NCBI GenBank assembly: GCA_017416465.1
Contig: JAFQCK010000161.1
Coordinates: forward strand, 1-55,819
DNA length: 55,819 nucleotides
Origin: Lachnospiraceae bacterium
Lineage (GTDB): Bacteria; Bacillota; Clostridia; Lachnospirales; Lachnospiraceae
Direction of reading: 5' to 3'
The translations under genes were made by a program, and so were the position numbers. The notes under the pieces are model-generated. The model was given only the letters and a program-made list of their open reading frames with translations. It did no database searches and was not told where the DNA came from. Below are positions 1 through 55,819 of the stretch, piece by piece (the first letter of the stretch is position 1; each line of letters begins with the position of its first letter).

Positions 1-22
1 ACATTATAACATGTAACGGAGG

Positions 23-50
23 AAAGATGGTTGTCGTTAGCCATCTTTTT
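23..50 (+). terminator. Rho-independent terminator at left edge
   Basis: An 8-bp stem (AAAGATGG with CCATCTTT) around a 10-nt loop is followed by a T-rich run on the plus strand. It would end a plus-strand transcript entering from beyond the left edge. No gene for it is visible inside the window. Confidence 0.5.
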
Positions 51-60
51 CTCTTTTTAT

Positions 61-108
61 AGAAAAATTTAGCGGAGGTTGTGACTTGCATAAGTCACAG
101 CCTCCGCT
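61..108 (-). terminator. Terminator of the Rpn gene pair
   Basis: Positions 71-87 and 92-108 form a 17-bp GC-rich inverted repeat with one G-U position and a 4-nt loop. On the minus strand it is followed by AAATTTTTCT. It lies just downstream of the nuclease stop codon at 174, so it is the likely terminator. The stem is unusually long, so it could also be a dispersed palindromic repeat used as a terminator. Confidence 0.65.
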
Positions 109-173
109 GTTATGGACTGTTTATTAACCGACAGCCCCTTTAGTTTTAATCTTATCCAAATTTTTTCTACCTT

Positions 174-446
174 TTAAAAATCATTCATAAAAAATTCTCT
201 TACATAATCTTCTGAAACATTAAATTCTTTAACTATACTCTCAAAAATTTCCTTATCTTCAACATTAAATTTTTTTGATAAATTAATATATGCCAATATA
301 CCTTCTTTTCTTCCTTCTTCTCTTCCGTCTTTTCTTCCTTCTGTTCTTCCTTCTTTTCTTCCTTCTCTCACACCTTCTCTTCTACCTTCTTCTATCCCCT
401 CGTTCCTAATAGTCTTTGCAGGATGGTCTAATATCTTTCCGCCCAT
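174..446 (-). CDS. Possible intragenic C-terminal product of the Rpn gene
   Basis: An in-frame ATG at 446 (MGGKILDH) is preceded by AAGGAG at 458-463, 11 nt away. Initiation here would give a 90-residue protein holding only the EGRK repeat and C-terminal helices. The same MGGKIL sequence sits at the start of the separate gene at 1238-1489, so the boundary coincides with a natural domain border. E. coli Rpn genes are reported to make such intragenic C-terminal proteins (RpnS) that inhibit the nuclease. Expression here is an inference; the spacing is longer than ideal. Confidence 0.4.
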   Translation of the reverse strand: MGGKILDHPAKTIRNEGIEEGRREGVREGRKEGRTEGRKDGREEGRKEGILAYINLSKKFNVEDKEIFESIVKEFNVSEDYVREFFMNDF

Positions 447-1190
447 AATCTCACTCACTCCTTTTTTTATATTTTTATACTTATCAGCCAAATTATTAAC
501 TACCATTTTTGTAAGTTCAAAAAGTGTAATTTTGGTATATTCATCAATAAATGCTTGTTCATGTAATGAATCCAAACCATTAACTATTTTTTTATATGTA
601 TTCATCAATTCTTCATATTTTTTTACATTATTATCAATTATATTTAATTCCGACTCATAATTAAATATATAAAATGGTATTAAAAATAATAACCTCTTAC
701 AAAATATAGACTCTATATCATAATTTCTAATCTTTAAAATAGGTATATTATGTATTTGATTTCCATCAGATGTTTTAATGCATATTTTTAACATATCTGT
801 AGTATTATTATAACTTCTTAAATATATTATTGCTGACATCGGAAAATTCACATATAATGTTTCGTCATATAATTCATAATTATTGCGTGCAATCTGTGAA
901 TCATATTCATACATTCTTATCATTATACTTCCATCAACTTTACTTTGACATTCTAAATGATAATTCTTCTCAAATTCTAAACTTCGTATAGCAAACGAAG
1001 TATCAGTTATTCTCTTTTGTATATTCTTCTGTTGCTTCAATAAAATCTCGTTCTGTTTTAAAATTACGTCTTCGTCGCCTTCATAATTACACTTAAAAAT
1101 CTCATTAACTAACGGAATCAACAAATATTTACAATCATTTATAAGTGTTCTAAAAACGTCATCATAAATCGTATTACTTATGTTTTTCAC
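174..1190 (-). CDS. Rpn-family PD-(D/E)XK nuclease
   Basis: The 338-residue product resembles the recombination-promoting nuclease (Rpn) / PD-(D/E)XK nuclease-transposase family. D63 in ITDTSF and the E80-C-Q82 motif in YHLECQSK fit the family catalytic core. Residues about 1-240 are the nuclease part. Residues 249-300 carry a charged four-residue EGRK-type repeat, and a short helical end similar to KEFNVSEDYVREF follows. The start is GTG with AAGGGA just upstream. Rpn proteins are DNA endonucleases linked in E. coli to recombination and phage defence; substrate here is unknown. A shorter gene copying only its C-terminal part lies 47 bp upstream in the same direction. An internal ATG at 446 could give a separate C-terminal protein. 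Confidence 0.85.
   Translation of the reverse strand: MKNISNTIYDDVFRTLINDCKYLLIPLVNEIFKCNYEGDEDVILKQNEILLKQQKNIQKRITDTSFAIRSLEFEKNYHLECQSKVDGSIMIRMYEYDSQIARNNYELYDETLYVNFPMSAIIYLRSYNNTTDMLKICIKTSDGNQIHNIPILKIRNYDIESIFCKRLLFLIPFYIFNYESELNIIDNNVKKYEELMNTYKKIVNGLDSLHEQAFIDEYTKITLFELTKMVVNNLADKYKNIKKGVSEIMGGKILDHPAKTIRNEGIEEGRREGVREGRKEGRTEGRKDGREEGRKEGILAYINLSKKFNVEDKEIFESIVKEFNVSEDYVREFFMNDF
290..412 (-). repeat. 12-bp degenerate tandem repeat coding EGRK units
   Basis: About nine degenerate 12-bp units of the type GAAGGAAGAAAA encode E-G-R-K, E-G-R-T, E-G-R-K, D-G-R-E and so on. Gain or loss of a unit keeps the reading frame, so it would change linker length rather than switch the gene off. 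A similar but shorter array lies at about 1360-1432 in the neighbouring gene. Confidence 0.75.
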
Positions 1191-1237
1191 CTTTCCCTTA
1201 TCATTTCTAATTTATTTATCCAAATTTCTTCATCATC

Positions 1238-1489
1238 TCAAGTTCTCTTTAAAAACGTTTTTGCATATTCTTCTGATACCTTAAATTCTTTAACTATCTC
1301 ATCAACAATTTCATTATAATCAATATTTAATTTTTTAGCTAATTTTATAAAAGCCTGTATTCCTATTTTTTGCCCTTCTTTTTGCCCTTCTTTTCGTCCT
1401 TCTTTTTGCCCTTCTCTCCGTCCTTCTTCAATCCCCTCATTTCTAATAGTCTTAGCTGCATGTTCCAATATCTTTCCACCCATATCCAT
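1238..1489 (-). CDS. Stand-alone Rpn C-terminal-domain protein, putative antitoxin or remnant
   Basis: The 83-residue product matches only the C-terminal part of the downstream nuclease: MGGKIL-x-H-x-AKTIRNEGIEEGRREG, the EGRK/EGQK repeat, then a helical end with KEFKVSEEYAKTFL. It has its own Shine-Dalgarno AAGGAG five nt before the ATG at 1489. Over the first 25 shared codons from MGG, eight codons differ silently and only two change the residue. That suggests selection on the protein rather than decay. No nuclease residues are present. By analogy with E. coli RpnS it may bind and restrain the nuclease. The alternative is a 5'-truncated pseudogene from tandem duplication; the intact start signal argues against that. 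Confidence 0.6.
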   Translation of the reverse strand: MDMGGKILEHAAKTIRNEGIEEGRREGQKEGRKEGQKEGQKIGIQAFIKLAKKLNIDYNEIVDEIVKEFKVSEEYAKTFLKRT

Positions 1490-1520
1490 ACCATCTCCTT
1501 TTCAATGTTATATTTTTAAT

Positions 1521-1549
1521 AAAAAATGAGAAGCACAAGCTTCCCATTT
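1521..1549 (-). terminator. Terminator downstream of apt
   Basis: An 11-bp stem with one G-U pair (1524-1534 with 1539-1549, 4-nt loop) is followed on the minus strand by TTTTTTATT. It lies between the apt stop and the small Rpn-like gene, so it separates the two transcription units. Confidence 0.65.
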
Positions 1550-1668
1550 ACTCCTTTAAATCAATAACACAAACATTGGATATCTTGTAATTATACAATA
1601 TCACATAACTCCTGTATTGTCAATTTATTATTTAACATTTTTATTTGTTGTATTTTTGTTATTATATT

Positions 1669-2193
1669 TCATTTTCCTTCATATTGAATTACAGACTCAA
1701 CCCTATATCCTTTAAGCTTATCTCTACCATTTAATCCTTTAAGTTCCATAAGAAAACATATTGCAACAACTTCTCCACCCAACTGCTCAATCAATTTAAT
1801 AATCGCTTCAATTGTTCCACCTGTTGCAATAAGGTCATCTGTTATTACAACCTTTTGTCCGGGTTTAATAGCATCCTTATGAATTTCTATAACAGCAGTT
1901 CCATATTCAAGCTCATATTCCATAGATATAGTTTCACATGGAAGTTTTCCTTTTTTTCTAACAGGTATAAACGCTTTATTTAGATTATATGCAATTGGTA
2001 CTCCAAATATAAATCCTCTTGATTCAGGACCTACTACCAAGTCAAACTCCAAGTCTTTAATCTTGTCCTGCATACTGTCAATAGCAAGTTTCAAACCATT
2101 TGCATCCTGAAGTACTGTTGTTACATCTCTAAAAATTATTCCCTCTTCCGGAAAATCTTTTATACTTCTTACATAATCTTCTAATTTCTTCAT
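1669..2193 (-). CDS. apt: Adenine phosphoribosyltransferase
   Basis: Apt makes AMP from adenine and PRPP in purine salvage in the cytoplasm. The 174-residue length is normal. The PRPP-binding signature is visible as VVITDDLIATGGT at about residues 118-130, and the N-terminus KKLEDYVRSIKDFPEEGI is typical. An ATG at 2205 opens the same frame, but GGAGG (2199-2203) overlaps it and sits 5 nt before the ATG at 2193, so the shorter MKKLEDY start is preferred. It follows recJ in the same direction after about 130 bp, an apt-recJ-secDF neighbourhood common in clostridia. Confidence 0.95.
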   Translation of the reverse strand: MKKLEDYVRSIKDFPEEGIIFRDVTTVLQDANGLKLAIDSMQDKIKDLEFDLVVGPESRGFIFGVPIAYNLNKAFIPVRKKGKLPCETISMEYELEYGTAVIEIHKDAIKPGQKVVITDDLIATGGTIEAIIKLIEQLGGEVVAICFLMELKGLNGRDKLKGYRVESVIQYEGK

Positions 2194-2325
2194 CATTTCC
2201 TCCATTCGAAAGCATCACAGAATCAGTTAACTAATACCAATATTTATTATAGTCTTCGTAACTTTCATATAAACCAACCTGCCAATTAGCTTTCCACTAT
2301 ATAGTATTTTCACTTTTGTAGTATA

Positions 2326-4149
2326 TCACGATATCCTTTTTACAACAACTCTAATATTCCTATATCCCCTATATTCATTTATCTCAGGATAATAAATTAT
2401 ATTAAACATAACATCCTTTAATCTTCCTTCCATTATTGCATCAGCATTTTCCTCTCCATATTTCTGTGCTAACTCCTCTTTAAATTGGTCTTCCTCTTTA
2501 AAATATGTTGCTTCCATTTTACATCCTGAATTATTCCTAATCGTCATACTTATAACATTTCTATTTTGCCCTAAAATTCTTATTCTTTCTATTCCTATAC
2601 ACTTTTCAGCAAATATCGGTTTCTCGTTCCCCACACCAAAAGGTTCTAATAATTTTAACTCATCTATCAGACTCTCTTTAATATATTCAAAAGGCAAAGG
2701 AACATCTATCCAAATTTTCTGTATAAATAAATCTTCTGTAAATACATTGCTGTTATTTAAAACAGCTTTCATATCTGCAAATTTTTCCTTTTCTACTGAC
2801 ACTCCGGCCGCCATCTCATGTCCACCAAATTTTATAAACAAATCTTCACCTTTTTCTCTTTTATATATTTGATTTGCTTTAGTAAGTTCATCAAACATTG
2901 AATAGCCTTCAATTGAACGACCAGAACCTTTTATTCCATTCTCTGCATCTGTAAATACAAATACAGGCTTATAATATTTTTCCTTAAGCCTGCCTGCAAT
3001 TATTCCCGCAAGACTTTCATGACAATTTTTCAAATATATAATTAAAACTTTTTCATTTTTCAGTTCTTCACTATCTTCAATCAATTTAATTGCTCTTTCA
3101 ACACCTTCTACTGTCATTTCTTTTCTTTCATCATTTATAGCTTTAAGTTCCATAGCCATTTTCATAGCTATATCCATATTCTCACAATCAAATAAAGAAA
3201 AGACTCTTTTTGCAGTATCTATTCTCCCACCCGAATTAATACAAGGACCAATAACAAATGAAATATGATAACTACTAATTTCTTTATCCCACAATTCATT
3301 AACTTTTATCAACGCTTCAAGTCCATAATTATCAATTTCTTTAATCCTTTTCAAAGCATTTTTTACAATAACTCTGTTTTCTCCCATTAACGGAACAACA
3401 TCACCAACCGTAGCAATTCCTGCGAATACAAGATATTTATCAATAAATTTCATTTTTTCATCAATAAAATTATAATCATCAAAATATACCTTGTAATATT
3501 TTTCCAAAAATGCCTCAATCAATTTATATGCAACCATTGCACCGCAAAGATGTTTAAATGGATATTCACAATCAAATCTTTTATGATCTATAACAGCATC
3601 TGCATTAGGAATCATAAATACTTTATTATCATTTTCCATAACATAAGGCACTTCATGATGGTCTGTAACAATTATTTTCATTCCAAGTTCATGTGCATAG
3701 TCAATCTGACTTCCTGCTGAAATACCATTATCACACGTAATAATAAGATTAACATTATCATCAAAAGCCTGTTTTATAATTCTATCATTTATTCCATATC
3801 CGTCATTAATTCTATCAGGTACGTCAAAATCTACATTTGCACCCATACTTTTAAATCCATCTTTTAATATAACCCCCGCACAAACGCCATCAATATCATA
3901 ATCACCAACTATCCTAATTTTTTCGTTATTCTGAATAGATTTGTGAATTATATCTACTGCCTTTTCCATATCTTTAAATAAAAAAGGAGAGTTAAGTGTA
4001 TTCAAGTCGCATTTAAGATATGCTTCAAATTCATCAAGTTCTGTTACATCTCTATTTCTAATAATTCTAGCCAAAATAGGACTTATATTAAATCGTTTTC
4101 CAATACCATTAAAATCAGCTTTTTTAGCATGTACAAGCCACTTTTCCAT
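2326..4149 (-). CDS. recJ: Single-stranded-DNA-specific exonuclease RecJ
   Basis: RecJ degrades single-stranded DNA 5' to 3' in recombination and base-excision or mismatch repair. The DHH-family motifs are present: DYDIDG near residue 84, CDNGIS near 139, and TDHHEVP near 162 giving the family its name. The DHHA1 glycine motif GGHEMAAG lies near residue 440. A C-terminal OB-like domain follows. At 607 residues it is within the usual range. The start ATG has CGGAG upstream. A good promoter precedes it at 4190-4218, so recJ and probably apt are transcribed separately from secDF, which ends in a terminator. Confidence 0.95.
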   Translation of the reverse strand: MEKWLVHAKKADFNGIGKRFNISPILARIIRNRDVTELDEFEAYLKCDLNTLNSPFLFKDMEKAVDIIHKSIQNNEKIRIVGDYDIDGVCAGVILKDGFKSMGANVDFDVPDRINDGYGINDRIIKQAFDDNVNLIITCDNGISAGSQIDYAHELGMKIIVTDHHEVPYVMENDNKVFMIPNADAVIDHKRFDCEYPFKHLCGAMVAYKLIEAFLEKYYKVYFDDYNFIDEKMKFIDKYLVFAGIATVGDVVPLMGENRVIVKNALKRIKEIDNYGLEALIKVNELWDKEISSYHISFVIGPCINSGGRIDTAKRVFSLFDCENMDIAMKMAMELKAINDERKEMTVEGVERAIKLIEDSEELKNEKVLIIYLKNCHESLAGIIAGRLKEKYYKPVFVFTDAENGIKGSGRSIEGYSMFDELTKANQIYKREKGEDLFIKFGGHEMAAGVSVEKEKFADMKAVLNNSNVFTEDLFIQKIWIDVPLPFEYIKESLIDELKLLEPFGVGNEKPIFAEKCIGIERIRILGQNRNVISMTIRNNSGCKMEATYFKEEDQFKEELAQKYGEENADAIMEGRLKDVMFNIIYYPEINEYRGYRNIRVVVKRIS

Positions 4150-4189
4150 TGTTTTCTCCGTTTCACTACTTTTGTTTACATCTTAAGTA

Positions 4190-4218
4190 ATTTTACTAAA
4201 AAAATATATACTTTACAA
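4190..4218 (-). promoter_or_regulatory. Predicted SigA promoter of recJ
   Basis: On the minus strand TTGTAA (4213-4218), a 17-bp spacer and TAAAAT (4190-4195) lie 41 bp before the recJ start codon. Confidence 0.5.
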
Positions 4219-4254
4219 CCTTATATAATTTGATAGTTGACAATATATATTTTC

Positions 4255-4295
4255 AAAAAAATATCCGGCTTATAGTTAATCTACAAACCGGATAT
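4255..4295 (-). terminator. Terminator of the scfA-scfB-secDF unit
   Basis: The inverted repeat 4261-4275 / 4281-4295 (ATATCCGG core, 15 positions with two mismatches, 5-nt loop) is followed on the minus strand by six T. It lies 26 bp past the secDF stop. Confidence 0.8.
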
Positions 4296-4320
4296 TATTT
4301 TATTAACTTAAAATGTTTTT

Positions 4321-6567
4321 TTATTTAACTTCTTTTTTCTTCTTACCATATTTCCCCTTAGACATTACATACCATAATGAGCCTGTGACAAATACTGAAG
4401 AATAACCACCAGCTACAATACCTACCATAATAGGAAGTGCAAATTCTTTAACTGAAGTTACGCCTAAAACATATAATACTGCAACCATTACAAATGTCGT
4501 AAATGAAGTATAGATACTTCTTGTAAGTGTCTGTGTAATACTTGAATTAACGACTTCTTTAACATCAACTTTTTTACTATTCTGTTCAGCAAGTTTTTCT
4601 CTGATACGGTCAAAAATAACGATTGTCGCATTAATTGAGTAACCAACAATTGTAAGCATACAAGCAATAAATGTTGTACCAACTGTTGTTCTTGATATAG
4701 CATAGAATCCAACTACAACTAAAACGTCATGTACAAGAGCAAGAACTGCACTTCCTGCAAATCTTAAATTCTTAAATCTGAACCAAATATAAATAAGCAT
4801 ACAGATTGTTGCAAGAACTACTGAAATAATTGCATCTTCCTTCATCTTTTCACTTACACTTGATGAAATAGTTGATTCTTCAAAATCTGTCTCGCCTTCC
4901 GGTAAAACTGCTTTAAAATCTTCTTTTAAGACCTTGTGAAGTGCTGTTCTTTCTTCATCTGTTAATGTCTTTGTCTTAATAACAAATTTGTTTGAACCTG
5001 TTTCTTTCTGTCCCTGAATATCATTACTTCCAATTGCGTCTGCAAGCTTTGGCTTAATGTTATCATTAAAATCATCTACTGAATAATCTTCGCTAAATTC
5101 TACAGTTGTAGCTGTTCCACCAACGAACTCAATACTATAGTTAAATGCACCTTTGTCGCTAGAAGCATTAATTCCCATAAATACAAAACCTACACCTACT
5201 AAAAGTATAGAAATAACAAACCATATAACTTTATTCTTAAGGAAATCAATTGTTTTTCGCTGTTTCTGAACACCATAGAATTTTTTATCTTTTACACCCA
5301 TAGAATATAAGCAGTACATAAGAACTCTTGAAACAACCATAGATGTAATCATTGATAAAATAATACCTACACAAAGAGTAATTGCAAATCCCTGTACCGG
5401 ACCCGTACCCTTCCACATAAGAACTAATGATGCGATAAATGTTGTTACGTTACCATCAACAATTGCTGATGTAGCTTTTTTGAAACCAATCTTAATAGCT
5501 GACTCTGTTGACTTACCTGTAGCAAGTTCTTCTTTAATTCTTGCATAAATAATAACGTTTGCATCCACTGCCATACCAATTGAAAGAATAATACCAGCAA
5601 TACCCGGAAGTGTAAGAGTCAAGTCAAATCCGTTAAGAACAAGTAATTCCATAATTGTATATAAAGTAAGAGCAATACTTGCAACAACACCCGGTACTCT
5701 GTAAACAATAATCATAAATACCATTATAATTAAAAGACCAATTAATCCGGCCAATAGACTTGTTTCGATAGCATCATTTCCAAGCTTTGCACTAACAACC
5801 TTTGAGCTGATTTTTTCAAGGTCAAGGCTTAATGAACCAATTCTTATTGTTGAAGCAAGCTTTTCAGCCTCTTCCATTGATGCCTGACCTTCAATTACTG
5901 CTTCACCATCAGAAATAACACTATTTACTGTTGGCGCACTTACAACAACATCATCATATAAAATAGAAATTGTTTTATCCAAGTTAACTCTTGTAGCTTC
6001 AGCAAACTTTTTAGCACCTACATCTGTCATTGAAAGTGCAACTACATATGAGCTTGCATTTGTTGTCTGGTCTGTCATTGCCTGAGCCTTAGCATTTGCT
6101 ATCTCATTACCATTAACCCATACTTTATAATTTGTTCCATCTTTAGCAGTATATAATGGATATTCATCTGTTCCTTCATATCCCTCTTCTGCTGTTGTAA
6201 CAAACATAAGTGAACCGGGTTTTCCAAGTTCATCAATGACCTTCTGTGAATCATATACACCAGGGATATCAACAGTAATCTTATCTTCACCTTCTGTGTA
6301 TACTTCTGATTCTGTACTAAACTGAGCAACTCGACGTTCAAGCTTATATTTAGTATCTTCTAATTCTTCTTTTGTAAAATCTTCATTTGTAACCTTGTAA
6401 GTAACACTTACTCCACCCTTAAGGTCAAGGCCTAAGATAATGTTCTTTGCAGCACCTGTACCGGTCTTGCCAATACCGATTGCTGACACATATCCTGACG
6501 CAACAATCAAAATCAGTGTCAAGATAAAGAGTAATGTACTTTTTGTCTTATTAAGTTTCATTCTCAT
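4321..6567 (-). CDS. secDF: Protein translocase fusion SecDF
   Basis: SecDF is a proton-driven membrane component that helps SecYEG pull proteins across the membrane. The 748-residue product joins SecD (residues about 1-430) and SecF (about 440-748) in one chain. That fusion is usual in many Firmicutes. Signatures visible are LGLDLKGGVSV near residue 45, the SecD pore segment GMAVDANVIIYARI near 330, and the SecF counterpart VGYSINATIVIFDRI near 645. About twelve membrane segments and two periplasmic-type domains can be traced. The first ATG follows AAGGA by four nt; the ATG two codons later is equally possible. It lies ten bp after scfB, probably as one operon. Confidence 0.97.
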   Translation of the reverse strand: MRMKLNKTKSTLLFILTLILIVASGYVSAIGIGKTGTGAAKNIILGLDLKGGVSVTYKVTNEDFTKEELEDTKYKLERRVAQFSTESEVYTEGEDKITVDIPGVYDSQKVIDELGKPGSLMFVTTAEEGYEGTDEYPLYTAKDGTNYKVWVNGNEIANAKAQAMTDQTTNASSYVVALSMTDVGAKKFAEATRVNLDKTISILYDDVVVSAPTVNSVISDGEAVIEGQASMEEAEKLASTIRIGSLSLDLEKISSKVVSAKLGNDAIETSLLAGLIGLLIIMVFMIIVYRVPGVVASIALTLYTIMELLVLNGFDLTLTLPGIAGIILSIGMAVDANVIIYARIKEELATGKSTESAIKIGFKKATSAIVDGNVTTFIASLVLMWKGTGPVQGFAITLCVGIILSMITSMVVSRVLMYCLYSMGVKDKKFYGVQKQRKTIDFLKNKVIWFVISILLVGVGFVFMGINASSDKGAFNYSIEFVGGTATTVEFSEDYSVDDFNDNIKPKLADAIGSNDIQGQKETGSNKFVIKTKTLTDEERTALHKVLKEDFKAVLPEGETDFEESTISSSVSEKMKEDAIISVVLATICMLIYIWFRFKNLRFAGSAVLALVHDVLVVVGFYAISRTTVGTTFIACMLTIVGYSINATIVIFDRIREKLAEQNSKKVDVKEVVNSSITQTLTRSIYTSFTTFVMVAVLYVLGVTSVKEFALPIMVGIVAGGYSSVFVTGSLWYVMSKGKYGKKKKEVK

Positions 6568-6577
6568 TTTTCCTTTC

Positions 6578-7942
6578 TTATTGGTTTTCTTCGTCTGCCA
6601 AAGCAGCTTTAATCATTATAGAACATTCGATTCTCTTTCTCTGCATTTCACAGCCAATGTCATATGCATCTGTAATAGAACCATGGAACTTATATGAGTT
6701 AGCAGCACAACCACCACTACAATAATATCTTGCAAAACAATCCTGACACTTATCTTTCGCATATACGTTACACATCTTAAATTCATCACATATATCCTGT
6801 CTGGTAATACCTTCATTGACATTTCCAAGAAGAAACTCTTCCTGTCCCACAAATTGATGACATGGATATAAATCCCCCCATGGTGTAACTGCAAGATACT
6901 CTGTTCCTGAACCACATCCTGACAACCTTTTTGCAACACATGGTCCCTGTTCTAAATCTATCATAAAATGGAAAAAGTTAAATCCTCTCCCCTCTTTATG
7001 TCTTTTAATATATTCCTTTGCAAGATTATCATATTCTTCCATAATCTTAGGCAAATCTTCTTTCTTAATAGCATACTTTTCACTATCTTCCCCTACAACA
7101 GGTTCAATAGACATTTGCTTAAATCCTAAGTCAGCAAAGTGAATTACATCCTTAGAAAAATCAAGATTATCATGAGTAAATGTACCTCTTACATAGTAAT
7201 CTGTCTGATTTCTGCTATCAGCAAGCTTCTGAAACTTAGGAACAATAAGATCATAACTTCCCTTCCCATTCCTAAATGGTCTCATAGCATCATTAACTTC
7301 TTTTCTGCCATCAAGGCTTAAAACTACATTTGACATCTCTTTATTAACAAATTCCATTACTTCATCATCAAGCAACACACCATTTGTTGTAAGAGTAAAT
7401 CTGAAATTCTTATTATATATTTCTTCTTTCGACCTTCCATAACGAACTATTTCTTTTACAACTTCCCAGTTCATCAAAGGCTCTCCACCAAAGAAATCAA
7501 CCTCAAGATTTCTTCTGTTACCTGAATTTTTTATCAGAAAATCAATTGCCTTTTTTCCTACTTCCAAACTCATAAGTGCTCTTCTTCCGTGATATTCACC
7601 CTCTTCAGCAAAGCAATACTTACAAGCCAGATTACAATCATGAGCTATATGTAAACATAAAGCCTTTACAACAGTTTGTCTGTTTTTAAAATCTTTTAAA
7701 TATTGTCTATAAATATCTTCTGTAAATAATAATTCCTGGTCCTTTAAATCAACCACCTCTGCATATGCTTCAATCACATCAGACTCAGAATACTTATCTT
7801 TTAAGATATCAATAATTTCTTCTTTTGATTTATTTTCAAATTCAGAAATTATGTCATATGTCAAATCGTCTACCACATGCACTGAACCACTGTTTACATC
7901 CAAAACAATATTATATCCATTACTTTTATATTGATGGATCAC
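6578..7942 (-). CDS. scfB: Radical SAM SCIFF peptide maturase (thioether-forming)
   Basis: This enzyme installs thioether crosslinks in the SCIFF peptide. The radical SAM cluster motif is C103-x3-C107-x2-C110 (CNLACKYC). A SPASM-type set of cysteines follows in the C-terminal half (GPCVAK, SGCGSG, YPCHQF, CDEFKMC, DKCQDCFARYYCSGGC). The N-terminus VIHQYKSNGYNIVLDVNSG matches the family start, so the GTG at 7942 is chosen. A reading frame opens 13 codons earlier at 7981, but that start lies inside a hairpin and adds residues not expected for the family. The substrate gene lies directly upstream, and secDF directly downstream. The length, 454 residues, is normal. Confidence 0.95.
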   Translation of the reverse strand: MIHQYKSNGYNIVLDVNSGSVHVVDDLTYDIISEFENKSKEEIIDILKDKYSESDVIEAYAEVVDLKDQELLFTEDIYRQYLKDFKNRQTVVKALCLHIAHDCNLACKYCFAEEGEYHGRRALMSLEVGKKAIDFLIKNSGNRRNLEVDFFGGEPLMNWEVVKEIVRYGRSKEEIYNKNFRFTLTTNGVLLDDEVMEFVNKEMSNVVLSLDGRKEVNDAMRPFRNGKGSYDLIVPKFQKLADSRNQTDYYVRGTFTHDNLDFSKDVIHFADLGFKQMSIEPVVGEDSEKYAIKKEDLPKIMEEYDNLAKEYIKRHKEGRGFNFFHFMIDLEQGPCVAKRLSGCGSGTEYLAVTPWGDLYPCHQFVGQEEFLLGNVNEGITRQDICDEFKMCNVYAKDKCQDCFARYYCSGGCAANSYKFHGSITDAYDIGCEMQRKRIECSIMIKAALADEENQ

Positions 7943-7968
7943 TTTTAACCATACCTTTCTAACGCACG

Positions 7969-8003
7969 ATAACAGAGTCAACGCATAGCATTGGCTCTGT
8001 TAT
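7969..8003 (-). promoter_or_regulatory. Intercistronic hairpin between scfA and scfB
   Basis: ATAACAGAG-type arms at 7969-7981 and 7991-8003 pair over 13 bp with one G-U position around a 9-nt loop. No T-run follows on the minus strand. It is more likely an RNA-stability or partial-attenuation element protecting the short precursor message than a full terminator. Confidence 0.55.
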
Positions 8004-8041
8004 GAAAATTATCTTTTAAATTTCCTATTACACTAATGTAA

Positions 8042-8182
8042 TTATTTATTTTCGCAACTCTGATTACCAACAGTACAAGATGTCTTACATGCAGACTGAC
8101 AAGATGTCTGACATTCGCCACATCCACCTTTTTTCATTGTTTCTTTCAATGTTTTTGTACTTAATGTCTTTATGTGTTTCAT
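8042..8182 (-). CDS. scfA: SCIFF ribosomal peptide precursor (six cysteines in forty-five)
   Basis: This 46-residue gene reads MKHIKTLSTKTLKETMKKGG and then CGECQTSCQSACKTSCTVGN, ending QSCENK. It holds six cysteines in the C-terminal half with the C-x2-C-x3-C-x3-C-x3-C-x6-C spacing of the SCIFF family. The leader half is lysine- and threonine-rich and cysteine-free. AAAAGGAGG precedes the ATG by 8 nt, a strong ribosome site, and a TATAAT promoter lies just upstream. The maturase follows after a hairpin. SCIFF is a near-universal clostridial peptide modified by thioether bridges; its final biological role is not established. Confidence 0.97.
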   Translation of the reverse strand: MKHIKTLSTKTLKETMKKGGCGECQTSCQSACKTSCTVGNQSCENK

Positions 8183-8215
8183 TACTAGTCCTCCTTTTAT
8201 TGATTAACTTGCATA

Positions 8216-8243
8216 ATTATATCATAAATAACAAATAATTCAA
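8216..8243 (-). promoter_or_regulatory. Predicted SigA promoter of scfA
   Basis: TTGAAT (8238-8243), a 16-bp spacer and TATAAT (8216-8221) lie 33 bp before the scfA start on the minus strand. This would let the precursor be transcribed independently of the membrane-protein gene upstream. Confidence 0.6.
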
Positions 8244-8252
8244 AGTATTTTT

Positions 8253-8609
8253 TCAACTTAACATTCCACCTAACATCCCACCTAATATGCAAGTCAATCC
8301 TGAATATAATGTTTTCACTGATATTAAAGAAAAATCTTTAGAAAAAGCTACTGAAATAAGTAACAAAACAACAAAATATATTGCACCAATAGACATTCCA
8401 TGAATATATTTATTTTTTTCTTTTATCTTTCCATAAATAAATCCTCCTATAAAACAAGAAATAAAATAAATAATTAATGTTCCTATAATAATCTTATCTT
8501 CAGAAATCTCCATCTTAAAAAATATGTATGATAATAATAAAATTGAAACTATCGTTGCCAGACACATCGATATCAACATTGCAACTATACACAAAACTTT
8601 CTTTTTCAA
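8253..8609 (-). CDS. TIGR04086 family membrane protein
   Basis: The 118-residue product is almost entirely hydrophobic, with four predicted membrane segments (about residues 5-30, 40-60, 70-88 and 95-117). The glycine pattern ends in CILGGMLGGMLS. It resembles the TIGR04086/YrzE family, small membrane proteins of unknown function that sit near secDF in Firmicutes. It lies between the Tad-like operon and scfA. No catalytic motif is visible. Confidence 0.75.
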   Translation of the reverse strand: MKKKVLCIVAMLISMCLATIVSILLLSYIFFKMEISEDKIIIGTLIIYFISCFIGGFIYGKIKEKNKYIHGMSIGAIYFVVLLLISVAFSKDFSLISVKTLYSGLTCILGGMLGGMLS

Positions 8610-8663
8610 TTAATCCTCCGAAAAAATATTATATTATAATATATTCGCAAAATCTCGTTATTA

Positions 8664-9266
8664 TTATTCGTTTTCAAAAGATTTTATTGTAGCTCCGGAA
8701 ATAATACATTCTGCATAAACATTTCCAAAAAAATCCGAAATATTTGTTTTATAAATCACTATAAGTGAATTTGAATTTATAGTCTGACTATTATTCTCTC
8801 CATTATTTTTAGGAAATATAATTTTATAATTATATTTATGCACACTCTCTTCTATTACATCTTCTAATTCCATTACCTTCTTTTCATGCTGCATATTTTT
8901 AAATTGTATTTTTTTACCAATCATACCATCTTCATAGATATAATATCCATCTTCCATAATAATCATTAAACATACAATACAGTCTATTATTCTATTTCTA
9001 TTATAATTATTATCAACTCCATATGTAATATAACTCATATTTCTCAAAAAACTTTCAATTACTAAATCAGCATCTATGTTATCATCATTACCAATACTCC
9101 CCTTATATCCATCATTAAGTGCCTTAACAGTTGTGTTATCAACCACCCTGTTAATTTCTTCACTATATATTATTTTTTGAAACAAAATAGAATCTTTCAA
9201 AAAATATATAACTATAAATAAAAAAATAATTGTCATAAATAATATGGCATAATCAGTAATCTTCAT
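8664..9266 (-). CDS. Single-TM minor pilin-like protein, last gene of Tad-like operon
   Basis: The 200-residue protein has one N-terminal membrane segment (about residues 7-24) followed by a soluble domain facing outside if topology is as in pilins. No prepilin peptidase motif (glycine before a hydrophobic helix with glutamate at position 5) is visible. It overlaps the preceding gene by 14 nt, which indicates translational coupling. The soluble domain is not recognised. By position it is probably a minor pilin or pseudopilin-like subunit, an inference from context only. Confidence 0.55.
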   Translation of the reverse strand: MKITDYAILFMTIIFLFIVIYFLKDSILFQKIIYSEEINRVVDNTTVKALNDGYKGSIGNDDNIDADLVIESFLRNMSYITYGVDNNYNRNRIIDCIVCLMIIMEDGYYIYEDGMIGKKIQFKNMQHEKKVMELEDVIEESVHKYNYKIIFPKNNGENNSQTINSNSLIVIYKTNISDFFGNVYAECIISGATIKSFENE

Positions 9267-9663
9267 CTTTTATATATCCCCCATAAAATACAATTGCATT
9301 ACCTTTTTCATCATTCACTTTAATTTTAATCAAATCACCTGTCTGCATCTTATATTCACCACTATTTTCCAATTCACTGACAATCTGTTTTGTATATCTT
9401 CCATCACTTTCACTATAATGTTCTAATTCTACCTCCATAATTTTTCCTGTTTTTTTTAAACTATCTAAAAATGAAAGATAAACATCCTGATAAATTATAC
9501 CTTTATTACAAACAGAATCTATGAGTGCAATAGATTCTGTCAATGCATAAGTTTGACATAAATTTTCCTGACGTTCATACATAATTTTTACAGGTAGAAT
9601 AAACATTAATACACACCCTAAGAAAATTGCTACTACTTTAGAAAATACTTCTTCCAAACTCAT
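9253..9663 (-). CDS. Single-TM pilin-like protein of Tad-like operon
   Basis: The 136-residue protein has an N-terminal membrane helix (about residues 8-26, VVAIFLGCVLMFILP) and a small beta-rich domain ending in IKVNDEKGNAIVFYGGYI. TadE-like proteins have this plan, but no sequence signature confirms it. Its stop overlaps the start of the next gene, and it follows a 53-residue membrane protein by 23 bp. Function is inferred only from the operon. Confidence 0.55.
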   Translation of the reverse strand: MSLEEVFSKVVAIFLGCVLMFILPVKIMYERQENLCQTYALTESIALIDSVCNKGIIYQDVYLSFLDSLKKTGKIMEVELEHYSESDGRYTKQIVSELENSGEYKMQTGDLIKIKVNDEKGNAIVFYGGYIKDEDY

Positions 9664-9686
9664 TCACCCCATTACTATTATTATAC

Positions 9687-9848
9687 TCAACGTATATTAT
9701 CCTTATATAATTCCGCATATCTGTTATGATAAATCAACTCATTATATCTTTCATTAATAACTCTATCAATTTTCATATACATTGTTAAAGCCAATACAAA
9801 TATCATAGCACTCACAGACCAATATAACATTTTAAGAACATTATCCAT
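9687..9848 (-). CDS. Small single-TM protein in Tad-like operon
   Basis: This 53-residue gene reads MDNVLKMLYWSVSAMIFVLA and ends YHNRYAELYKDNIR. It is one membrane helix (about residues 7-25) and a charged amphipathic tail with KIDRVINERYNEL. Its ATG overlaps the stop codon of the preceding gene in the form TAATG, a coupling signal that supports it as real. It is too short to classify. By position it may be a Flp-pilin-sized subunit or an assembly helper, but it lacks a prepilin cleavage motif. Confidence 0.65.
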   Translation of the reverse strand: MDNVLKMLYWSVSAMIFVLALTMYMKIDRVINERYNELIYHNRYAELYKDNIR

Positions 9849-10297
9849 TATATTTGAGTAAATGCTATTCCTGTTATAACTTCATTAGCATTTCTTATAA
9901 TTTCTCCTTCAAACTCTGCATACGGATTGATATATGTGGATGCATTCTGAGTTAAAGATTCATCATATCCATTTGACATTGGATGCATAATTTCACCGGT
10001 ACTTAAATCCAAACTATATCCATAAAAAGTCTGTCCACTATTTGTTGAAACTGAAATTCCTATAGTTTCATTTTCAAACTTTTTAATAGCATTAATAACC
10101 TCACTACCTGAAACCCTTACATTATCATACATTGTCTTATCGTTTTCCGCAAATTCTGAATTTATCTTTCCTATCTGATTAGTTCCTGTACTTGCTGTAG
10201 CCTGTGCTTCCTTTGATAAATAAAAACCCAAACTAATAACTAAACATGTAATAACTGTTCCTGCTGCCAATATTAATCCCTTTAAACTATTTTCCAT
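9848..10297 (-). CDS. Pilin-like secreted subunit of Tad-like operon
   Basis: The 149-residue protein has an N-terminal hydrophobic helix (residues about 7-27, GLILAAGTVITCLVISLGFY) and a soluble serine/threonine/asparagine-rich domain with no cysteine. The helix is preceded only by ENSLK. In the operon it follows the TadB/C-like platform, the place where the major pilin is often encoded. No signal peptidase or prepilin peptidase site is convincing. It ends in TAATG coupled to the 53-residue gene. Its role as major pilin-like subunit is an inference. Confidence 0.55.
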   Translation of the reverse strand: MENSLKGLILAAGTVITCLVISLGFYLSKEAQATASTGTNQIGKINSEFAENDKTMYDNVRVSGSEVINAIKKFENETIGISVSTNSGQTFYGYSLDLSTGEIMHPMSNGYDESLTQNASTYINPYAEFEGEIIRNANEVITGIAFTQI

Positions 10298-10382
10298 AAA
10301 TTTTCACCCTGCTATAAAGCATATCCTTTCTTTTAACATTTACTATCCAATAAATTATTTTTTACTTAATTAACCCTTTTAC

Positions 10383-12023
10383 TCAAACCAAGTTAAACGA
10401 TGTTAATTCTTGTAATCCTTGATAAATAAATGGAATTACTAATATAAAAATAATAACAAGACATATAGGTATGAATGCTATAAACTTTGCAATCAAAGCT
10501 TTATTATTAATAATAATTTCATTATCCTGCCTATGTTTTTCTATATAATATTTCCTATCTGATTCAATATCTGAAAAAGCTTGACAAATACCAATTCGGT
10601 CACATGCAATAAAACAGTCCATTAATCTTTCAAAGGGAAGAAAACGAATTTTTTCTTTAACCTCTCTAAAAATCTCATTACCTTTATAAATGAGACTATC
10701 TGATATTTCTTCAATTGTATTTTTGAAAACAGTTGCAAACTGCTCCATCCAGCCAAGAATATTTTCTATAGATACTCTATCAATATTTTTCAATATCATT
10801 ATAACAGACTGAAATCTTACAACCTCCTCTTCTCTATCTATTTTCAAAAGCTTTTCTCTGACAAATAACATTATAAATTCATAATAATAAGCTATTATTG
10901 ATGATAAAACTATCAATATCAGTGTAAGAATAATTCCAACAAAATTTTTTTTGTACAATCCCACACTAAAAAACATCAAAACACTTACAAAAAAAGTTCC
11001 CATACTACATAGTATTCTATATAGCAAAAATTCTTTTATATTATACTTATAAACAATTGACTTTAAAAACATATCCATTTCATAATAATATTGATATTTT
11101 CTACTTATTAATTTCATCAAAAAACTATCTACCGGTTGTATACTTAATATACCTTCAACAAATTTACTTTTATGATTGTCATAATCTAACGGATATCGTA
11201 ACTTTGTAATAATATTAACAATTAGTATCGATATGATTGTAATTAGAATAATTGACATCTTTCCTTTTACTCCATCATAATATAATTCTAAACCTGATAT
11301 GTTAGATATTCCCCAACTAATAATAGGTTTTATTGCAAACAAAGGTACAATTGAAACCCCTGATAATCCCATAAATAGTGAATTGATTTTTTCTCTTTTT
11401 AAAACTTCAGTATTTACATCATCCATTAAAAAAGATAAATTAGTTAAAAACGTAGACTTTCCATCAACAATCTTATCTCCATATATTTTTACAGTCTCAC
11501 ACAAGGCATAAAAAGTTAACAAAAAATGGTTAGGCGCTATATCTTTATAAACTGTTTCTTCATTAAATTCATCTAAAGATTCACAAATAATCACACCTTG
11601 TAATCTCATTTCTTCATCAGCATTTTGTAATGCCTCCTGTAAAGCTTCATCAATCATACCATCATATTTAAATAGAAATCTTACATCTTGTATGTATTTT
11701 TCAAATTGTTTAAGTAATTTTATCTCTAATTTATCAAATTTCGAATAAACAATATTCGTAACCATAACGTATATTATACTTATAGCCACAAATATATATA
11801 TAATGCTTATCTTTCCAAATAATGTAAAAGCAAGAAGCACAAATGCACACATTAAAAAAATTTTCAACAATTCAATTAAAGTATTTTTAACAACCACATC
11901 TCTATTTCCCGGGTATAAAATATCAATCCTGTTTTCTATCTTGTCTGTTAATGAATTTAATAATCTTATTTTTTTTATACTATTGTATATTATATATTTC
12001 ACAAAATCTTTTCCCCTCTTCAT
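10383..12023 (-). CDS. TadB/TadC-like membrane platform protein
   Basis: The 546-residue product has membrane helices at about residues 50-95 (two), 215-235, 255-275, 340-390 (two) and 515-540, separated by large charged cytoplasmic loops. Two halves of similar plan suggest a fused or duplicated type II secretion F-domain (TadB plus TadC) platform. The gene begins inside the end of the ATPase gene. A GTG at 12002 with AGAGGGG ten nt upstream is an alternative start that reduces the overlap from 44 to 23 nt. Sequence similarity to classical TadB/C is weak, so the call rests on topology and the adjacent CpaF-type ATPase. Confidence 0.65.
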   Translation of the reverse strand: MKRGKDFVKYIIYNSIKKIRLLNSLTDKIENRIDILYPGNRDVVVKNTLIELLKIFLMCAFVLLAFTLFGKISIIYIFVAISIIYVMVTNIVYSKFDKLEIKLLKQFEKYIQDVRFLFKYDGMIDEALQEALQNADEEMRLQGVIICESLDEFNEETVYKDIAPNHFLLTFYALCETVKIYGDKIVDGKSTFLTNLSFLMDDVNTEVLKREKINSLFMGLSGVSIVPLFAIKPIISWGISNISGLELYYDGVKGKMSIILITIISILIVNIITKLRYPLDYDNHKSKFVEGILSIQPVDSFLMKLISRKYQYYYEMDMFLKSIVYKYNIKEFLLYRILCSMGTFFVSVLMFFSVGLYKKNFVGIILTLILIVLSSIIAYYYEFIMLFVREKLLKIDREEEVVRFQSVIMILKNIDRVSIENILGWMEQFATVFKNTIEEISDSLIYKGNEIFREVKEKIRFLPFERLMDCFIACDRIGICQAFSDIESDRKYYIEKHRQDNEIIINNKALIAKFIAFIPICLVIIFILVIPFIYQGLQELTSFNLV

Positions 12024-13584
12024 TATTCAGATGTCTTAATATATCTTTTTTTATCTCCTCTGAAAACTCTCCTGTAATATAATATTCACCATTTATACAC
12101 TCGACGATATTAACTAATTTATATCTTTTTTTATCATTATCAATTGGAATAATTTCAGTAATTCTTTCTATATATCTGTGCCCTGATATATCTTTTTCCA
12201 TATGAATATCAAATCTAATTACATCAGTCACCTGTTCTTCAGCTATATTTTCGTTTTTAAAATTTCCATCTGTAAGCAGACAATTTCTCAGATACTTAAT
12301 AAGACTATCCGTTGTCTTTGCATGATGTGTAAACATAGTAAATAACGATGCTACCATAGCCATCTGTATTAACCATGATGCAACCGGCGCTGTAGCCACT
12401 TCTCCCAAAATATTCACCGTTCCATCAGTTTTCTTTTGCAAATCCAACCCTTCCTGACCGGAAATAAAATCCGTTTCCTGAAATGTAACAATATTTCTGT
12501 CCGTATACACATCTCTAAGATGTAACTCAAATGCCTGCTCTTGAACACGAAGTGTATATGCAGGATGAATATACTTAATCATAGCCATTAAAAGTGTAGT
12601 CTTTCCGCTTCCCTGTGCACCTGTAACAGCCGTAACCTGACAACCTTTTACAATCCATTTAATCACATCTATCACTTTATTAGCATTTTTATCAGTAATC
12701 AATTCAGACAATTCTTTATGTTCAATAGTATCAAATTTTCTAACAAAGAAAACAAAACTCTCAGAAAATGGTGGTCTGGCAACAACAATTCTTGAATGAT
12801 CTTTCATTTCATTTACAATAAATCCCTTCGCCATAGACAAATGTCCTGGATGATTATATCTGTATATATTCATACAAATTCTTTTAAGTTCTTTTTCAGA
12901 CCCAAAATCAAGAAAGCTTAAATGTACATTTTTACCTTTTATAAAAGCCCAGACACTATTATAATTCTTAGATACTCCCGAAACTCCTCCGGATACTCCA
13001 TCTATTTTCATATCTCTTATTTCATCAATAACACCCAGTCCTCTATACATCTCATAAATTCTTTGTGAAAGTATATCCATTTTATCTTCCATTGTTAGAA
13101 TTTTGTTTTTTTCATAAAAAATATCTTCTATATTCTCAGAAGCAATCTCATACTTGAAACCTTCTTCAAGTCTTATAGGTTCTAATAAATGATATTCTTC
13201 TATCATATTAATAAAACCTTTATCTCCATACTCCTTTTTATAAAGATATAAAAGAATATCAAATTTATCTTTTATACTAAGCTTTCTCCTATCATGAAAA
13301 GGAATTAACAAATTTATTTTATCTTCATTAATTTTAATCTTTTCAGATAAAATACTTTTAATTGATGATTTTATATACTCCTTAGCATATCTGTCGCCTA
13401 TACCACAATTCTTAAGTGCTGATCTGAGTTCCCTTTTCTTTATCCTTAATTTATTTAATTCTTCATCACTAAGACCAATTTCATATAAATTAGCCCTTAA
13501 GATACCATTAAATTCAGAATTTATAAATTCTATCAAGGAGTAAAAATCCTTAAATTCTTCTTTTATCAATTTATTCAATGGCAC
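11980..13584 (-). CDS. CpaF/TadA-type secretion ATPase, divergent
   Basis: This is a type II/IV secretion-type hexameric ATPase that would power pilus or secretion assembly at the inner face of the membrane. The Walker A motif is GAQGSGKTT (residues 322-330). The Walker B region is NILGEVATAP (391-400), where the usual GEVRGGEA is altered to GEVATAPVA. The His box is FTHHAKT (418-424). The Asp box, normally with ED, reads RVQEQAFEL. The 534-residue length is greater than usual, with a charged N-terminal extension of about 200 residues. It starts within the end of the preceding ATPase gene (14-nt overlap). Confidence 0.8.
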   Translation of the reverse strand: MPLNKLIKEEFKDFYSLIEFINSEFNGILRANLYEIGLSDEELNKLRIKKRELRSALKNCGIGDRYAKEYIKSSIKSILSEKIKINEDKINLLIPFHDRRKLSIKDKFDILLYLYKKEYGDKGFINMIEEYHLLEPIRLEEGFKYEIASENIEDIFYEKNKILTMEDKMDILSQRIYEMYRGLGVIDEIRDMKIDGVSGGVSGVSKNYNSVWAFIKGKNVHLSFLDFGSEKELKRICMNIYRYNHPGHLSMAKGFIVNEMKDHSRIVVARPPFSESFVFFVRKFDTIEHKELSELITDKNANKVIDVIKWIVKGCQVTAVTGAQGSGKTTLLMAMIKYIHPAYTLRVQEQAFELHLRDVYTDRNIVTFQETDFISGQEGLDLQKKTDGTVNILGEVATAPVASWLIQMAMVASLFTMFTHHAKTTDSLIKYLRNCLLTDGNFKNENIAEEQVTDVIRFDIHMEKDISGHRYIERITEIIPIDNDKKRYKLVNIVECINGEYYITGEFSEEIKKDILRHLNNEEGKRFCEIYNIQ

Positions 13585-14371
13585 ACCTCTTCTTAATTAT
13601 ATCTATAAATTCTTTAACAGATTTCATAAAGATATAATTTTCATCTTCTTTTCCGTTATAAAAATGGCGTTCAAAGTATTCTTTACATTTTCCTTGGCAC
13701 ACAGCATCCTTAAACCTGATATTATATGGTATAGTTCCTATAAACTTTTCTTCAATCCCAAAACGTCTTCCAATGTTCTTTAAATTAAATTCTGATGAGT
13801 CATCATATCTTCCTATTAGGAAAACTGATTTTTCCATAATACTGTTATTATCTCTGATATCTTCAATCGCCTTATTATCCTGCGAAATATTAACTACCAA
13901 CAAATCAAGACTTTTTAATAAATCTTTTGAAACAAATTCGAATCCATTACTTAATTCAATCAAAAGATTCGCATCAAAACTTCTTAACTCTCCCATATAC
14001 TTAGAAAGCATATTATACATTCTAAAACTAAATACTTCTGAACCACCTTTTCTTGTTGAAGGCAAAAAATATAAATTAGAATTCTTAACTCTGATAACTT
14101 CGTTATTCAAATAATTGTTATTATAAATGCCATTTTCCATTCTACTAAGAACAGAATCAATTCCACCATAATTATAATAACCATAATCCTCCTTCATCAT
14201 CCTACTATCTGAAAAAGGTATAAAAGCATAATCTAATCTGTTATAATCAGACTTAGCTTGTATTAAAATTGTTTCTTTTGAAGACATCATAGACATCCCT
14301 ATACCGGTTGCTATCATATTATATGTAACTGCACCCTTCCCAGGCTTTTCACTCCAGAAACCTATTATCAA
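13571..14371 (-). CDS. TadZ/CpaE-like MinD-family protein with degenerate P-loop
   Basis: The 266-residue protein begins MIIGFWSEKPGKGAVTYNMI. Its plan fits the MinD/ParA fold: strand, P-loop-like turn, then helix. The deviant Walker A KGGxGK[ST] is replaced by KPGKGAVT, so ATP hydrolysis is doubtful. Later segments include LDLLVVNISQDNKAIED and SVFLIGRYDD, which resemble switch strands. In Tad systems TadZ/CpaE localises the pilus machine at a pole and often has an atypical P-loop. The start is TTG at 14371 with GGAGG nine nt upstream, overlapping the end of the previous gene by 23 nt. Confidence 0.65.
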   Translation of the reverse strand: MIIGFWSEKPGKGAVTYNMIATGIGMSMMSSKETILIQAKSDYNRLDYAFIPFSDSRMMKEDYGYYNYGGIDSVLSRMENGIYNNNYLNNEVIRVKNSNLYFLPSTRKGGSEVFSFRMYNMLSKYMGELRSFDANLLIELSNGFEFVSKDLLKSLDLLVVNISQDNKAIEDIRDNNSIMEKSVFLIGRYDDSSEFNLKNIGRRFGIEEKFIGTIPYNIRFKDAVCQGKCKEYFERHFYNGKEDENYIFMKSVKEFIDIIKKRCAIE

Positions 14372-14951
14372 AAATCTTACCCTCCTTTAGATTCTTCAAC
14401 GCTTTCTTTACATTCCCCTGACCATTTCCCGTGATAGAACAAATAGTTTTAATCAGAACATTAGAATAATTCTCTGATAAATATTTCATCTTACCAATAC
14501 CATCATAGTCCATAATATACTGATATTCTTTATCATAAAAATCAAAATCTATTTCATGAATCTTTGACGCCTTAGAAGAGCCAAAAATATATTTTAAAAT
14601 ATACTTCTTATTAACACTATTCACTGTTTTATCTCTTATAATTAAAATTACGTATGACTGACTATTATCAATAATTCTTTTGCACATTTCAAGTTCTGAC
14701 TTAAAAACCTGTACATTTAAAACAATCCCATCATACTTATCTTTCAAGGGAATATCTTTAAGATTATTAAAATAGTCTATGGAATAATCATAACCTCTCA
14801 GAAAATCTCCTGAAAAATTAAAATCCACATTTCTATATGTTTTAACTTCAGAATTAAAATCACTTAAAGAAACTACATACGACATCTCTCTATTATTACT
14901 CATATCATTAACAACAACATGATATCCCATATTATTTAATATAAATGCCAT
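14349..14951 (-). CDS. Second MinD/TadZ-like protein, first gene of Tad-like operon; start uncertain
   Basis: The first ATG (14951) gives 200 residues, but the same frame stays open upstream and encodes EKRVIVYGNGYKDFTVYM, a clear first beta strand, P-loop-like turn (GNGYKDFT) and helix. So the real N-terminus almost certainly lies near 15005. AGGAGG at 15013-15018 is ideally placed seven nt before an in-frame ACG at 15005. No in-frame ATG, GTG or TTG exists between. Either a non-canonical start, a frameshift or a sequence error explains this. The Walker A lysine and threonine pattern is lost, so it may be a regulatory or scaffolding MinD homologue. It pairs with the next MinD-like gene. Confidence 0.6.
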   Translation of the reverse strand: MAFILNNMGYHVVVNDMSNNREMSYVVSLSDFNSEVKTYRNVDFNFSGDFLRGYDYSIDYFNNLKDIPLKDKYDGIVLNVQVFKSELEMCKRIIDNSQSYVILIIRDKTVNSVNKKYILKYIFGSSKASKIHEIDFDFYDKEYQYIMDYDGIGKMKYLSENYSNVLIKTICSITGNGQGNVKKALKNLKEGKIFDNRFLE

Positions 14952-15051
14952 ATATACCGTAAAGTCCTTATATCCATTCCCATAAACTATAACCCTTTTC
15001 TCCGTTACTTCTCCTCCTACACATCTTATTTTGTTATTTGAGATGTTACTT

Positions 15052-15080
15052 ACTATATCACAAACATTTCTTTTTGTAAA
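15052..15080 (-). promoter_or_regulatory. Predicted promoter of the Tad-like operon
   Basis: TTTACA (15075-15080), a 17-bp spacer and TATAGT (15052-15057) on the minus strand place transcription start near 15045, about 30 bp before AGGAGGAG. Confidence 0.6.
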
Positions 15081-15109
15081 TACGTATTTTAAAATTTATT
15101 TTTTTCTAA

Positions 15110-15138
15110 TTGCAATCTTCTCTTTCATATATTAATAT
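15110..15138 (+). promoter_or_regulatory. Predicted promoter of pyrBI
   Basis: TTGCAA (15110-15115), a 17-bp spacer and TAATAT (15133-15138) precede pyrB by 46 bp. The -35 boxes of this and the divergent promoter are about 30 bp apart. No PyrR-type attenuator hairpin is visible in the short leader. Confidence 0.45.
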
Positions 15139-15184
15139 AGAGTAAGTAAAAAAAGTAATTCACAGAAAAAAGATTGGAGGATTT

Positions 15185-16108
15185 ATGCGTCATTTAATTA
15201 GCCCACTCGATTTTACAGTTCAAGAATTGGACGAACTACTTAATTTAGCAACTGATATAGAATTTCATCCTGACAAATATAAAAATGCCTGTAATGGAAA
15301 AAAATTAGCAACACTTTTTTACGAGCCTAGTACAAGAACACGATTAAGTTTTGAATCTGCAATGCTTAGTCTTGGTGGTAACGTACTTGGCTTTTCTTCC
15401 GCAGATTCAAGTTCAGCCGCTAAAGGTGAAAGTGTTTCAGATACAATAAGAATGATTTCTTGCTATGCAGACATATGTGCAATGAGACATCCAAAAGAAG
15501 GTGCACCACTTGTAGCTTCTACAAAATCATCTATTCCTGTAATTAACGCAGGTGATGGCGGGCATCAGCATCCTACTCAGACATTAACAGACCTTATGAC
15601 TATCCGTTCTTTAAAAGGCCGACTTGATGATTTGGTTATCGGATTATGCGGTGATTTAAAATTCGGGCGTACAGTTCACTCACTCATTAATGCATTAGTC
15701 AGATATAAAGGTATTAAATTTGTCTTAATTTCACCTAAGGAACTTCGTATTCCTGATTATATAAGACAAGACGTTCTTGTAAAAAATAACATTGAATTTA
15801 GAGAAGTAGAACGTTTAGAAGATGCTATTGCAGATTTAGATATTTTATACATGACAAGAGTCCAGAGAGAGAGATTCTTTAACGAAGAAGACTATATAAG
15901 ATTAAAAGACAGTTATATATTAAATGCTGAAAAAATGACTTTAGCAAACAAAGACATGCTTGTGCTTCATCCACTTCCTAGAGTAAATGAAATTTCTGTA
16001 GATGTTGATGATGATGAAAGAGCTGTCTATTTCAAACAGGTTCAATATGGTGTTTATGTTAGAATGGCACTCATTCTTACTCTGTTAGAAATAAACGTAA
16101 CTGATTAA
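15185..16108 (+). CDS. pyrB: Aspartate carbamoyltransferase catalytic subunit
   Basis: PyrB condenses carbamoyl phosphate and aspartate in the committed step of pyrimidine synthesis. The carbamoyl-phosphate site [13 protein letters not shown] lies at about residues 47-59, with HPTQTLTDL near 132 and the aspartate-binding HPLPRVNEI near 265. The length of 307 residues is normal. ATTGGAGG precedes the ATG. It is followed after 27 bp by the regulatory chain gene, giving the class B (catalytic plus regulatory) enzyme. The pair faces away from the Tad-like operon. Confidence 0.97.
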
Positions 16109-16135
16109 AATACTTAAAAGGAGGTTCATTTCTCT

Positions 16136-16558
16136 ATGTTAAATGTAGGTTCATTAAAAGAAGGTATTGTCCTTGACCATATCAAATCCGGTAAATCAAT
16201 GTCTATATATAAATATTTACGATTAGACAAATTAGATTGCCAGGTTGCAATTATTAAAAATGCCCGCAGTAACAAAATGGGGCGTAAAGATATAATCAAA
16301 ATTGAGGGTTCTCTAGATTTAGTTGATTTAGATATACTTGGTTTTATTGACCATGATATAACTGTTACTATCATTAAAGATGGTGAAATATTTGAAAAGA
16401 AAAAACTCTCTCTTCCTAGCACAATTAAAAATGTTATTTTATGTAAAAATCCAAGATGTATTACATCTATCGAACAGGAATTAGACCAGATTTTCTTTTT
16501 ATCAGATAAAGAAAATGAAGTTTATCGTTGTAAATATTGCGAAGAAAAATATAAATAA
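16136..16558 (+). CDS. pyrI: Aspartate carbamoyltransferase regulatory chain
   Basis: PyrI binds nucleotides and holds the catalytic trimers together through a zinc domain. The zinc ligands are visible as C-x4-C (CKNPRC, about residues 103-108) and C-x2-C (CKYC, about 132-135). The N-terminal allosteric domain begins LNVGSLKEGIVLDHIKSGKS. At 140 residues it is slightly short but complete. AAAGGAGG lies upstream. Presence of PyrI implies CTP/UTP feedback control of the pathway at the enzyme level. Confidence 0.95.
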   Translation: MLNVGSLKEGIVLDHIKSGKSMSIYKYLRLDKLDCQVAIIKNARSNKMGRKDIIKIEGSLDLVDLDILGFIDHDITVTIIKDGEIFEKKKLSLPSTIKNVILCKNPRCITSIEQELDQIFFLSDKENEVYRCKYCEEKYK

Positions 16559-16563
16559 AAACA

Positions 16564-16601
16564 AATAGGTAATTATGAACACAATTTCATAATTACCTAT
16601 T
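16564..16601. terminator. Bidirectional terminator between pyrI and the deacetylase
   Basis: A perfect 15-bp inverted repeat (16564-16578 and 16587-16601, AATAGGTAATTATGA type) with an 8-nt loop has T-rich flanks on both strands. The convergent genes end on each side, so it serves both. Confidence 0.8.
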
Positions 16602-16621
16602 ATTTTAATCTCAACTTTTTA

Positions 16622-17536
16622 TTATGGTTGCAATGAGCCATATCTTACTCCAGTTTGCAAACCACCTCTTCTATAATATCCCATTTCACTTACTGTTACA
16701 ATCTGATATCCTTCATTAGTAAGCCACTCTACCAGCATCTCAGTAGCATCAGCTGTTTCAGAATGTAAGTCATGCATCAGAATTATTGCTCCATCATATA
16801 CAGTTGCTTTAACATGATTAAGTGTAGCTTCAGGATTTTTTGTCTTCCAATCCTCTGTATCAATTGACCATAGAATAACCGGTTCAGTTAATGAAGACAT
16901 TACAAAGTCATTTACCGAACCATATGGCGGACGAATCAAAACATTCTTCTGACCGGTCAAAGACTTTATCTTATCTGCTACTGAATTCACTTCATAATTA
17001 AGCTCTTCTGTAGTAAGTTTAGCCAAATCTTTATGTGATGCTGTATGATTAGCCACTTCACTACCCTGCTCGGCAATCTTTTTAATAATATCTTCGTTTC
17101 CATCAAGATTATATCCTACAACAAAAAATGTTGCACGAGCATTATATTTCTTTAAAGAATCCAATATTCTTAAAGTATTATTACCTGCCGGACCATCATC
17201 ATAAGTAAGTGCAACCATCGGTTTATTCGGGTCTATATCACTTGTTTCAGGCACAATTGACACTAAAACATCATTACCACTTGTACTTGTTTCTTCTTTT
17301 TCACTTACATCAGTTTCTTCGCTATTACTCTCTTCACTAATACTCTCTTCATCATCACTTTCCTCTGTACTAATATCAGAAAATTCATTTTCAATACCTG
17401 TAGATTTTTCAATTTCTCCATTTGTCGCTTTATCTTTATTATCTTCTTTTGTATTTGATAAGCCATAGAGACCTATTCCCAAAACTATCAGAGCAATAAT
17501 GATTGAAATAATAAGTATTATTATTCTATTTTTCAT
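16622..17536 (-). CDS. Membrane-anchored polysaccharide deacetylase (NodB/CE4)
   Basis: The 304-residue protein has an N-terminal membrane helix (about residues 4-27), then an acidic Ser/Glu-rich linker (about 30-100), then a NodB domain. All five CE4 motifs are visible: TYDDGP, the zinc-binding HTASH, RPPYG, the DTEDW segment and LMHDLH. It would remove acetyl groups from cell-wall glycan, most likely peptidoglycan, on the outer surface. Substrate cannot be told from sequence. It stands downstream of rnpB and ends at the bidirectional terminator. Confidence 0.9.
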   Translation of the reverse strand: MKNRIIILIISIIIALIVLGIGLYGLSNTKEDNKDKATNGEIEKSTGIENEFSDISTEESDDEESISEESNSEETDVSEKEETSTSGNDVLVSIVPETSDIDPNKPMVALTYDDGPAGNNTLRILDSLKKYNARATFFVVGYNLDGNEDIIKKIAEQGSEVANHTASHKDLAKLTTEELNYEVNSVADKIKSLTGQKNVLIRPPYGSVNDFVMSSLTEPVILWSIDTEDWKTKNPEATLNHVKATVYDGAIILMHDLHSETADATEMLVEWLTNEGYQIVTVSEMGYYRRGGLQTGVRYGSLQP

Positions 17537-17558
17537 AATCTCACCTGATTTCTTTTAA

Positions 17559-17912
17559 TTGTTGAGCAAAACTATAAGCCGGGTTATGTCTTAAATAATC
17601 ATCTATCTAGTTCTATCGTTGCCAATAGAATCGAGCGACCTACCCGAAAACTTAGCGGGCCACTAATTGTTTTCTGTTCAGTCTTGCTTCGGATGGGGTT
17701 TACATGTGCCTGAAATGTTACCATCCCAGCGGTAGTCTCTTAAGCTACCTTTCCACCCTTACCAGAATAATCTGGCGGTATATTTCTGTTGCACTAGCCT
17801 TGGAGTCGCCTCCACCGGACGTTATCCGGCATCCTGCCCTGTGAAGCCCGGACTTTCCTCATCTGCATCCTTTCGGTAACAGCAGCTGCGATTATTTGTC
17901 CTACTCAACAAA
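17559..17912 (-). ncRNA. rnpB: RNase P RNA
   Basis: The minus strand contains the conserved RNase P core: GAGGAAAGTCCGGGCT, then CACAGGGCAGGATGCCGG, then GGGTGGAAAGGT, then the ACAGAA element, and AACCCGGCTTATAG near the 3' end. The ends pair as helix P1 (TTGTTGAG at the 5' end with CTCAACAA at the 3' end), which sets the limits to within a few bases. The layout with a long P12-like stem is bacterial A-type. It matures the 5' ends of tRNAs. Confidence 0.97.
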
Positions 17913-17916
17913 TGAT

Positions 17917-17945
17917 ACTTTAGCACAAAGTTTAATTAAAGTAAA
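17917..17945 (-). promoter_or_regulatory. Predicted promoter of rnpB
   Basis: TTTACT (17940-17945), a 17-bp spacer and TAAAGT (17917-17922), preceded by TGC as in an extended -10, lie just before the P1 helix. Confidence 0.5.
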
Positions 17946-17950
17946 TAGAT

Positions 17951-19615
17951 TTAAACCTTAAAACAACTACCTCCTACAAATTCCCTTACCAAAGAATTCA
18001 TTGGAATATCTTCTGTTGTAACTCCTAAGAAATAATCAAGGAATTTTAATAATCTCTTTGCTTCCATATATTCAGGACAATCCTGTTCTATACCAAATAA
18101 AAGTGGTTCTGCAAATTGTTTCAAAACAGCAAGTTCATATATAAGCGCTGAATTAAACATTACGTCTGCTTCCTCCTGAAATGGGAATATATAACTTTCT
18201 TCACCATTTCTAACAGATGGCCATCTTGCTATTGTTTCTTTAGCTGTAATTCCTCTGGTTCTGGCATCTCTAACCATTCTTCTAAGTAATCTGCCATCCG
18301 TAGTTGGGATTCTGTTATGTTCATCAACATTAAGCTGAGTTAATGCACTTATATAGATTTTAAATTTACTTTCTTTAGGAAGTGCATATGAAAGCTTATC
18401 GTTAAGACCATGAATTCCTTCAATAACCAAAATATCATCTTTTCCCAATGTAAGTGTGTTTCCCTTATACTCTCTCTTACCTGTAACAAAATTATATGTA
18501 GGCATTTTTACAGTTTCACCATTCATTAGAGCAACCATATCTTTATTAAACTGTTCTACATCTAAAGCTTCCAGCACTTCAAAATTATAATTTCCAAACT
18601 CATCCCTTGGAGAATTAACTCTATCAACAAAATAATCATCAACACCAATTGGATGCGGGGTCAAACCGTTTGCTCTAAGTTGAATACTAAGTCTATGTGA
18701 AAAACTTGTTTTGCCTGAAGAAGAAGGACCTGCAATCATTATAAATTTTTTAGTTTTATCTGCAGCAATCTGTGTTGCAATTTCAGCAATTTTCTTTTCC
18801 TGTAATGCTTCTGCAACAAGAATAATATCCTTTATACCATTTTTTGAAATCTGTTCATTTAAAGCTCCTACTGTATCAATATTCAGCATTTTCCCCCACT
18901 GTTCAGACTCTTTTAATACTTTAAAAAGTTTATTCTGCGGTTCAAATGGCGGAACAACATTAGGATTATCTTTTACAGGTAATTGTAAAACAAAACCTTC
19001 ATCATATAAAAATAAATCAAAATATTTGACATAGCCCGTACTTGGAACCATATATCCGTAAAAATAATCTTCAAATCCTTTTAAACTGTAAATATTAACT
19101 TTTGAGGCCCTACGAAATTTAAATAATTTCTCCTTGTCATACATTTTATGACGTTTAAACAACTCCACTGCGCTGCCTGTACTAATTGTTCTTTTATTTA
19201 TAGGAATATTTTCAGCTACTAAAGCTTTCATCTTTTCCTTAACAGACGAAAGTAAATCCTGATTTAAATTTACATTCCCTTTTATAGTACAATAATATCC
19301 TTTACTCAAAGAATACTGTACACTTATGTTTTCAATATTTTTATTGCCGACCACATCATAAAATGCTTTTAGCATTATAATTGTTGCACTTCTTTTATAA
19401 GCTTCTATTCCCGGATTAGTTTTTAATGTAAGAAACTCAATCTCACAATCAGATGAAACCTTCTTAAACATCTCTGTAAGCTTACCATTTTTTAATACCA
19501 AAACAATCGGCGAATCATAACTACTTTCAAAGTCTTTTGCAATTTCTATAAAACTTGTTCCCTCAGTGTACTGTTTTGTAACCTCGCCCACTTTAACATT
19601 AATCATATCTGTCAT
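17951..19615 (-). CDS. TGS-domain nucleoside (uridine-type) kinase
   Basis: The 554-residue protein begins with a ubiquitin-like TGS domain (about residues 4-65) and a middle region resembling the threonyl-tRNA synthetase second additional domain. A uridine kinase/phosphoribulokinase domain follows in the second half. The P-loop is IAGPSSSGKTSFSH near residue 295, with PIGVDDYFVDR and LVIEGIHGLN after it. Such long uridine-kinase-like proteins are common in clostridia and are annotated as nucleoside kinases; the true substrate is not certain. It follows trmK by 23 bp. Confidence 0.85.
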   Translation of the reverse strand: MTDMINVKVGEVTKQYTEGTSFIEIAKDFESSYDSPIVLVLKNGKLTEMFKKVSSDCEIEFLTLKTNPGIEAYKRSATIIMLKAFYDVVGNKNIENISVQYSLSKGYYCTIKGNVNLNQDLLSSVKEKMKALVAENIPINKRTISTGSAVELFKRHKMYDKEKLFKFRRASKVNIYSLKGFEDYFYGYMVPSTGYVKYFDLFLYDEGFVLQLPVKDNPNVVPPFEPQNKLFKVLKESEQWGKMLNIDTVGALNEQISKNGIKDIILVAEALQEKKIAEIATQIAADKTKKFIMIAGPSSSGKTSFSHRLSIQLRANGLTPHPIGVDDYFVDRVNSPRDEFGNYNFEVLEALDVEQFNKDMVALMNGETVKMPTYNFVTGKREYKGNTLTLGKDDILVIEGIHGLNDKLSYALPKESKFKIYISALTQLNVDEHNRIPTTDGRLLRRMVRDARTRGITAKETIARWPSVRNGEESYIFPFQEEADVMFNSALIYELAVLKQFAEPLLFGIEQDCPEYMEAKRLLKFLDYFLGVTTEDIPMNSLVREFVGGSCFKV

Positions 19616-19638
19616 AGCACACCCATCCTTTCAAAACG

Positions 19639-20328
19639 TTAATAATTTTCTAAAATACCTTTAATCTCCTGTATATCTTCCTGTATCTGCTTTAATCTGC
19701 ATATGGAATTATCTGTTTTTTCATTCATCAGACGCTTTTCTATAAGAATATATTTATTCAATTGATTCATAAGAAATTCCTTTAAAATCAAATCTTTATT
19801 ATCCAGAAGTATTGCCCCATACTTATATTCTACTTCTGAATAATCTTTATCCTTTCCTTTTTGAACCTTTATAATCGTATAAAACTTTTCTTCATCAATA
19901 AGCATCTTTTCACAGATAATTCTAAATCCTATTTCGTGCAGATATTTTCTTACGATATCAATGTCAGAATGTGGTGAAATAACTAACTCTTTCAAAGAAT
20001 CAACCACTTCTTTTCCTTCGATAAGAATTTTTTTAATCAGTTCTCCACCCATTCCTGCAATCACTGCAACATCTGTTTCTAAAACATTCAATTTTTCAAA
20101 TCCGTTTGACAATCTTGTTTCTATCACATCTTCATATCCGTTTTCACGAATATTTAATTCCGCCCTTTTTAAAGGTCCCTGATTTACATCCATTGCAATA
20201 ACATAAGTTGCCAGTTTATTATCCATTAAATAAATCGGAACATATCCATGGTCTGTTCCTATGTCTGCAACACGATACCCGGGAGTAACATACTTTGATA
20301 CTTCTATTAATCTATTTGATATTTTCAT
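19639..20328 (-). CDS. trmK: tRNA (adenine(22)-N1)-methyltransferase
   Basis: TrmK methylates A22 in the D-arm of tRNAs using SAM. The SAM-binding signature is VADIGTDHGYVPIYL (about residues 19-33), followed by VIAMDVNQGPLKRA and the family motif VIAGMGGELIKKIL near residue 90. The C-terminal part is a coiled coil. The 229-residue length is normal. It lies 14 bp downstream of rpoD, the same order as in Bacillus (sigA then trmK). Confidence 0.9.
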   Translation of the reverse strand: MKISNRLIEVSKYVTPGYRVADIGTDHGYVPIYLMDNKLATYVIAMDVNQGPLKRAELNIRENGYEDVIETRLSNGFEKLNVLETDVAVIAGMGGELIKKILIEGKEVVDSLKELVISPHSDIDIVRKYLHEIGFRIICEKMLIDEEKFYTIIKVQKGKDKDYSEVEYKYGAILLDNKDLILKEFLMNQLNKYILIEKRLMNEKTDNSICRLKQIQEDIQEIKGILENY

Positions 20329-20342
20329 AAATTTAACCTTAA

Positions 20343-21500
20343 TTAATCTAAATAATCTTTTAATTTTTTACTTCTACTTGGATGTCTTAATTTTCTTAAT
20401 GCCTTTGCTTCAATTTGTCTGATTCTTTCTCTTGTCACATCAAACTCTTTTCCAACTTCTTCTAATGTTCTTGGTCTTCCATCCTCAAGCCCGAATCTCA
20501 AATTCAAAACCCTTCTTTCTCTCTCTGTAAGAGTAGTTAACACCTCTACAATCTGTTCTTTCAACATAGTATAGGTAGCGGCATCTGCAGGAATAGGAAC
20601 ATTATCATCCTGCAAAAAATCTCCTAAATGACTGTCTTCTTCTTCACCAATAGGAGTCTCAAGTGATACAGGCTCCTGTGCAATCTTAAGTATTTCCCTT
20701 ACTCTTTCAACAGGCAAATCCATTTTTTCAGCAATCTCTTCCGGCATTGGTTCCCTTCCTAATTCCTGAACCAATTGTCTTGATACTCTCATAAGCTTAT
20801 TAATAGTTTCCACCATATGAACAGGAATTCTAATTGTCCTTGCCTGGTCTGCAATGGCTCTTGTAATAGCTTGTCTTATCCACCAGGTAGCATATGTGCT
20901 AAACTTGTATCCCATCTTATAGTCAAACTTATCAACAGCCTTTATTAATCCCAAATTTCCTTCCTGTATCAAATCCAGGAATAACATTCCTCTTCCAACA
21001 TACTTTTTAGCTATACTTACAACCAGACGTAAATTCGCTTCTGAAAGCCTTTTTTTAGCATCATCATCACCAAGTTCCATTCTTTTTGCAAGTTCAATCT
21101 CTTCTTCTGCAGTCAAAAGAGGTACCTTACCTATTTCTTTAAGATACATTCTTACCGGGTCATCAAGCCCAACTCCTTCAGGAGCAGATAAATCTACACT
21201 TGCTAAATCAATTTCCTGTGTCTCATCAATTTCTTCCACATCACCTAACTCTTCAAACAATGCCGGATCGTCAGAAATATTTGTATCTGACACAGGAACT
21301 ATCTCCACTCTTTTCTTTTCGAGAATTTCCAATATTCTGTCAAATATTTCTCCGTCTACTGATGATTCAGGAATCACACTTACAATATCTTCATACTTAA
21401 GACTGTTATTATTCTCTTTTGATTTGTTAAGTAATTCTACAATTTTCCCTTCAAAATTAGTCTCTTTTTGTTCCATTTTTGTACCTACACCCATCACCAT
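20343..21500 (-). CDS. rpoD: Primary sigma factor RpoD/SigA
   Basis: The vegetative sigma factor of RNA polymerase. Region 1.2 includes [11 protein letters not shown], region 2 has the polymerase-binding [17 protein letters not shown] and the -10-reading [15 protein letters not shown], region 3 has [11 protein letters not shown], and region 4 has the -35 helix-turn-helix [25 protein letters not shown]. At 385 residues it is the usual short Firmicute type with an acidic N-terminal 1.1 region. The frame opens at 21500, but the ATG at 21476 (MEQKETN) looks more like homologues; neither has a strong ribosome site. Confidence 0.95.
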
Positions 21501-21584
21501 ATTCTTAATAAAAAATCCAGTGATTTTCCTTTCTTTTACTATGTCTTAAAACCTCTTTGATATACTCTAATCTAAAAACTCTAA

Positions 21585-23354
21585 TTAAAGTGTAATCCGT
21601 ATTTTACTTAAATTCTTTTGCATTGTAATAATCTCCTGCAATTGATTAATATCAGTAACATTCTTAGCCGAATAATCAATACTACTTTTTTTCACCACCA
21701 ACACCATATCGTTCAGAGCCTTCTCTTTCTCTTCCCGACTCATTTCTTTTCTTAAAGAAGTATTAAATAATTCTGCCGCTTTTCTATGTTCCTCCTCATC
21801 TGTAAAATTATTAAGAATTTTAGCAGGATTTATCTGCCCGCTCCTTAACTGTTCAAACAACATATTCGAAACAGTATTATACGGTGGTTCTATAAAATCC
21901 TTTTCCGATATAATATCTTTTATTTTTTCGTATATTCCCTCCTCCTCTATTAACCATGTAAGAAGCATTTTCTGAGCCTGTTTTACACCATCATCAAGTG
22001 TCTTTTTATTCTTTTTATTTATCTCATTATCAGCTTCGTAATCGTCTTTTTTAGTAATTGCTCCTTTGTAAGAGAGTGCTAATTTTACAACCATTTTAGA
22101 CAAACTTCCCTGCGGAATATTAAATTCCTTACTAACCGCTTCAACATAAACATTACGTTCAAGCTCATCAGGAAACTCTAGCAGCTTTTCTGCTACTTTA
22201 TTATAGAATTCTGCCTTAGAATGAGGATCTTCCAAATCATAGTTTTCTCTCATCATCATTATTTCAAAAATAAAACTATTCATCGCATTATCAATACGTT
22301 TCTGATATTCCTCAGCTCCAAGATTTTTAATAAATTCATCCGGGTCCTTATATGGTTTCATATCAAGAATCTTCATATTAAGTCCTGCTCGTTTTAAAAT
22401 AGGAATCGCTCTAAGAGCCGCCTTTCTCCCTGCAGCATCACTATCAAATGTAAGCACCACATCTTTTACATATCTTTTAATTAACATTGCGTGATTATCA
22501 GTAAATGCTGTTCCAAGTGCCGCTACTGCATTGTTAAATCCTGCATCATGCAATGCAATAACATCCATATAACCTTCGCAAATGAGTAAATATGTTTTTC
22601 TTGAAACTCTTGCATAATTCATTCCATACAAGTTACGACTTTTTTCAAATATTTTAGTCTCAGGTGAATTAAGATATTTTGGTTCTCCTTCTCCCATAAC
22701 TCGTCCACCAAAACCAATTACTCTGCTATTAACATCAAGTATTGGAAACATAACTCGATTCCAAAATTTATCATACGAACCTTTTTCTGTTAACGAAAAA
22801 AGTCCTGATTCTTTTAATATCTCATCACTATACCCAAAAGTTTTCATATACCTGTACAAATCATCACTTGTCTTATTCGAATAACCAAGTCCGAAACGTA
22901 CAATTGTTTCATCAGACAAACCTCTTTCTTTAAAATAACGTAATCCTATCTGACCTTTTTCACTTTTTAACTGATGATGAAAATACATCGCCGCTTTCTT
23001 ATTAATATCTAATAGTGTTGCTTTTAAATCCGCTTTTCTTTTCTCCTCTTCCGAATATTCTGTCTCCGGTAAAGTTACTCCTGCTTTATCAGCAAGCATC
23101 TTAACAGCTTCTATAAATGTATAATTCTCATATTTCATTATAAAAGAATATACATTTCCACCTTCTCCACAGCCAAAACAATAATACATCTGCTTACCGG
23201 GTGTTACCGAAAAAGAAGGTGATTTCTCATTATGAAAAGGGCATAACCCAAAATATGTCGCACCCTGTTTTTTTAATTTTACGTATGAAGAAATGACATC
23301 TACTATATCATTCTTGGAGCGTATTTCTTCTATCAGGTCATCTGAATAATACAT
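21585..23354 (-). CDS. dnaG: DNA primase DnaG
   Basis: DnaG lays RNA primers at the replication fork. The N-terminal zinc ribbon is CPFHNEKSPSF ... CFGCGEGG (about residues 38-64). The TOPRIM core shows VICEGYMDVIALHDAG-like sequence (LLICEGYMDVIAL near 258) and FDSDAAGRKAA near 307. The C-terminal part binds the helicase. Length is normal at 589 residues. It lies 84 bp before rpoD and 24 bp after dgt, forming the macromolecular synthesis operon. Confidence 0.97.
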   Translation of the reverse strand: MYYSDDLIEEIRSKNDIVDVISSYVKLKKQGATYFGLCPFHNEKSPSFSVTPGKQMYYCFGCGEGGNVYSFIMKYENYTFIEAVKMLADKAGVTLPETEYSEEEKRKADLKATLLDINKKAAMYFHHQLKSEKGQIGLRYFKERGLSDETIVRFGLGYSNKTSDDLYRYMKTFGYSDEILKESGLFSLTEKGSYDKFWNRVMFPILDVNSRVIGFGGRVMGEGEPKYLNSPETKIFEKSRNLYGMNYARVSRKTYLLICEGYMDVIALHDAGFNNAVAALGTAFTDNHAMLIKRYVKDVVLTFDSDAAGRKAALRAIPILKRAGLNMKILDMKPYKDPDEFIKNLGAEEYQKRIDNAMNSFIFEIMMMRENYDLEDPHSKAEFYNKVAEKLLEFPDELERNVYVEAVSKEFNIPQGSLSKMVVKLALSYKGAITKKDDYEADNEINKKNKKTLDDGVKQAQKMLLTWLIEEEGIYEKIKDIISEKDFIEPPYNTVSNMLFEQLRSGQINPAKILNNFTDEEEHRKAAELFNTSLRKEMSREEKEKALNDMVLVVKKSSIDYSAKNVTDINQLQEIITMQKNLSKIRITL

Positions 23355-23378
23355 ATCATCCCTCTTTTCCTTATATCT

Positions 23379-24389
23379 TTAATATAGTGTCCACGCAATT
23401 GGAACAAATAATTCATTAAACTTTCTAACTGAATAGTGGTCAGTCATTCCTGCTATGTAATCACAAACTACTCTTTCTGCCAGCTGATTTTTCTCTCTTA
23501 TCAGCATAATATATTCTTCCGGCATTTCATTAATATTTTCAAGATAATACTTATAAAGCGAAATTATCATCGTCTTTGCTTTTTTCTCTTCACCTTTGGC
23601 AATCGGATTAGAATATACATTTTTAAACATATATTCTCTTATACCACACATTGCCTCACTAATATGCGGCGACATAATAATATCAGATTTATCGGTACTA
23701 TTCTTAACAATATCGTAAATCATCGTATTCAATCGCTCTTTTTTAGAATGCCCAATGATATCTGTATATTCTGTAGGCAAATCTTTTTCACATAATATTC
23801 TGCCTCTTATAGCATCATCTATATCATGGTTTATGTAAGCAATCTTATCTGATAATCTGACAATCTTTCCTTCCATTGTAGAAGGTTTTCCTGATGTCCT
23901 GTGATTCAAAATTCCATCTCTTACCTCTTTGGTAAGATTTAATCCTTCTCCCTTTTTCTCAAGTATCTCAACAACTCTAATACTCTGCTCAAAATGAGAA
24001 AAACCTGCACTACATTCTTTATTCAGAGCATACTCACCCGCATGACCAAACGGTGTATGCCCAAGGTCATGTCCAAGTGCTATTGCCTCAGTCAAATCTT
24101 CATTCAACCTAAGTGCTTTTGCTATTGTTCTTGCAATCTGTGCAACCTCTAAAGTGTGAGTAAGTCTCGTTCTGTAATGATCACCTGTCGGAGCTAAAAA
24201 AACCTGCGTCTTATGTTTTAATCGTCGAAATGCTTTACAGTGTATAATTCTGTCTCTGTCTCTCTGATAACAGGTTCTGATATCACATGGTTTTTCCTCT
24301 CTGTCTCTTCCAAGTGAGTTCTTACTAAGAGAAGCAAACTCACTAAGTGTACTAGATTCTAAATCTTCAAGTTGTTCTCTTATTGACAT
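23379..24389 (-). CDS. dgt: dGTPase-like HD hydrolase
   Basis: The 336-residue protein is a deoxyguanosine triphosphate triphosphohydrolase-like HD enzyme. The metal-binding residues are in RLTHTLEVAQIAR and ALGHDLGHTPFGHAGE (about residues 75-120). The N-terminal IIHCKAFRRLKHKTQVF is typical of the family. A conserved aspartate follows in IAYINHDIDDA. It would cleave dNTPs to nucleoside plus tripolyphosphate. The dgt-dnaG-rpoD order is conserved in clostridia. AGGAG lies ahead of the ATG at 24389. Confidence 0.92.
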   Translation of the reverse strand: MSIREQLEDLESSTLSEFASLSKNSLGRDREEKPCDIRTCYQRDRDRIIHCKAFRRLKHKTQVFLAPTGDHYRTRLTHTLEVAQIARTIAKALRLNEDLTEAIALGHDLGHTPFGHAGEYALNKECSAGFSHFEQSIRVVEILEKKGEGLNLTKEVRDGILNHRTSGKPSTMEGKIVRLSDKIAYINHDIDDAIRGRILCEKDLPTEYTDIIGHSKKERLNTMIYDIVKNSTDKSDIIMSPHISEAMCGIREYMFKNVYSNPIAKGEEKKAKTMIISLYKYYLENINEMPEEYIMLIREKNQLAERVVCDYIAGMTDHYSVRKFNELFVPIAWTLY

Positions 24390-24407
24390 TCATTTTCTCC
24401 TAATCAC

Positions 24408-25127
24408 CTAATCCAGCTTTACAGCTGTACCAAGTGCAATCTCCATCATATCCGTAAAAGACTTCTGTCTTTCTTCTGCCGAAGTAACCTTTGAATTAAC
24501 AAACGAATCCGAAATCGTAAGAATACATGCTGCCTTCTTACCAAGTACATGTGCATTATGAAACAATGCAAAACTCTCCATTTCAACACATATACATCCT
24601 AATTCATCATGCAATTTTTTATAATACGGTGTCTTATCTTCTCTGTAAAATACATCTGAAGAATGAACGCAACCTTCTATTACAGGAATTCCAATCTCTT
24701 TTGCAGTCTCCTTAATTAAATCATTAAGCTCATCTGCCGGATATGTTTTATCCACATCATATCCATTCTGAGTAAAAGCATAACTTGATTCTGAATAAGC
24801 ACTGTCTGCAATTACAACATCAAAAATATTAGCTTCCTCGCAATACGAACCTGCTGAACCAATTCGAATAATATTCTCAACATCATACTGCGTATAAAGT
24901 TCATAGGAATAAATTCCAATAGATGGCATTCCCATTCCCGAACCCATAACTGAAACTTCTACGCCTTTATACTCACCTGTATAACCAAACATATTTCTTA
25001 CATCATTAAACTGCCTCACATTTGTTAAAAATGTCTCTGCAATAAACTTTGCTCTTAATGGGTCGCCCGGCATTAAAACAGTCTTTGCAATATCCCCTTT
25101 TTCCGCTTTATTATGTGGTGTTGACAT
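24408..25127 (-). CDS. deoD: Purine nucleoside phosphorylase DeoD-type
   Basis: DeoD reversibly cleaves purine nucleosides with phosphate in salvage. Motifs VLMPGDPLRAKFIAETFL, the phosphate-loop GSGMGMPSIGIYSYEL, IRIGSAGSY and VEMESFALF are present. The frame opens at 25133, but GGAGG sits only two nt before that ATG and eight nt before the ATG at 25127. The latter gives MSTPHNKAEKGD, which matches the MATPHINAEMGD start of E. coli DeoD. It is 18 bp upstream of dgt in the same direction. No purine riboswitch is visible ahead of it. Confidence 0.95.
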   Translation of the reverse strand: MSTPHNKAEKGDIAKTVLMPGDPLRAKFIAETFLTNVRQFNDVRNMFGYTGEYKGVEVSVMGSGMGMPSIGIYSYELYTQYDVENIIRIGSAGSYCEEANIFDVVIADSAYSESSYAFTQNGYDVDKTYPADELNDLIKETAKEIGIPVIEGCVHSSDVFYREDKTPYYKKLHDELGCICVEMESFALFHNAHVLGKKAACILTISDSFVNSKVTSAEERQKSFTDMMEIALGTAVKLD

Positions 25128-25235
25128 ATACATTACCTCCTCTTTATTATTATAATTTCACATACTAAAAACTTCTCTTCACAAGAGAATACAATTACTA
25201 AATATTATATCACAATGAGAAAAATATAGCAAACA

Positions 25236-25282
25236 AAAACCACAGAAACTATATTAAAAATCATAAGTTTCTGTGGTTTTTG
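25236..25282. terminator. Terminator downstream of the LURP-one-like gene
   Basis: A stem of about 16 bp (25236-25251 with 25267-25282; AAACCACAGAAACT core) has an A/T tract on both sides. On the minus strand TTTTTGTTTG follows, so it ends the LURP-one-like transcript before deoD's promoter region. Confidence 0.8.
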
Positions 25283-25297
25283 TTATTAAACAATAGA

Positions 25298-25834
25298 CTA
25301 AAAATCGATTATGTCTAATATATCAAATCCCAAATCCAAAATATCATCTACAACATCTATTTTTCCTAACCTATTTGCTGCATCAATCGATATAACCAAC
25401 AAAATACCATATAATTCATCTTGTGCACTATTAAAATCTACTACATATGTATCACCCCAATGCAACAATTCTTTTTTTATTTTAATTATTGCATTTTCAT
25501 CTTGATATACCTCATAATTCCATCCGGGAAAATCCCCTTTTACACGCCACCCATTAAAATCAACATTATACTCCGGCTTAATATCTAAAAATTTAAATTT
25601 TTTTTCAATGCATCCTACTTTTTCTCCATTTACTTCTATTCGATAAGTAGGAGTAATAGAAAAAAATCTTTCTTCAATTAAAGCTATTTCATTATTATGT
25701 CTATCATATACATGAATATTATGTCCTATCTTAAATGATTCTGCTTTTACAAAATATCTTTCATTTCCCCATTCATCATATATGTCATAAGTATCTGCCC
25801 AAGTTAATACTCTTTGTTTAATCATCAACTTCAT
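25298..25834 (-). CDS. LURP-one-related (YxjI-like) family protein
   Basis: The 178-residue protein has the repeated beta-strand pattern of the LURP-one-related/tubby-like fold: KQRVLTWADTYDIYDEWGNE at the start, IHVYDRHNNEIALIEERFF, YRIEVNGEKVGCIEKKF and VKGDFPGWNYEVYQDEN. The closing segment is IDAANRLGKIDVVDDILDLG. The biological role of bacterial members is unknown. It is monocistronic, with a terminator behind it and a palindromic element upstream. Confidence 0.8.
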   Translation of the reverse strand: MKLMIKQRVLTWADTYDIYDEWGNERYFVKAESFKIGHNIHVYDRHNNEIALIEERFFSITPTYRIEVNGEKVGCIEKKFKFLDIKPEYNVDFNGWRVKGDFPGWNYEVYQDENAIIKIKKELLHWGDTYVVDFNSAQDELYGILLVISIDAANRLGKIDVVDDILDLGFDILDIIDF

Positions 25835-25862
25835 AAAATCACCTTCCCATTCGGCAAATTAT

Positions 25863-25929
25863 TTGTAACTATTCAGAAAAAATGCAAAGCATTTTTGAGC
25901 TTGCCTCTGAATGCACTGAATAGTTACAA
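25863..25929. repeat. Palindromic intergenic element
   Basis: Arms TTGTAACTATTCAG (25863-25876) and its exact complement (25916-25929) enclose a second small hairpin (AAAAATGC/GCATTTTT). It resembles the element at 31156-31194, which shares TGTAACNNTTCAG. The rest of the 25835-26051 gap holds no recognisable gene. Confidence 0.6.
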
Positions 25930-26051
25930 TTATTTTATAATTATACATAATACGTACTTACTATGTCATTATTTTTTCGTATCAAAAAAACCACGTTACA
26001 TGATAAATCAGCACATTAAACCTATATAAATCATATAATAAATCGAAATTA

Positions 26052-26216
26052 TTTTCAAAAGGATATACAGGCGAACATTACAATCCAACTAAAGCTATTT
26101 TTCAATTGAAGAAATCATGGGTAAATCTGTAATCATTCACAGTAACATGGACGATTTCATAAGCCAGCATTCCGGTAATTCAGGTTCCAAAATAGGTTGC
26201 GGCGTTATTCGTAGAT
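26052..26216 (+). pseudogene. Cu/Zn superoxide dismutase remnant
   Basis: On the plus strand FSKGYTGEHYNPTK (26052-26093, one frame) is followed in another frame by FSIEEIMGKSVIIHSNMDDF and then ISQHSGNSGSKIGCGVIRR. The second part is the C-terminal hallmark of Cu/Zn superoxide dismutase (GKxVIIHxxxDDFxxQPSGNSGxxIACGVI). The first part fits the HYNP segment just before the missing copper/zinc loop (HPxHAGDMPPL). About 25 residues are lost between them and the frame is shifted; everything upstream is gone. It is a decayed gene. The open frame that continues to 26668 is only the antisense of the oxidoreductase. Confidence 0.8.
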
Positions 26217-26217
26217 T

Positions 26218-27600
26218 CTATATTTCCAAATCAGTCTGTGCCGGGTCATCAATTAATTTTCCATCTTTATCAAATCTTGAACCATGGCACGGACATTCCC
26301 AGGTTTTCTCATCTTCGTTCCAACTCAAAGCACAACCTAAATGCTTACATTTTGGCGTTTTATTTGTGAAATGCCCTTTAGATAAACCTATAATACTTAT
26401 TCCCATATCTTTTATTAAATTTTTATATGACGCTTTCATATTTAATCTTTGCGGAGTAAATACTTCGCTATATGGACTAATATTACCAATAATTTCATCA
26501 CTGATTATCATTGCCGATACCATCGAGGAAGTCATTCCCCATTTTTTAAATCCTGTTGCTACGTACCAATATGGTCTAAGATATGAATATCTTCCTATAA
26601 ACGGAATCTCATCATGTGTAACACAATCCTGTGCAGACCAATGTGTGACCTCTTTACAATTAGGATAAAATTCTTTAGCCTGATTTCTCAGATAATCATA
26701 AATACCTAATTTCTGCCCACATTTACATTCATTTTCTTTTATGAATTTTTCATTATTACCTGTTCTATGTCCTGCACCACCTAATAGTAATAAATCTTTC
26801 GAACTTCTAAATGACAGACCATTTTCTTCAATTCCATAATACATACCATTTAATTTCTGTGTATTTTCAAGTGCTAAAACATAACTTCTCTCCTGATGTT
26901 GTCGTAAGAAATATAGTCCCGGTACATTAACAAATGGATAATGTGTAGCAAAAACAATATTATCTCCCCATATATCTCCTCTTTCTGTATACACCATATG
27001 GTCTTTAACACATAAAACTCTTGAATTTTCATATATTGTTAAATCTTTTGAAATATGCTCTATAAATTTTAGCGGATTAAACTGTGCCTGACCTCCAAAT
27101 TTTAATACTCCATTAACTTTAAATGGGAGTTCACATTCCTTTTCTAACTCTGCTCTAATCCCAAGACTGTTTGCTGCCCTAACTTCATTTTGAAGTTTTT
27201 CTATTCCCTCATTTTCACTTAAATCCGTCGAATACAGATACGCAGGTAATCTTTCAAAATCACACTCTATATTTTCTTCTTCGATTATTCTTTGATACTC
27301 CGATATAGCCTTCTGATTTGCTATAGCATATCTTTCAGCCTTTTCTTTACCAACTTTTTTTATGAGCTTATCATAAAATAATCCATGCTGGCTTGTAATT
27401 TTAGCCGTTGTATTTTTTGTCTGACCACTACCAATTTTGTCAGCTTCTAATACCACTACATCAAGTCCATATTTTTTCAAGCTTCTTGCTACAAGGAGTC
27501 CTGCCATACCGGCACCTATTACTACAACCTCTGCCTTACCATTTCCAATAAAAGACTCCCTATCATTTATTTTCGTTTCTTTGCTCCATATTGATTCCAA
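26218..27600 (-). CDS. FAD-dependent oxidoreductase with C-terminal Rieske domain
   Basis: The 460-residue protein has an N-terminal FAD-binding motif VVVIGAGMAGLLVARSLKK (about residues 25-43) of the DadA/glycine-oxidase type. A C-terminal Rieske [2Fe-2S] domain carries CKHLGC (C-x-H-x2-C) and CPCHGSRF (C-x2-H). It is similar in plan to Bacillus YhfW. The substrate is unknown. The start is TTG at 27600 with GTGAGG seven nt upstream; no ATG is available. The stop lies two bases from the superoxide dismutase remnant on the other strand, so the gene end may have been shaped by that rearrangement, although the C-terminal GKLIDDPAQTDLEI looks near complete. Confidence 0.85.
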   Translation of the reverse strand: MESIWSKETKINDRESFIGNGKAEVVVIGAGMAGLLVARSLKKYGLDVVVLEADKIGSGQTKNTTAKITSQHGLFYDKLIKKVGKEKAERYAIANQKAISEYQRIIEEENIECDFERLPAYLYSTDLSENEGIEKLQNEVRAANSLGIRAELEKECELPFKVNGVLKFGGQAQFNPLKFIEHISKDLTIYENSRVLCVKDHMVYTERGDIWGDNIVFATHYPFVNVPGLYFLRQHQERSYVLALENTQKLNGMYYGIEENGLSFRSSKDLLLLGGAGHRTGNNEKFIKENECKCGQKLGIYDYLRNQAKEFYPNCKEVTHWSAQDCVTHDEIPFIGRYSYLRPYWYVATGFKKWGMTSSMVSAMIISDEIIGNISPYSEVFTPQRLNMKASYKNLIKDMGISIIGLSKGHFTNKTPKCKHLGCALSWNEDEKTWECPCHGSRFDKDGKLIDDPAQTDLEI

Positions 27601-27709
27601 AATTAAACCTCACTCTTTATTTAATTTTTTTAGCTTTCCATATTTTAGTATATCCAATTATTGTAAAAATACCCGTTAAATTTCTCTTGAAAATTTCCTA
27701 AAAAAGTTG

Positions 27710-27738
27710 TTGACAAACTTCTATATAGATGATATTAT
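27710..27738 (+). promoter_or_regulatory. Promoter of tRNA-Leu
   Basis: TTGACA (27710-27715), 17 bp, TATTAT (27733-27738). An overlapping TATAAT three bases further would need a 20-bp spacer. The tRNA starts 26 bp downstream. Confidence 0.65.
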
Positions 27739-27763
27739 AATTAGGCATTTGAAATTAATGCTT

Positions 27764-27847
27764 GCGGAAATGCTGGAATTGGCAGACAGGCTAGACTAAG
27801 GATCTAGTGTTGGCAACGACGTGAGGGTTCAAGTCCCTTTTTCCGCA
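27764..27847 (+). tRNA. tRNA-Leu (anticodon AAG)
   Basis: The 84-nt sequence folds as a class II tRNA. The acceptor stem is GCGGAAA/TTTCCGC with discriminator A, and the D-arm includes GGAATTGGCAGACAGGC. The anticodon stem is CTAGA/TCTAG with loop CTAAGGA, giving anticodon AAG. A long variable arm GTTGGCAACGAC follows, then the T-arm with GGTTCAAGTCC. CCA is not encoded. It reads CUU codons; A34 could be deaminated to inosine. Confidence 0.95.
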
Positions 27848-27853
27848 CTGGAT

Positions 27854-27892
27854 AATCCTTAAGAACTTTAATAGTTTTTAAGGATTTTTTAG
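27854..27892 (+). terminator. Terminator after tRNA-Leu
   Basis: A 14-bp stem with one wobble (27854-27867 with 27873-27886, 5-nt loop) is followed by TTTTTT. aroE starts 33 bp further, so some readthrough may feed aroE, which has no obvious promoter of its own. Confidence 0.75.
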
Positions 27893-27924
27893 TTTTTGAA
27901 ATATTATAAAAAGGATTTTAGGTT

Positions 27925-28791
27925 ATGAACACAAAAATTACAGGACACACTAAACTTACAGGACTTCTTGGAAGCCCCGTTTCACACAGCATCTCTCCAA
28001 TGATGCACAATGATTCATTTAATATTCTTGGATTAGATTATGTTTATCTTTGCTTTGATGTTGATACTACTACTTTAAAAACTGCAGTAGACGGTATGAA
28101 AGCTATGGGTGTTCGTGGATTTAACTGCACTATGCCTGATAAAAATCTAATGTGCGAGCTTGCAGACAAATTAAGTCCTGCTGCTAAGATGATTGGTGCA
28201 GTAAATACTGTTGTTAATGATGACGGCATTCTTATAGGTCACAATACTGACGGAATAGGCTATATGAAATCCGTAAAAGCTGCAGGTCACGATATCATAG
28301 GTAAAAATATGACTTTGCTTGGTGCCGGTGGTGCTGCAACAGCAATATGTGTGCAAGCAGCTCTTGATGGTGTTTCTTCTATTGATATCTTCAGCAGAAA
28401 AGGTAAATTCTTTGATAGAGCTAAGAATCTCATTGATACAATTAATAAAAATACAGACTGTAAAGTTTCTTTATATGAATTAGATGATAAAACAATGTTA
28501 AATAAAAGTATCGAAAACAGTCATATTCTTACCAATGCTACCAGTGTAGGAATGGCACCAAATATTGACAACTGTATTATTACAGATGAAAGTGTACTAA
28601 GACCTGATTTAATTGTGTCTGATGTTATCTATAACCCTCGTGAGACCAAATTATTAACTATGGCGAGAGCTCATGGTTGCAAGACCTTCAATGGACTTTA
28701 TATGCTCTTATATCAGGGTGCTGAAGCTTTCAAGATATGGACAGGCAAGGAAATGCCGGTAGAACAGATAAAAGAAAAACATTTTTCTTAA
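27925..28791 (+). CDS. aroE: Shikimate dehydrogenase
   Basis: AroE reduces 3-dehydroshikimate to shikimate with NADPH. The substrate-binding GSPVSHSISPMMHN (about residues 16-29), the catalytic-lysine region MPDKNLMCEL, the conserved NTDGIGY and the Rossmann LLGAGGAATAICVQ are all present. The length is 288 residues. The K of the usual NVT(V/M)P-HK motif sits here in CTMPDK, as in some clostridial paralogues. It is a lone aro gene directly after tRNA-Leu. Confidence 0.93.
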   Translation: MNTKITGHTKLTGLLGSPVSHSISPMMHNDSFNILGLDYVYLCFDVDTTTLKTAVDGMKAMGVRGFNCTMPDKNLMCELADKLSPAAKMIGAVNTVVNDDGILIGHNTDGIGYMKSVKAAGHDIIGKNMTLLGAGGAATAICVQAALDGVSSIDIFSRKGKFFDRAKNLIDTINKNTDCKVSLYELDDKTMLNKSIENSHILTNATSVGMAPNIDNCIITDESVLRPDLIVSDVIYNPRETKLLTMARAHGCKTFNGLYMLLYQGAEAFKIWTGKEMPVEQIKEKHFS

Positions 28792-28839
28792 TATATTTTA
28801 TAAGATGAATACACGTCAAGCTACTTTTATGATATAAAT

Positions 28840-28869
28840 AAGACGTTGCCTTACTGACAACGTCTTTTA
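28840..28869 (+). terminator. aroE terminator overlapping the 3' end of yqeG
   Basis: AAGACGTTG (28840-28848) and CAACGTCTT (28858-28866) pair, followed by TTAT on the plus strand. The right arm also encodes the last codons (KRRCQ) of the convergent yqeG gene, so it is a terminator carried within coding sequence. Confidence 0.65.
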
Positions 28870-29366
28870 TTATCCCTTTTATAACTTGCAAGTACAATCT
28901 TTTCTAAATACCTCTTAAGCACAATCTGTATCTCTTCCTTGGGATGAATCGGTTTAACTAAAATAGTATACATTCCAACTCTATTAGCACCAAATACATC
29001 TGTGAATATCTGGTCACCAACAAACATAGTATTCTTTTTATCTGTTCCCATCTTGTCAAACGCCTTCATATAACTTTTTCTTGAAGGCTTATGAGCATCA
29101 TAGATATAATCACTCTTAACCACATCTGCAAATGATTTTACTCTTGGTTCTTTATTATTAGAAATCAGGCAGGTCTTAAATCCCATCTCCCTAAGATTTT
29201 CAAATAACTCTATTGCTCTTTCATCAGCAGGTGCACCATGTGGAACCAGAGTATTGTCAACATCAAACAATATTCCTCTAAAACCTTTTTCATAATATTT
29301 CTTAAAATCTATCACATAAGTACTTTCTTTATATTTTTTCGGATAAAATTTTCTTAAAATCTTCAT
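28851..29366 (-). CDS. yqeG: YqeG family HAD-IIIA phosphatase
   Basis: The 171-residue protein has HAD motif I DVDNTLVPHG (about residues 36-45), motif II serine in LISNN, and motif III/IV in FVGDQIFTDVFGANRVG. YqeG-type proteins are phosphatases of the phosphatidylglycerophosphate phosphatase class, or otherwise of unknown substrate. It overlaps the convergent aroE terminator at its 3' end and lies downstream of nrdR. Confidence 0.88.
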   Translation of the reverse strand: MKILRKFYPKKYKESTYVIDFKKYYEKGFRGILFDVDNTLVPHGAPADERAIELFENLREMGFKTCLISNNKEPRVKSFADVVKSDYIYDAHKPSRKSYMKAFDKMGTDKKNTMFVGDQIFTDVFGANRVGMYTILVKPIHPKEEIQIVLKRYLEKIVLASYKRDNKRRCQ

Positions 29367-29448
29367 TATTGTCCTTTCGTATTATAAAAACATCTATTGT
29401 ATCATAAGTAATTTATATTCTTACAATATTCTCATTATTACAATCTCT

Positions 29449-29898
29449 CTATTTATCAAGTAATTTTTTAATCTCGTCCATAAATGTATTAACATCTTTA
29501 AATTCTCTGTAAACAGACGCAAATCTTACATATGCAACAGAATCAAAATCCTTTAATTTATCCATAAGAACTTCTCCTATATGAGAACTGCTTATCTCCT
29601 TTACATCAAGACTGAATATATAATTTTCAACATCATCAACTAAAGCTGTAATCTCTGCCATAGATACCGGTCTTTTATGACAGGACCTTACAACCCCCGC
29701 CTCAATCTTAGAGCGATTATAAGGCTCTCTGTTCTCATCTTTCTTTATTACAATGAGCGGCACATTTTCAATTCTTTCATAAGTAGTATATCTTTTACCA
29801 CAGGTCTCACATTGTCTTCTTCTTCTGATGGAATTATTCTCCGCCGGTCTTGAATCAACTACTTTAGTGCTTTCTGTATTACAATATGGGCATTTCAT
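29449..29898 (-). CDS. nrdR: Transcriptional repressor NrdR
   Basis: NrdR senses ATP/dATP and represses ribonucleotide reductase genes. The N-terminal zinc ribbon is CPYCNTESTKVVDSR ... CETCGKRYTTYE (C-x2-C, C-x2-C). An ATP-cone domain follows (VIKKDENREPYNRSKIEAGV onward). The length of 149 residues is normal. It sits in the sigG-ylmC-nrdR order typical for clostridia. No NrdR box was sought elsewhere because no nrd gene lies in the window. Confidence 0.96.
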   Translation of the reverse strand: MKCPYCNTESTKVVDSRPAENNSIRRRRQCETCGKRYTTYERIENVPLIVIKKDENREPYNRSKIEAGVVRSCHKRPVSMAEITALVDDVENYIFSLDVKEISSSHIGEVLMDKLKDFDSVAYVRFASVYREFKDVNTFMDEIKKLLDK

Positions 29899-29965
29899 TT
29901 GTCCATTCCCTCCAACTCTTAGGTATAATTAGATACAATCATTATAAATAATATCGTTTCTTTGG

Positions 29966-30232
29966 TCAAGAACAGCGCTCACATTTTTTTAGCATCTCAT
30001 CTTCTTTAATCGACACAAGAATTATTTCTTCTCCAATTTGACAAATACATTTAAAAGGAATTATAAATTCTGTATCTCTGCCAAATAATCCGCATATTTT
30101 AGGTTCTCCCGGAACAATTATAGAGATAATACAACCATTATAAATATCTATCTCGACATCCTCAACAAAACCAAGTCGTTTGCAGGTACATTGATTAATA
30201 ACTTCCTTCTGTCTCAAATCACATATCCTCAT
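29966..30232 (-). CDS. YlmC/YmxH family sporulation protein
   Basis: The 88-residue PRC-barrel-like protein begins MRICDLRQKEVINQCTCKRLGF and contains the typical VEIDIYNGCIISIIVPGEPK and FIIPFKCICQIGEEIILV. YlmC/YmxH proteins are small sporulation-associated proteins whose function is poorly known. It lies 38 bp after sigG. Cysteines are abundant at the C-terminus (KKCERCS). Confidence 0.88.
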   Translation of the reverse strand: MRICDLRQKEVINQCTCKRLGFVEDVEIDIYNGCIISIIVPGEPKICGLFGRDTEFIIPFKCICQIGEEIILVSIKEDEMLKKCERCS

Positions 30233-30270
30233 ATGCCGACCACATTTTTTCTACATTTTATATAATATAT

Positions 30271-31053
30271 TCAATTAACAGACAAATAGTTCCTCATAGA
30301 TTTTAATGCATTTTTTTCAAGCCTGCTCACCTGCGCCTGTGATATTCCTATTTCATTAGCAACCTCCATCTGAGTATTTCCTTTAAAAAATCTCATCTCA
30401 ATAATACTTCTTTCGCGGCCTGATAATCTGCTAATAGCATCTTTCAAAGCCATTTTCTCAACCCATTTTTCCTCTTTATTATTCTTATCACTTATTTGGT
30501 CCATCACATATAAAGTATCCCCACCATCTGTATACACAGGATCATATAAAGAAACAGGACTTTGTATAGCATCAAGAGCAAGAACCACATCCTCTTTAGG
30601 CAAATCTATTTCTTTCGCAATTTCTTCTATTGTCGGTTCTTTTTGATTTTTCTTTGTTAAAATTTCTTTTGCATAAATCGCTTTATATGCTATATCTCTT
30701 AATGAACGACTAACCCTTATTGAATTATTATCCCTTAAAAATCTCCTAATTTCTCCCATTATCATAGGTACAGCATACGTTGAGAACTTCACCCCTATAC
30801 TTCTGTCAAAATTATCTATTGCTTTTATAAGACCAATACAACCTATCTGAAATAAATCATCAATATTCTCATTATTTCCTGCAAATCTTTTTGTAATACT
30901 TAAAACAAGTCGTAAATTACCTTTTATAAATGTTTCTCTGGCTTCTTTATCTCCTTTTTCAATTTTATCCCAAAGTTCTTCAACCTCATTACTTTTCAAA
31001 AGCGGAAGTTTTGCAGTATTTACTCCACATATTTCAACCTTATAAAGCGACAT
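30271..31053 (-). CDS. sigG: Forespore sporulation sigma factor SigG
   Basis: SigG drives late gene expression in the forespore. The N-terminus YKVEICGVNTAKLPLLKSNE is characteristic of SigG and is the anti-sigma-binding region. Region 2 has DDLFQIGCIGLIKAIDNFD and VKFSTYAVPMIMGEIRRFLRD, and region 4 ends VANEIGISQAQVSRLEKNALK. The length, 260 residues, is normal. The start codon is ten nt after GGAGG and lies in a predicted stem (31052-31116). Unlike the usual sigE-sigG adjacency, three extra genes separate the two here. Confidence 0.96.
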   Translation of the reverse strand: MSLYKVEICGVNTAKLPLLKSNEVEELWDKIEKGDKEARETFIKGNLRLVLSITKRFAGNNENIDDLFQIGCIGLIKAIDNFDRSIGVKFSTYAVPMIMGEIRRFLRDNNSIRVSRSLRDIAYKAIYAKEILTKKNQKEPTIEEIAKEIDLPKEDVVLALDAIQSPVSLYDPVYTDGGDTLYVMDQISDKNNKEEKWVEKMALKDAISRLSGRERSIIEMRFFKGNTQMEVANEIGISQAQVSRLEKNALKSMRNYLSVN

Positions 31054-31116
31054 ATTCCCATTTCCTCCGTCATCTTAATTATTTATCCATTAAAATGATT
31101 AACGAAATGGGAATAT
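31052..31116 (-). promoter_or_regulatory. Leader stem sequestering the sigG start codon
   Basis: On the minus-strand RNA, AUAUUCCCAUUUC (31116-31104) is fully complementary to GAAAUGGGAAUAU (31064-31052), 13 bp, with a 39-nt loop. The 3' arm includes the first two bases of the start codon and touches the last G of GGAGG. It would slow translation of sigG unless opened. In Bacillus a leader hairpin is reported to limit sigG (spoIIIG) translation in the same way. Confidence 0.6.
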
Positions 31117-31155
31117 TTTATTCTAATTATATATATTAAATAACTGGAAATATTT

Positions 31156-31194
31156 ATGTAACAGTTCAGACATTTTAGGGCTAAACTGTTACAT
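31156..31194. repeat. Palindromic intergenic element
   Basis: Arms ATGTAACAGTTCAG (31156-31169) and CTAAACTGTTACAT (31181-31194) pair over 14 bp with one wobble. It lacks a T-tract next to the stem. It shares TGTAACNNTTCAG with the element at 25863-25929, suggesting a dispersed repeat family. It lies between the GDPD stop and the sigG leader. Confidence 0.55.
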
Positions 31195-31212
31195 ATTTAT
31201 CAAAATATACAC

Positions 31213-33048
31213 CTATTTTAAAATTCTTTTAACCAATTTTACTACATATGGATTAGTTTCATATGATGTAAATGTTTCTTCAGCCAACACTGGGTCATCT
31301 GTGATTATCATGTCAACACCTCTTTCAAGCATCTCATTAATAGCCTCTGAAGTATTTACAGTCCACACATATACTTCCATCCCGGCATTATGAGCATCAT
31401 TAACTAACGATTGTGTAGCAAACGAATAATTGACACTTAATGCATCAGCAAATTCCACATGCGAAAAATCTCCATATGCCACATGCAGTACATATCCTGT
31501 CTTAATATTTTTATTATATTTTTTTACATTTTTAAGAGCTTTTGATTGAAATGAGGTAATAACACACTCATCTTCCATTTCATATTTTTCAATAAGTCCT
31601 ACCACTGTTTCTTCAAGTTTTTTCTCATGACCATTAAGTTTAATCTCAATATTTAATTTAAGTCTTCCCTTAGATAATTCTAACACTTCTTCTAACGTCG
31701 GAATAGTTGTACCTTCAAATTCTTCAGAAAACCATTTTCCGACATCAAGCTCTTTAATGTCATCGTACTCAACCTCCCATACATTCTTTTTAAGCCCACC
31801 AACTCTTTTAAAATTAGAATCATGCATAACAACTACTGTTCCATCTTTTAATTCCTGTACATCAAGTTCAACATAATCCGTAAGGTTTGCTATGGCAGCT
31901 TCAAAGGCTGGAATAGTATTTTCAGGTGCTTCTGCCGAATAACCACGATGTGCTGCCACATCAGTTTCGTTCAATAACTGAACATTAATACTTCCTCTTG
32001 AAATACCTATATTAAACGTAAGATAAAAAATATTTAAAACTGCTGAAAAGAATACTGTCAAATAAATAGCTCTTGTAAACTTACTTTTTTTATCCGTTTT
32101 ATCTAATTTTTTAGATTTATCTTTTTTTTCACACACCGGAACGACCATTTCCTCATACATCTTATTTTTTCTTACGAAATAATATCCCGAAAGAAATGCA
32201 AATGTAACCGGAACAATAATAAAGCTATATAAAGTAAGCCATAATTCATATAATACTTTTGCAAAAACTAACGATACTTTATAAGCTGTACTATACTTAA
32301 AAAACAAGCCTATACACTTCGTAATAACAAAGGTTATTCCCACGTACAGAAACATATATATCAGATATGCCATAATCTGCCATAACACATACGAAATTAT
32401 CAATCCTGGATATGAATTTTTATTCATATTAATACTTGCTTTTCTGGCATTTTTAAAGCTCATTTTCTCAACAGCAAAATAATTTATTACATTAATCCAT
32501 CTGATTAAAAACACTGAAAGTATCAAATACCCAATAATAACTCCCATGAATATAGGTTCATTTCTTTTAAGCATCAAAATAATAAATTCCGGCACTTTTA
32601 TCATGGAAACATATCCCGAAAAAGCTACCAGGTGGGTAATAGGAACTAACAAAATAATATAAAAAATCATTAAAAAATTACTGTTCCACAATAATTTAAA
32701 TGCAGATTTTATACCTTCTTTTATCATGTCAATCCAACCCACATTCATATTGTTGTAGGACATATGATAACAATATGCTAAAGCACTCATCTCAATTAAA
32801 GTAAATATAGCAAAAACAATTAGTAATAGCATAATAATCGCAATCGTTGTAGGTTTTAAAATAAACTCATCAAATCTTGCATTAGTAAGATAATTTATTC
32901 CGGATAGCTTTAATGCTATTTGAAAAACCTTAACCAAAAGAGGTGTAAAAACGGCAGTCGTAAATAACTTATATATTGCTTCAAATATTATTATATTTTT
33001 TATATTTTTTCTTAATAACGAAAATGCAATAAAAAATCTGTTTTTCAT
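31213..33048 (-). CDS. Membrane-bound glycerophosphodiester phosphodiesterase
   Basis: The 611-residue protein joins an N-terminal membrane domain (seven or eight helices, residues about 15-345) to a C-terminal GDPD domain (about 365-595). The GDPD catalytic residues are visible in AAHRGYSAEAPENT (His-Arg), ELDVQELKDG and VVMHDSNF. The last motif is VYVWTVNT. It would hydrolyse glycerophosphodiesters at the outer membrane face to glycerol-3-phosphate. It starts within the ATGA overlap of the upstream DUF5662 gene, so both are one unit. The pair is inserted between sigE and sigG. Confidence 0.9.
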   Translation of the reverse strand: MKNRFFIAFSLLRKNIKNIIIFEAIYKLFTTAVFTPLLVKVFQIALKLSGINYLTNARFDEFILKPTTIAIIMLLLIVFAIFTLIEMSALAYCYHMSYNNMNVGWIDMIKEGIKSAFKLLWNSNFLMIFYIILLVPITHLVAFSGYVSMIKVPEFIILMLKRNEPIFMGVIIGYLILSVFLIRWINVINYFAVEKMSFKNARKASINMNKNSYPGLIISYVLWQIMAYLIYMFLYVGITFVITKCIGLFFKYSTAYKVSLVFAKVLYELWLTLYSFIIVPVTFAFLSGYYFVRKNKMYEEMVVPVCEKKDKSKKLDKTDKKSKFTRAIYLTVFFSAVLNIFYLTFNIGISRGSINVQLLNETDVAAHRGYSAEAPENTIPAFEAAIANLTDYVELDVQELKDGTVVVMHDSNFKRVGGLKKNVWEVEYDDIKELDVGKWFSEEFEGTTIPTLEEVLELSKGRLKLNIEIKLNGHEKKLEETVVGLIEKYEMEDECVITSFQSKALKNVKKYNKNIKTGYVLHVAYGDFSHVEFADALSVNYSFATQSLVNDAHNAGMEVYVWTVNTSEAINEMLERGVDMIITDDPVLAEETFTSYETNPYVVKLVKRILK

Positions 33049-33593
33049 AAAGATTTACCCAAAACAACTGCCCTTCTGATATATTTAAAAGTATCCTCTT
33101 CTCCCTTATGCTTTAGCATCAGGAGAAGCTTTTCCAATTCCTTAGATGTTTTATCATTTATAATTCTTCTTTTTCTTCCTCTGTCAAAATATTCATACGG
33201 AGCAGAATTAGTATAATTTTTTCCTAAATATACTTTACTTGCCGCAACTCTGTCACAAAACATTTCTATAACATATTTTTTAGGCATCTCTACCGGCTCT
33301 ACTCTTCTGGTATTAATATTATAGTCTGTCCAATACTCAAAATGATGTTTATTTCTTCCTTTGTGGTGCATCCATGCTTTTGAATATCCATAGTTTTCCC
33401 TTTCACCTTCATTAGGACTTCTATCACCTTGATAATGAATTACACCAACAAAAAATTCCGAAGGCGAAAATTTAGATAAATCATGAGTAATTCCCTGTAA
33501 ATAAATTCCTGCCTTAAAACAATTCTTCATCACTTCATATTTATGCTTTATTATTGTATTAAAATGACCTTTTAAGTTATAAAATAAATCCAT
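33045..33593 (-). CDS. DUF5662 family protein
   Basis: The 182-residue protein matches the DUF5662 pattern: QGITHDLSKFSPSEFFVGV near residue 33, WMHHKGRNKHHFEYW near 74, and EMFCDRVAASKVYLGKNYT near 110. The conserved His-Asp and His-His pairs suggest a metal-binding helical enzyme of HD-domain type, an inference; no activity is known to me. It is cotranscribed with the membrane GDPD, whose start overlaps its stop by four nt. Confidence 0.82.
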   Translation of the reverse strand: MDLFYNLKGHFNTIIKHKYEVMKNCFKAGIYLQGITHDLSKFSPSEFFVGVIHYQGDRSPNEGERENYGYSKAWMHHKGRNKHHFEYWTDYNINTRRVEPVEMPKKYVIEMFCDRVAASKVYLGKNYTNSAPYEYFDRGRKRRIINDKTSKELEKLLLMLKHKGEEDTFKYIRRAVVLGKSL

Positions 33594-33626
33594 ACTTATT
33601 TTTTACACTATTCCTTTCAGCATAAA

Positions 33627-33663
33627 GTAAAATCAGACAGCTGCGAAACTTCATCAGCTGTCT
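33627..33663 (-). terminator. Terminator of the trigger-factor-like lipoprotein gene
   Basis: AGACAGCTG (33635-33643) and CAGCTGTCT (33655-33663) form a perfect 9-bp stem. The minus-strand flank is ATTTTACTTT, 57 bp past the stop codon. Confidence 0.6.
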
Positions 33664-33719
33664 AACTTATTATTACCATTACTAATATCTTAAATTATTA
33701 ATATTCTAAATCCTATCTG

Positions 33720-34835
33720 TTATTTTGTCTCTTCTGTATCTTCCGCTTCAACATATTCTTTAGTTACATTATTATTCTCATAAATATAATCAATAGCTGC
33801 ATCTCTTCTCATATCAAATAAGAGTTCTTCTTTAGTATTTAATTCTAACAATTCCTCTTTTGATTTATATTCATATTCTGTAACAATTTCATCAAGTTTC
33901 TTATCAAACTCTTCATCTGTAATATCAATATTAGCTGCTTTACAGATTGCTTCAATTACTAATGTCTGTTTTGTCATCTCTACAGCATCTTTCTTCATAT
34001 CATCCATACTTACTCCTGCTGCTTCTAAATATGTCTCAAGGTCATAACCAAAATATGACGCATACTGTGAATACGACTGACAAATCGAATTATAATTCAT
34101 ATTATATACAAATGCCGGTGTACCTTCGATACTTGATTTTTCAATTATCATATTAAGTAAATCAGCCTGCGCAGCTGTCTTTGCATTATCTGCACTTGTC
34201 TCTTCCAATTCTTTTTTAGTGCCTTCCTTATATGCAGCAACTGTATCATAATCAGTCTTTTCTTTGATAAATGCATCTGTAACTTCAGGTACTACTTCTT
34301 CTTCAATCTTCTTAAGTGTTACTGTATAAGTTGCAGAAACTTTAGTTGTCGTCTCTGTCTCTTTACCATCTGTACCGGTATTAGTTGTCTTTACATCTTC
34401 ATCTATAGTAAATGTCAAAGTTCCATCTTTAGCGAGACCAACCATTTTCTTATCGAATGCCTCCGGCATACTTCCTGAACCTAATTTGAACACAAAATCA
34501 TTCTGTGTCTTATCTTCCTCACCTTCAGCTTTTCTAACATAATCAACTGTAACTCTGTCACCATCAACAACGTTTCTGTCTGTTATTTCTTTATAAGTAA
34601 TATTGTTGTCAACTAACATATCAAGCTGAAGTTCAACATCTTCATCTGTAACAATTGTTATCTCCTCTGTAACATCAAGCCCTGTATATGCACCAAGAGT
34701 TACATAATCATCAATATTATATTCTACAACCTTTGTTGCAGGATTTTCCTTTTCTCCACACGCTGTTAATGTAGTTAATGCCATTGCCCCCACAAGTGAT
34801 AAAACAACCACTTTTTTTCCTAATTGTTTCTTCAT
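33720..34835 (-). CDS. Trigger-factor-like peptidyl-prolyl isomerase lipoprotein
   Basis: The 371-residue protein has a lipoprotein signal peptide with lipobox LTAC (Cys at residue 26). After a ribosome-binding-like region lacking the trigger factor signature, an FKBP-type isomerase domain follows (DGDRVTVDYVRKAEG ... FKLGSGSMPEAFDKKMVGL, about 90-185). A trigger factor C-terminal helical arm then begins EVTDAFIKEKTDYDTVAAYK (about 195-350). It is therefore an exported chaperone, anchored outside, and functionally comparable to PrsA. It lies between sigE and the terminator at 33627 and has its own 86-bp leader. Confidence 0.85.
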   Translation of the reverse strand: MKKQLGKKVVVLSLVGAMALTTLTACGEKENPATKVVEYNIDDYVTLGAYTGLDVTEEITIVTDEDVELQLDMLVDNNITYKEITDRNVVDGDRVTVDYVRKAEGEEDKTQNDFVFKLGSGSMPEAFDKKMVGLAKDGTLTFTIDEDVKTTNTGTDGKETETTTKVSATYTVTLKKIEEEVVPEVTDAFIKEKTDYDTVAAYKEGTKKELEETSADNAKTAAQADLLNMIIEKSSIEGTPAFVYNMNYNSICQSYSQYASYFGYDLETYLEAAGVSMDDMKKDAVEMTKQTLVIEAICKAANIDITDEEFDKKLDEIVTEYEYKSKEELLELNTKEELLFDMRRDAAIDYIYENNNVTKEYVEAEDTEETK

Positions 34836-34921
34836 TATATTTTTCCTTTCAAAATGCTATATTTCAAAAAAATCTACATTTTAATATATCATAATTTACT
34901 TTTACTGTCAAAGAATTTATT

Positions 34922-35662
34922 CTAATAACACTTAATTATTTCTTTTTTTAATCTGTTAATAATTTTTTTCTCAAGTCTTGAAATATAAGATTGTGATATA
35001 CCCAATAAATCTGCAACTTCCTTCTGTGTCATTTCTTCTCCATTTTCATTATTTAAACCGAATCTAAGCTCGATTATGGTTTTCTCTCTTTTATTTAATT
35101 TAGACACAGCCTTCATAAGCATCTTCTTTTCAACTTCATCTTCTATTCCCTTAGAAATAATATCTTCTTCTGTACCTAATACATCGGATAACAACAACTC
35201 ATTTCCATCCCAATCTACATTCAATGGTTCATCAATAGAAACCTCTAATTTTGTCTTACTTGTTCGTCTTAAATACATAAGAATCTCATTTTCAATACAT
35301 CTTGAAGCATATGTAGCAAGTTTTATATTTTTTTCCGGATTATATGTGTTAATTGATTTAATAAGTCCTATTGTTCCTATGGATATCAAATCTTCTACAC
35401 CTACTCCTGTATTATCAAATTTCTTTGCAATATATACCACAAGTCTTAAATTGCGTTCAATAAGAAGCTTTTTCGCATCCAATCCCTCTTCAGAATCAAG
35501 TTTACTTATAGCCTCCTGTTCTTCTTTTGCATCTAATGGTGGTGGTAAAACTTCTGCACCTCCTATATAATGCAAGTCACCTTTTTTACTAAATAAAAAA
35601 CTTTTAATTCCCGGTATTATTTTAAATTGAAATCTATTCGGTATTGAAACTTTTATAATCAT
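34922..35662 (-). CDS. sigE: Mother-cell sporulation sigma factor SigE (pro-form)
   Basis: SigE controls early mother-cell sporulation genes. The N-terminal about 28 residues ([15 protein letters not shown]...) form the pro-sequence removed by SpoIIGA. The sequence then continues with [18 protein letters not shown]. Regions 2 and 4 are clear: [38 protein letters not shown], and [20 protein letters not shown]. The 246 residues are normal. The gene lies 18 bp downstream of spoIIGA in the same operon. Confidence 0.96.
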
Positions 35663-35680
35663 AATTTTATTTACTCCCTT

Positions 35681-36535
35681 TTAAAATCCTTCCATAATCT
35701 CTCCATTTAATATAATTCCATACTTATTCCGATTAGAAAGTTCCCCTTCATAAAGCGCAATAATCGGATTATATATAAATTTGGGTTCATCATCTATAAT
35801 AACAACCATTTCATCCAATCTGTATCCATATAACATTCCGCTTTCTTCTCCTACCGAATGATATGGTATTACGCAAATTCTTTCGACTGCAATGTCATCT
35901 CCTTCAATCATAGGTTTAATTATTCTGCTTTCCGCAACATGAACTATTTTCCCACTTATTGGTTCCTTCAATGAATTTCCCGTATCAAATAAACCTTTAG
36001 TTACTATTGATTTCCCTCTAAAACTTAATTTAACATCAAATATTATTCTCTCATTTTTTCTTTGTACTCTATACAATTTAATTGCAAAAATCATAATACC
36101 ATAAGAAAATAGTGTAACAAAAATAAATTTTCTAGTATTAACTGATTTATTAGATGTTCCTTTTAAAATATTTTGTATTATAGTACCTACCTCAGTTGAG
36201 TAATATAAATAATTAATTATTCCACTCAATAAAAACGTTGTAAAACCTAGAAAAGCGACATTTTTCAGATATTCATTTCTGCTTTCAAATCCAAACGCTA
36301 AAAAAGTCATTATAAAAGCTGTTATTATACTGAATACTGTAATAAATGACAAATGGTTAATAAGTGGTACAAGCACAATAACGCTATAAATGCCTCCAAA
36401 AAATGCACTTAGAATTAGTCTTACTTTTCTACATTTTTTTTTAAGTATTTTTGATGTTAAATAAAGAAGAACGTAATCCATTATAAAATTCACTGTAAAA
36501 AAAACGTCCACATATATTATATATGTATTTTGCAT
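35681..36535 (-). CDS. spoIIGA: Sigma-E processing peptidase SpoIIGA
   Basis: SpoIIGA is a membrane aspartic protease that cleaves pro-SigE after a forespore signal. Five membrane helices occupy residues about 1-155, followed by a cytosolic retroviral-type protease domain with the catalytic D184 in GLFDTGNSLKEP. The C-terminal NPIIALYEGEL is also typical. At 284 residues it is close to the normal length. It starts with ATG and has AGAGG 11 nt upstream. The leader carries a Spo0A-type promoter. Confidence 0.93.
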   Translation of the reverse strand: MQNTYIIYVDVFFTVNFIMDYVLLYLTSKILKKKCRKVRLILSAFFGGIYSVIVLVPLINHLSFITVFSIITAFIMTFLAFGFESRNEYLKNVAFLGFTTFLLSGIINYLYYSTEVGTIIQNILKGTSNKSVNTRKFIFVTLFSYGIMIFAIKLYRVQRKNERIIFDVKLSFRGKSIVTKGLFDTGNSLKEPISGKIVHVAESRIIKPMIEGDDIAVERICVIPYHSVGEESGMLYGYRLDEMVVIIDDEPKFIYNPIIALYEGELSNRNKYGIILNGEIMEGF

Positions 36536-36624
36536 TTATTGTTTTTCCTCTTTTCACACCGTATAGTAAATTTGAAATATTGAAGAATATGTATTTATAC
36601 ATTTCAAAATATTTTACAAAAATG

Positions 36625-36657
36625 ATTATATATAAAAACATCAACTTTGTCTGTCAA
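36625..36657 (-). promoter_or_regulatory. spoIIG promoter with extended 21-bp spacer
   Basis: TTGACA (36652-36657) and TATAAT (36625-36630) are both perfect but are 21 bp apart. The Bacillus spoIIG promoter has the same feature (22 bp) and needs Spo0A~P to let SigA polymerase open it. A Spo0A box lies 26 bp upstream of the -35. Confidence 0.7.
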
Positions 36658-36683
36658 ACGGTGTCGGTGAATAAGGAAAATTT

Positions 36684-36690
36684 TTCGACA
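36684..36690 (-). promoter_or_regulatory. Spo0A box upstream of spoIIGA
   Basis: TTTGTCGAAAAA on the minus strand contains the 0A-box core TGTCGAA exactly (36684-36690). It lies upstream of the long-spacer promoter, in the activator position. Confidence 0.65.
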
Positions 36691-36725
36691 AATATTTTTT
36701 GTTTATATCAATAAATTTGTACTGA

Positions 36726-36769
36726 TTTTTTAATGGATTTTATGTTATTGCGTAAAATCCATTAAAAAA
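36726..36769. repeat. 17-bp inverted repeat in the ftsZ-spoIIGA gap
   Basis: TTTTTTAATGGATTTTA (36726-36742) and its exact complement (36753-36769) flank a 10-nt loop. On either strand T lies in the first arm and A in the second, so it is not a normal terminator. The 320-bp gap otherwise holds the ftsZ terminator and the spoIIG promoter, with no gene. Confidence 0.6.
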
Positions 36770-36805
36770 ATAGTGCAAAGTATAATTATCTAAAATAAAT
36801 CTTTC

Positions 36806-36837
36806 AAAAAAAGTGCCACTTATATAAGCGACACTTT
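36806..36837 (-). terminator. ftsZ terminator
   Basis: On the minus strand AAAGTGTCGCTTA and TAAGTGGCACTTT pair over 13 positions (two G-U) around a 2-nt loop region, followed by TTTTTTT. It is about 20 bp past the ftsZ stop and ends the dcw cluster. Confidence 0.75.
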
Positions 36838-36856
36838 AATCTATAATCGTATTCAA

Positions 36857-38029
36857 TTAGTCTCTGTTTTTCTTAAGAAATTCAGGTATGTTAAGCATCT
36901 TCTCATCACTACTGCTCTTTGCAGGAGCTGTGTAGCTTGGAGTAAAGCTTGATCTAACAGGTCTTGTTGGCTGTACTGCCGGACGAACTGTAGGCTTATT
37001 AACAGGTGTAATAGGAGTTCTTGCAGTAAATCCTGTATTAGAACTTGCAGCACTTCTTGCTCCAAATGAAGGTCTTGTATTCTCCTCAAGTCCTGTAGCA
37101 ATTACTGTAATTGTACATTCATCAGGATATGTATCGTCATATCTTGCACCAAAGATAATCTCTGCATCTTCACCTGTAAGTTCCTGAACATAGCTTGCTG
37201 CTTCATTAGCTTCTGCAAGACTGATATCACCTGAAATATTAATAATTACATGTGAAGCACCTGCAATATTTGTCTCTAATAACGGACTTGTTACTGCTAT
37301 CTGAACAGCTTCATTAGCCTTGTCATCACCTTTAGCAACACCAATACCTATATGAGCAACACCCTTGTCCTTCATTACTGTCTGAACGTCAGCAAAGTCA
37401 AGGTTAATAAGTGCAGGAACATTAATCAAATCTGTAATTCCCTGCACTGCCTGCTGTAATACTTCATCAGCTTTCTTAAGCGCTTCAGGCATTGTTGTTC
37501 TTCTGTCTACTATCTCTAAAAGCTTATCATTAGGAATAACGATAAGTGTATCAACGTTTTCTTTAAGTTTCTCGATTCCTGCTAAAGCATTGTTCATTCT
37601 TGCTTTAGCTTCGAATCTGAAAGGCTTTGTAACTACACCAACTGTGAGGATACCCTGTTCTTTAGCAATCTTTGCAACTACAGGTGCTGCACCTGTACCG
37701 GTTCCACCACCCATACCACAAGTTACAAATACCATATCTGCGCCCTTAAGTTCCTGAGCTATCTCGTCAACATTCTCTTCTGCTGCCTTTTCACCAACCT
37801 CAGGTACCGCTCCGCAACCTAAACCTTTTGTAAGTTTCTCTCCTACCTGAAGAGCTGTTGGAGCCTTACATAACTTAAGTGCCTGTTTATCTGTGTTGAT
37901 TCCTACAAATTCAACACCACCAATATTTTCATCTATCATTCTGTTAACAGCATTGTTTCCAGCGCCGCCTACACCTACAACTATAATCTTAGCTTCTGCA
38001 TCTGTTTCACTTGTTCTAATTTCTAACAA
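36857..38029 (-). CDS. ftsZ: Cell division protein FtsZ
   Basis: FtsZ is the tubulin-like GTPase that forms the division ring. The N-terminal [14 protein letters not shown], the tubulin signature [13 protein letters not shown] (about residues 102-114) and the synergy-loop [11 protein letters not shown] are present. After a proline/threonine-rich linker the protein ends with the conserved tail [12 protein letters not shown], the FtsA/SepF-binding peptide. The start is TTG at 38029 with AAGGAGG eight nt upstream. It has its own promoter at 38094-38122 as well as readthrough from the cluster. Length is 390 residues. Confidence 0.98.
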
Positions 38030-38093
38030 GGGTTTGTCCTCCTTTATTCAAAAACATACTTATTTACATTAATTGATATAAACACCTTAATAT

Positions 38094-38122
38094 ATAATAT
38101 CTTTATTTGTAAAAATAATCAA
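38094..38122 (-). promoter_or_regulatory. Predicted ftsZ promoter
   Basis: TTGATT (38117-38122), 17 bp and TATTAT (38094-38099) lie 65 bp upstream of the ftsZ start, just after the ftsQ stop. It would allow extra ftsZ transcription independent of the upstream cluster. Confidence 0.6.
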
Positions 38123-38140
38123 CTATATTTTTTAAAAAAT

Positions 38141-38860
38141 TTAATTTTTCTTTTTAAATGTATATCCTGTATTATTTTCATTATATTCCCTAATATCTAA
38201 AGTCCCATTTAACCCTTCCAACTTAGGCATCATGTCATTAAGACTCCTTACTTTATCATTAATATCCTTATTTTTCCCAAGCATAACTTCAATATTTTCT
38301 TTAAAAAGTGTAACTTCATTATCCTCTGAAATATATATTTTATCTACTATTATTTCGTATTTATCAAGGGCCTGAGTGATATCCAAAACCACATCAAATA
38401 CTTCTTCATCTTCAACAGGTATCTTTTCATTCAAAACAATTCTGTCAAATTCAAGTCCTGTTACCGGAGGAATTCCTTCAATAACTTCCACGGAATTTTC
38501 AACTACCATTCCATCTTTATCGAAATACATATTTGTTCCCATATAAGTAACATAACCTATCATTTTCTTTTCATACACAGTTACTTTTACGCTATCTAAA
38601 GATAATATCTCAACCTCATATGTATCTACAAAAGGAATTTCCTTGATTTCTTTAAACTTTGTATTATAAAATAACACAAATGGATTTCTGTCCCATTTGC
38701 TGTCAAATATATATTGTATCATTTCCTCTTTTGTATATTTTTTATTACCCTCAATAAATATATCCTTATCATCAATCCTTTGAACAGCAAGAACTAAAAT
38801 CACCAAAATCAACATTAAAGTAACTGATATAAATATTACAATCTTACTTTTTTTACTCAT
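38141..38860 (-). CDS. ftsQ: Cell division protein FtsQ/DivIB
   Basis: The 239-residue bitopic protein has a short cytoplasmic start, a membrane helix (about residues 7-27) and a POTRA domain beginning IFIEGNKKYTKEEMIQYIF. A C-terminal beta domain follows (VTVYEKKMIGYVTYMG, TGLEFDRIVLNEKI). It joins FtsL and the septal PBP at the divisome. The gene lies between murA and ftsZ as in many Firmicutes. Confidence 0.9.
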   Translation of the reverse strand: MSKKSKIVIFISVTLMLILVILVLAVQRIDDKDIFIEGNKKYTKEEMIQYIFDSKWDRNPFVLFYNTKFKEIKEIPFVDTYEVEILSLDSVKVTVYEKKMIGYVTYMGTNMYFDKDGMVVENSVEVIEGIPPVTGLEFDRIVLNEKIPVEDEEVFDVVLDITQALDKYEIIVDKIYISEDNEVTLFKENIEVMLGKNKDINDKVRSLNDMMPKLEGLNGTLDIREYNENNTGYTFKKKN

Positions 38861-38893
38861 GGTTCATTAATCCTCCATTTATATCTAAGTATC

Positions 38894-40156
38894 CTAACCC
38901 ACAAACCATACATTTGCCGACAATTTTCTAAAATCCTCATCTATATGCTCATATCCTCTGAGAATATATTCTACATCTTCTACTATAGTTTCTCCCTCTG
39001 CCATAAGTCCCGCAACACAAAGAGCTGCACCACTTCTTAAATCAAGTGCTTTTACTTTACAGCCTTTAAGCCTATTTACACCTTTTATCATCGCAATTTT
39101 ATTATTAATAACATCAATTGATGCACCCATTTTTTTGAGCATTTCTACATTTCCAAAGCGATTTTCAAAAATATTTTCAACAATAATTCCGCTTTCAACT
39201 CTTACACACATAACCGCCATAATCTGTGATTGCATATCTGTTGGAAATCCCGGATATACTGCAGTAGATATCGTCAATTCGGGGATTTTTTTATTTTTCG
39301 CATTACACTTAAGTGAAATTTCATTTTTATAATATTTAAATTGTACACCTAATTTTCTGAAAGCCATTGTAATGGCATTGTCATAATTTCTATCAATATT
39401 TTTCAGAGTAATGTTTCCTCCTACTAACGAAAGCGCAGCAATATAGGTGCCTGCCACAATTCTATCATAAAACACTTCAACTTCAGCTTCTTTTAATTCT
39501 TTAACCCCTTTTATTTCAATTCTTTCACTACCATATCCTGTTATTTCAGCACCCATTTCATTAAGTGCTATACAAAGATTAACAATCTCCGGCTCAGTTG
39601 CAGCATTATTTATAATTACAATTTTTCCATCCGATATAACAGATGAAATAATAACATTTTCTGTAGCTCCAACACTTTTAATCTTCAAACAGATAACTCT
39701 ATCCTCTGTTATTCTTCCCTTCACATCCAAATAACAATTATCTTCAACCTCATATCCAAGCTGTAAAAATCCATCTAAATGCGCATCTATTTTTCTTTCT
39801 CCGATTTTACATCCACCCGGATATGCTATTTTAGCACATCCACATCTTCCTAATAATGCTCCCACAAATATTACAGATGACCTTATTCTAGATACTTCAT
39901 TATCAATAATAACACTATTATTAATCTGACTCGAATCAACAATAAGTGTATTTCCTTCAAAAATACTTGTTGCACCAAGTGACTTTAATATTTTCATCAT
40001 ATCATACACATCACTTATATGCGGACAATTTCTAATTATCGTTTGTCCTTTATGTAATACTGTTGAGGCAATTATTGGAAGAACTGAATTTTTTGAGCCT
40101 TGTATAGCTACTTCTCCAAATAATCCGTCAGAATGTCTAATTTTTAAATAAGACAT
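38894..40156 (-). CDS. murA: UDP-N-acetylglucosamine 1-carboxyvinyltransferase MurA
   Basis: MurA transfers enolpyruvate to UDP-GlcNAc, the first peptidoglycan step, and is the fosfomycin target. K22 lies in GSKNSVLP and the catalytic C116 in AYPGGCKIGERKIDAHL, so it should be fosfomycin-sensitive in principle. The conserved FPTDMQSQ is present near residue 302. At 420 residues it is the usual length. Placement in the dcw cluster between ftsW and ftsQ is normal for clostridia. Confidence 0.95.
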   Translation of the reverse strand: MSYLKIRHSDGLFGEVAIQGSKNSVLPIIASTVLHKGQTIIRNCPHISDVYDMMKILKSLGATSIFEGNTLIVDSSQINNSVIIDNEVSRIRSSVIFVGALLGRCGCAKIAYPGGCKIGERKIDAHLDGFLQLGYEVEDNCYLDVKGRITEDRVICLKIKSVGATENVIISSVISDGKIVIINNAATEPEIVNLCIALNEMGAEITGYGSERIEIKGVKELKEAEVEVFYDRIVAGTYIAALSLVGGNITLKNIDRNYDNAITMAFRKLGVQFKYYKNEISLKCNAKNKKIPELTISTAVYPGFPTDMQSQIMAVMCVRVESGIIVENIFENRFGNVEMLKKMGASIDVINNKIAMIKGVNRLKGCKVKALDLRSGAALCVAGLMAEGETIVEDVEYILRGYEHIDEDFRKLSANVWFVG

Positions 40157-40230
40157 AAATACCTCGAATACCGTCTTTATTTATTATATTCGATTTTTTT
40201 AATAATGTTACAATATTTAAATTTTATTAT

Positions 40231-41364
40231 TTATTCCACTTTAATTCGTTTAGATACCGAAAGGACCAGTGCAACCTCTATTATTAAGAAAAATATTGAT
40301 GTTCCTCCATAACTTAAAAACGGAAGTGTAACACCTGTATTTGGCATAGAATTTGTTACAACGGCAATATTCATTATAGACTGAACCGAAATATGAGCCA
40401 TAACTCCTATAACAATTAATGAACCAAATAAATCCGGTGCATTATTTGCAACCACCATAAATCTCCATATCATAAATATGAACATCAATATTACCGCAAT
40501 TCCTCCAACTACACCAAGTTCTTCACAAACAACTGTAAAAATCATATCATTTTGTGCCTCAGGCACATAACCAAGCTTTTGAACACCTTTCCCCAGTCCT
40601 TTTCCAAATATTCCACCAGAACCTAATGAATACAAGGACTGTAATATCTGATATCCACCTTCATCAGAATACTTTTCAGGATTTAACCATACTTTAAAAC
40701 GTTCAATTCTAAACGGTTCAATAAGTACCATTCCTACAAATCCCAGCACTCCCATACCCGCAATAGCAAAAAAATACGAAATCTTCGGGCAGGCAATAAA
40801 TAACATAATCATTCCAATCGCTGCAATAACTATGCTGGAACTCAAATCCTTTGTAACCAAAGCAATAACTGCAACAGGACCAAAAGTATAAAAAACACAT
40901 CTGACAAACAATTTTAGTTTTTTTACATTTCTGCCAAATCTGTCTATCGCATATGCCATATATATTATAACGCCAACCTTTACAACTTCACAAACCTGTA
41001 AAGAAAAATTACCAAATCCTAACCATCTTTTTGCACCATTAGCCTCTACTCCAAATGGTGTAATTACTAAGCCTGCTATAATAATACTTCCCAGATATAT
41101 CAAAAATGCAATTAAAGGTTTTTTATATAAATGATAATCTATCTTTACCACAAAAAATGCCACTACTGCACCGGCAATAACAAAAATAACCTGGCGCGTC
41201 AAATAATGCTTAGAATCACCAAAAGTCATTGATGCCTCATACGAGCTCGCACTATAAAGCATTACCAACCCAAAACAAATAATAAATACAGTTATAAACA
41301 ACAAACTGTAATCAAAGTATGATATTTCATTTCTTCTGTTTTTCTTAACTCTATTACTTTCCAA
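40231..41364 (-). CDS. ftsW: Septal peptidoglycan glycosyltransferase FtsW
   Basis: The 377-residue SEDS-family protein has about ten membrane helices. Conserved segments include FSLQVCEVVKVGVIIYMAYA, LVTKDLSSSIVIAAIGMI with the catalytic aspartate region, GSGGIFGKGLGKGVQKLGYVPEAQND and GVTLPFLSYGGTS. It polymerises glycan strands from lipid II with the septal PBP. The gene follows murD by 13 bp. Confidence 0.93.
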   Translation of the reverse strand: MESNRVKKNRRNEISYFDYSLLFITVFIICFGLVMLYSASSYEASMTFGDSKHYLTRQVIFVIAGAVVAFFVVKIDYHLYKKPLIAFLIYLGSIIIAGLVITPFGVEANGAKRWLGFGNFSLQVCEVVKVGVIIYMAYAIDRFGRNVKKLKLFVRCVFYTFGPVAVIALVTKDLSSSIVIAAIGMIMLFIACPKISYFFAIAGMGVLGFVGMVLIEPFRIERFKVWLNPEKYSDEGGYQILQSLYSLGSGGIFGKGLGKGVQKLGYVPEAQNDMIFTVVCEELGVVGGIAVILMFIFMIWRFMVVANNAPDLFGSLIVIGVMAHISVQSIMNIAVVTNSMPNTGVTLPFLSYGGTSIFFLIIEVALVLSVSKRIKVE

Positions 41365-41377
41365 AACAAATCACTCC

Positions 41378-42724
41378 TTAAAGATTGTTTACATACTCTT
41401 TAAACATATTTCCTCGTTCTTCATAGCTTTTAAACATATCCCAGCTGGCACATGCAGGTGATAATAAAACCACATCTCCAGGTACCACTGTTGCTTTAGC
41501 AAGATTAACAGCTTCTTCTAACGAATCAGTAAATTCATAATTCTTATAGCCGTATTTTTCTGCTGTTTTTGCTATCTTTTCTTTTGTAACACCTAAAAGG
41601 ATTAATTTTTTTATTTTTCCGTTAAAAGCCTTAATATAATCATCAAACTCAGAACCTTTATCATAACCTCCCGCAATCAAAACAGTCGGCTTTGTCATTG
41701 CTTCGATTGCCTTAATTGAAGCATCTGTATTAGTTCCTTTTGAATCGTTATAATAGATTACATCATCTAATGTTCTTACATATTCAATTCTATGCTCTAC
41801 AGATTTAAATTCTTTTATGGTTTTACTTATAACTTCAATCGGAACTCCCACAATAATTGCAAGTGCTGATGCTGCCATTACATTTTCAACATTATGTATT
41901 CCCACAAGTTTCATTTCACTTACCTTGCAGATTAGAGTTTCTTTATCTCCATCATTATAAATGATATCTTCACCATCAAGATAAATTCCTTCTGCTAATT
42001 TTTGTCTGCTACTAAAAAACAAAACTTTATTATTAAGTTTTAAAGCTTCATTTCTTAATATCTCATCTTCATAATTAAGAACACACACTTCATTCTTTAA
42101 TTGATTCTTAGTAATATCCATCTTCACATTAGTGTAATTTTCCATCGTATAATGTCTGTTTAAATGATCCGGTGTTATATTCAGAACTGCTGTTACAACA
42201 GGATGAAACTCTTTTACTGTTTCCAATTGAAAGCTACTAATCTCTGCAACCGTTACACTATCCTCTTTTGTATCAAGAGCAATATCTGTGTACGGAATTC
42301 CAATATTTCCAACAACAAAAGTACTTTCAAAATAATTTTTCATTATCTCTCCCGTAAGTGCTGTTGTCGTTGTCTTTCCATTAGTACCTGTTATTCCTAT
42401 CACTCTACCTTTAGAAAACAAATAAGCTAATTCAATCTCTCCTATAATTTCTACTCCTAAATCTCTCACCATATTTACAAATGGTGCATCTATTGCAATT
42501 CCCGGACTTAAAACCATTGTATCAATATTTTCCAAATCCGAATCCTTTAATTCTCCAAGAATAACTTTTATTTCCTTATTACCAATTTTATCTAATATAT
42601 CTTCTTTGTTAAGTTTTTCATTTCCATCATATATTACAACATCTGCTCCTGTTTTTAACAAAAGCGAAGTAGCACTTATTCCACTAATTCCTGTTCCTGC
42701 AACAAGATATCTTTTATCCTTCAT
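41378..42724 (-). CDS. murD: UDP-N-acetylmuramoylalanine-D-glutamate ligase MurD
   Basis: MurD adds D-glutamate to UDP-MurNAc-L-Ala. The ATP loop GITGTNGKTTTTALTGEIM lies near residue 110, and NITPDHLNRH and YYNDSKGTNTDASIKA follow. The frame opens at 42736, but GGAGG overlaps that first codon and stands five nt before the ATG at 42724, so the start MKDKRYLVAGTG is preferred (448 residues). It follows mraY in the dcw cluster. Confidence 0.95.
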   Translation of the reverse strand: MKDKRYLVAGTGISGISATSLLLKTGADVVIYDGNEKLNKEDILDKIGNKEIKVILGELKDSDLENIDTMVLSPGIAIDAPFVNMVRDLGVEIIGEIELAYLFSKGRVIGITGTNGKTTTTALTGEIMKNYFESTFVVGNIGIPYTDIALDTKEDSVTVAEISSFQLETVKEFHPVVTAVLNITPDHLNRHYTMENYTNVKMDITKNQLKNEVCVLNYEDEILRNEALKLNNKVLFFSSRQKLAEGIYLDGEDIIYNDGDKETLICKVSEMKLVGIHNVENVMAASALAIIVGVPIEVISKTIKEFKSVEHRIEYVRTLDDVIYYNDSKGTNTDASIKAIEAMTKPTVLIAGGYDKGSEFDDYIKAFNGKIKKLILLGVTKEKIAKTAEKYGYKNYEFTDSLEEAVNLAKATVVPGDVVLLSPACASWDMFKSYEERGNMFKEYVNNL

Positions 42725-42789
42725 CTTAACCTCCATTCATAAGCGATTTTTTATCACAAAGAATCACTTATTCTTTACTACAAATGCCA

Positions 42790-43758
42790 TCACAATGCCA
42801 TATATGCAATCAGACACATCACTGCTGTTATTACTGAAAAAACCGTAACCACTCTTGTTTCTGACCATCCACAAAGTTCAAAGTGATGATGAATCGGTGC
42901 CATCTTAAAAAATCTTTTTCCATTAGATAATTTAAAATACATAACCTGAATGATTACTGATATAACTTCCAACAAATATATAAATGCTATTATAACTATA
43001 AAAAATGGTATATTCATCATATACGCCGTAGCTGCCACAAAACCTCCAAGAGCAAGCGAGCCCGTATCTCCCATAAATACTCTTGCAGGATATACATTAA
43101 ATAATAAAAATCCAAGCAGACTTCCAACTACTGAACCGGTAACAATTTCAATACCACTTCCTGTCATATAAGAAACAACTGTAAAAAAAACACCAATAAT
43201 TATAGTAACACCTGTTACCAAACCATCAAGTCCATCCGTAAAATTCGCACCATTTACGGTTCCTATAATTGAAAAAAACAAAAACGGAATAAATAATATT
43301 CCAAGTTCTACATATTTTCCATCATCTATTCCGCCTGTAAACGGAATCAACATCTTTGTTCCTACTACCGAACTGTTAATCAGATAATATCCAAATACAG
43401 TGGTAACAATTATCTGCAAAATCAATTTCTGTATCGGACTAAGTCCCATTGAACGTTTCATTATTATTTTAATATAATCATCTAAAAATCCAATAAGTCC
43501 AAATCCCAATGTAACGAATAAAACCGGAATAATCTTATTAGATTCCTTAATAAATAACAATGATGTTATCAATACCGAAAAAATTATTATGAGCCCTCCC
43601 ATAGTTGGTGTTCCCATCTTTTTCAAATGCCCTTTCGGGCCTTCTTCCCTTACATTTTGGCCAAACTTTAATCTCTTTAAAAATGGAATTAATATCGGAC
43701 AAAGTACTACACTAATTCCAAAAGAAATAAGTATTGAAAAAATCATTTTTATCTGCAT
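42790..43758 (-). CDS. mraY: Phospho-N-acetylmuramoyl-pentapeptide transferase MraY
   Basis: MraY makes lipid I at the cytoplasmic membrane face. Signatures are GPKGHLKKMGTPTMGGLI near residue 40, FLDDYIKI near 90, NFTDGLDGLVTG near 172, GDTGSLALGG near 230 and APIHHHFEL near 290. About ten membrane helices are present. The length is 322 residues. It lies between a septal-type PBP and murD. Confidence 0.96.
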   Translation of the reverse strand: MQIKMIFSILISFGISVVLCPILIPFLKRLKFGQNVREEGPKGHLKKMGTPTMGGLIIIFSVLITSLLFIKESNKIIPVLFVTLGFGLIGFLDDYIKIIMKRSMGLSPIQKLILQIIVTTVFGYYLINSSVVGTKMLIPFTGGIDDGKYVELGILFIPFLFFSIIGTVNGANFTDGLDGLVTGVTIIIGVFFTVVSYMTGSGIEIVTGSVVGSLLGFLLFNVYPARVFMGDTGSLALGGFVAATAYMMNIPFFIVIIAFIYLLEVISVIIQVMYFKLSNGKRFFKMAPIHHHFELCGWSETRVVTVFSVITAVMCLIAYMAL

Positions 43759-43807
43759 TTATTTATACCCCAATCAATCCCTAGTATAATATCATTCCAT
43801 ACAATAA

Positions 43808-45532
43808 TCAATCCTTTTCGATTTTTAGGTATGGTAATATATTCTCAAAAATCTCCGCAACAACAGGTGCTGCAATAGTACCACCATAATATACTCCCTG
43901 TGGTTCGTCAATTATACATATAGCTATAACCTGTGGATTATTTACCGGTGCAAATCCAATAAAAGAAGCTATATATTTATTAGCACTTCTTGGAAGCTTT
44001 TGTGAGGTGGCAGTTTTTCCTCCCACGCTATACCCTTCAACACTTCCTTTCTTTCCTCCACCTTCTGAAACAACTTCTTTCAGTATCCCTTTCATTATTT
44101 CGCTTGTAGATTCAGATACTGCATTTTCAATTGTTTCATATTCAAATCTATTGATTATATTCCCTTCATCATCTGCTGTATACAATGCAAAATGTGGTGT
44201 TACTAAAGTTCCACCATTTACTATTGCACTTGCTGCCCTTAAAAGCTGCAATGGAGTAATCTGAAAAGACTGTCCAAATGACATTGTCGCAAGCTCAACA
44301 GGTCCAACATTTTCAATTTTATGAATAATTGTTCCCGCTTCTCCCGGTAAATCTACTCCCGTTCTATTCATAAGTCCCATTTTCCCCATATATGAATAAA
44401 ACTTTTCTGTTCCAACTCTCAACCCCAGTTCAATGAATACCGGATTACAGGAATTCATAGTAGCTTGAACAAAAGTTTCGGCTCCATGTCCGGTAGTTTT
44501 ATGACATCTTATCCTTCTGTCTTCTACCATTTTAAAACCGGGGCATGAAAAATTCTCATCGGGAGTTACCAGTTTTTCTTCAAGCGCAGCTGTTGCCGTA
44601 ATCATTTTAAAAGTTGACCCCGGTTCATAAGTGTCATTGATACTCTGATTTCTCCACATTTTATTTAATAAATCCTGATACTCATCGGTTCCCTTGGCTA
44701 TATTAGTTTCATAATTAAGCATAAACGGATTATTCAAATCATATTCAGGCGTATTAACCATCGCATAAATTTCTCCATTACTTGGATTCATAACAATAAT
44801 AGAGACATAATTTGCCTGTTTTTCTTCCATTACATTTAAAGCTGCCTGTTCAGCATACTTTTGTATATTAACATCCAGGCTGGTATATAAATTTTCCCCT
44901 TTTATTCCTTCCACTCTTGTTTCAACAAGTCCGGGAAGTTCTACACCCTTCGCATCAGTCTTTGTTAATATTTTTCCCGGAGTACCGCTTAAGTATTCTT
45001 CATATTCAACTTCCAAACCAACAATTCCCTGATTATCTCCTCCGGTAAAACCAATCACTTTTGAAGCAAGTGTAGAATATAAATAATATCTTTTATAATC
45101 CTCATCCACTTTTACACCCGAAAGATTATAATTTCTTATTCTATCTCCTGTTTCCTTATCAACATTAGACTTTATTTTTTCCCTAACGCTAATTTTTTCA
45201 ACTTTTTTTCTTACCTCTTCTTCTGATAACACAAGTTCCTTAGAAAGAACTTTTATTACCTCTTCCTTATTTTTCAACTGACTATAAATAACAGAAACAG
45301 TGCATACAGTCTTATTTGTGGCTATTACTGCACCGTTTCTGTCAAGTATTTCTCCTCTCTCGGCTTTAATTTCCCTTTCTCTTTCATGTAAATCTTTAAT
45401 TATTACAGTATATTTAGATGAATCCGCAATCATAAAATTAAATACTCTTACTAAAAGCACTAAATATAATAAAAAGGCTACTGCTACAAAACCAAGTATT
45501 TTCTTCCTGTTTAATGTAGTTACTTTGTTCAT
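43808..45532 (-). CDS. Class B penicillin-binding protein (FtsI/SpoVD-like), altered KTG motif
   Basis: The 574-residue protein has an N-terminal membrane helix (about residues 11-34), a PBP dimerisation domain and a transpeptidase domain. The active-site serine is S306 in STFK, and the second motif is SCN (361-363). The third motif reads K506-T-A-T instead of the usual KTGT. No PASTA domain follows. It is one of two neighbouring class B PBPs in the cluster, as in sporulating Firmicutes with a division PBP and a spore PBP (SpoVD). Which of the two is which cannot be decided. Confidence 0.9.
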   Translation of the reverse strand: MNKVTTLNRKKILGFVAVAFLLYLVLLVRVFNFMIADSSKYTVIIKDLHEREREIKAERGEILDRNGAVIATNKTVCTVSVIYSQLKNKEEVIKVLSKELVLSEEEVRKKVEKISVREKIKSNVDKETGDRIRNYNLSGVKVDEDYKRYYLYSTLASKVIGFTGGDNQGIVGLEVEYEEYLSGTPGKILTKTDAKGVELPGLVETRVEGIKGENLYTSLDVNIQKYAEQAALNVMEEKQANYVSIIVMNPSNGEIYAMVNTPEYDLNNPFMLNYETNIAKGTDEYQDLLNKMWRNQSINDTYEPGSTFKMITATAALEEKLVTPDENFSCPGFKMVEDRRIRCHKTTGHGAETFVQATMNSCNPVFIELGLRVGTEKFYSYMGKMGLMNRTGVDLPGEAGTIIHKIENVGPVELATMSFGQSFQITPLQLLRAASAIVNGGTLVTPHFALYTADDEGNIINRFEYETIENAVSESTSEIMKGILKEVVSEGGGKKGSVEGYSVGGKTATSQKLPRSANKYIASFIGFAPVNNPQVIAICIIDEPQGVYYGGTIAAPVVAEIFENILPYLKIEKD

Positions 45533-45580
45533 TAATACACCTAAACATTTTTATAATAATGTATTAACAAATATTCTTTT

Positions 45581-47620
45581 TTATTCTTCTACTATTTCTT
45601 CATCATTTTCCTCTATCAAAGGATTTTCAGGGTCAATATTTTCATCAAAGCTTGGCTCATAAGGCGCTGTACTTTCTTCTTCTGTGTTTTCTCCACTTGA
45701 TTCCTCATTGTTAACATCATTTTCCGGTGTAGTAGTTTGTCCTGCATTTACATCAGTACCACCTTCTATTTCTTCAGTCGGAAAAATATTCATATACGGA
45801 AGTACTTCTGTCATAACTGCACTAAACAATTTACATGCATATGAACTACTTCCCTTATCAGGTACATCCGGCGAATCTACAATCGCGTAACAAACAACCT
45901 GCGGGTTATCATATGGAGCAAATCCTAAAAAAGATAGAAGATAATTATTATCTGTCTTATCATGATGCTGTGCTGTACCTGTCTTTCCACCTACTTTATA
46001 TCCTGCAACTTTAGCAGTTTTACCGGTACCTCCCTCAACTGTATTCATCATTGACTGACGTATAAAATCAGAGGTCTCTTTAGTTACTGTCTGTTTAATT
46101 AATTCCTTATCATAATTTTTTACAACTCCACCCTTTGAATTAACCTCCTGCTTAATAACATGAGGTTTATAATAATTACCACCATTAATTAGTGATGAAA
46201 ATCCTGCTACCATCTGTACTGCTGTTACATTGAAGTTCTGACCGAACGAATTCGTTGCAAGGTCTGTTTCTCCCATTACACTTACGTCAAATAAAAGTCC
46301 CTCACAGCTTGCTTCACCCGGCAAATCTACTCCTGACTTAGAACCAAATCCAAATATCGACTGATACTTACAGAAAGATTCTTTTCCCTGCAAAGCAGCA
46401 ATCTGCATTAATGAATCATTACAGGAATTCATAAGTGCCTGCTCTACATTAAGCACACCATGCCCTGAATTCTTATGACATCTGATATATGAAGAATATG
46501 CTTCACCTCCATCACACATAAACGTCAGATTAGTATTTATCTTACCATCTTCTAAAGCGCCTGCTACAGTAAACGGTTTAATTGTCGAACCTGCTTCATA
46601 AGTATCACTAATACAAAAGTTTCTCCAAATTTTGTTAAGATTATTTAATCTATCCTCTTCAGTCATAGCTGCAATCTCTTCTTCAGTATATCTGATTGTC
46701 AAATCATGTGGATTATTCAAGTCAAACATACTGTTATTATCAGCCATTGCAAGAATCTCTCCTGTATTTGGATTAGCTAACATTACTGCTACTATCTTAG
46801 GATTATAATCTTCAACCCATTTGTTAATATATTTTTCTGCAATTGTCTGCAGATTAATATCTATTGAAGAAATAAGACTATTACCATCTTTAGCTTCTTT
46901 TACTATAGGCTCCATAGTGTTTTTTTCGTTAAGATATCCGTATTTTCTTCCATCTGTTCCATTCAACACATCATTATAATATGCTTCAAGACCGATTACT
47001 CCCGCATTTCCTGCTGATGAAAATCCTATTGTAGAACTTGCAAGAGTTCCATAGGGATACATTCTTTTATATTCTTCTTCAAACCAAACACCTTCTACGT
47101 TTGGATAATTTTCATAATCATTAAGAATCTTTTCAAGCTTTTCTATCTCTTCATATCTAAGTTTTTTTAATTTATCACACAACACATATCTACTCTGCGA
47201 ATTATCATTAAGAAGAGTTCTTATCTCATCAGCAGTCACCTGTTCAAAACATTCATCAACTGCTTTTATTGTATCTTCAATATATTTACCATCATCTGTC
47301 TGTGTTATTATATAAGCATCTAATACTACATTATATACTTTTATACTTGTAGCAAGAAGATTTCCATTTCTATCGGTTATATCTCCTCTTTTATATGGTA
47401 TTGTCCTACTTGAATAATTCTGATGCGACAACACTATCTCTTCAAATTTTTTCCCATTTTCTGTCTGATTTTTTAAAACAACAACTCCTAAAAGAGCTAA
47501 AGCCACCAGAATTATCATAAATAATCCTGCCAGCTTCTTTTTCATTACTTTTGTAAGCACTTTTATTTTAGGTGCGTTTTTCTTCTTTCTCTCATTATAA
47601 TTAATGTATCTGTTACCCAT
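45581..47620 (-). CDS. Class B penicillin-binding protein (FtsI/SpoVD-like) with acidic tail
   Basis: The 679-residue protein has a membrane helix (about residues 30-50) and a dimerisation domain beginning PYKRGDITDRNGNLLA. The transpeptidase motifs are intact: S345-TIK, SCN (398-400) and K545-TGT. A C-terminal acidic, glutamate- and threonine-rich tail (about 610-679) replaces the PASTA domains found in many homologues. It likely catalyses septal crosslinking together with FtsW. It lies directly after ftsL, the usual position for the division-specific PBP. Confidence 0.92.
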   Translation of the reverse strand: MGNRYINYNERKKKNAPKIKVLTKVMKKKLAGLFMIILVALALLGVVVLKNQTENGKKFEEIVLSHQNYSSRTIPYKRGDITDRNGNLLATSIKVYNVVLDAYIITQTDDGKYIEDTIKAVDECFEQVTADEIRTLLNDNSQSRYVLCDKLKKLRYEEIEKLEKILNDYENYPNVEGVWFEEEYKRMYPYGTLASSTIGFSSAGNAGVIGLEAYYNDVLNGTDGRKYGYLNEKNTMEPIVKEAKDGNSLISSIDINLQTIAEKYINKWVEDYNPKIVAVMLANPNTGEILAMADNNSMFDLNNPHDLTIRYTEEEIAAMTEEDRLNNLNKIWRNFCISDTYEAGSTIKPFTVAGALEDGKINTNLTFMCDGGEAYSSYIRCHKNSGHGVLNVEQALMNSCNDSLMQIAALQGKESFCKYQSIFGFGSKSGVDLPGEASCEGLLFDVSVMGETDLATNSFGQNFNVTAVQMVAGFSSLINGGNYYKPHVIKQEVNSKGGVVKNYDKELIKQTVTKETSDFIRQSMMNTVEGGTGKTAKVAGYKVGGKTGTAQHHDKTDNNYLLSFLGFAPYDNPQVVCYAIVDSPDVPDKGSSSYACKLFSAVMTEVLPYMNIFPTEEIEGGTDVNAGQTTTPENDVNNEESSGENTEEESTAPYEPSFDENIDPENPLIEENDEEIVEE

Positions 47621-47662
47621 CTATTTACCACATATATCTTTCTACTTGCATATACCTGCTAA

Positions 47663-48160
47663 TTACTTAGCAGGTATGTCTTTATATTGTTTCATATATT
47701 CACTTTCAGAACTTTCATAGAATAAAATTTGGTCTTTTCCGGCCTTTATCATTCCAAGTTCCTCAGTTGCAACTTTAGAAATATATTCAATATCCATATA
47801 GCTGTTTATTGAATAATTCAAATTATCATTATGAGATTTTAATGCTTCTGTTTGCACCTCTAACTGTGCAATCATTTCTGACTTCGTTGCAATCTCATCT
47901 CTTAATGATAAATATTTTGCACATACTGTACACATCATAATACTGCATATTGCAAGAACAATTACATATGGCGCACTCATATGTAATGCTTTTTCACGAT
48001 TCCTATATATGCTTCTTGAAGTAGTTACTCTTTCATTATCTACATAAGTACGTTCTGTTCTCTGTGGTACTTCTGTAACACTCTTTTTTCTAACAGCACT
48101 ACCCTCAACATAATCTTCATAGCTTATATAGTTTTTCCTATAAACTGTTCGATTAGCCAT
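47663..48160 (-). CDS. ftsL: FtsL-like septum-associated protein
   Basis: The 165-residue protein has a charged cytoplasmic region of about 60 residues, one membrane helix (about 62-82) and a coiled coil (SEMIAQLEVQTEALKSHND, about 92-120). It ends with the YIEKVA-like YISKVATEELGMIKAGKDQI segment of the FtsL/DivIC family. Position between rsmH and the first PBP gene is that of ftsL. Sequence conservation in this family is low, so the symbol rests mainly on synteny and topology. Confidence 0.8.
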   Translation of the reverse strand: MANRTVYRKNYISYEDYVEGSAVRKKSVTEVPQRTERTYVDNERVTTSRSIYRNREKALHMSAPYVIVLAICSIMMCTVCAKYLSLRDEIATKSEMIAQLEVQTEALKSHNDNLNYSINSYMDIEYISKVATEELGMIKAGKDQILFYESSESEYMKQYKDIPAK

Positions 48161-48174
48161 TTTTATACCCTTTC

Positions 48175-49116
48175 TTATTTTTCTATTTTTTCAAAAACCC
48201 TTAGTTTCGAACTTTTCGAACGTGAATTATCTGTTAATTCCATATCGCTTGGAATTATTGGTTTACGGGTAATCACTCTTCCTTTCGACTTTTTACCACA
48301 TACACATACCGGAAAATCCGACGGACAAGTACAAGGATTTTCATTATTTTTAAATCTTACTTTTACTATTCTATCCTCAAGTGAATGAAAGGTTATGATA
48401 CTCAACCTTCCTTCATCTCCTAGAAAATCTATCATCTTATCAATGGAATTATTTAATACCTCAAGCTCTTTATTAAGCTCGATTCTAATAGCCTGAAACG
48501 TCTTTTTAGCAGGATGCCCACCATTCATTCTTATCTTAGCCGGTATAGCAGCTTTAATAACTTCTGTAAGTTCACCCGTAGTTTCTATCGGTTTAATATT
48601 TCTCTCTCTAACAATATGTTTTGCGATATTTTTTGCAAACTTATCTTCTCCGTAATCTCTAATTATTCTGAATAATTCCATTTCATCATAATTATTTACA
48701 ATATCTCTTGCTGTTAAATCATTACGCTTGTCCATACGCATATCAAGAGGGGCATCTGCCATGTAACTAAATCCTCTCTCAGGAGTATCTAACTGATGAG
48801 ATGACACACCTAAATCAAGCATAATACCATTAACCTTAGTAATATTCAAAGAATTAAGTATCTCTTCGATTGCCGCATAATTGCTTCTTACGATTGTAAC
48901 CATATCGCCAAATTCAGCCAAACGTTTAGAAGCGGCTTTAATCGCTTCTTCGTCCTGGTCTATTCCAATAAATCTCCCTTGACCTCCAAGTCGTTTGCAC
49001 ACCTCATAAGCATGTCCTCCTCCGCCAAGAGTACCATCAACATATATTCCGCCCGATTGTACATTCAAACTATCTACAGTTTCTGTTAACAACACTGATT
49101 TGTGTACAAACTCCAA
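48175..49116 (-). CDS. rsmH: 16S rRNA (cytosine(1402)-N4)-methyltransferase RsmH
   Basis: RsmH (MraW) methylates C1402 in the ribosomal P site. Motifs are [13 protein letters not shown], the SAM site [13 protein letters not shown] (about residues 27-39), [14 protein letters not shown] and [18 protein letters not shown]-terminal four-cysteine cluster [13 protein letters not shown] is present. The length of 313 residues is normal. It lies 32 bp after mraZ. Confidence 0.97.
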
Positions 49117-49148
49117 CTCTTCCTCCTATTCCGTGTTTCTGACACTTG

Positions 49149-49586
49149 CTAAAAATCAATTCCCAAATCTGAGAGGTTTTCTGCCACTGTGTCCATATCT
49201 TCACAGTCAATTGTAGCAGTTTCATCCCATCTTTCCTTACTCCAAATCTCAATCTTCTTGCCTACACCGGCAAAAACAACTTCTCTATCAAGATCTGCAT
49301 GTTTTTTGTGAGTAACAGGAATAAGAATTCTTCCCTGTTTATCAAATTCAGCCTGGGTAGCAGATGACATAAAAAATCTTACCATTTTTCTTGTATCACT
49401 TTTTCCTACCGGTAATGAATTTAATTTCTCTTCAAATATTTCCCATTCCTTCTGTGGATAAATATATAGACATCCATCAAAACCTTTTGTAAGAATAAAA
49501 TTCTCTCCAAGTTCATCACGATACTTTGCCGGTACAATAAGTCGGTTCTTTGCGTCAATCGAATGACTGTATTCTCCTAAAAACAC
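49149..49586 (-). CDS. mraZ: Transcriptional regulator MraZ
   Basis: MraZ is an AbrB-fold DNA-binding protein that controls the dcw cluster. Two SpoVT-AbrB-like repeats are visible: FLGEYSHSIDAKNRLIVPAK (residues about 2-21) and SSATQAEFDKQGRILIPVTH (about 75-94). The start is GTG at 49586 with GGGAGG eight nt upstream. A period-10 array of AAGTGG motifs in the leader (49710-49759) is the probable operator, giving autoregulation. The length of 145 residues is normal. Confidence 0.96.
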   Translation of the reverse strand: MFLGEYSHSIDAKNRLIVPAKYRDELGENFILTKGFDGCLYIYPQKEWEIFEEKLNSLPVGKSDTRKMVRFFMSSATQAEFDKQGRILIPVTHKKHADLDREVVFAGVGKKIEIWSKERWDETATIDCEDMDTVAENLSDLGIDF

Positions 49587-49665
49587 TTATTGCACCTCCC
49601 TTGTCTATATTACGTTCTTCTCATAAGTGTCACGTTCATTAGTAACTTAATAAAATGGAAAAAAT

Positions 49666-49708
49666 ATTTTAGAAAATTTCTTACAAGTTTAAAGAAATTT
49701 TCTAAAAT
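49666..49708. repeat. 17-bp perfect inverted repeat in the mraZ leader
   Basis: ATTTTAGAAAATTTCTT (49666-49682) and its exact complement (49692-49708) enclose nine bases. On the transcribed strand it lies between the AAGTGG array and the mraZ start, with TATTTTTTCC after it. It could be an attenuator or RNA-stability element. Confidence 0.6.
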
Positions 49709-49709
49709 T

Positions 49710-49759
49710 CTCCACTTCGTGTCACTCTTATGTACTTTTCCACCACTTTTCACCACTTG
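49710..49759 (-). promoter_or_regulatory. mraZ operator: MraZ operator array (AAGTGG repeats)
   Basis: On the minus strand AGTGG or a close variant recurs at offsets 3, 13, 24, 34 and 44 in a 50-bp stretch: AGTGG, AGTGG, AGTAC, AGTGA, AGTGG. The spacing is 10-11 bp, one helical turn. MraZ is known in several bacteria to bind tandem GTGG/AAAGTG-type boxes with about 10-bp spacing ahead of its own gene. The array lies directly downstream of the promoter at 49768-49796. Confidence 0.7.
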
Positions 49760-49767
49760 TGAGATAA

Positions 49768-49796
49768 ATTTTACATCACTTCCCCACAAATTTCAA
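49768..49796 (-). promoter_or_regulatory. Predicted promoter of the dcw cluster
   Basis: TTGAAA (49791-49796), 17 bp, TAAAAT (49768-49773). Transcription would start near 49761, two bases before the AAGTGG array, so bound MraZ would block clearance. The leader before mraZ would be about 175 nt. Confidence 0.65.
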
Positions 49797-49812
49797 GTAC
49801 TTTTCCACAAAA

Positions 49813-49864
49813 GAAACAAAAAAAATTGTCCACAACATAGCACTTTTGCATATGTTGTGGACAA
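49813..49864 (-). terminator. lgt terminator
   Basis: TTGTCCACAACATA (49826-49839) and its exact complement (49851-49864) form a 14-bp stem with an 11-nt loop, followed on the minus strand by eight T. It ends lgt transcription about 200 bp after the lgt stop, just upstream of the dcw promoter. Confidence 0.85.
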
Positions 49865-49913
49865 CTTTTCAAGACCACAATATCTTGTGTTTTGTAATTA
49901 TTAAGAGCAACGC

Positions 49914-50003
49914 AGATTTTATAAAACAGGCTTTTATGCTTGCATAAAAAGACTGTTTTATGGAATCTATGTGGCGGATACGCCACAGCGAGGAAACACA
50001 TAG
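49914..50003. repeat. Composite two-hairpin intergenic element
   Basis: The left hairpin (49914-49968) has arms of about 26 bases with few mismatches (ATAAAACAG ... CTGTTTTAT and GC(TT)GC tip). The right one (49967-50003) nests GTGGCG-GATA-CGCCAC inside CTATGTG ... CACATAG. It is GC-richer than its surroundings and lies between lgt and its terminator. It looks like a dispersed REP-type element. Confidence 0.55.
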
Positions 50004-50058
50004 TGTTTTCGAGTTTTATATGAATATTTTTTATTAACTGAACCAATCTATCAACCCT

Positions 50059-50934
50059 CTAAAACTCTTCCTTATTCACCACTTCTTTTATAAATCTTTC
50101 ATATACTTCAAAAATCACACCGGCAATAATAATTATTATTGAAACAAGCTGTGAAGCCGGAAAACTCACTACCGGCAATATTAGCTGGTCTGTTCTCAAG
50201 CTTTCAATAAAAAATCTTGCTATTCCATAGCCTATCATATAGATACTAAGCAACTCACCTTCATATTTTTTATGTTTTCTATACCAAAGCATAAACAATA
50301 AAATAATAAGATTACATAAAGATTCATATAAAAAGGTAGGATGCACCTGAATATATTCTATTCCTTCAACTATCTTAATATTTTTCGCCACTTCTTCGCT
50401 AATTACTCCTCCAACTTCATCTAATTTTATTTGCATTGCTAACAGATTATCAGTATATCCTCCGAAAGCTTCTCTGTTAAAGAAATTCCCCCATCTTCCA
50501 AGAATTTGTCCTACCAAAACACCAAGTATTGCTGTATCTGCCACTTGCATAAACTTTATTTTTTTTACACGCGAACAAATAAACACTGTAATGGCACCTA
50601 TAATTATTCCACCATAAATTCCTAGTCCACCTTCTCTTATGTTAAGTATTGATAAAAGGTCTCCTTTATACTGTTCCCATTCAAATATAACATAATAAGC
50701 TCTTGCACCTATTATTCCAAAAATTATGGTAAAAATAGCCAAATCATAATAATTATCAACATTCTGTCCCGTTCTTTTTGCTTCATTCATTACAAGCATT
50801 ACTGCAAGCATCATTCCTATGCCAATAATTATTCCATAAAATGCAATTTCAAAGCTTCCTATTTTGATATTCTTAGGAAGGTTTTCTATTTCAATTCCAA
50901 GATTAACAAATCTTATACTTGCGTCCAATAACAT
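50059..50934 (-). CDS. lgt: Prolipoprotein diacylglyceryl transferase
   Basis: Lgt transfers diacylglycerol to the lipobox cysteine of prolipoproteins. The signature GQILGRWGNFFNREAFGGYT lies near residue 142, and HPTFLYESLCN, GIARFFIESLRTDQL follow. Seven membrane helices are present. At 291 residues it is normal. Its targets in this window include the trigger-factor-like lipoprotein and the small lipoprotein-like genes near 53.7 kb. It is monocistronic. Confidence 0.95.
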   Translation of the reverse strand: MLLDASIRFVNLGIEIENLPKNIKIGSFEIAFYGIIIGIGMMLAVMLVMNEAKRTGQNVDNYYDLAIFTIIFGIIGARAYYVIFEWEQYKGDLLSILNIREGGLGIYGGIIIGAITVFICSRVKKIKFMQVADTAILGVLVGQILGRWGNFFNREAFGGYTDNLLAMQIKLDEVGGVISEEVAKNIKIVEGIEYIQVHPTFLYESLCNLIILLFMLWYRKHKKYEGELLSIYMIGYGIARFFIESLRTDQLILPVVSFPASQLVSIIIIIAGVIFEVYERFIKEVVNKEEF

Positions 50935-51043
50935 TGTTTAAATTCCTTTCTATTTATTTTCAAAATTAGGCAATAATACTTTAACATACTTTACGATTCT
51001 TCTCAATAATAATGTAAATATGGAGATTTAAAAAATATAAGAA

Positions 51044-51072
51044 TTTACTTTTGAACATCTTCGTGGTATAGT
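51044..51072 (+). promoter_or_regulatory. Predicted ychF promoter
   Basis: TTTACT (51044-51049), 17 bp, TATAGT (51067-51072). It lies 74 bp before ychF in the 212-bp lgt-ychF gap, which holds no gene. Confidence 0.45.
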
Positions 51073-51146
51073 AAATACTGATTGTAAAAAATTCGAATTT
51101 AAAAAATACTGTATATAATAAAGTTTTTCAAGGAGGAAATACAGAA

Positions 51147-52244
51147 ATGAAACTTGGTATTGTTGGACTTCCAAATGTTGGAAAAAGTACACTTTTTAAT
51201 TCACTTACTAAAGCAGGTGCCGAATCTGCTAATTATCCATTCTGTACAATCGACCCTAATGTAGGTGTTGTTGCCGTACCTGATGACAGATTAAATAAAC
51301 TTGCCGCATTATATGATTCAGATAAAATCACCCCTGCTGTTATTGAATTCGTTGATATTGCAGGACTTGTTAAAGGTGCTTCAAAGGGTGAAGGACTTGG
51401 TAATCAGTTCCTTTCAAATATTCGTGAAGTTGATGCAATTGTTCATGTTGTAAGATGTTTTGAAGATACAAATGTTATTCATGTAGATGGTAATGTTAAT
51501 CCAATGCGTGATATTGAAACAATCAACCTTGAATTAGTATTCTCTGATATTGAGATATTAGAAAGAAGAATTGCTAAGACTTCAAAAGGTGCTAAAAATG
51601 ACAAAACTTTGGCAAAAGAACTTGACCTTCTCAACAGAATCAAATGTCATCTTGAAGAAGGTAAGCTTGCAAAAAGCTTTGAAACAAATGATGATGAGGA
51701 ATTTGAATGGCTTAATTCATACAACCTTCTAACATATAAACCTGTTATTTTTGCTGCAAACGTAGCTGACTCAGATTTAGCCGATGATGGAACTTCTAAC
51801 GAATATGTTGCTAAGGTTCGCGAATTTGCTAACGCTGAAGGATTTGAAGTATTTGTTATCTCTGCTCAGATTGAACAGGAAATCTCTGAACTTGATGATG
51901 AAGATAAAGCACTCTTTTTAGAAGACCTTGGACTTAGCGAATCAGGTCTTGATAAATTAATCAAAGCAAGCTATAAATTACTTGGTCTTATAAGCTATTT
52001 AACAGTAGGTAAACAGGAAACCAGAGCTTGGACAATTACAAACGGAACTAAAGCTCCGGGAGCAGCAGGTAAGATTCATAGCGACTTCGAGAGAGGATTT
52101 ATTCGTGCCGAAGTTGTTAATTATCAGGATTTACTTGATTGCGGTACTTATTCAGCAGCAAAAGATAAAGGTCTTGTAAGACTTGAAGGGAAAGAATATG
52201 TTGTTAAAGATGGAGATGTAATACTTTTCAGATTTAATGTGTAA
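51147..52244 (+). CDS. ychF: Redox-regulated ATPase YchF (Obg family)
   Basis: YchF (Ola1) is a P-loop NTPase of the Obg family that prefers ATP and associates with ribosomes. G1 is GLPNVGKSTLFN (about residues 6-17), G3 is DIAGLVKGASKGEGLGNQF, and the G4 site reads NVAD rather than NKxD, which explains the ATP preference. The C-terminal TGS domain covers about residues 280-363. The length is 365 residues. CAAGGAGG lies before the ATG. Confidence 0.97.
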   Translation: MKLGIVGLPNVGKSTLFNSLTKAGAESANYPFCTIDPNVGVVAVPDDRLNKLAALYDSDKITPAVIEFVDIAGLVKGASKGEGLGNQFLSNIREVDAIVHVVRCFEDTNVIHVDGNVNPMRDIETINLELVFSDIEILERRIAKTSKGAKNDKTLAKELDLLNRIKCHLEEGKLAKSFETNDDEEFEWLNSYNLLTYKPVIFAANVADSDLADDGTSNEYVAKVREFANAEGFEVFVISAQIEQEISELDDEDKALFLEDLGLSESGLDKLIKASYKLLGLISYLTVGKQETRAWTITNGTKAPGAAGKIHSDFERGFIRAEVVNYQDLLDCGTYSAAKDKGLVRLEGKEYVVKDGDVILFRFNV

Positions 52245-52264
52245 ATTTATTTTTTTACAAATTA

Positions 52265-52309
52265 AAACCGGTGTTTTCCCTACTACTTATTGTAGAGTAA
52301 CACCGGTTT
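52265..52309. terminator. Bidirectional terminator between ychF and the HipA-like gene
   Basis: AAACCGGTGTT (52265-52275) and AACACCGGTTT (52299-52309) pair over 11 bp, with an inner CTAC/GTAG pairing. The flanks are T-rich on both strands. Both genes converge on it. Confidence 0.75.
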
Positions 52310-52311
52310 AC

Positions 52312-53550
52312 TTATATCATCCCTTTTGTCTGATACTCCTCTGCTATGTTTTCCTCAACATCATCATCTGTAGATATGGTTTCTGATGGAGTATAATCCA
52401 TTGAGATTGCAAATAAATCTTTTATACGTTTCTGTGTTGTATCACATATCGCTTTAACTCTTGCCGCATCCATATAGTCCGATACACCTTTTGCTGTGAA
52501 TGTTTCAGTAATTAACTCCCTAATATCTGACAATTTCTCAAAATCAATCCAATCAAATGACGACACCAGCTTCAACTGTTCTTTGTGACTCTTTTTAAAT
52601 GGTTTACAGATTACATCTCTTTCTGCATATATCTGTGCAGGCATCTTATCATATCCAAGCGAACTTCCGCTATCATAGATAGGAGCCATTCCTATCCATT
52701 CAAGTGTTTCTGCATTTCGCAGTACTCCGAAGTTATTAAAATGTCTGTCCTCATTCGTAATAATATAATCAAGAACTATCATTCTATCTAAAAACCGAAC
52801 TACATCTTTGATTCCCAATTTTTCACAACAGCTAAGAAAATGCTGATATACTGATACATTGTTTTCCTTCTTCTGTGTTTGCATAATTCTCCATGCCGGA
52901 ATCAGTTCTGTATCTGACGTAACAAAATCTTCACATACACTATATGGCACCTCCTTATTCCACATAACCTGATATGATATGTGCGGAATTTCAAGTCTTT
53001 CCATAATTCCTGTAGCTATAACTTCACTAAAAGGTTGTTGTCTGAATGGATTTGAACCTCCCTTTATAAGATACCTTTTTCCATCTATTACCTTCCACCT
53101 TTTTTTTAGATTACCATCAGAAGTATTATCAGGCGAGCTGAAATCAAAAGCATTATTCTTCTTATTCGTACCAAACAGAACATCTCCTATGTCATCAGAG
53201 AATGGATTGTCAAAAAAATTGATTTTATCCCATGTAATATCTACTCCATATGGACATATCCAATATTGGTCTGACAGACTCAGCCCATAACATTTTATTA
53301 AAAGCATTTTTGTGTTGACTATATTCAATATTTCCAGTGCTTCTCTTATTCCTGAACGACTTGCCGGAATGGAACGTTCTGTCCACCAATCATTTAATGC
53401 TGTCCTGTCTACTATACCTTTTTTAATCGGAACACCCACCGGCAGATGCTCTGATTCGTACACTTTCCCTATCTTCTTTATAAAACCGGTTGCATCATCC
53501 AGTTCCAGTTCTACCACACATATTCTTTTGTGCATAAGATTACATTTCAT
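52312..53550 (-). CDS. HipA-like Ser/Thr kinase without HipB
   Basis: The 412-residue protein has the HipA-type kinase core. The catalytic loop DYIITNEDRHFNNFGVL lies near residue 277, and APIYDSGSSLGYD near 304 takes the place of the DFG metal-binding motif. The nucleotide-binding strand is WKVIDGKRYLIKGG. The N-terminal domain differs from classical HipA. HipA kinases phosphorylate targets such as glutamyl-tRNA synthetase and cause persistence. No HTH antitoxin gene precedes it; only a 21-residue ORF overlaps its start. The ATG follows AGAGG closely. Confidence 0.8.
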   Translation of the reverse strand: MKCNLMHKRICVVELELDDATGFIKKIGKVYESEHLPVGVPIKKGIVDRTALNDWWTERSIPASRSGIREALEILNIVNTKMLLIKCYGLSLSDQYWICPYGVDITWDKINFFDNPFSDDIGDVLFGTNKKNNAFDFSSPDNTSDGNLKKRWKVIDGKRYLIKGGSNPFRQQPFSEVIATGIMERLEIPHISYQVMWNKEVPYSVCEDFVTSDTELIPAWRIMQTQKKENNVSVYQHFLSCCEKLGIKDVVRFLDRMIVLDYIITNEDRHFNNFGVLRNAETLEWIGMAPIYDSGSSLGYDKMPAQIYAERDVICKPFKKSHKEQLKLVSSFDWIDFEKLSDIRELITETFTAKGVSDYMDAARVKAICDTTQKRIKDLFAISMDYTPSETISTDDDVEENIAEEYQTKGMI

Positions 53551-53605
53551 AAGCCTCTGTCACTTCCTTTTCCGATTTATTCTTATTACTGTTATTATAT
53601 CTCAT
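53540..53605 (-). CDS. 21-residue ORF overlapping the HipA-like start
   Basis: The frame reads MRYNNSNKNKSEKEVTEAYE and one more Met, and its stop overlaps the HipA-like start by 11 nt. It is polar and lysine/glutamate-rich. It may be a translation-coupling leader peptide or the last piece of a lost upstream gene. Nothing identifies it. Confidence 0.25.
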   Translation of the reverse strand: MRYNNSNKNKSEKEVTEAYEM

Positions 53606-53642
53606 TTTTATAAACTAACCAATAGAGATAATATAGTTTTAT

Positions 53643-53735
53643 CTAACCACAACCTAAAAATATAAAAACCGATGCTATAAATATCAAACACACTGCTGAT
53701 ATAAACTTAAATTTCTTCACGCTTTTTTCTCTCAT
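53643..53735 (-). CDS. 30-residue lipoprotein-signal-like ORF
   Basis: It reads MREKSVKKFKFISAVCLIFI then ASVFIFLGCG. This is a basic start, a hydrophobic helix and a lipobox-like FLGC, and it stops two residues after that. AAAGGA abuts the ATG. It is either the signal-peptide stub of a lipoprotein lost to mutation or a very small lipopeptide. No homologue is recognised. Confidence 0.35.
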   Translation of the reverse strand: MREKSVKKFKFISAVCLIFIASVFIFLGCG

Positions 53736-53765
53736 TCCTTTACCAAAAAAGACCAAAGATTTTAC

Positions 53766-53972
53766 CTATATGCAGTCTAAGTATCTAGAATCTATCCCAT
53801 TCTGTTTATCTGTATTTTCTGTTATACTGCTTTCCTCTGTCTTTTTAGTTAGTGATTCTTCCTTCTTTTTATCTCCGCAACCAACCGTTGCAACAGCCAT
53901 CATTAACATTATTAATACCAGTGAATTTCTTTTCTTGTTATTCATTTTAATTAGCACCATCTTCTTCACCAC
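53766..53972 (-). CDS. Small putative lipoprotein
   Basis: The 68-residue product has a basic N-terminus, a hydrophobic helix (about residues 18-30) and TVGC with Cys32. A lysine/glutamate/serine-rich tail follows (DKKKEESLTKKTEESSITEN). The start is GTG at 53972 with AAAGGAG six nt upstream and a TATAAT-like box further up. The tail ends abruptly at SRYLDCI, so it may be a truncated lipoprotein. It lies between the RTX gene's terminator and the HipA-like gene. The 53973-54101 stretch holds only its presumed promoter. Confidence 0.5.
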   Translation of the reverse strand: MVKKMVLIKMNNKKRNSLVLIMLMMAVATVGCGDKKKEESLTKKTEESSITENTDKQNGIDSRYLDCI

Positions 53973-54101
53973 TTACTTCTCCTTTTCGATTATATTTTAT
54001 ATAACTTCTAAAACACATATATATTCTTTAATTATCTTTTTTAACTTTCCACACTACTTATTTTTAAGTTTATTACAAGTAAAACTCACTGTCAATCAAC
54101 C

Positions 54102-54142
54102 AAAAACAGAACCTCATTTTTTCACTTGAAGTTCTGTTTTTT
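54102..54142. terminator. RTX gene terminator
   Basis: AAAAACAGAAC (54102-54112) and GTTCTGTTTTT (54131-54141) form an 11-bp stem with T-runs on both strands, 42 bp past the RTX stop codon. Confidence 0.8.
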
Positions 54143-54183
54143 AGTACTCTTTATTACTTATTAGCTTTTATCATAATCAATTA

Positions 54184-55819
54184 TTATGCTTCATCACTTG
54201 TCCAAATCTGTTCTGAAGGACTTACATAACCAATTTCTTCTTTATCCATTATAGATGAATAAATTCCACTACCATCTCCAAATGCTGCCATCGTATCAAC
54301 CATTTGCTGTAACTGTTTATTAGTTATGTCATATCCATCCGCTGTTACAATTGATTCTATTCTATTATTTTCTGATACACACCAATCATTGATAGTTAAT
54401 GCATTACCATTTACCGAAGAATTAATCTTAAGATTATCCCCATCTTTTTCAAAGATAAGATTCATAACATCTTCTCCGAGATTTATAATATCATCTCCAC
54501 CAAAGTCAGTTATTGAAACATTTCTTTCATCTAATGAAATATCATATATATTATCTAATCTTGAATCAATGCCTGAAATCAGTTCGAACGAATATGTGTT
54601 AGGATTTATTTTCCATACACTATTATCATCAAACATAACATTAAAATTCTTATAAGCATTACTATATCTGTAAGAATTTAAAACAACCTGACTATCACCT
54701 TCTTTTAAAGAAATTGTTATGTCATATGTTCCGGTTGTGCTTATTACTAAGTCATCAATGGTTATTCCTTCTTCAAATTTAAGTGTATTGGTTCCAGATG
54801 TATCATAAATAGTGTCTGTTCCGGTACTTCTACCAAATATATATACATCGTTTCCATTGCCACCATTTAATATATCATTTCCTGACTCTCCATAAATGGT
54901 ATCGTTTCCATCTCCTGCATTTACAGTATCATTTCCGGCTCCGGCATTAAACACTTCCCATGTACTGTAGTTGTATGCTCCGCCTCTTCCATTTATTACA
55001 TCATCTTCTTTAGTTCCCTCAAAGTATCTGGTTACTTCCTGAATATATGACCTGTCCCATATGGTTCCGTCTGCAAAGTTTATTGTACCTACCCAGTTTC
55101 TTCCATATGCGTTACTGTATGCTTCATTTATTGTGAGCTTATCTGCACTTGTTATATTGGTAAGGACTAAATTATTTCCTACTCTTTCAACTTTTATGTC
55201 CGCAGGATTTACTCCTTCCCCGAAGACGATTTTATCATTTAACGAATTGTAATAATCATAGTTATTGATTACGTCTTCTCCGTCTCCCAGATTAAAGAAG
55301 TATGTATCAACTCCGTCATTTCCGGCTAAAGTATCATTTCCTTCTCCACCTGCTATGTAGTCATTTCCGGTTCCTCCACTTATACTGTCATTGCCTTTTC
55401 CTGCAATAATAGTTTCACTTCCCCCATTTCCTATTATACTATCATCTCCCTCTGTTCCTATTACAAAAGATGTTCCTGAAATCTTACCAAGTTCGTCTAT
55501 AATATCCTGATAACCAATATAACTTTCTACAAACGCAATAAAGTTTTCTTTATTATCATAGTTTATTGAAAGAATATATCTTCCCATATCCTTTACTGTA
55601 TTCTTAATATCAACCCCTTTTTCACTGCATATCTTCATATATGTATCAAATAAGGTTGTATCAATATATTTATTTCCACTTTCACTTTCTTTTACATATG
55701 TCATTGCAAGATAGTCTTTGAGTGCTGTTTCTCCATTAAGCATGTTATAATACAATTCAAATATATTGTTATATATATTATTTAATATTGGTGCTGCCGA
55801 ATTTACAGGATTAGCTCCA
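54184..55819 (-). CDS. RTX calcium-binding repeat protein, C-terminal part (cut by window edge)
   Basis: The frame is open to the right edge, so only the last about 545 residues are seen. Upstream of the first possible start (TTG at 55755) it still encodes SAAPILNNIYNNIFELYYNM. Two RTX blocks of GGxGNDxL nonapeptides are present: the first near GNDSISGGTGNDYIAGGEGN, the second near GAGNDTVNAGDGNDTIYGES. Each is followed by a haemolysin-type beta domain (DKIVFGEGVNPADIKVER; LKFEEGITIDDLVIS). The C-terminus QLQQMVDTMAAFGDGSG resembles the end of RTX proteins exported by type I systems in Gram-negatives. No type I exporter gene is in the window. Function is unknown. Confidence 0.85.
   Translation of the reverse strand, partial: GANPVNSAAPILNNIYNNIFELYYNMLNGETALKDYLAMTYVKESESGNKYIDTTLFDTYMKICSEKGVDIKNTVKDMGRYILSINYDNKENFIAFVESYIGYQDIIDELGKISGTSFVIGTEGDDSIIGNGGSETIIAGKGNDSISGGTGNDYIAGGEGNDTLAGNDGVDTYFFNLGDGEDVINNYDYYNSLNDKIVFGEGVNPADIKVERVGNNLVLTNITSADKLTINEAYSNAYGRNWVGTINFADGTIWDRSYIQEVTRYFEGTKEDDVINGRGGAYNYSTWEVFNAGAGNDTVNAGDGNDTIYGESGNDILNGGNGNDVYIFGRSTGTDTIYDTSGTNTLKFEEGITIDDLVISTTGTYDITISLKEGDSQVVLNSYRYSNAYKNFNVMFDDNSVWKINPNTYSFELISGIDSRLDNIYDISLDERNVSITDFGGDDIINLGEDVMNLIFEKDGDNLKINSSVNGNALTINDWCVSENNRIESIVTADGYDITNKQLQQMVDTMAAFGDGSGIYSSIMDKEEIGYVSPSEQIWTSDEA

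Follow-up and report, generated by a model that had tools for sequence, protein, structure and literature searches.

The window, the whole stretch of 55,819 nucleotides that was analysed, is contig C153 of a fragmented Lachnospiraceae assembly (3.7 Mb in 172 contigs, 89.5% complete, 5.0% contamination), and the contig fits the genus, since its apt gene is 63–85% identical to those of seven genus relatives. Two genes lie 3' of apt on the (-) strand. The first, at 1238..1489, is a stand-alone tail gene with an RpnS-like product of 83 aa, recognised from the list of open reading frames and a protein match within its own genome. The second, at 174..1190, starts with GTG and encodes a full-length Rpn-type, RpnL-like predicted nuclease of 338 aa, assigned from its reading frame, a profile match and a motif. 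An earlier note on this DNA had placed the short gene first in a two-gene unit; the order is correct, and a scan detected no terminator-like site in the 47-nt gap between the genes (1191..1237, (-) strand). The ribosome site which that note gave to the short gene is present as the Shine-Dalgarno (SD) sequence AAAAGGAG at 1495..1502 on the (-) strand, 5 nt before ATG 1489, with an in-frame TGA just upstream. ATG 1483 is a second in-frame start and corresponds to the MGG with which the nuclease tail begins.

Upstream of the unit, a promoter-like TTGACA-17-TATTGT is located at 1595..1623 ((-) strand), a consensus match only and of a kind found 11 times against 13.9 expected in shuffles. Downstream of it, between apt and the stand-alone gene, the scan detected a terminator-like hairpin at 1524..1549 ((-) strand), terminator-like sites being found twice against 0.3 expected. 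This hairpin lies ∼20 nt before the stand-alone SD and may terminate the apt transcript or, alternatively, belong to an attenuator-like leader. At 71–108 a near-perfect inverted repeat, followed by a T-rich run on the (-) strand, was read from the sequence; it is the likely terminator of the rpn unit and is absent from the output of the terminator scan.

The short gene had been described as a separate copy of the repeat-plus-tail region of the nuclease, and homology at both the protein and DNA level bears this out. In a protein search of its own genome the short protein matched nuclease residues 243–334 with 64% identity (E 1.5e-25), the closest relative seen, four other tails of the same genome being 32–35% identical and 14 further tails at most 48%. 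DNA homology extends from 1518 to 1216, matching 477 to 152 with 71.6% identity (E 1.8e-49). On the (-) strand the homologous segment of the stand-alone copy (1216..1518) thus runs from ∼16 nt upstream of the SD to 22 nt past the stop and takes in the SD, the tail and 3' flank beyond both stop codons; within the ∼22 nt of homologous flank, AAATTTGGATAA occurs at an equal distance past the stop codon in both genes. Remnants of a nuclease half 5' of the short gene were considered and rejected, the best DNA match having an E of 0.13. At E up to 1, no match of the stand-alone protein to DUF4351 (PF14261) was listed; matches to NCBIfam FliH and Pfam Yae1_N fall in the charged repeat region and are spurious. 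Phage and plasmid records contain no match to the short protein at an E of 0.01, and a single match was observed among viral contigs (L155, 43% over query residues 16–57). PADLOC gave no match at E 0.1. On sequence grounds the short gene is a real stand-alone RpnS-type gene, and it is probably translated into protein.

Placement of the neighbouring product in the PD-(D/E)XK superfamily is by motif. Its own TIGR01784 score is below the cut-off (17.8 against 52.1 bits), none of the Pfam models for Rpn-type nucleases matches it and a PDB sequence search returned nothing better than E 0.07. Of the 31 members of the family alignment, 16 reach an E of 0.01 or better against TIGR01784, the best being 1.2e-9, and hhalign against 13 TIGR01784-type proteins gives a probability of 87% (E 4e-6) with the D, E and Q of the D..E.Q motif aligned; comparison of profiles with four E. 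coli Rpn proteins reaches a probability of 58% only. Among the 31 aligned sequences D63 and E80 are invariant and Q82 is nearly so. We call the window protein a divergent Rpn-type (COG5464/TIGR01784) nuclease, with both activity and fold predicted.

Within the nuclease gene, an internal ATG at 446 opens a reading frame for an RpnS-like tail of 90 aa (174..446, (-) strand), marked by a conserved start methionine and preceded by the SD sequence AAAAAAGGAG (458..467, (-) strand), which was identified from the sequence and a test of SD conservation. This methionine is present in 95 of the 96 full-length sequences in the alignment. Where those 95 sequences have a glycine encoded within the SD, 51 of 67 codons are GGA, which accounts for 38% of glycines in the remainder of these genes. 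The SD match averages 6.09 bases, whereas 500 synonymous shuffles average 5.01, with no mean above 5.39, and 517 other internal ATGs used as a control average 3.42; these statistics treat the 95 sequences as unrelated, ignoring kinship. The claim that the internal start has been retained in the nuclease thus holds, and the start at 446 looks real, with an SD that appears to be conserved beyond amino-acid need.

A related layout has been published by Zhong et al. 2023 (PMC10327210) for RpnL/RpnS of E. coli and C. difficile: a nuclease gene with internal SD and start giving a C-terminal protein, variable four-residue repeats in the first tail helix and the D/E/Q motif of the Rpn superfamily. By computation, this gene-within-gene layout extends to the branch of the window protein (Clostridia and Selenomonadaceae records), which differs from RpnL/RpnS in missing the TIGR01784 cut-off and in lacking a match to the Pfam Rpn-type nuclease models. 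Among toxins whose genes also contain the coding sequence of the antitoxin, Rpn systems are a recent case. In E. coli, RpnS inhibits RpnL and is made either within rpn or from a separate gene (PMC10327210). The latter is represented by ypaA next to rpnE, the protein of which has been detected, and by a second rpnS copy adjacent to rpnC (PMC10327210), so that this kind of gene is already known from published work. As in the window, these genes (ypaA, a copy of rpnE-S, and the second rpnC-S copy) adjoin a full gene and differ from its tail in length. They lie 3' of the full gene, however, whereas the window copy lies 5'; ypaA begins right after the rpnE stop codon, and in the second rpnC copy a new N-terminus replaces the internal start. 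The window gene is accordingly for the most part of a type already described, its position relative to the full gene being the rarer feature. Among the matches listed in a literature search, only PMC10327210 concerns RpnS by title and abstract, and the portion of its text used here does not comment on separate copies that differ from their neighbours in repeat number and mentions no copy 5' of a full gene, although its Dataset S1 may contain such cases.

The tails of both window genes contain 12-nt (four-residue) repeats, a pattern with 18 occurrences in the window compared with a mean of 2.9 and a maximum of 7 in shuffles, 13 of the 18 falling in the short gene and the nuclease gene. A hand count from the shared RN to A[YF]I gives nine units for the nuclease tail (298..401, (-) strand, RN to AYI) and seven for the stand-alone gene (1371..1438, (-) strand), and the tail alignment has a corresponding 8-residue gap. 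Repeats of variable number soon after the internal start are thus found in the window branch as well. The variation bears on function, as one additional repeat in RpnC-S is reported to abolish inhibition of RpnC-L and equal numbers to restore it (PMC10327210), a rule for which the published test used over-expression and a single protein, RpnC. By this rule the window pair, with seven and nine units, is unmatched. None of the 25 distinct pairs compared, of which 12 are from outside E. coli and 13 from within it, has tails of equal length. Besides the window pair, the 11 pairs from outside E. coli always differ by a multiple of four residues; one of these loci (L132) was mis-anchored in the alignment (n=1) and its one-repeat difference was read by eye, and another (L110) also has an end extension.

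Mismatch was equally prevalent in E. coli. Among 15 strains with rpnE (K-12 and 14 of 15 hits picked among the matches listed, 60 of 5371 records), seven distinct rpnE/ypaA pairs were obtained and none is equal, the inserted units in RpnE and YpaA being (0,1), (5,1), (5,2), (1,4), (8,4), (5,0) and (6,2). In one E. coli locus (L180) ypaA is cut by the locus end after the repeats, and another (L178) has no separate copy. The latter, from strain F5656C1, has a single rpnE with a YpaA-like tail end, as if both genes had recombined into one. Similarly, the second rpnC tail in eight strains, picked among the matches listed (60 of 5390) for a second copy or its place, gave six distinct length pairs with none equal; in some the difference is not a multiple of four and derives from a two-residue deletion. 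The useful new point of this analysis is that separate tail genes, among them ypaA in the E. coli strains examined, are not matched to their neighbours in repeat number, which raises the question of whether YpaA acts on its own RpnE at all.

Mismatch is not proof that matching is avoided, a reading which we rejected. As a control, repeat number differs in 15 of 17 close pairs of full-length genes and in 50 of 61 less close pairs, so that plain turnover is sufficient to account for the mismatch; zero length matches in 12 pairs has a probability of ∼0.1–0.2 under plain turnover. Because the full-length tails differ as well, tail lengths appear to drift freely, with the separate copies giving no sign of matching and no clear sign of avoidance. 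Close paralogs in the genome of the window, on contigs C112 and C124, are three repeats apart.

These observations bear on the proposal, raised in the earlier note, that the inhibitor has become its own gene. A separate RpnS-type gene is indeed present, but its role as inhibitor of the neighbour is placed in doubt by the seven and nine repeats and by the lack of matching in separate copies generally. The corresponding explanation, a trans-acting antitoxin of the neighbour in an antitoxin-first toxin-antitoxin operon, would account for the common strand, the 47-nt gap, the first position of the antitoxin-type domain, its strong SD and the protein head that is nearly identical in both copies, and it agrees with inhibition of RpnL by RpnS in E. 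coli (PMC10327210). Nevertheless, the published test requires equal repeat numbers (PMC10327210), none of the 25 pairs is of equal length and the nuclease already has an internal start of its own. Nor was the pair found elsewhere in the genus: two of the eight other genomes match the nuclease at E 0.001 or better, none of these matches being a pair, and in the seven of the eight in which the apt locus was found the apt contig has no nuclease match at that threshold. We consider this explanation unlikely; the short gene is probably not a matched antitoxin of its neighbour, with the qualification that the repeat rule derives from one protein.

The search for a short tail gene beside rpn in further genomes, suggested earlier, gave 10 pairs in two collection samples, all with the tail gene 3', but no pair in the eight other genomes of the genus. 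The two samples comprised 142 loci with 100 complete rpn ORFs; the loci were drawn by similarity and frequencies are valid for these samples only. In addition to the 10 separate tail ORFs within 600 nt 3' of an rpn gene, 15 tail ORFs had no complete rpn within 600 nt, some of these being split genes. In the family-search sample (87 loci, 69 complete rpn ORFs), six loci have a tail ORF 3' and none 5', with three tail ORFs lacking a complete rpn within 600 nt; in the named-genome sample (55 loci, 31 complete rpn ORFs), the corresponding values are four, none and 12, several of the 12 representing split genes. A tail gene 5' of the full gene was therefore observed in the window only, in these samples and in its own genome, where four complete rpn copies were found. 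In one locus (L111, which overlaps L032 and was counted once) a longer, partly truncated copy lies 5' of the full gene; L111 and L096b retain nuclease residues and were counted as pairs, not as stand-alone ORFs. Two loci, L059, with a tail of a different kind that is cut short, and L154, with a neighbour cut by the contig end, are outside the pair table. After a simple tandem duplication of the 3' end, the copy would lie 3' of the full gene; to reach the order seen in the window, the entire gene would have to be duplicated and the first copy to lose its nuclease half, or a transfer would be required.

An SD match of at least 5 bases precedes the shared M in 23 of 26 tail ORFs, the window included. 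Of 26 tail ORFs that no contig edge truncates, 11 have an in-frame stop located at most 15 codons before that M, and two gave no M with the motif pattern. In two different genomes (L054:3986 and L059:4190) the same junction was observed, in which the SD of the tail copy starts at the stop of the preceding gene (TAAGGAG), resembling ypaA after rpnE in E. coli.

Selection on the copies was estimated from dN/dS, as had been proposed. Over the first 25 codons the window pair has two replacement differences, as previously counted, and nine silent ones, not eight. Purifying selection, claimed from these counts, is supported by a dN/dS of 0.27 over 81 codons (bootstrap 0.13–0.52) but not by the last 42 codons, in which dN/dS is 0.81 (0.36–2.6) and constraint is not clear. 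Outside E. coli, the pooled dN/dS for the 11 informative of 12 pairs is 0.25 (bootstrap over pairs 0.19–0.30), or 0.22 without the window pair, two of the pooled pairs (L096a and L096b) sharing one full gene; free drift of one copy would be expected to give at least ∼0.5. Single pairs range from 0.09 to 0.59, L079 being at 0.59 and L126 at 0.42. E. coli pairs were kept out of the pool. The seven rpnE/ypaA pairs have values of 0.15–0.24 and the six rpnC pairs 0.33–0.95, and since four of the six exceed 0.5, the E. coli rpnC copies may be loosely constrained. Taken together, the non-E. coli copies appear to be under constraint at the protein level; for the window gene itself the evidence of constraint is suggestive and not closed.

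If the short gene were a decaying remnant, an old tandem rpn copy that has lost its nuclease half and has no function, translated or not, then the value of 0.81 in the window tail, the high values of four of the six rpnC pairs and the failure to find the pair in the eight other genomes of the genus would be explained. In these genomes rpn genes are often split, with N and C parts in different ORFs (L051, L062, L128), and several rpn matches contain internal stops. A remnant is nonetheless difficult to reconcile with the open frame and intact SD, with the pooled dN/dS of 0.25 outside E. coli, with translation of the E. coli counterpart ypaA (PMC10327210) or with the in-frame stop or homology break found close 5' of the SD in many copies, not all of which are independent, L054 and L059 sharing one junction. 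We regard this explanation as rather improbable.

The reading that we favour, with modest confidence, is that the short gene is an RpnS-type duplicate of the neighbouring rpn, probably translated but not pairing well with its neighbour, and that the nuclease has its own antitoxin. Duplication of the neighbouring rpn gene, or of a close allele, with loss of the nuclease domain would have left a copy consisting of the tail with its internal SD and part of the 3' flank. Translated from its own SD, the copy would yield a small protein that may dimerise through the repeat helix, by analogy with what is published for RpnA-S, while the nuclease would keep its built-in antitoxin through the internal start at 446. 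We infer that the short protein, having two repeats fewer than the nuclease tail, would pair poorly with its neighbour and would instead pair with itself or bind Rpn nucleases of other repeat length. Separate tail copies recur outside E. coli and appear constrained as proteins there. A broader suggestion, which we hold to be doubtful, is that stand-alone RpnS genes form a recurrent selected class with a function other than restraining the adjacent nuclease; kept at a differing repeat length, they would block, as non-cognate antidotes, incoming or paralogous Rpn nucleases of other repeat numbers, or would titrate the built-in antitoxin. Two other Rpn nucleases of the window genome, on C112 and C16, have a seven-unit spacing like the short protein (hand count, gapless alignment), although their tails are only 32–33% identical to it.

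The window genome (G000) contains many rpn genes or pieces, which fall into two branches and are distributed over contigs C112, C16, C124, C147, C106, C100 (L002–L006, L008), C97, C31, C122, C158, C168 and C80. C100 and C106 were considered as further stand-alone pieces and rejected, as both run to a contig end. At one locus (L070:2988-4249) a nuclease domain has no tail and a separate tail ORF follows 234 nt later. Another (L096, G269:C2) combines, in 9.5 kb, two tail copies with an array of three full rpn genes and one more ORF whose tail is related; no two of the copies and full genes have tails of equal length.
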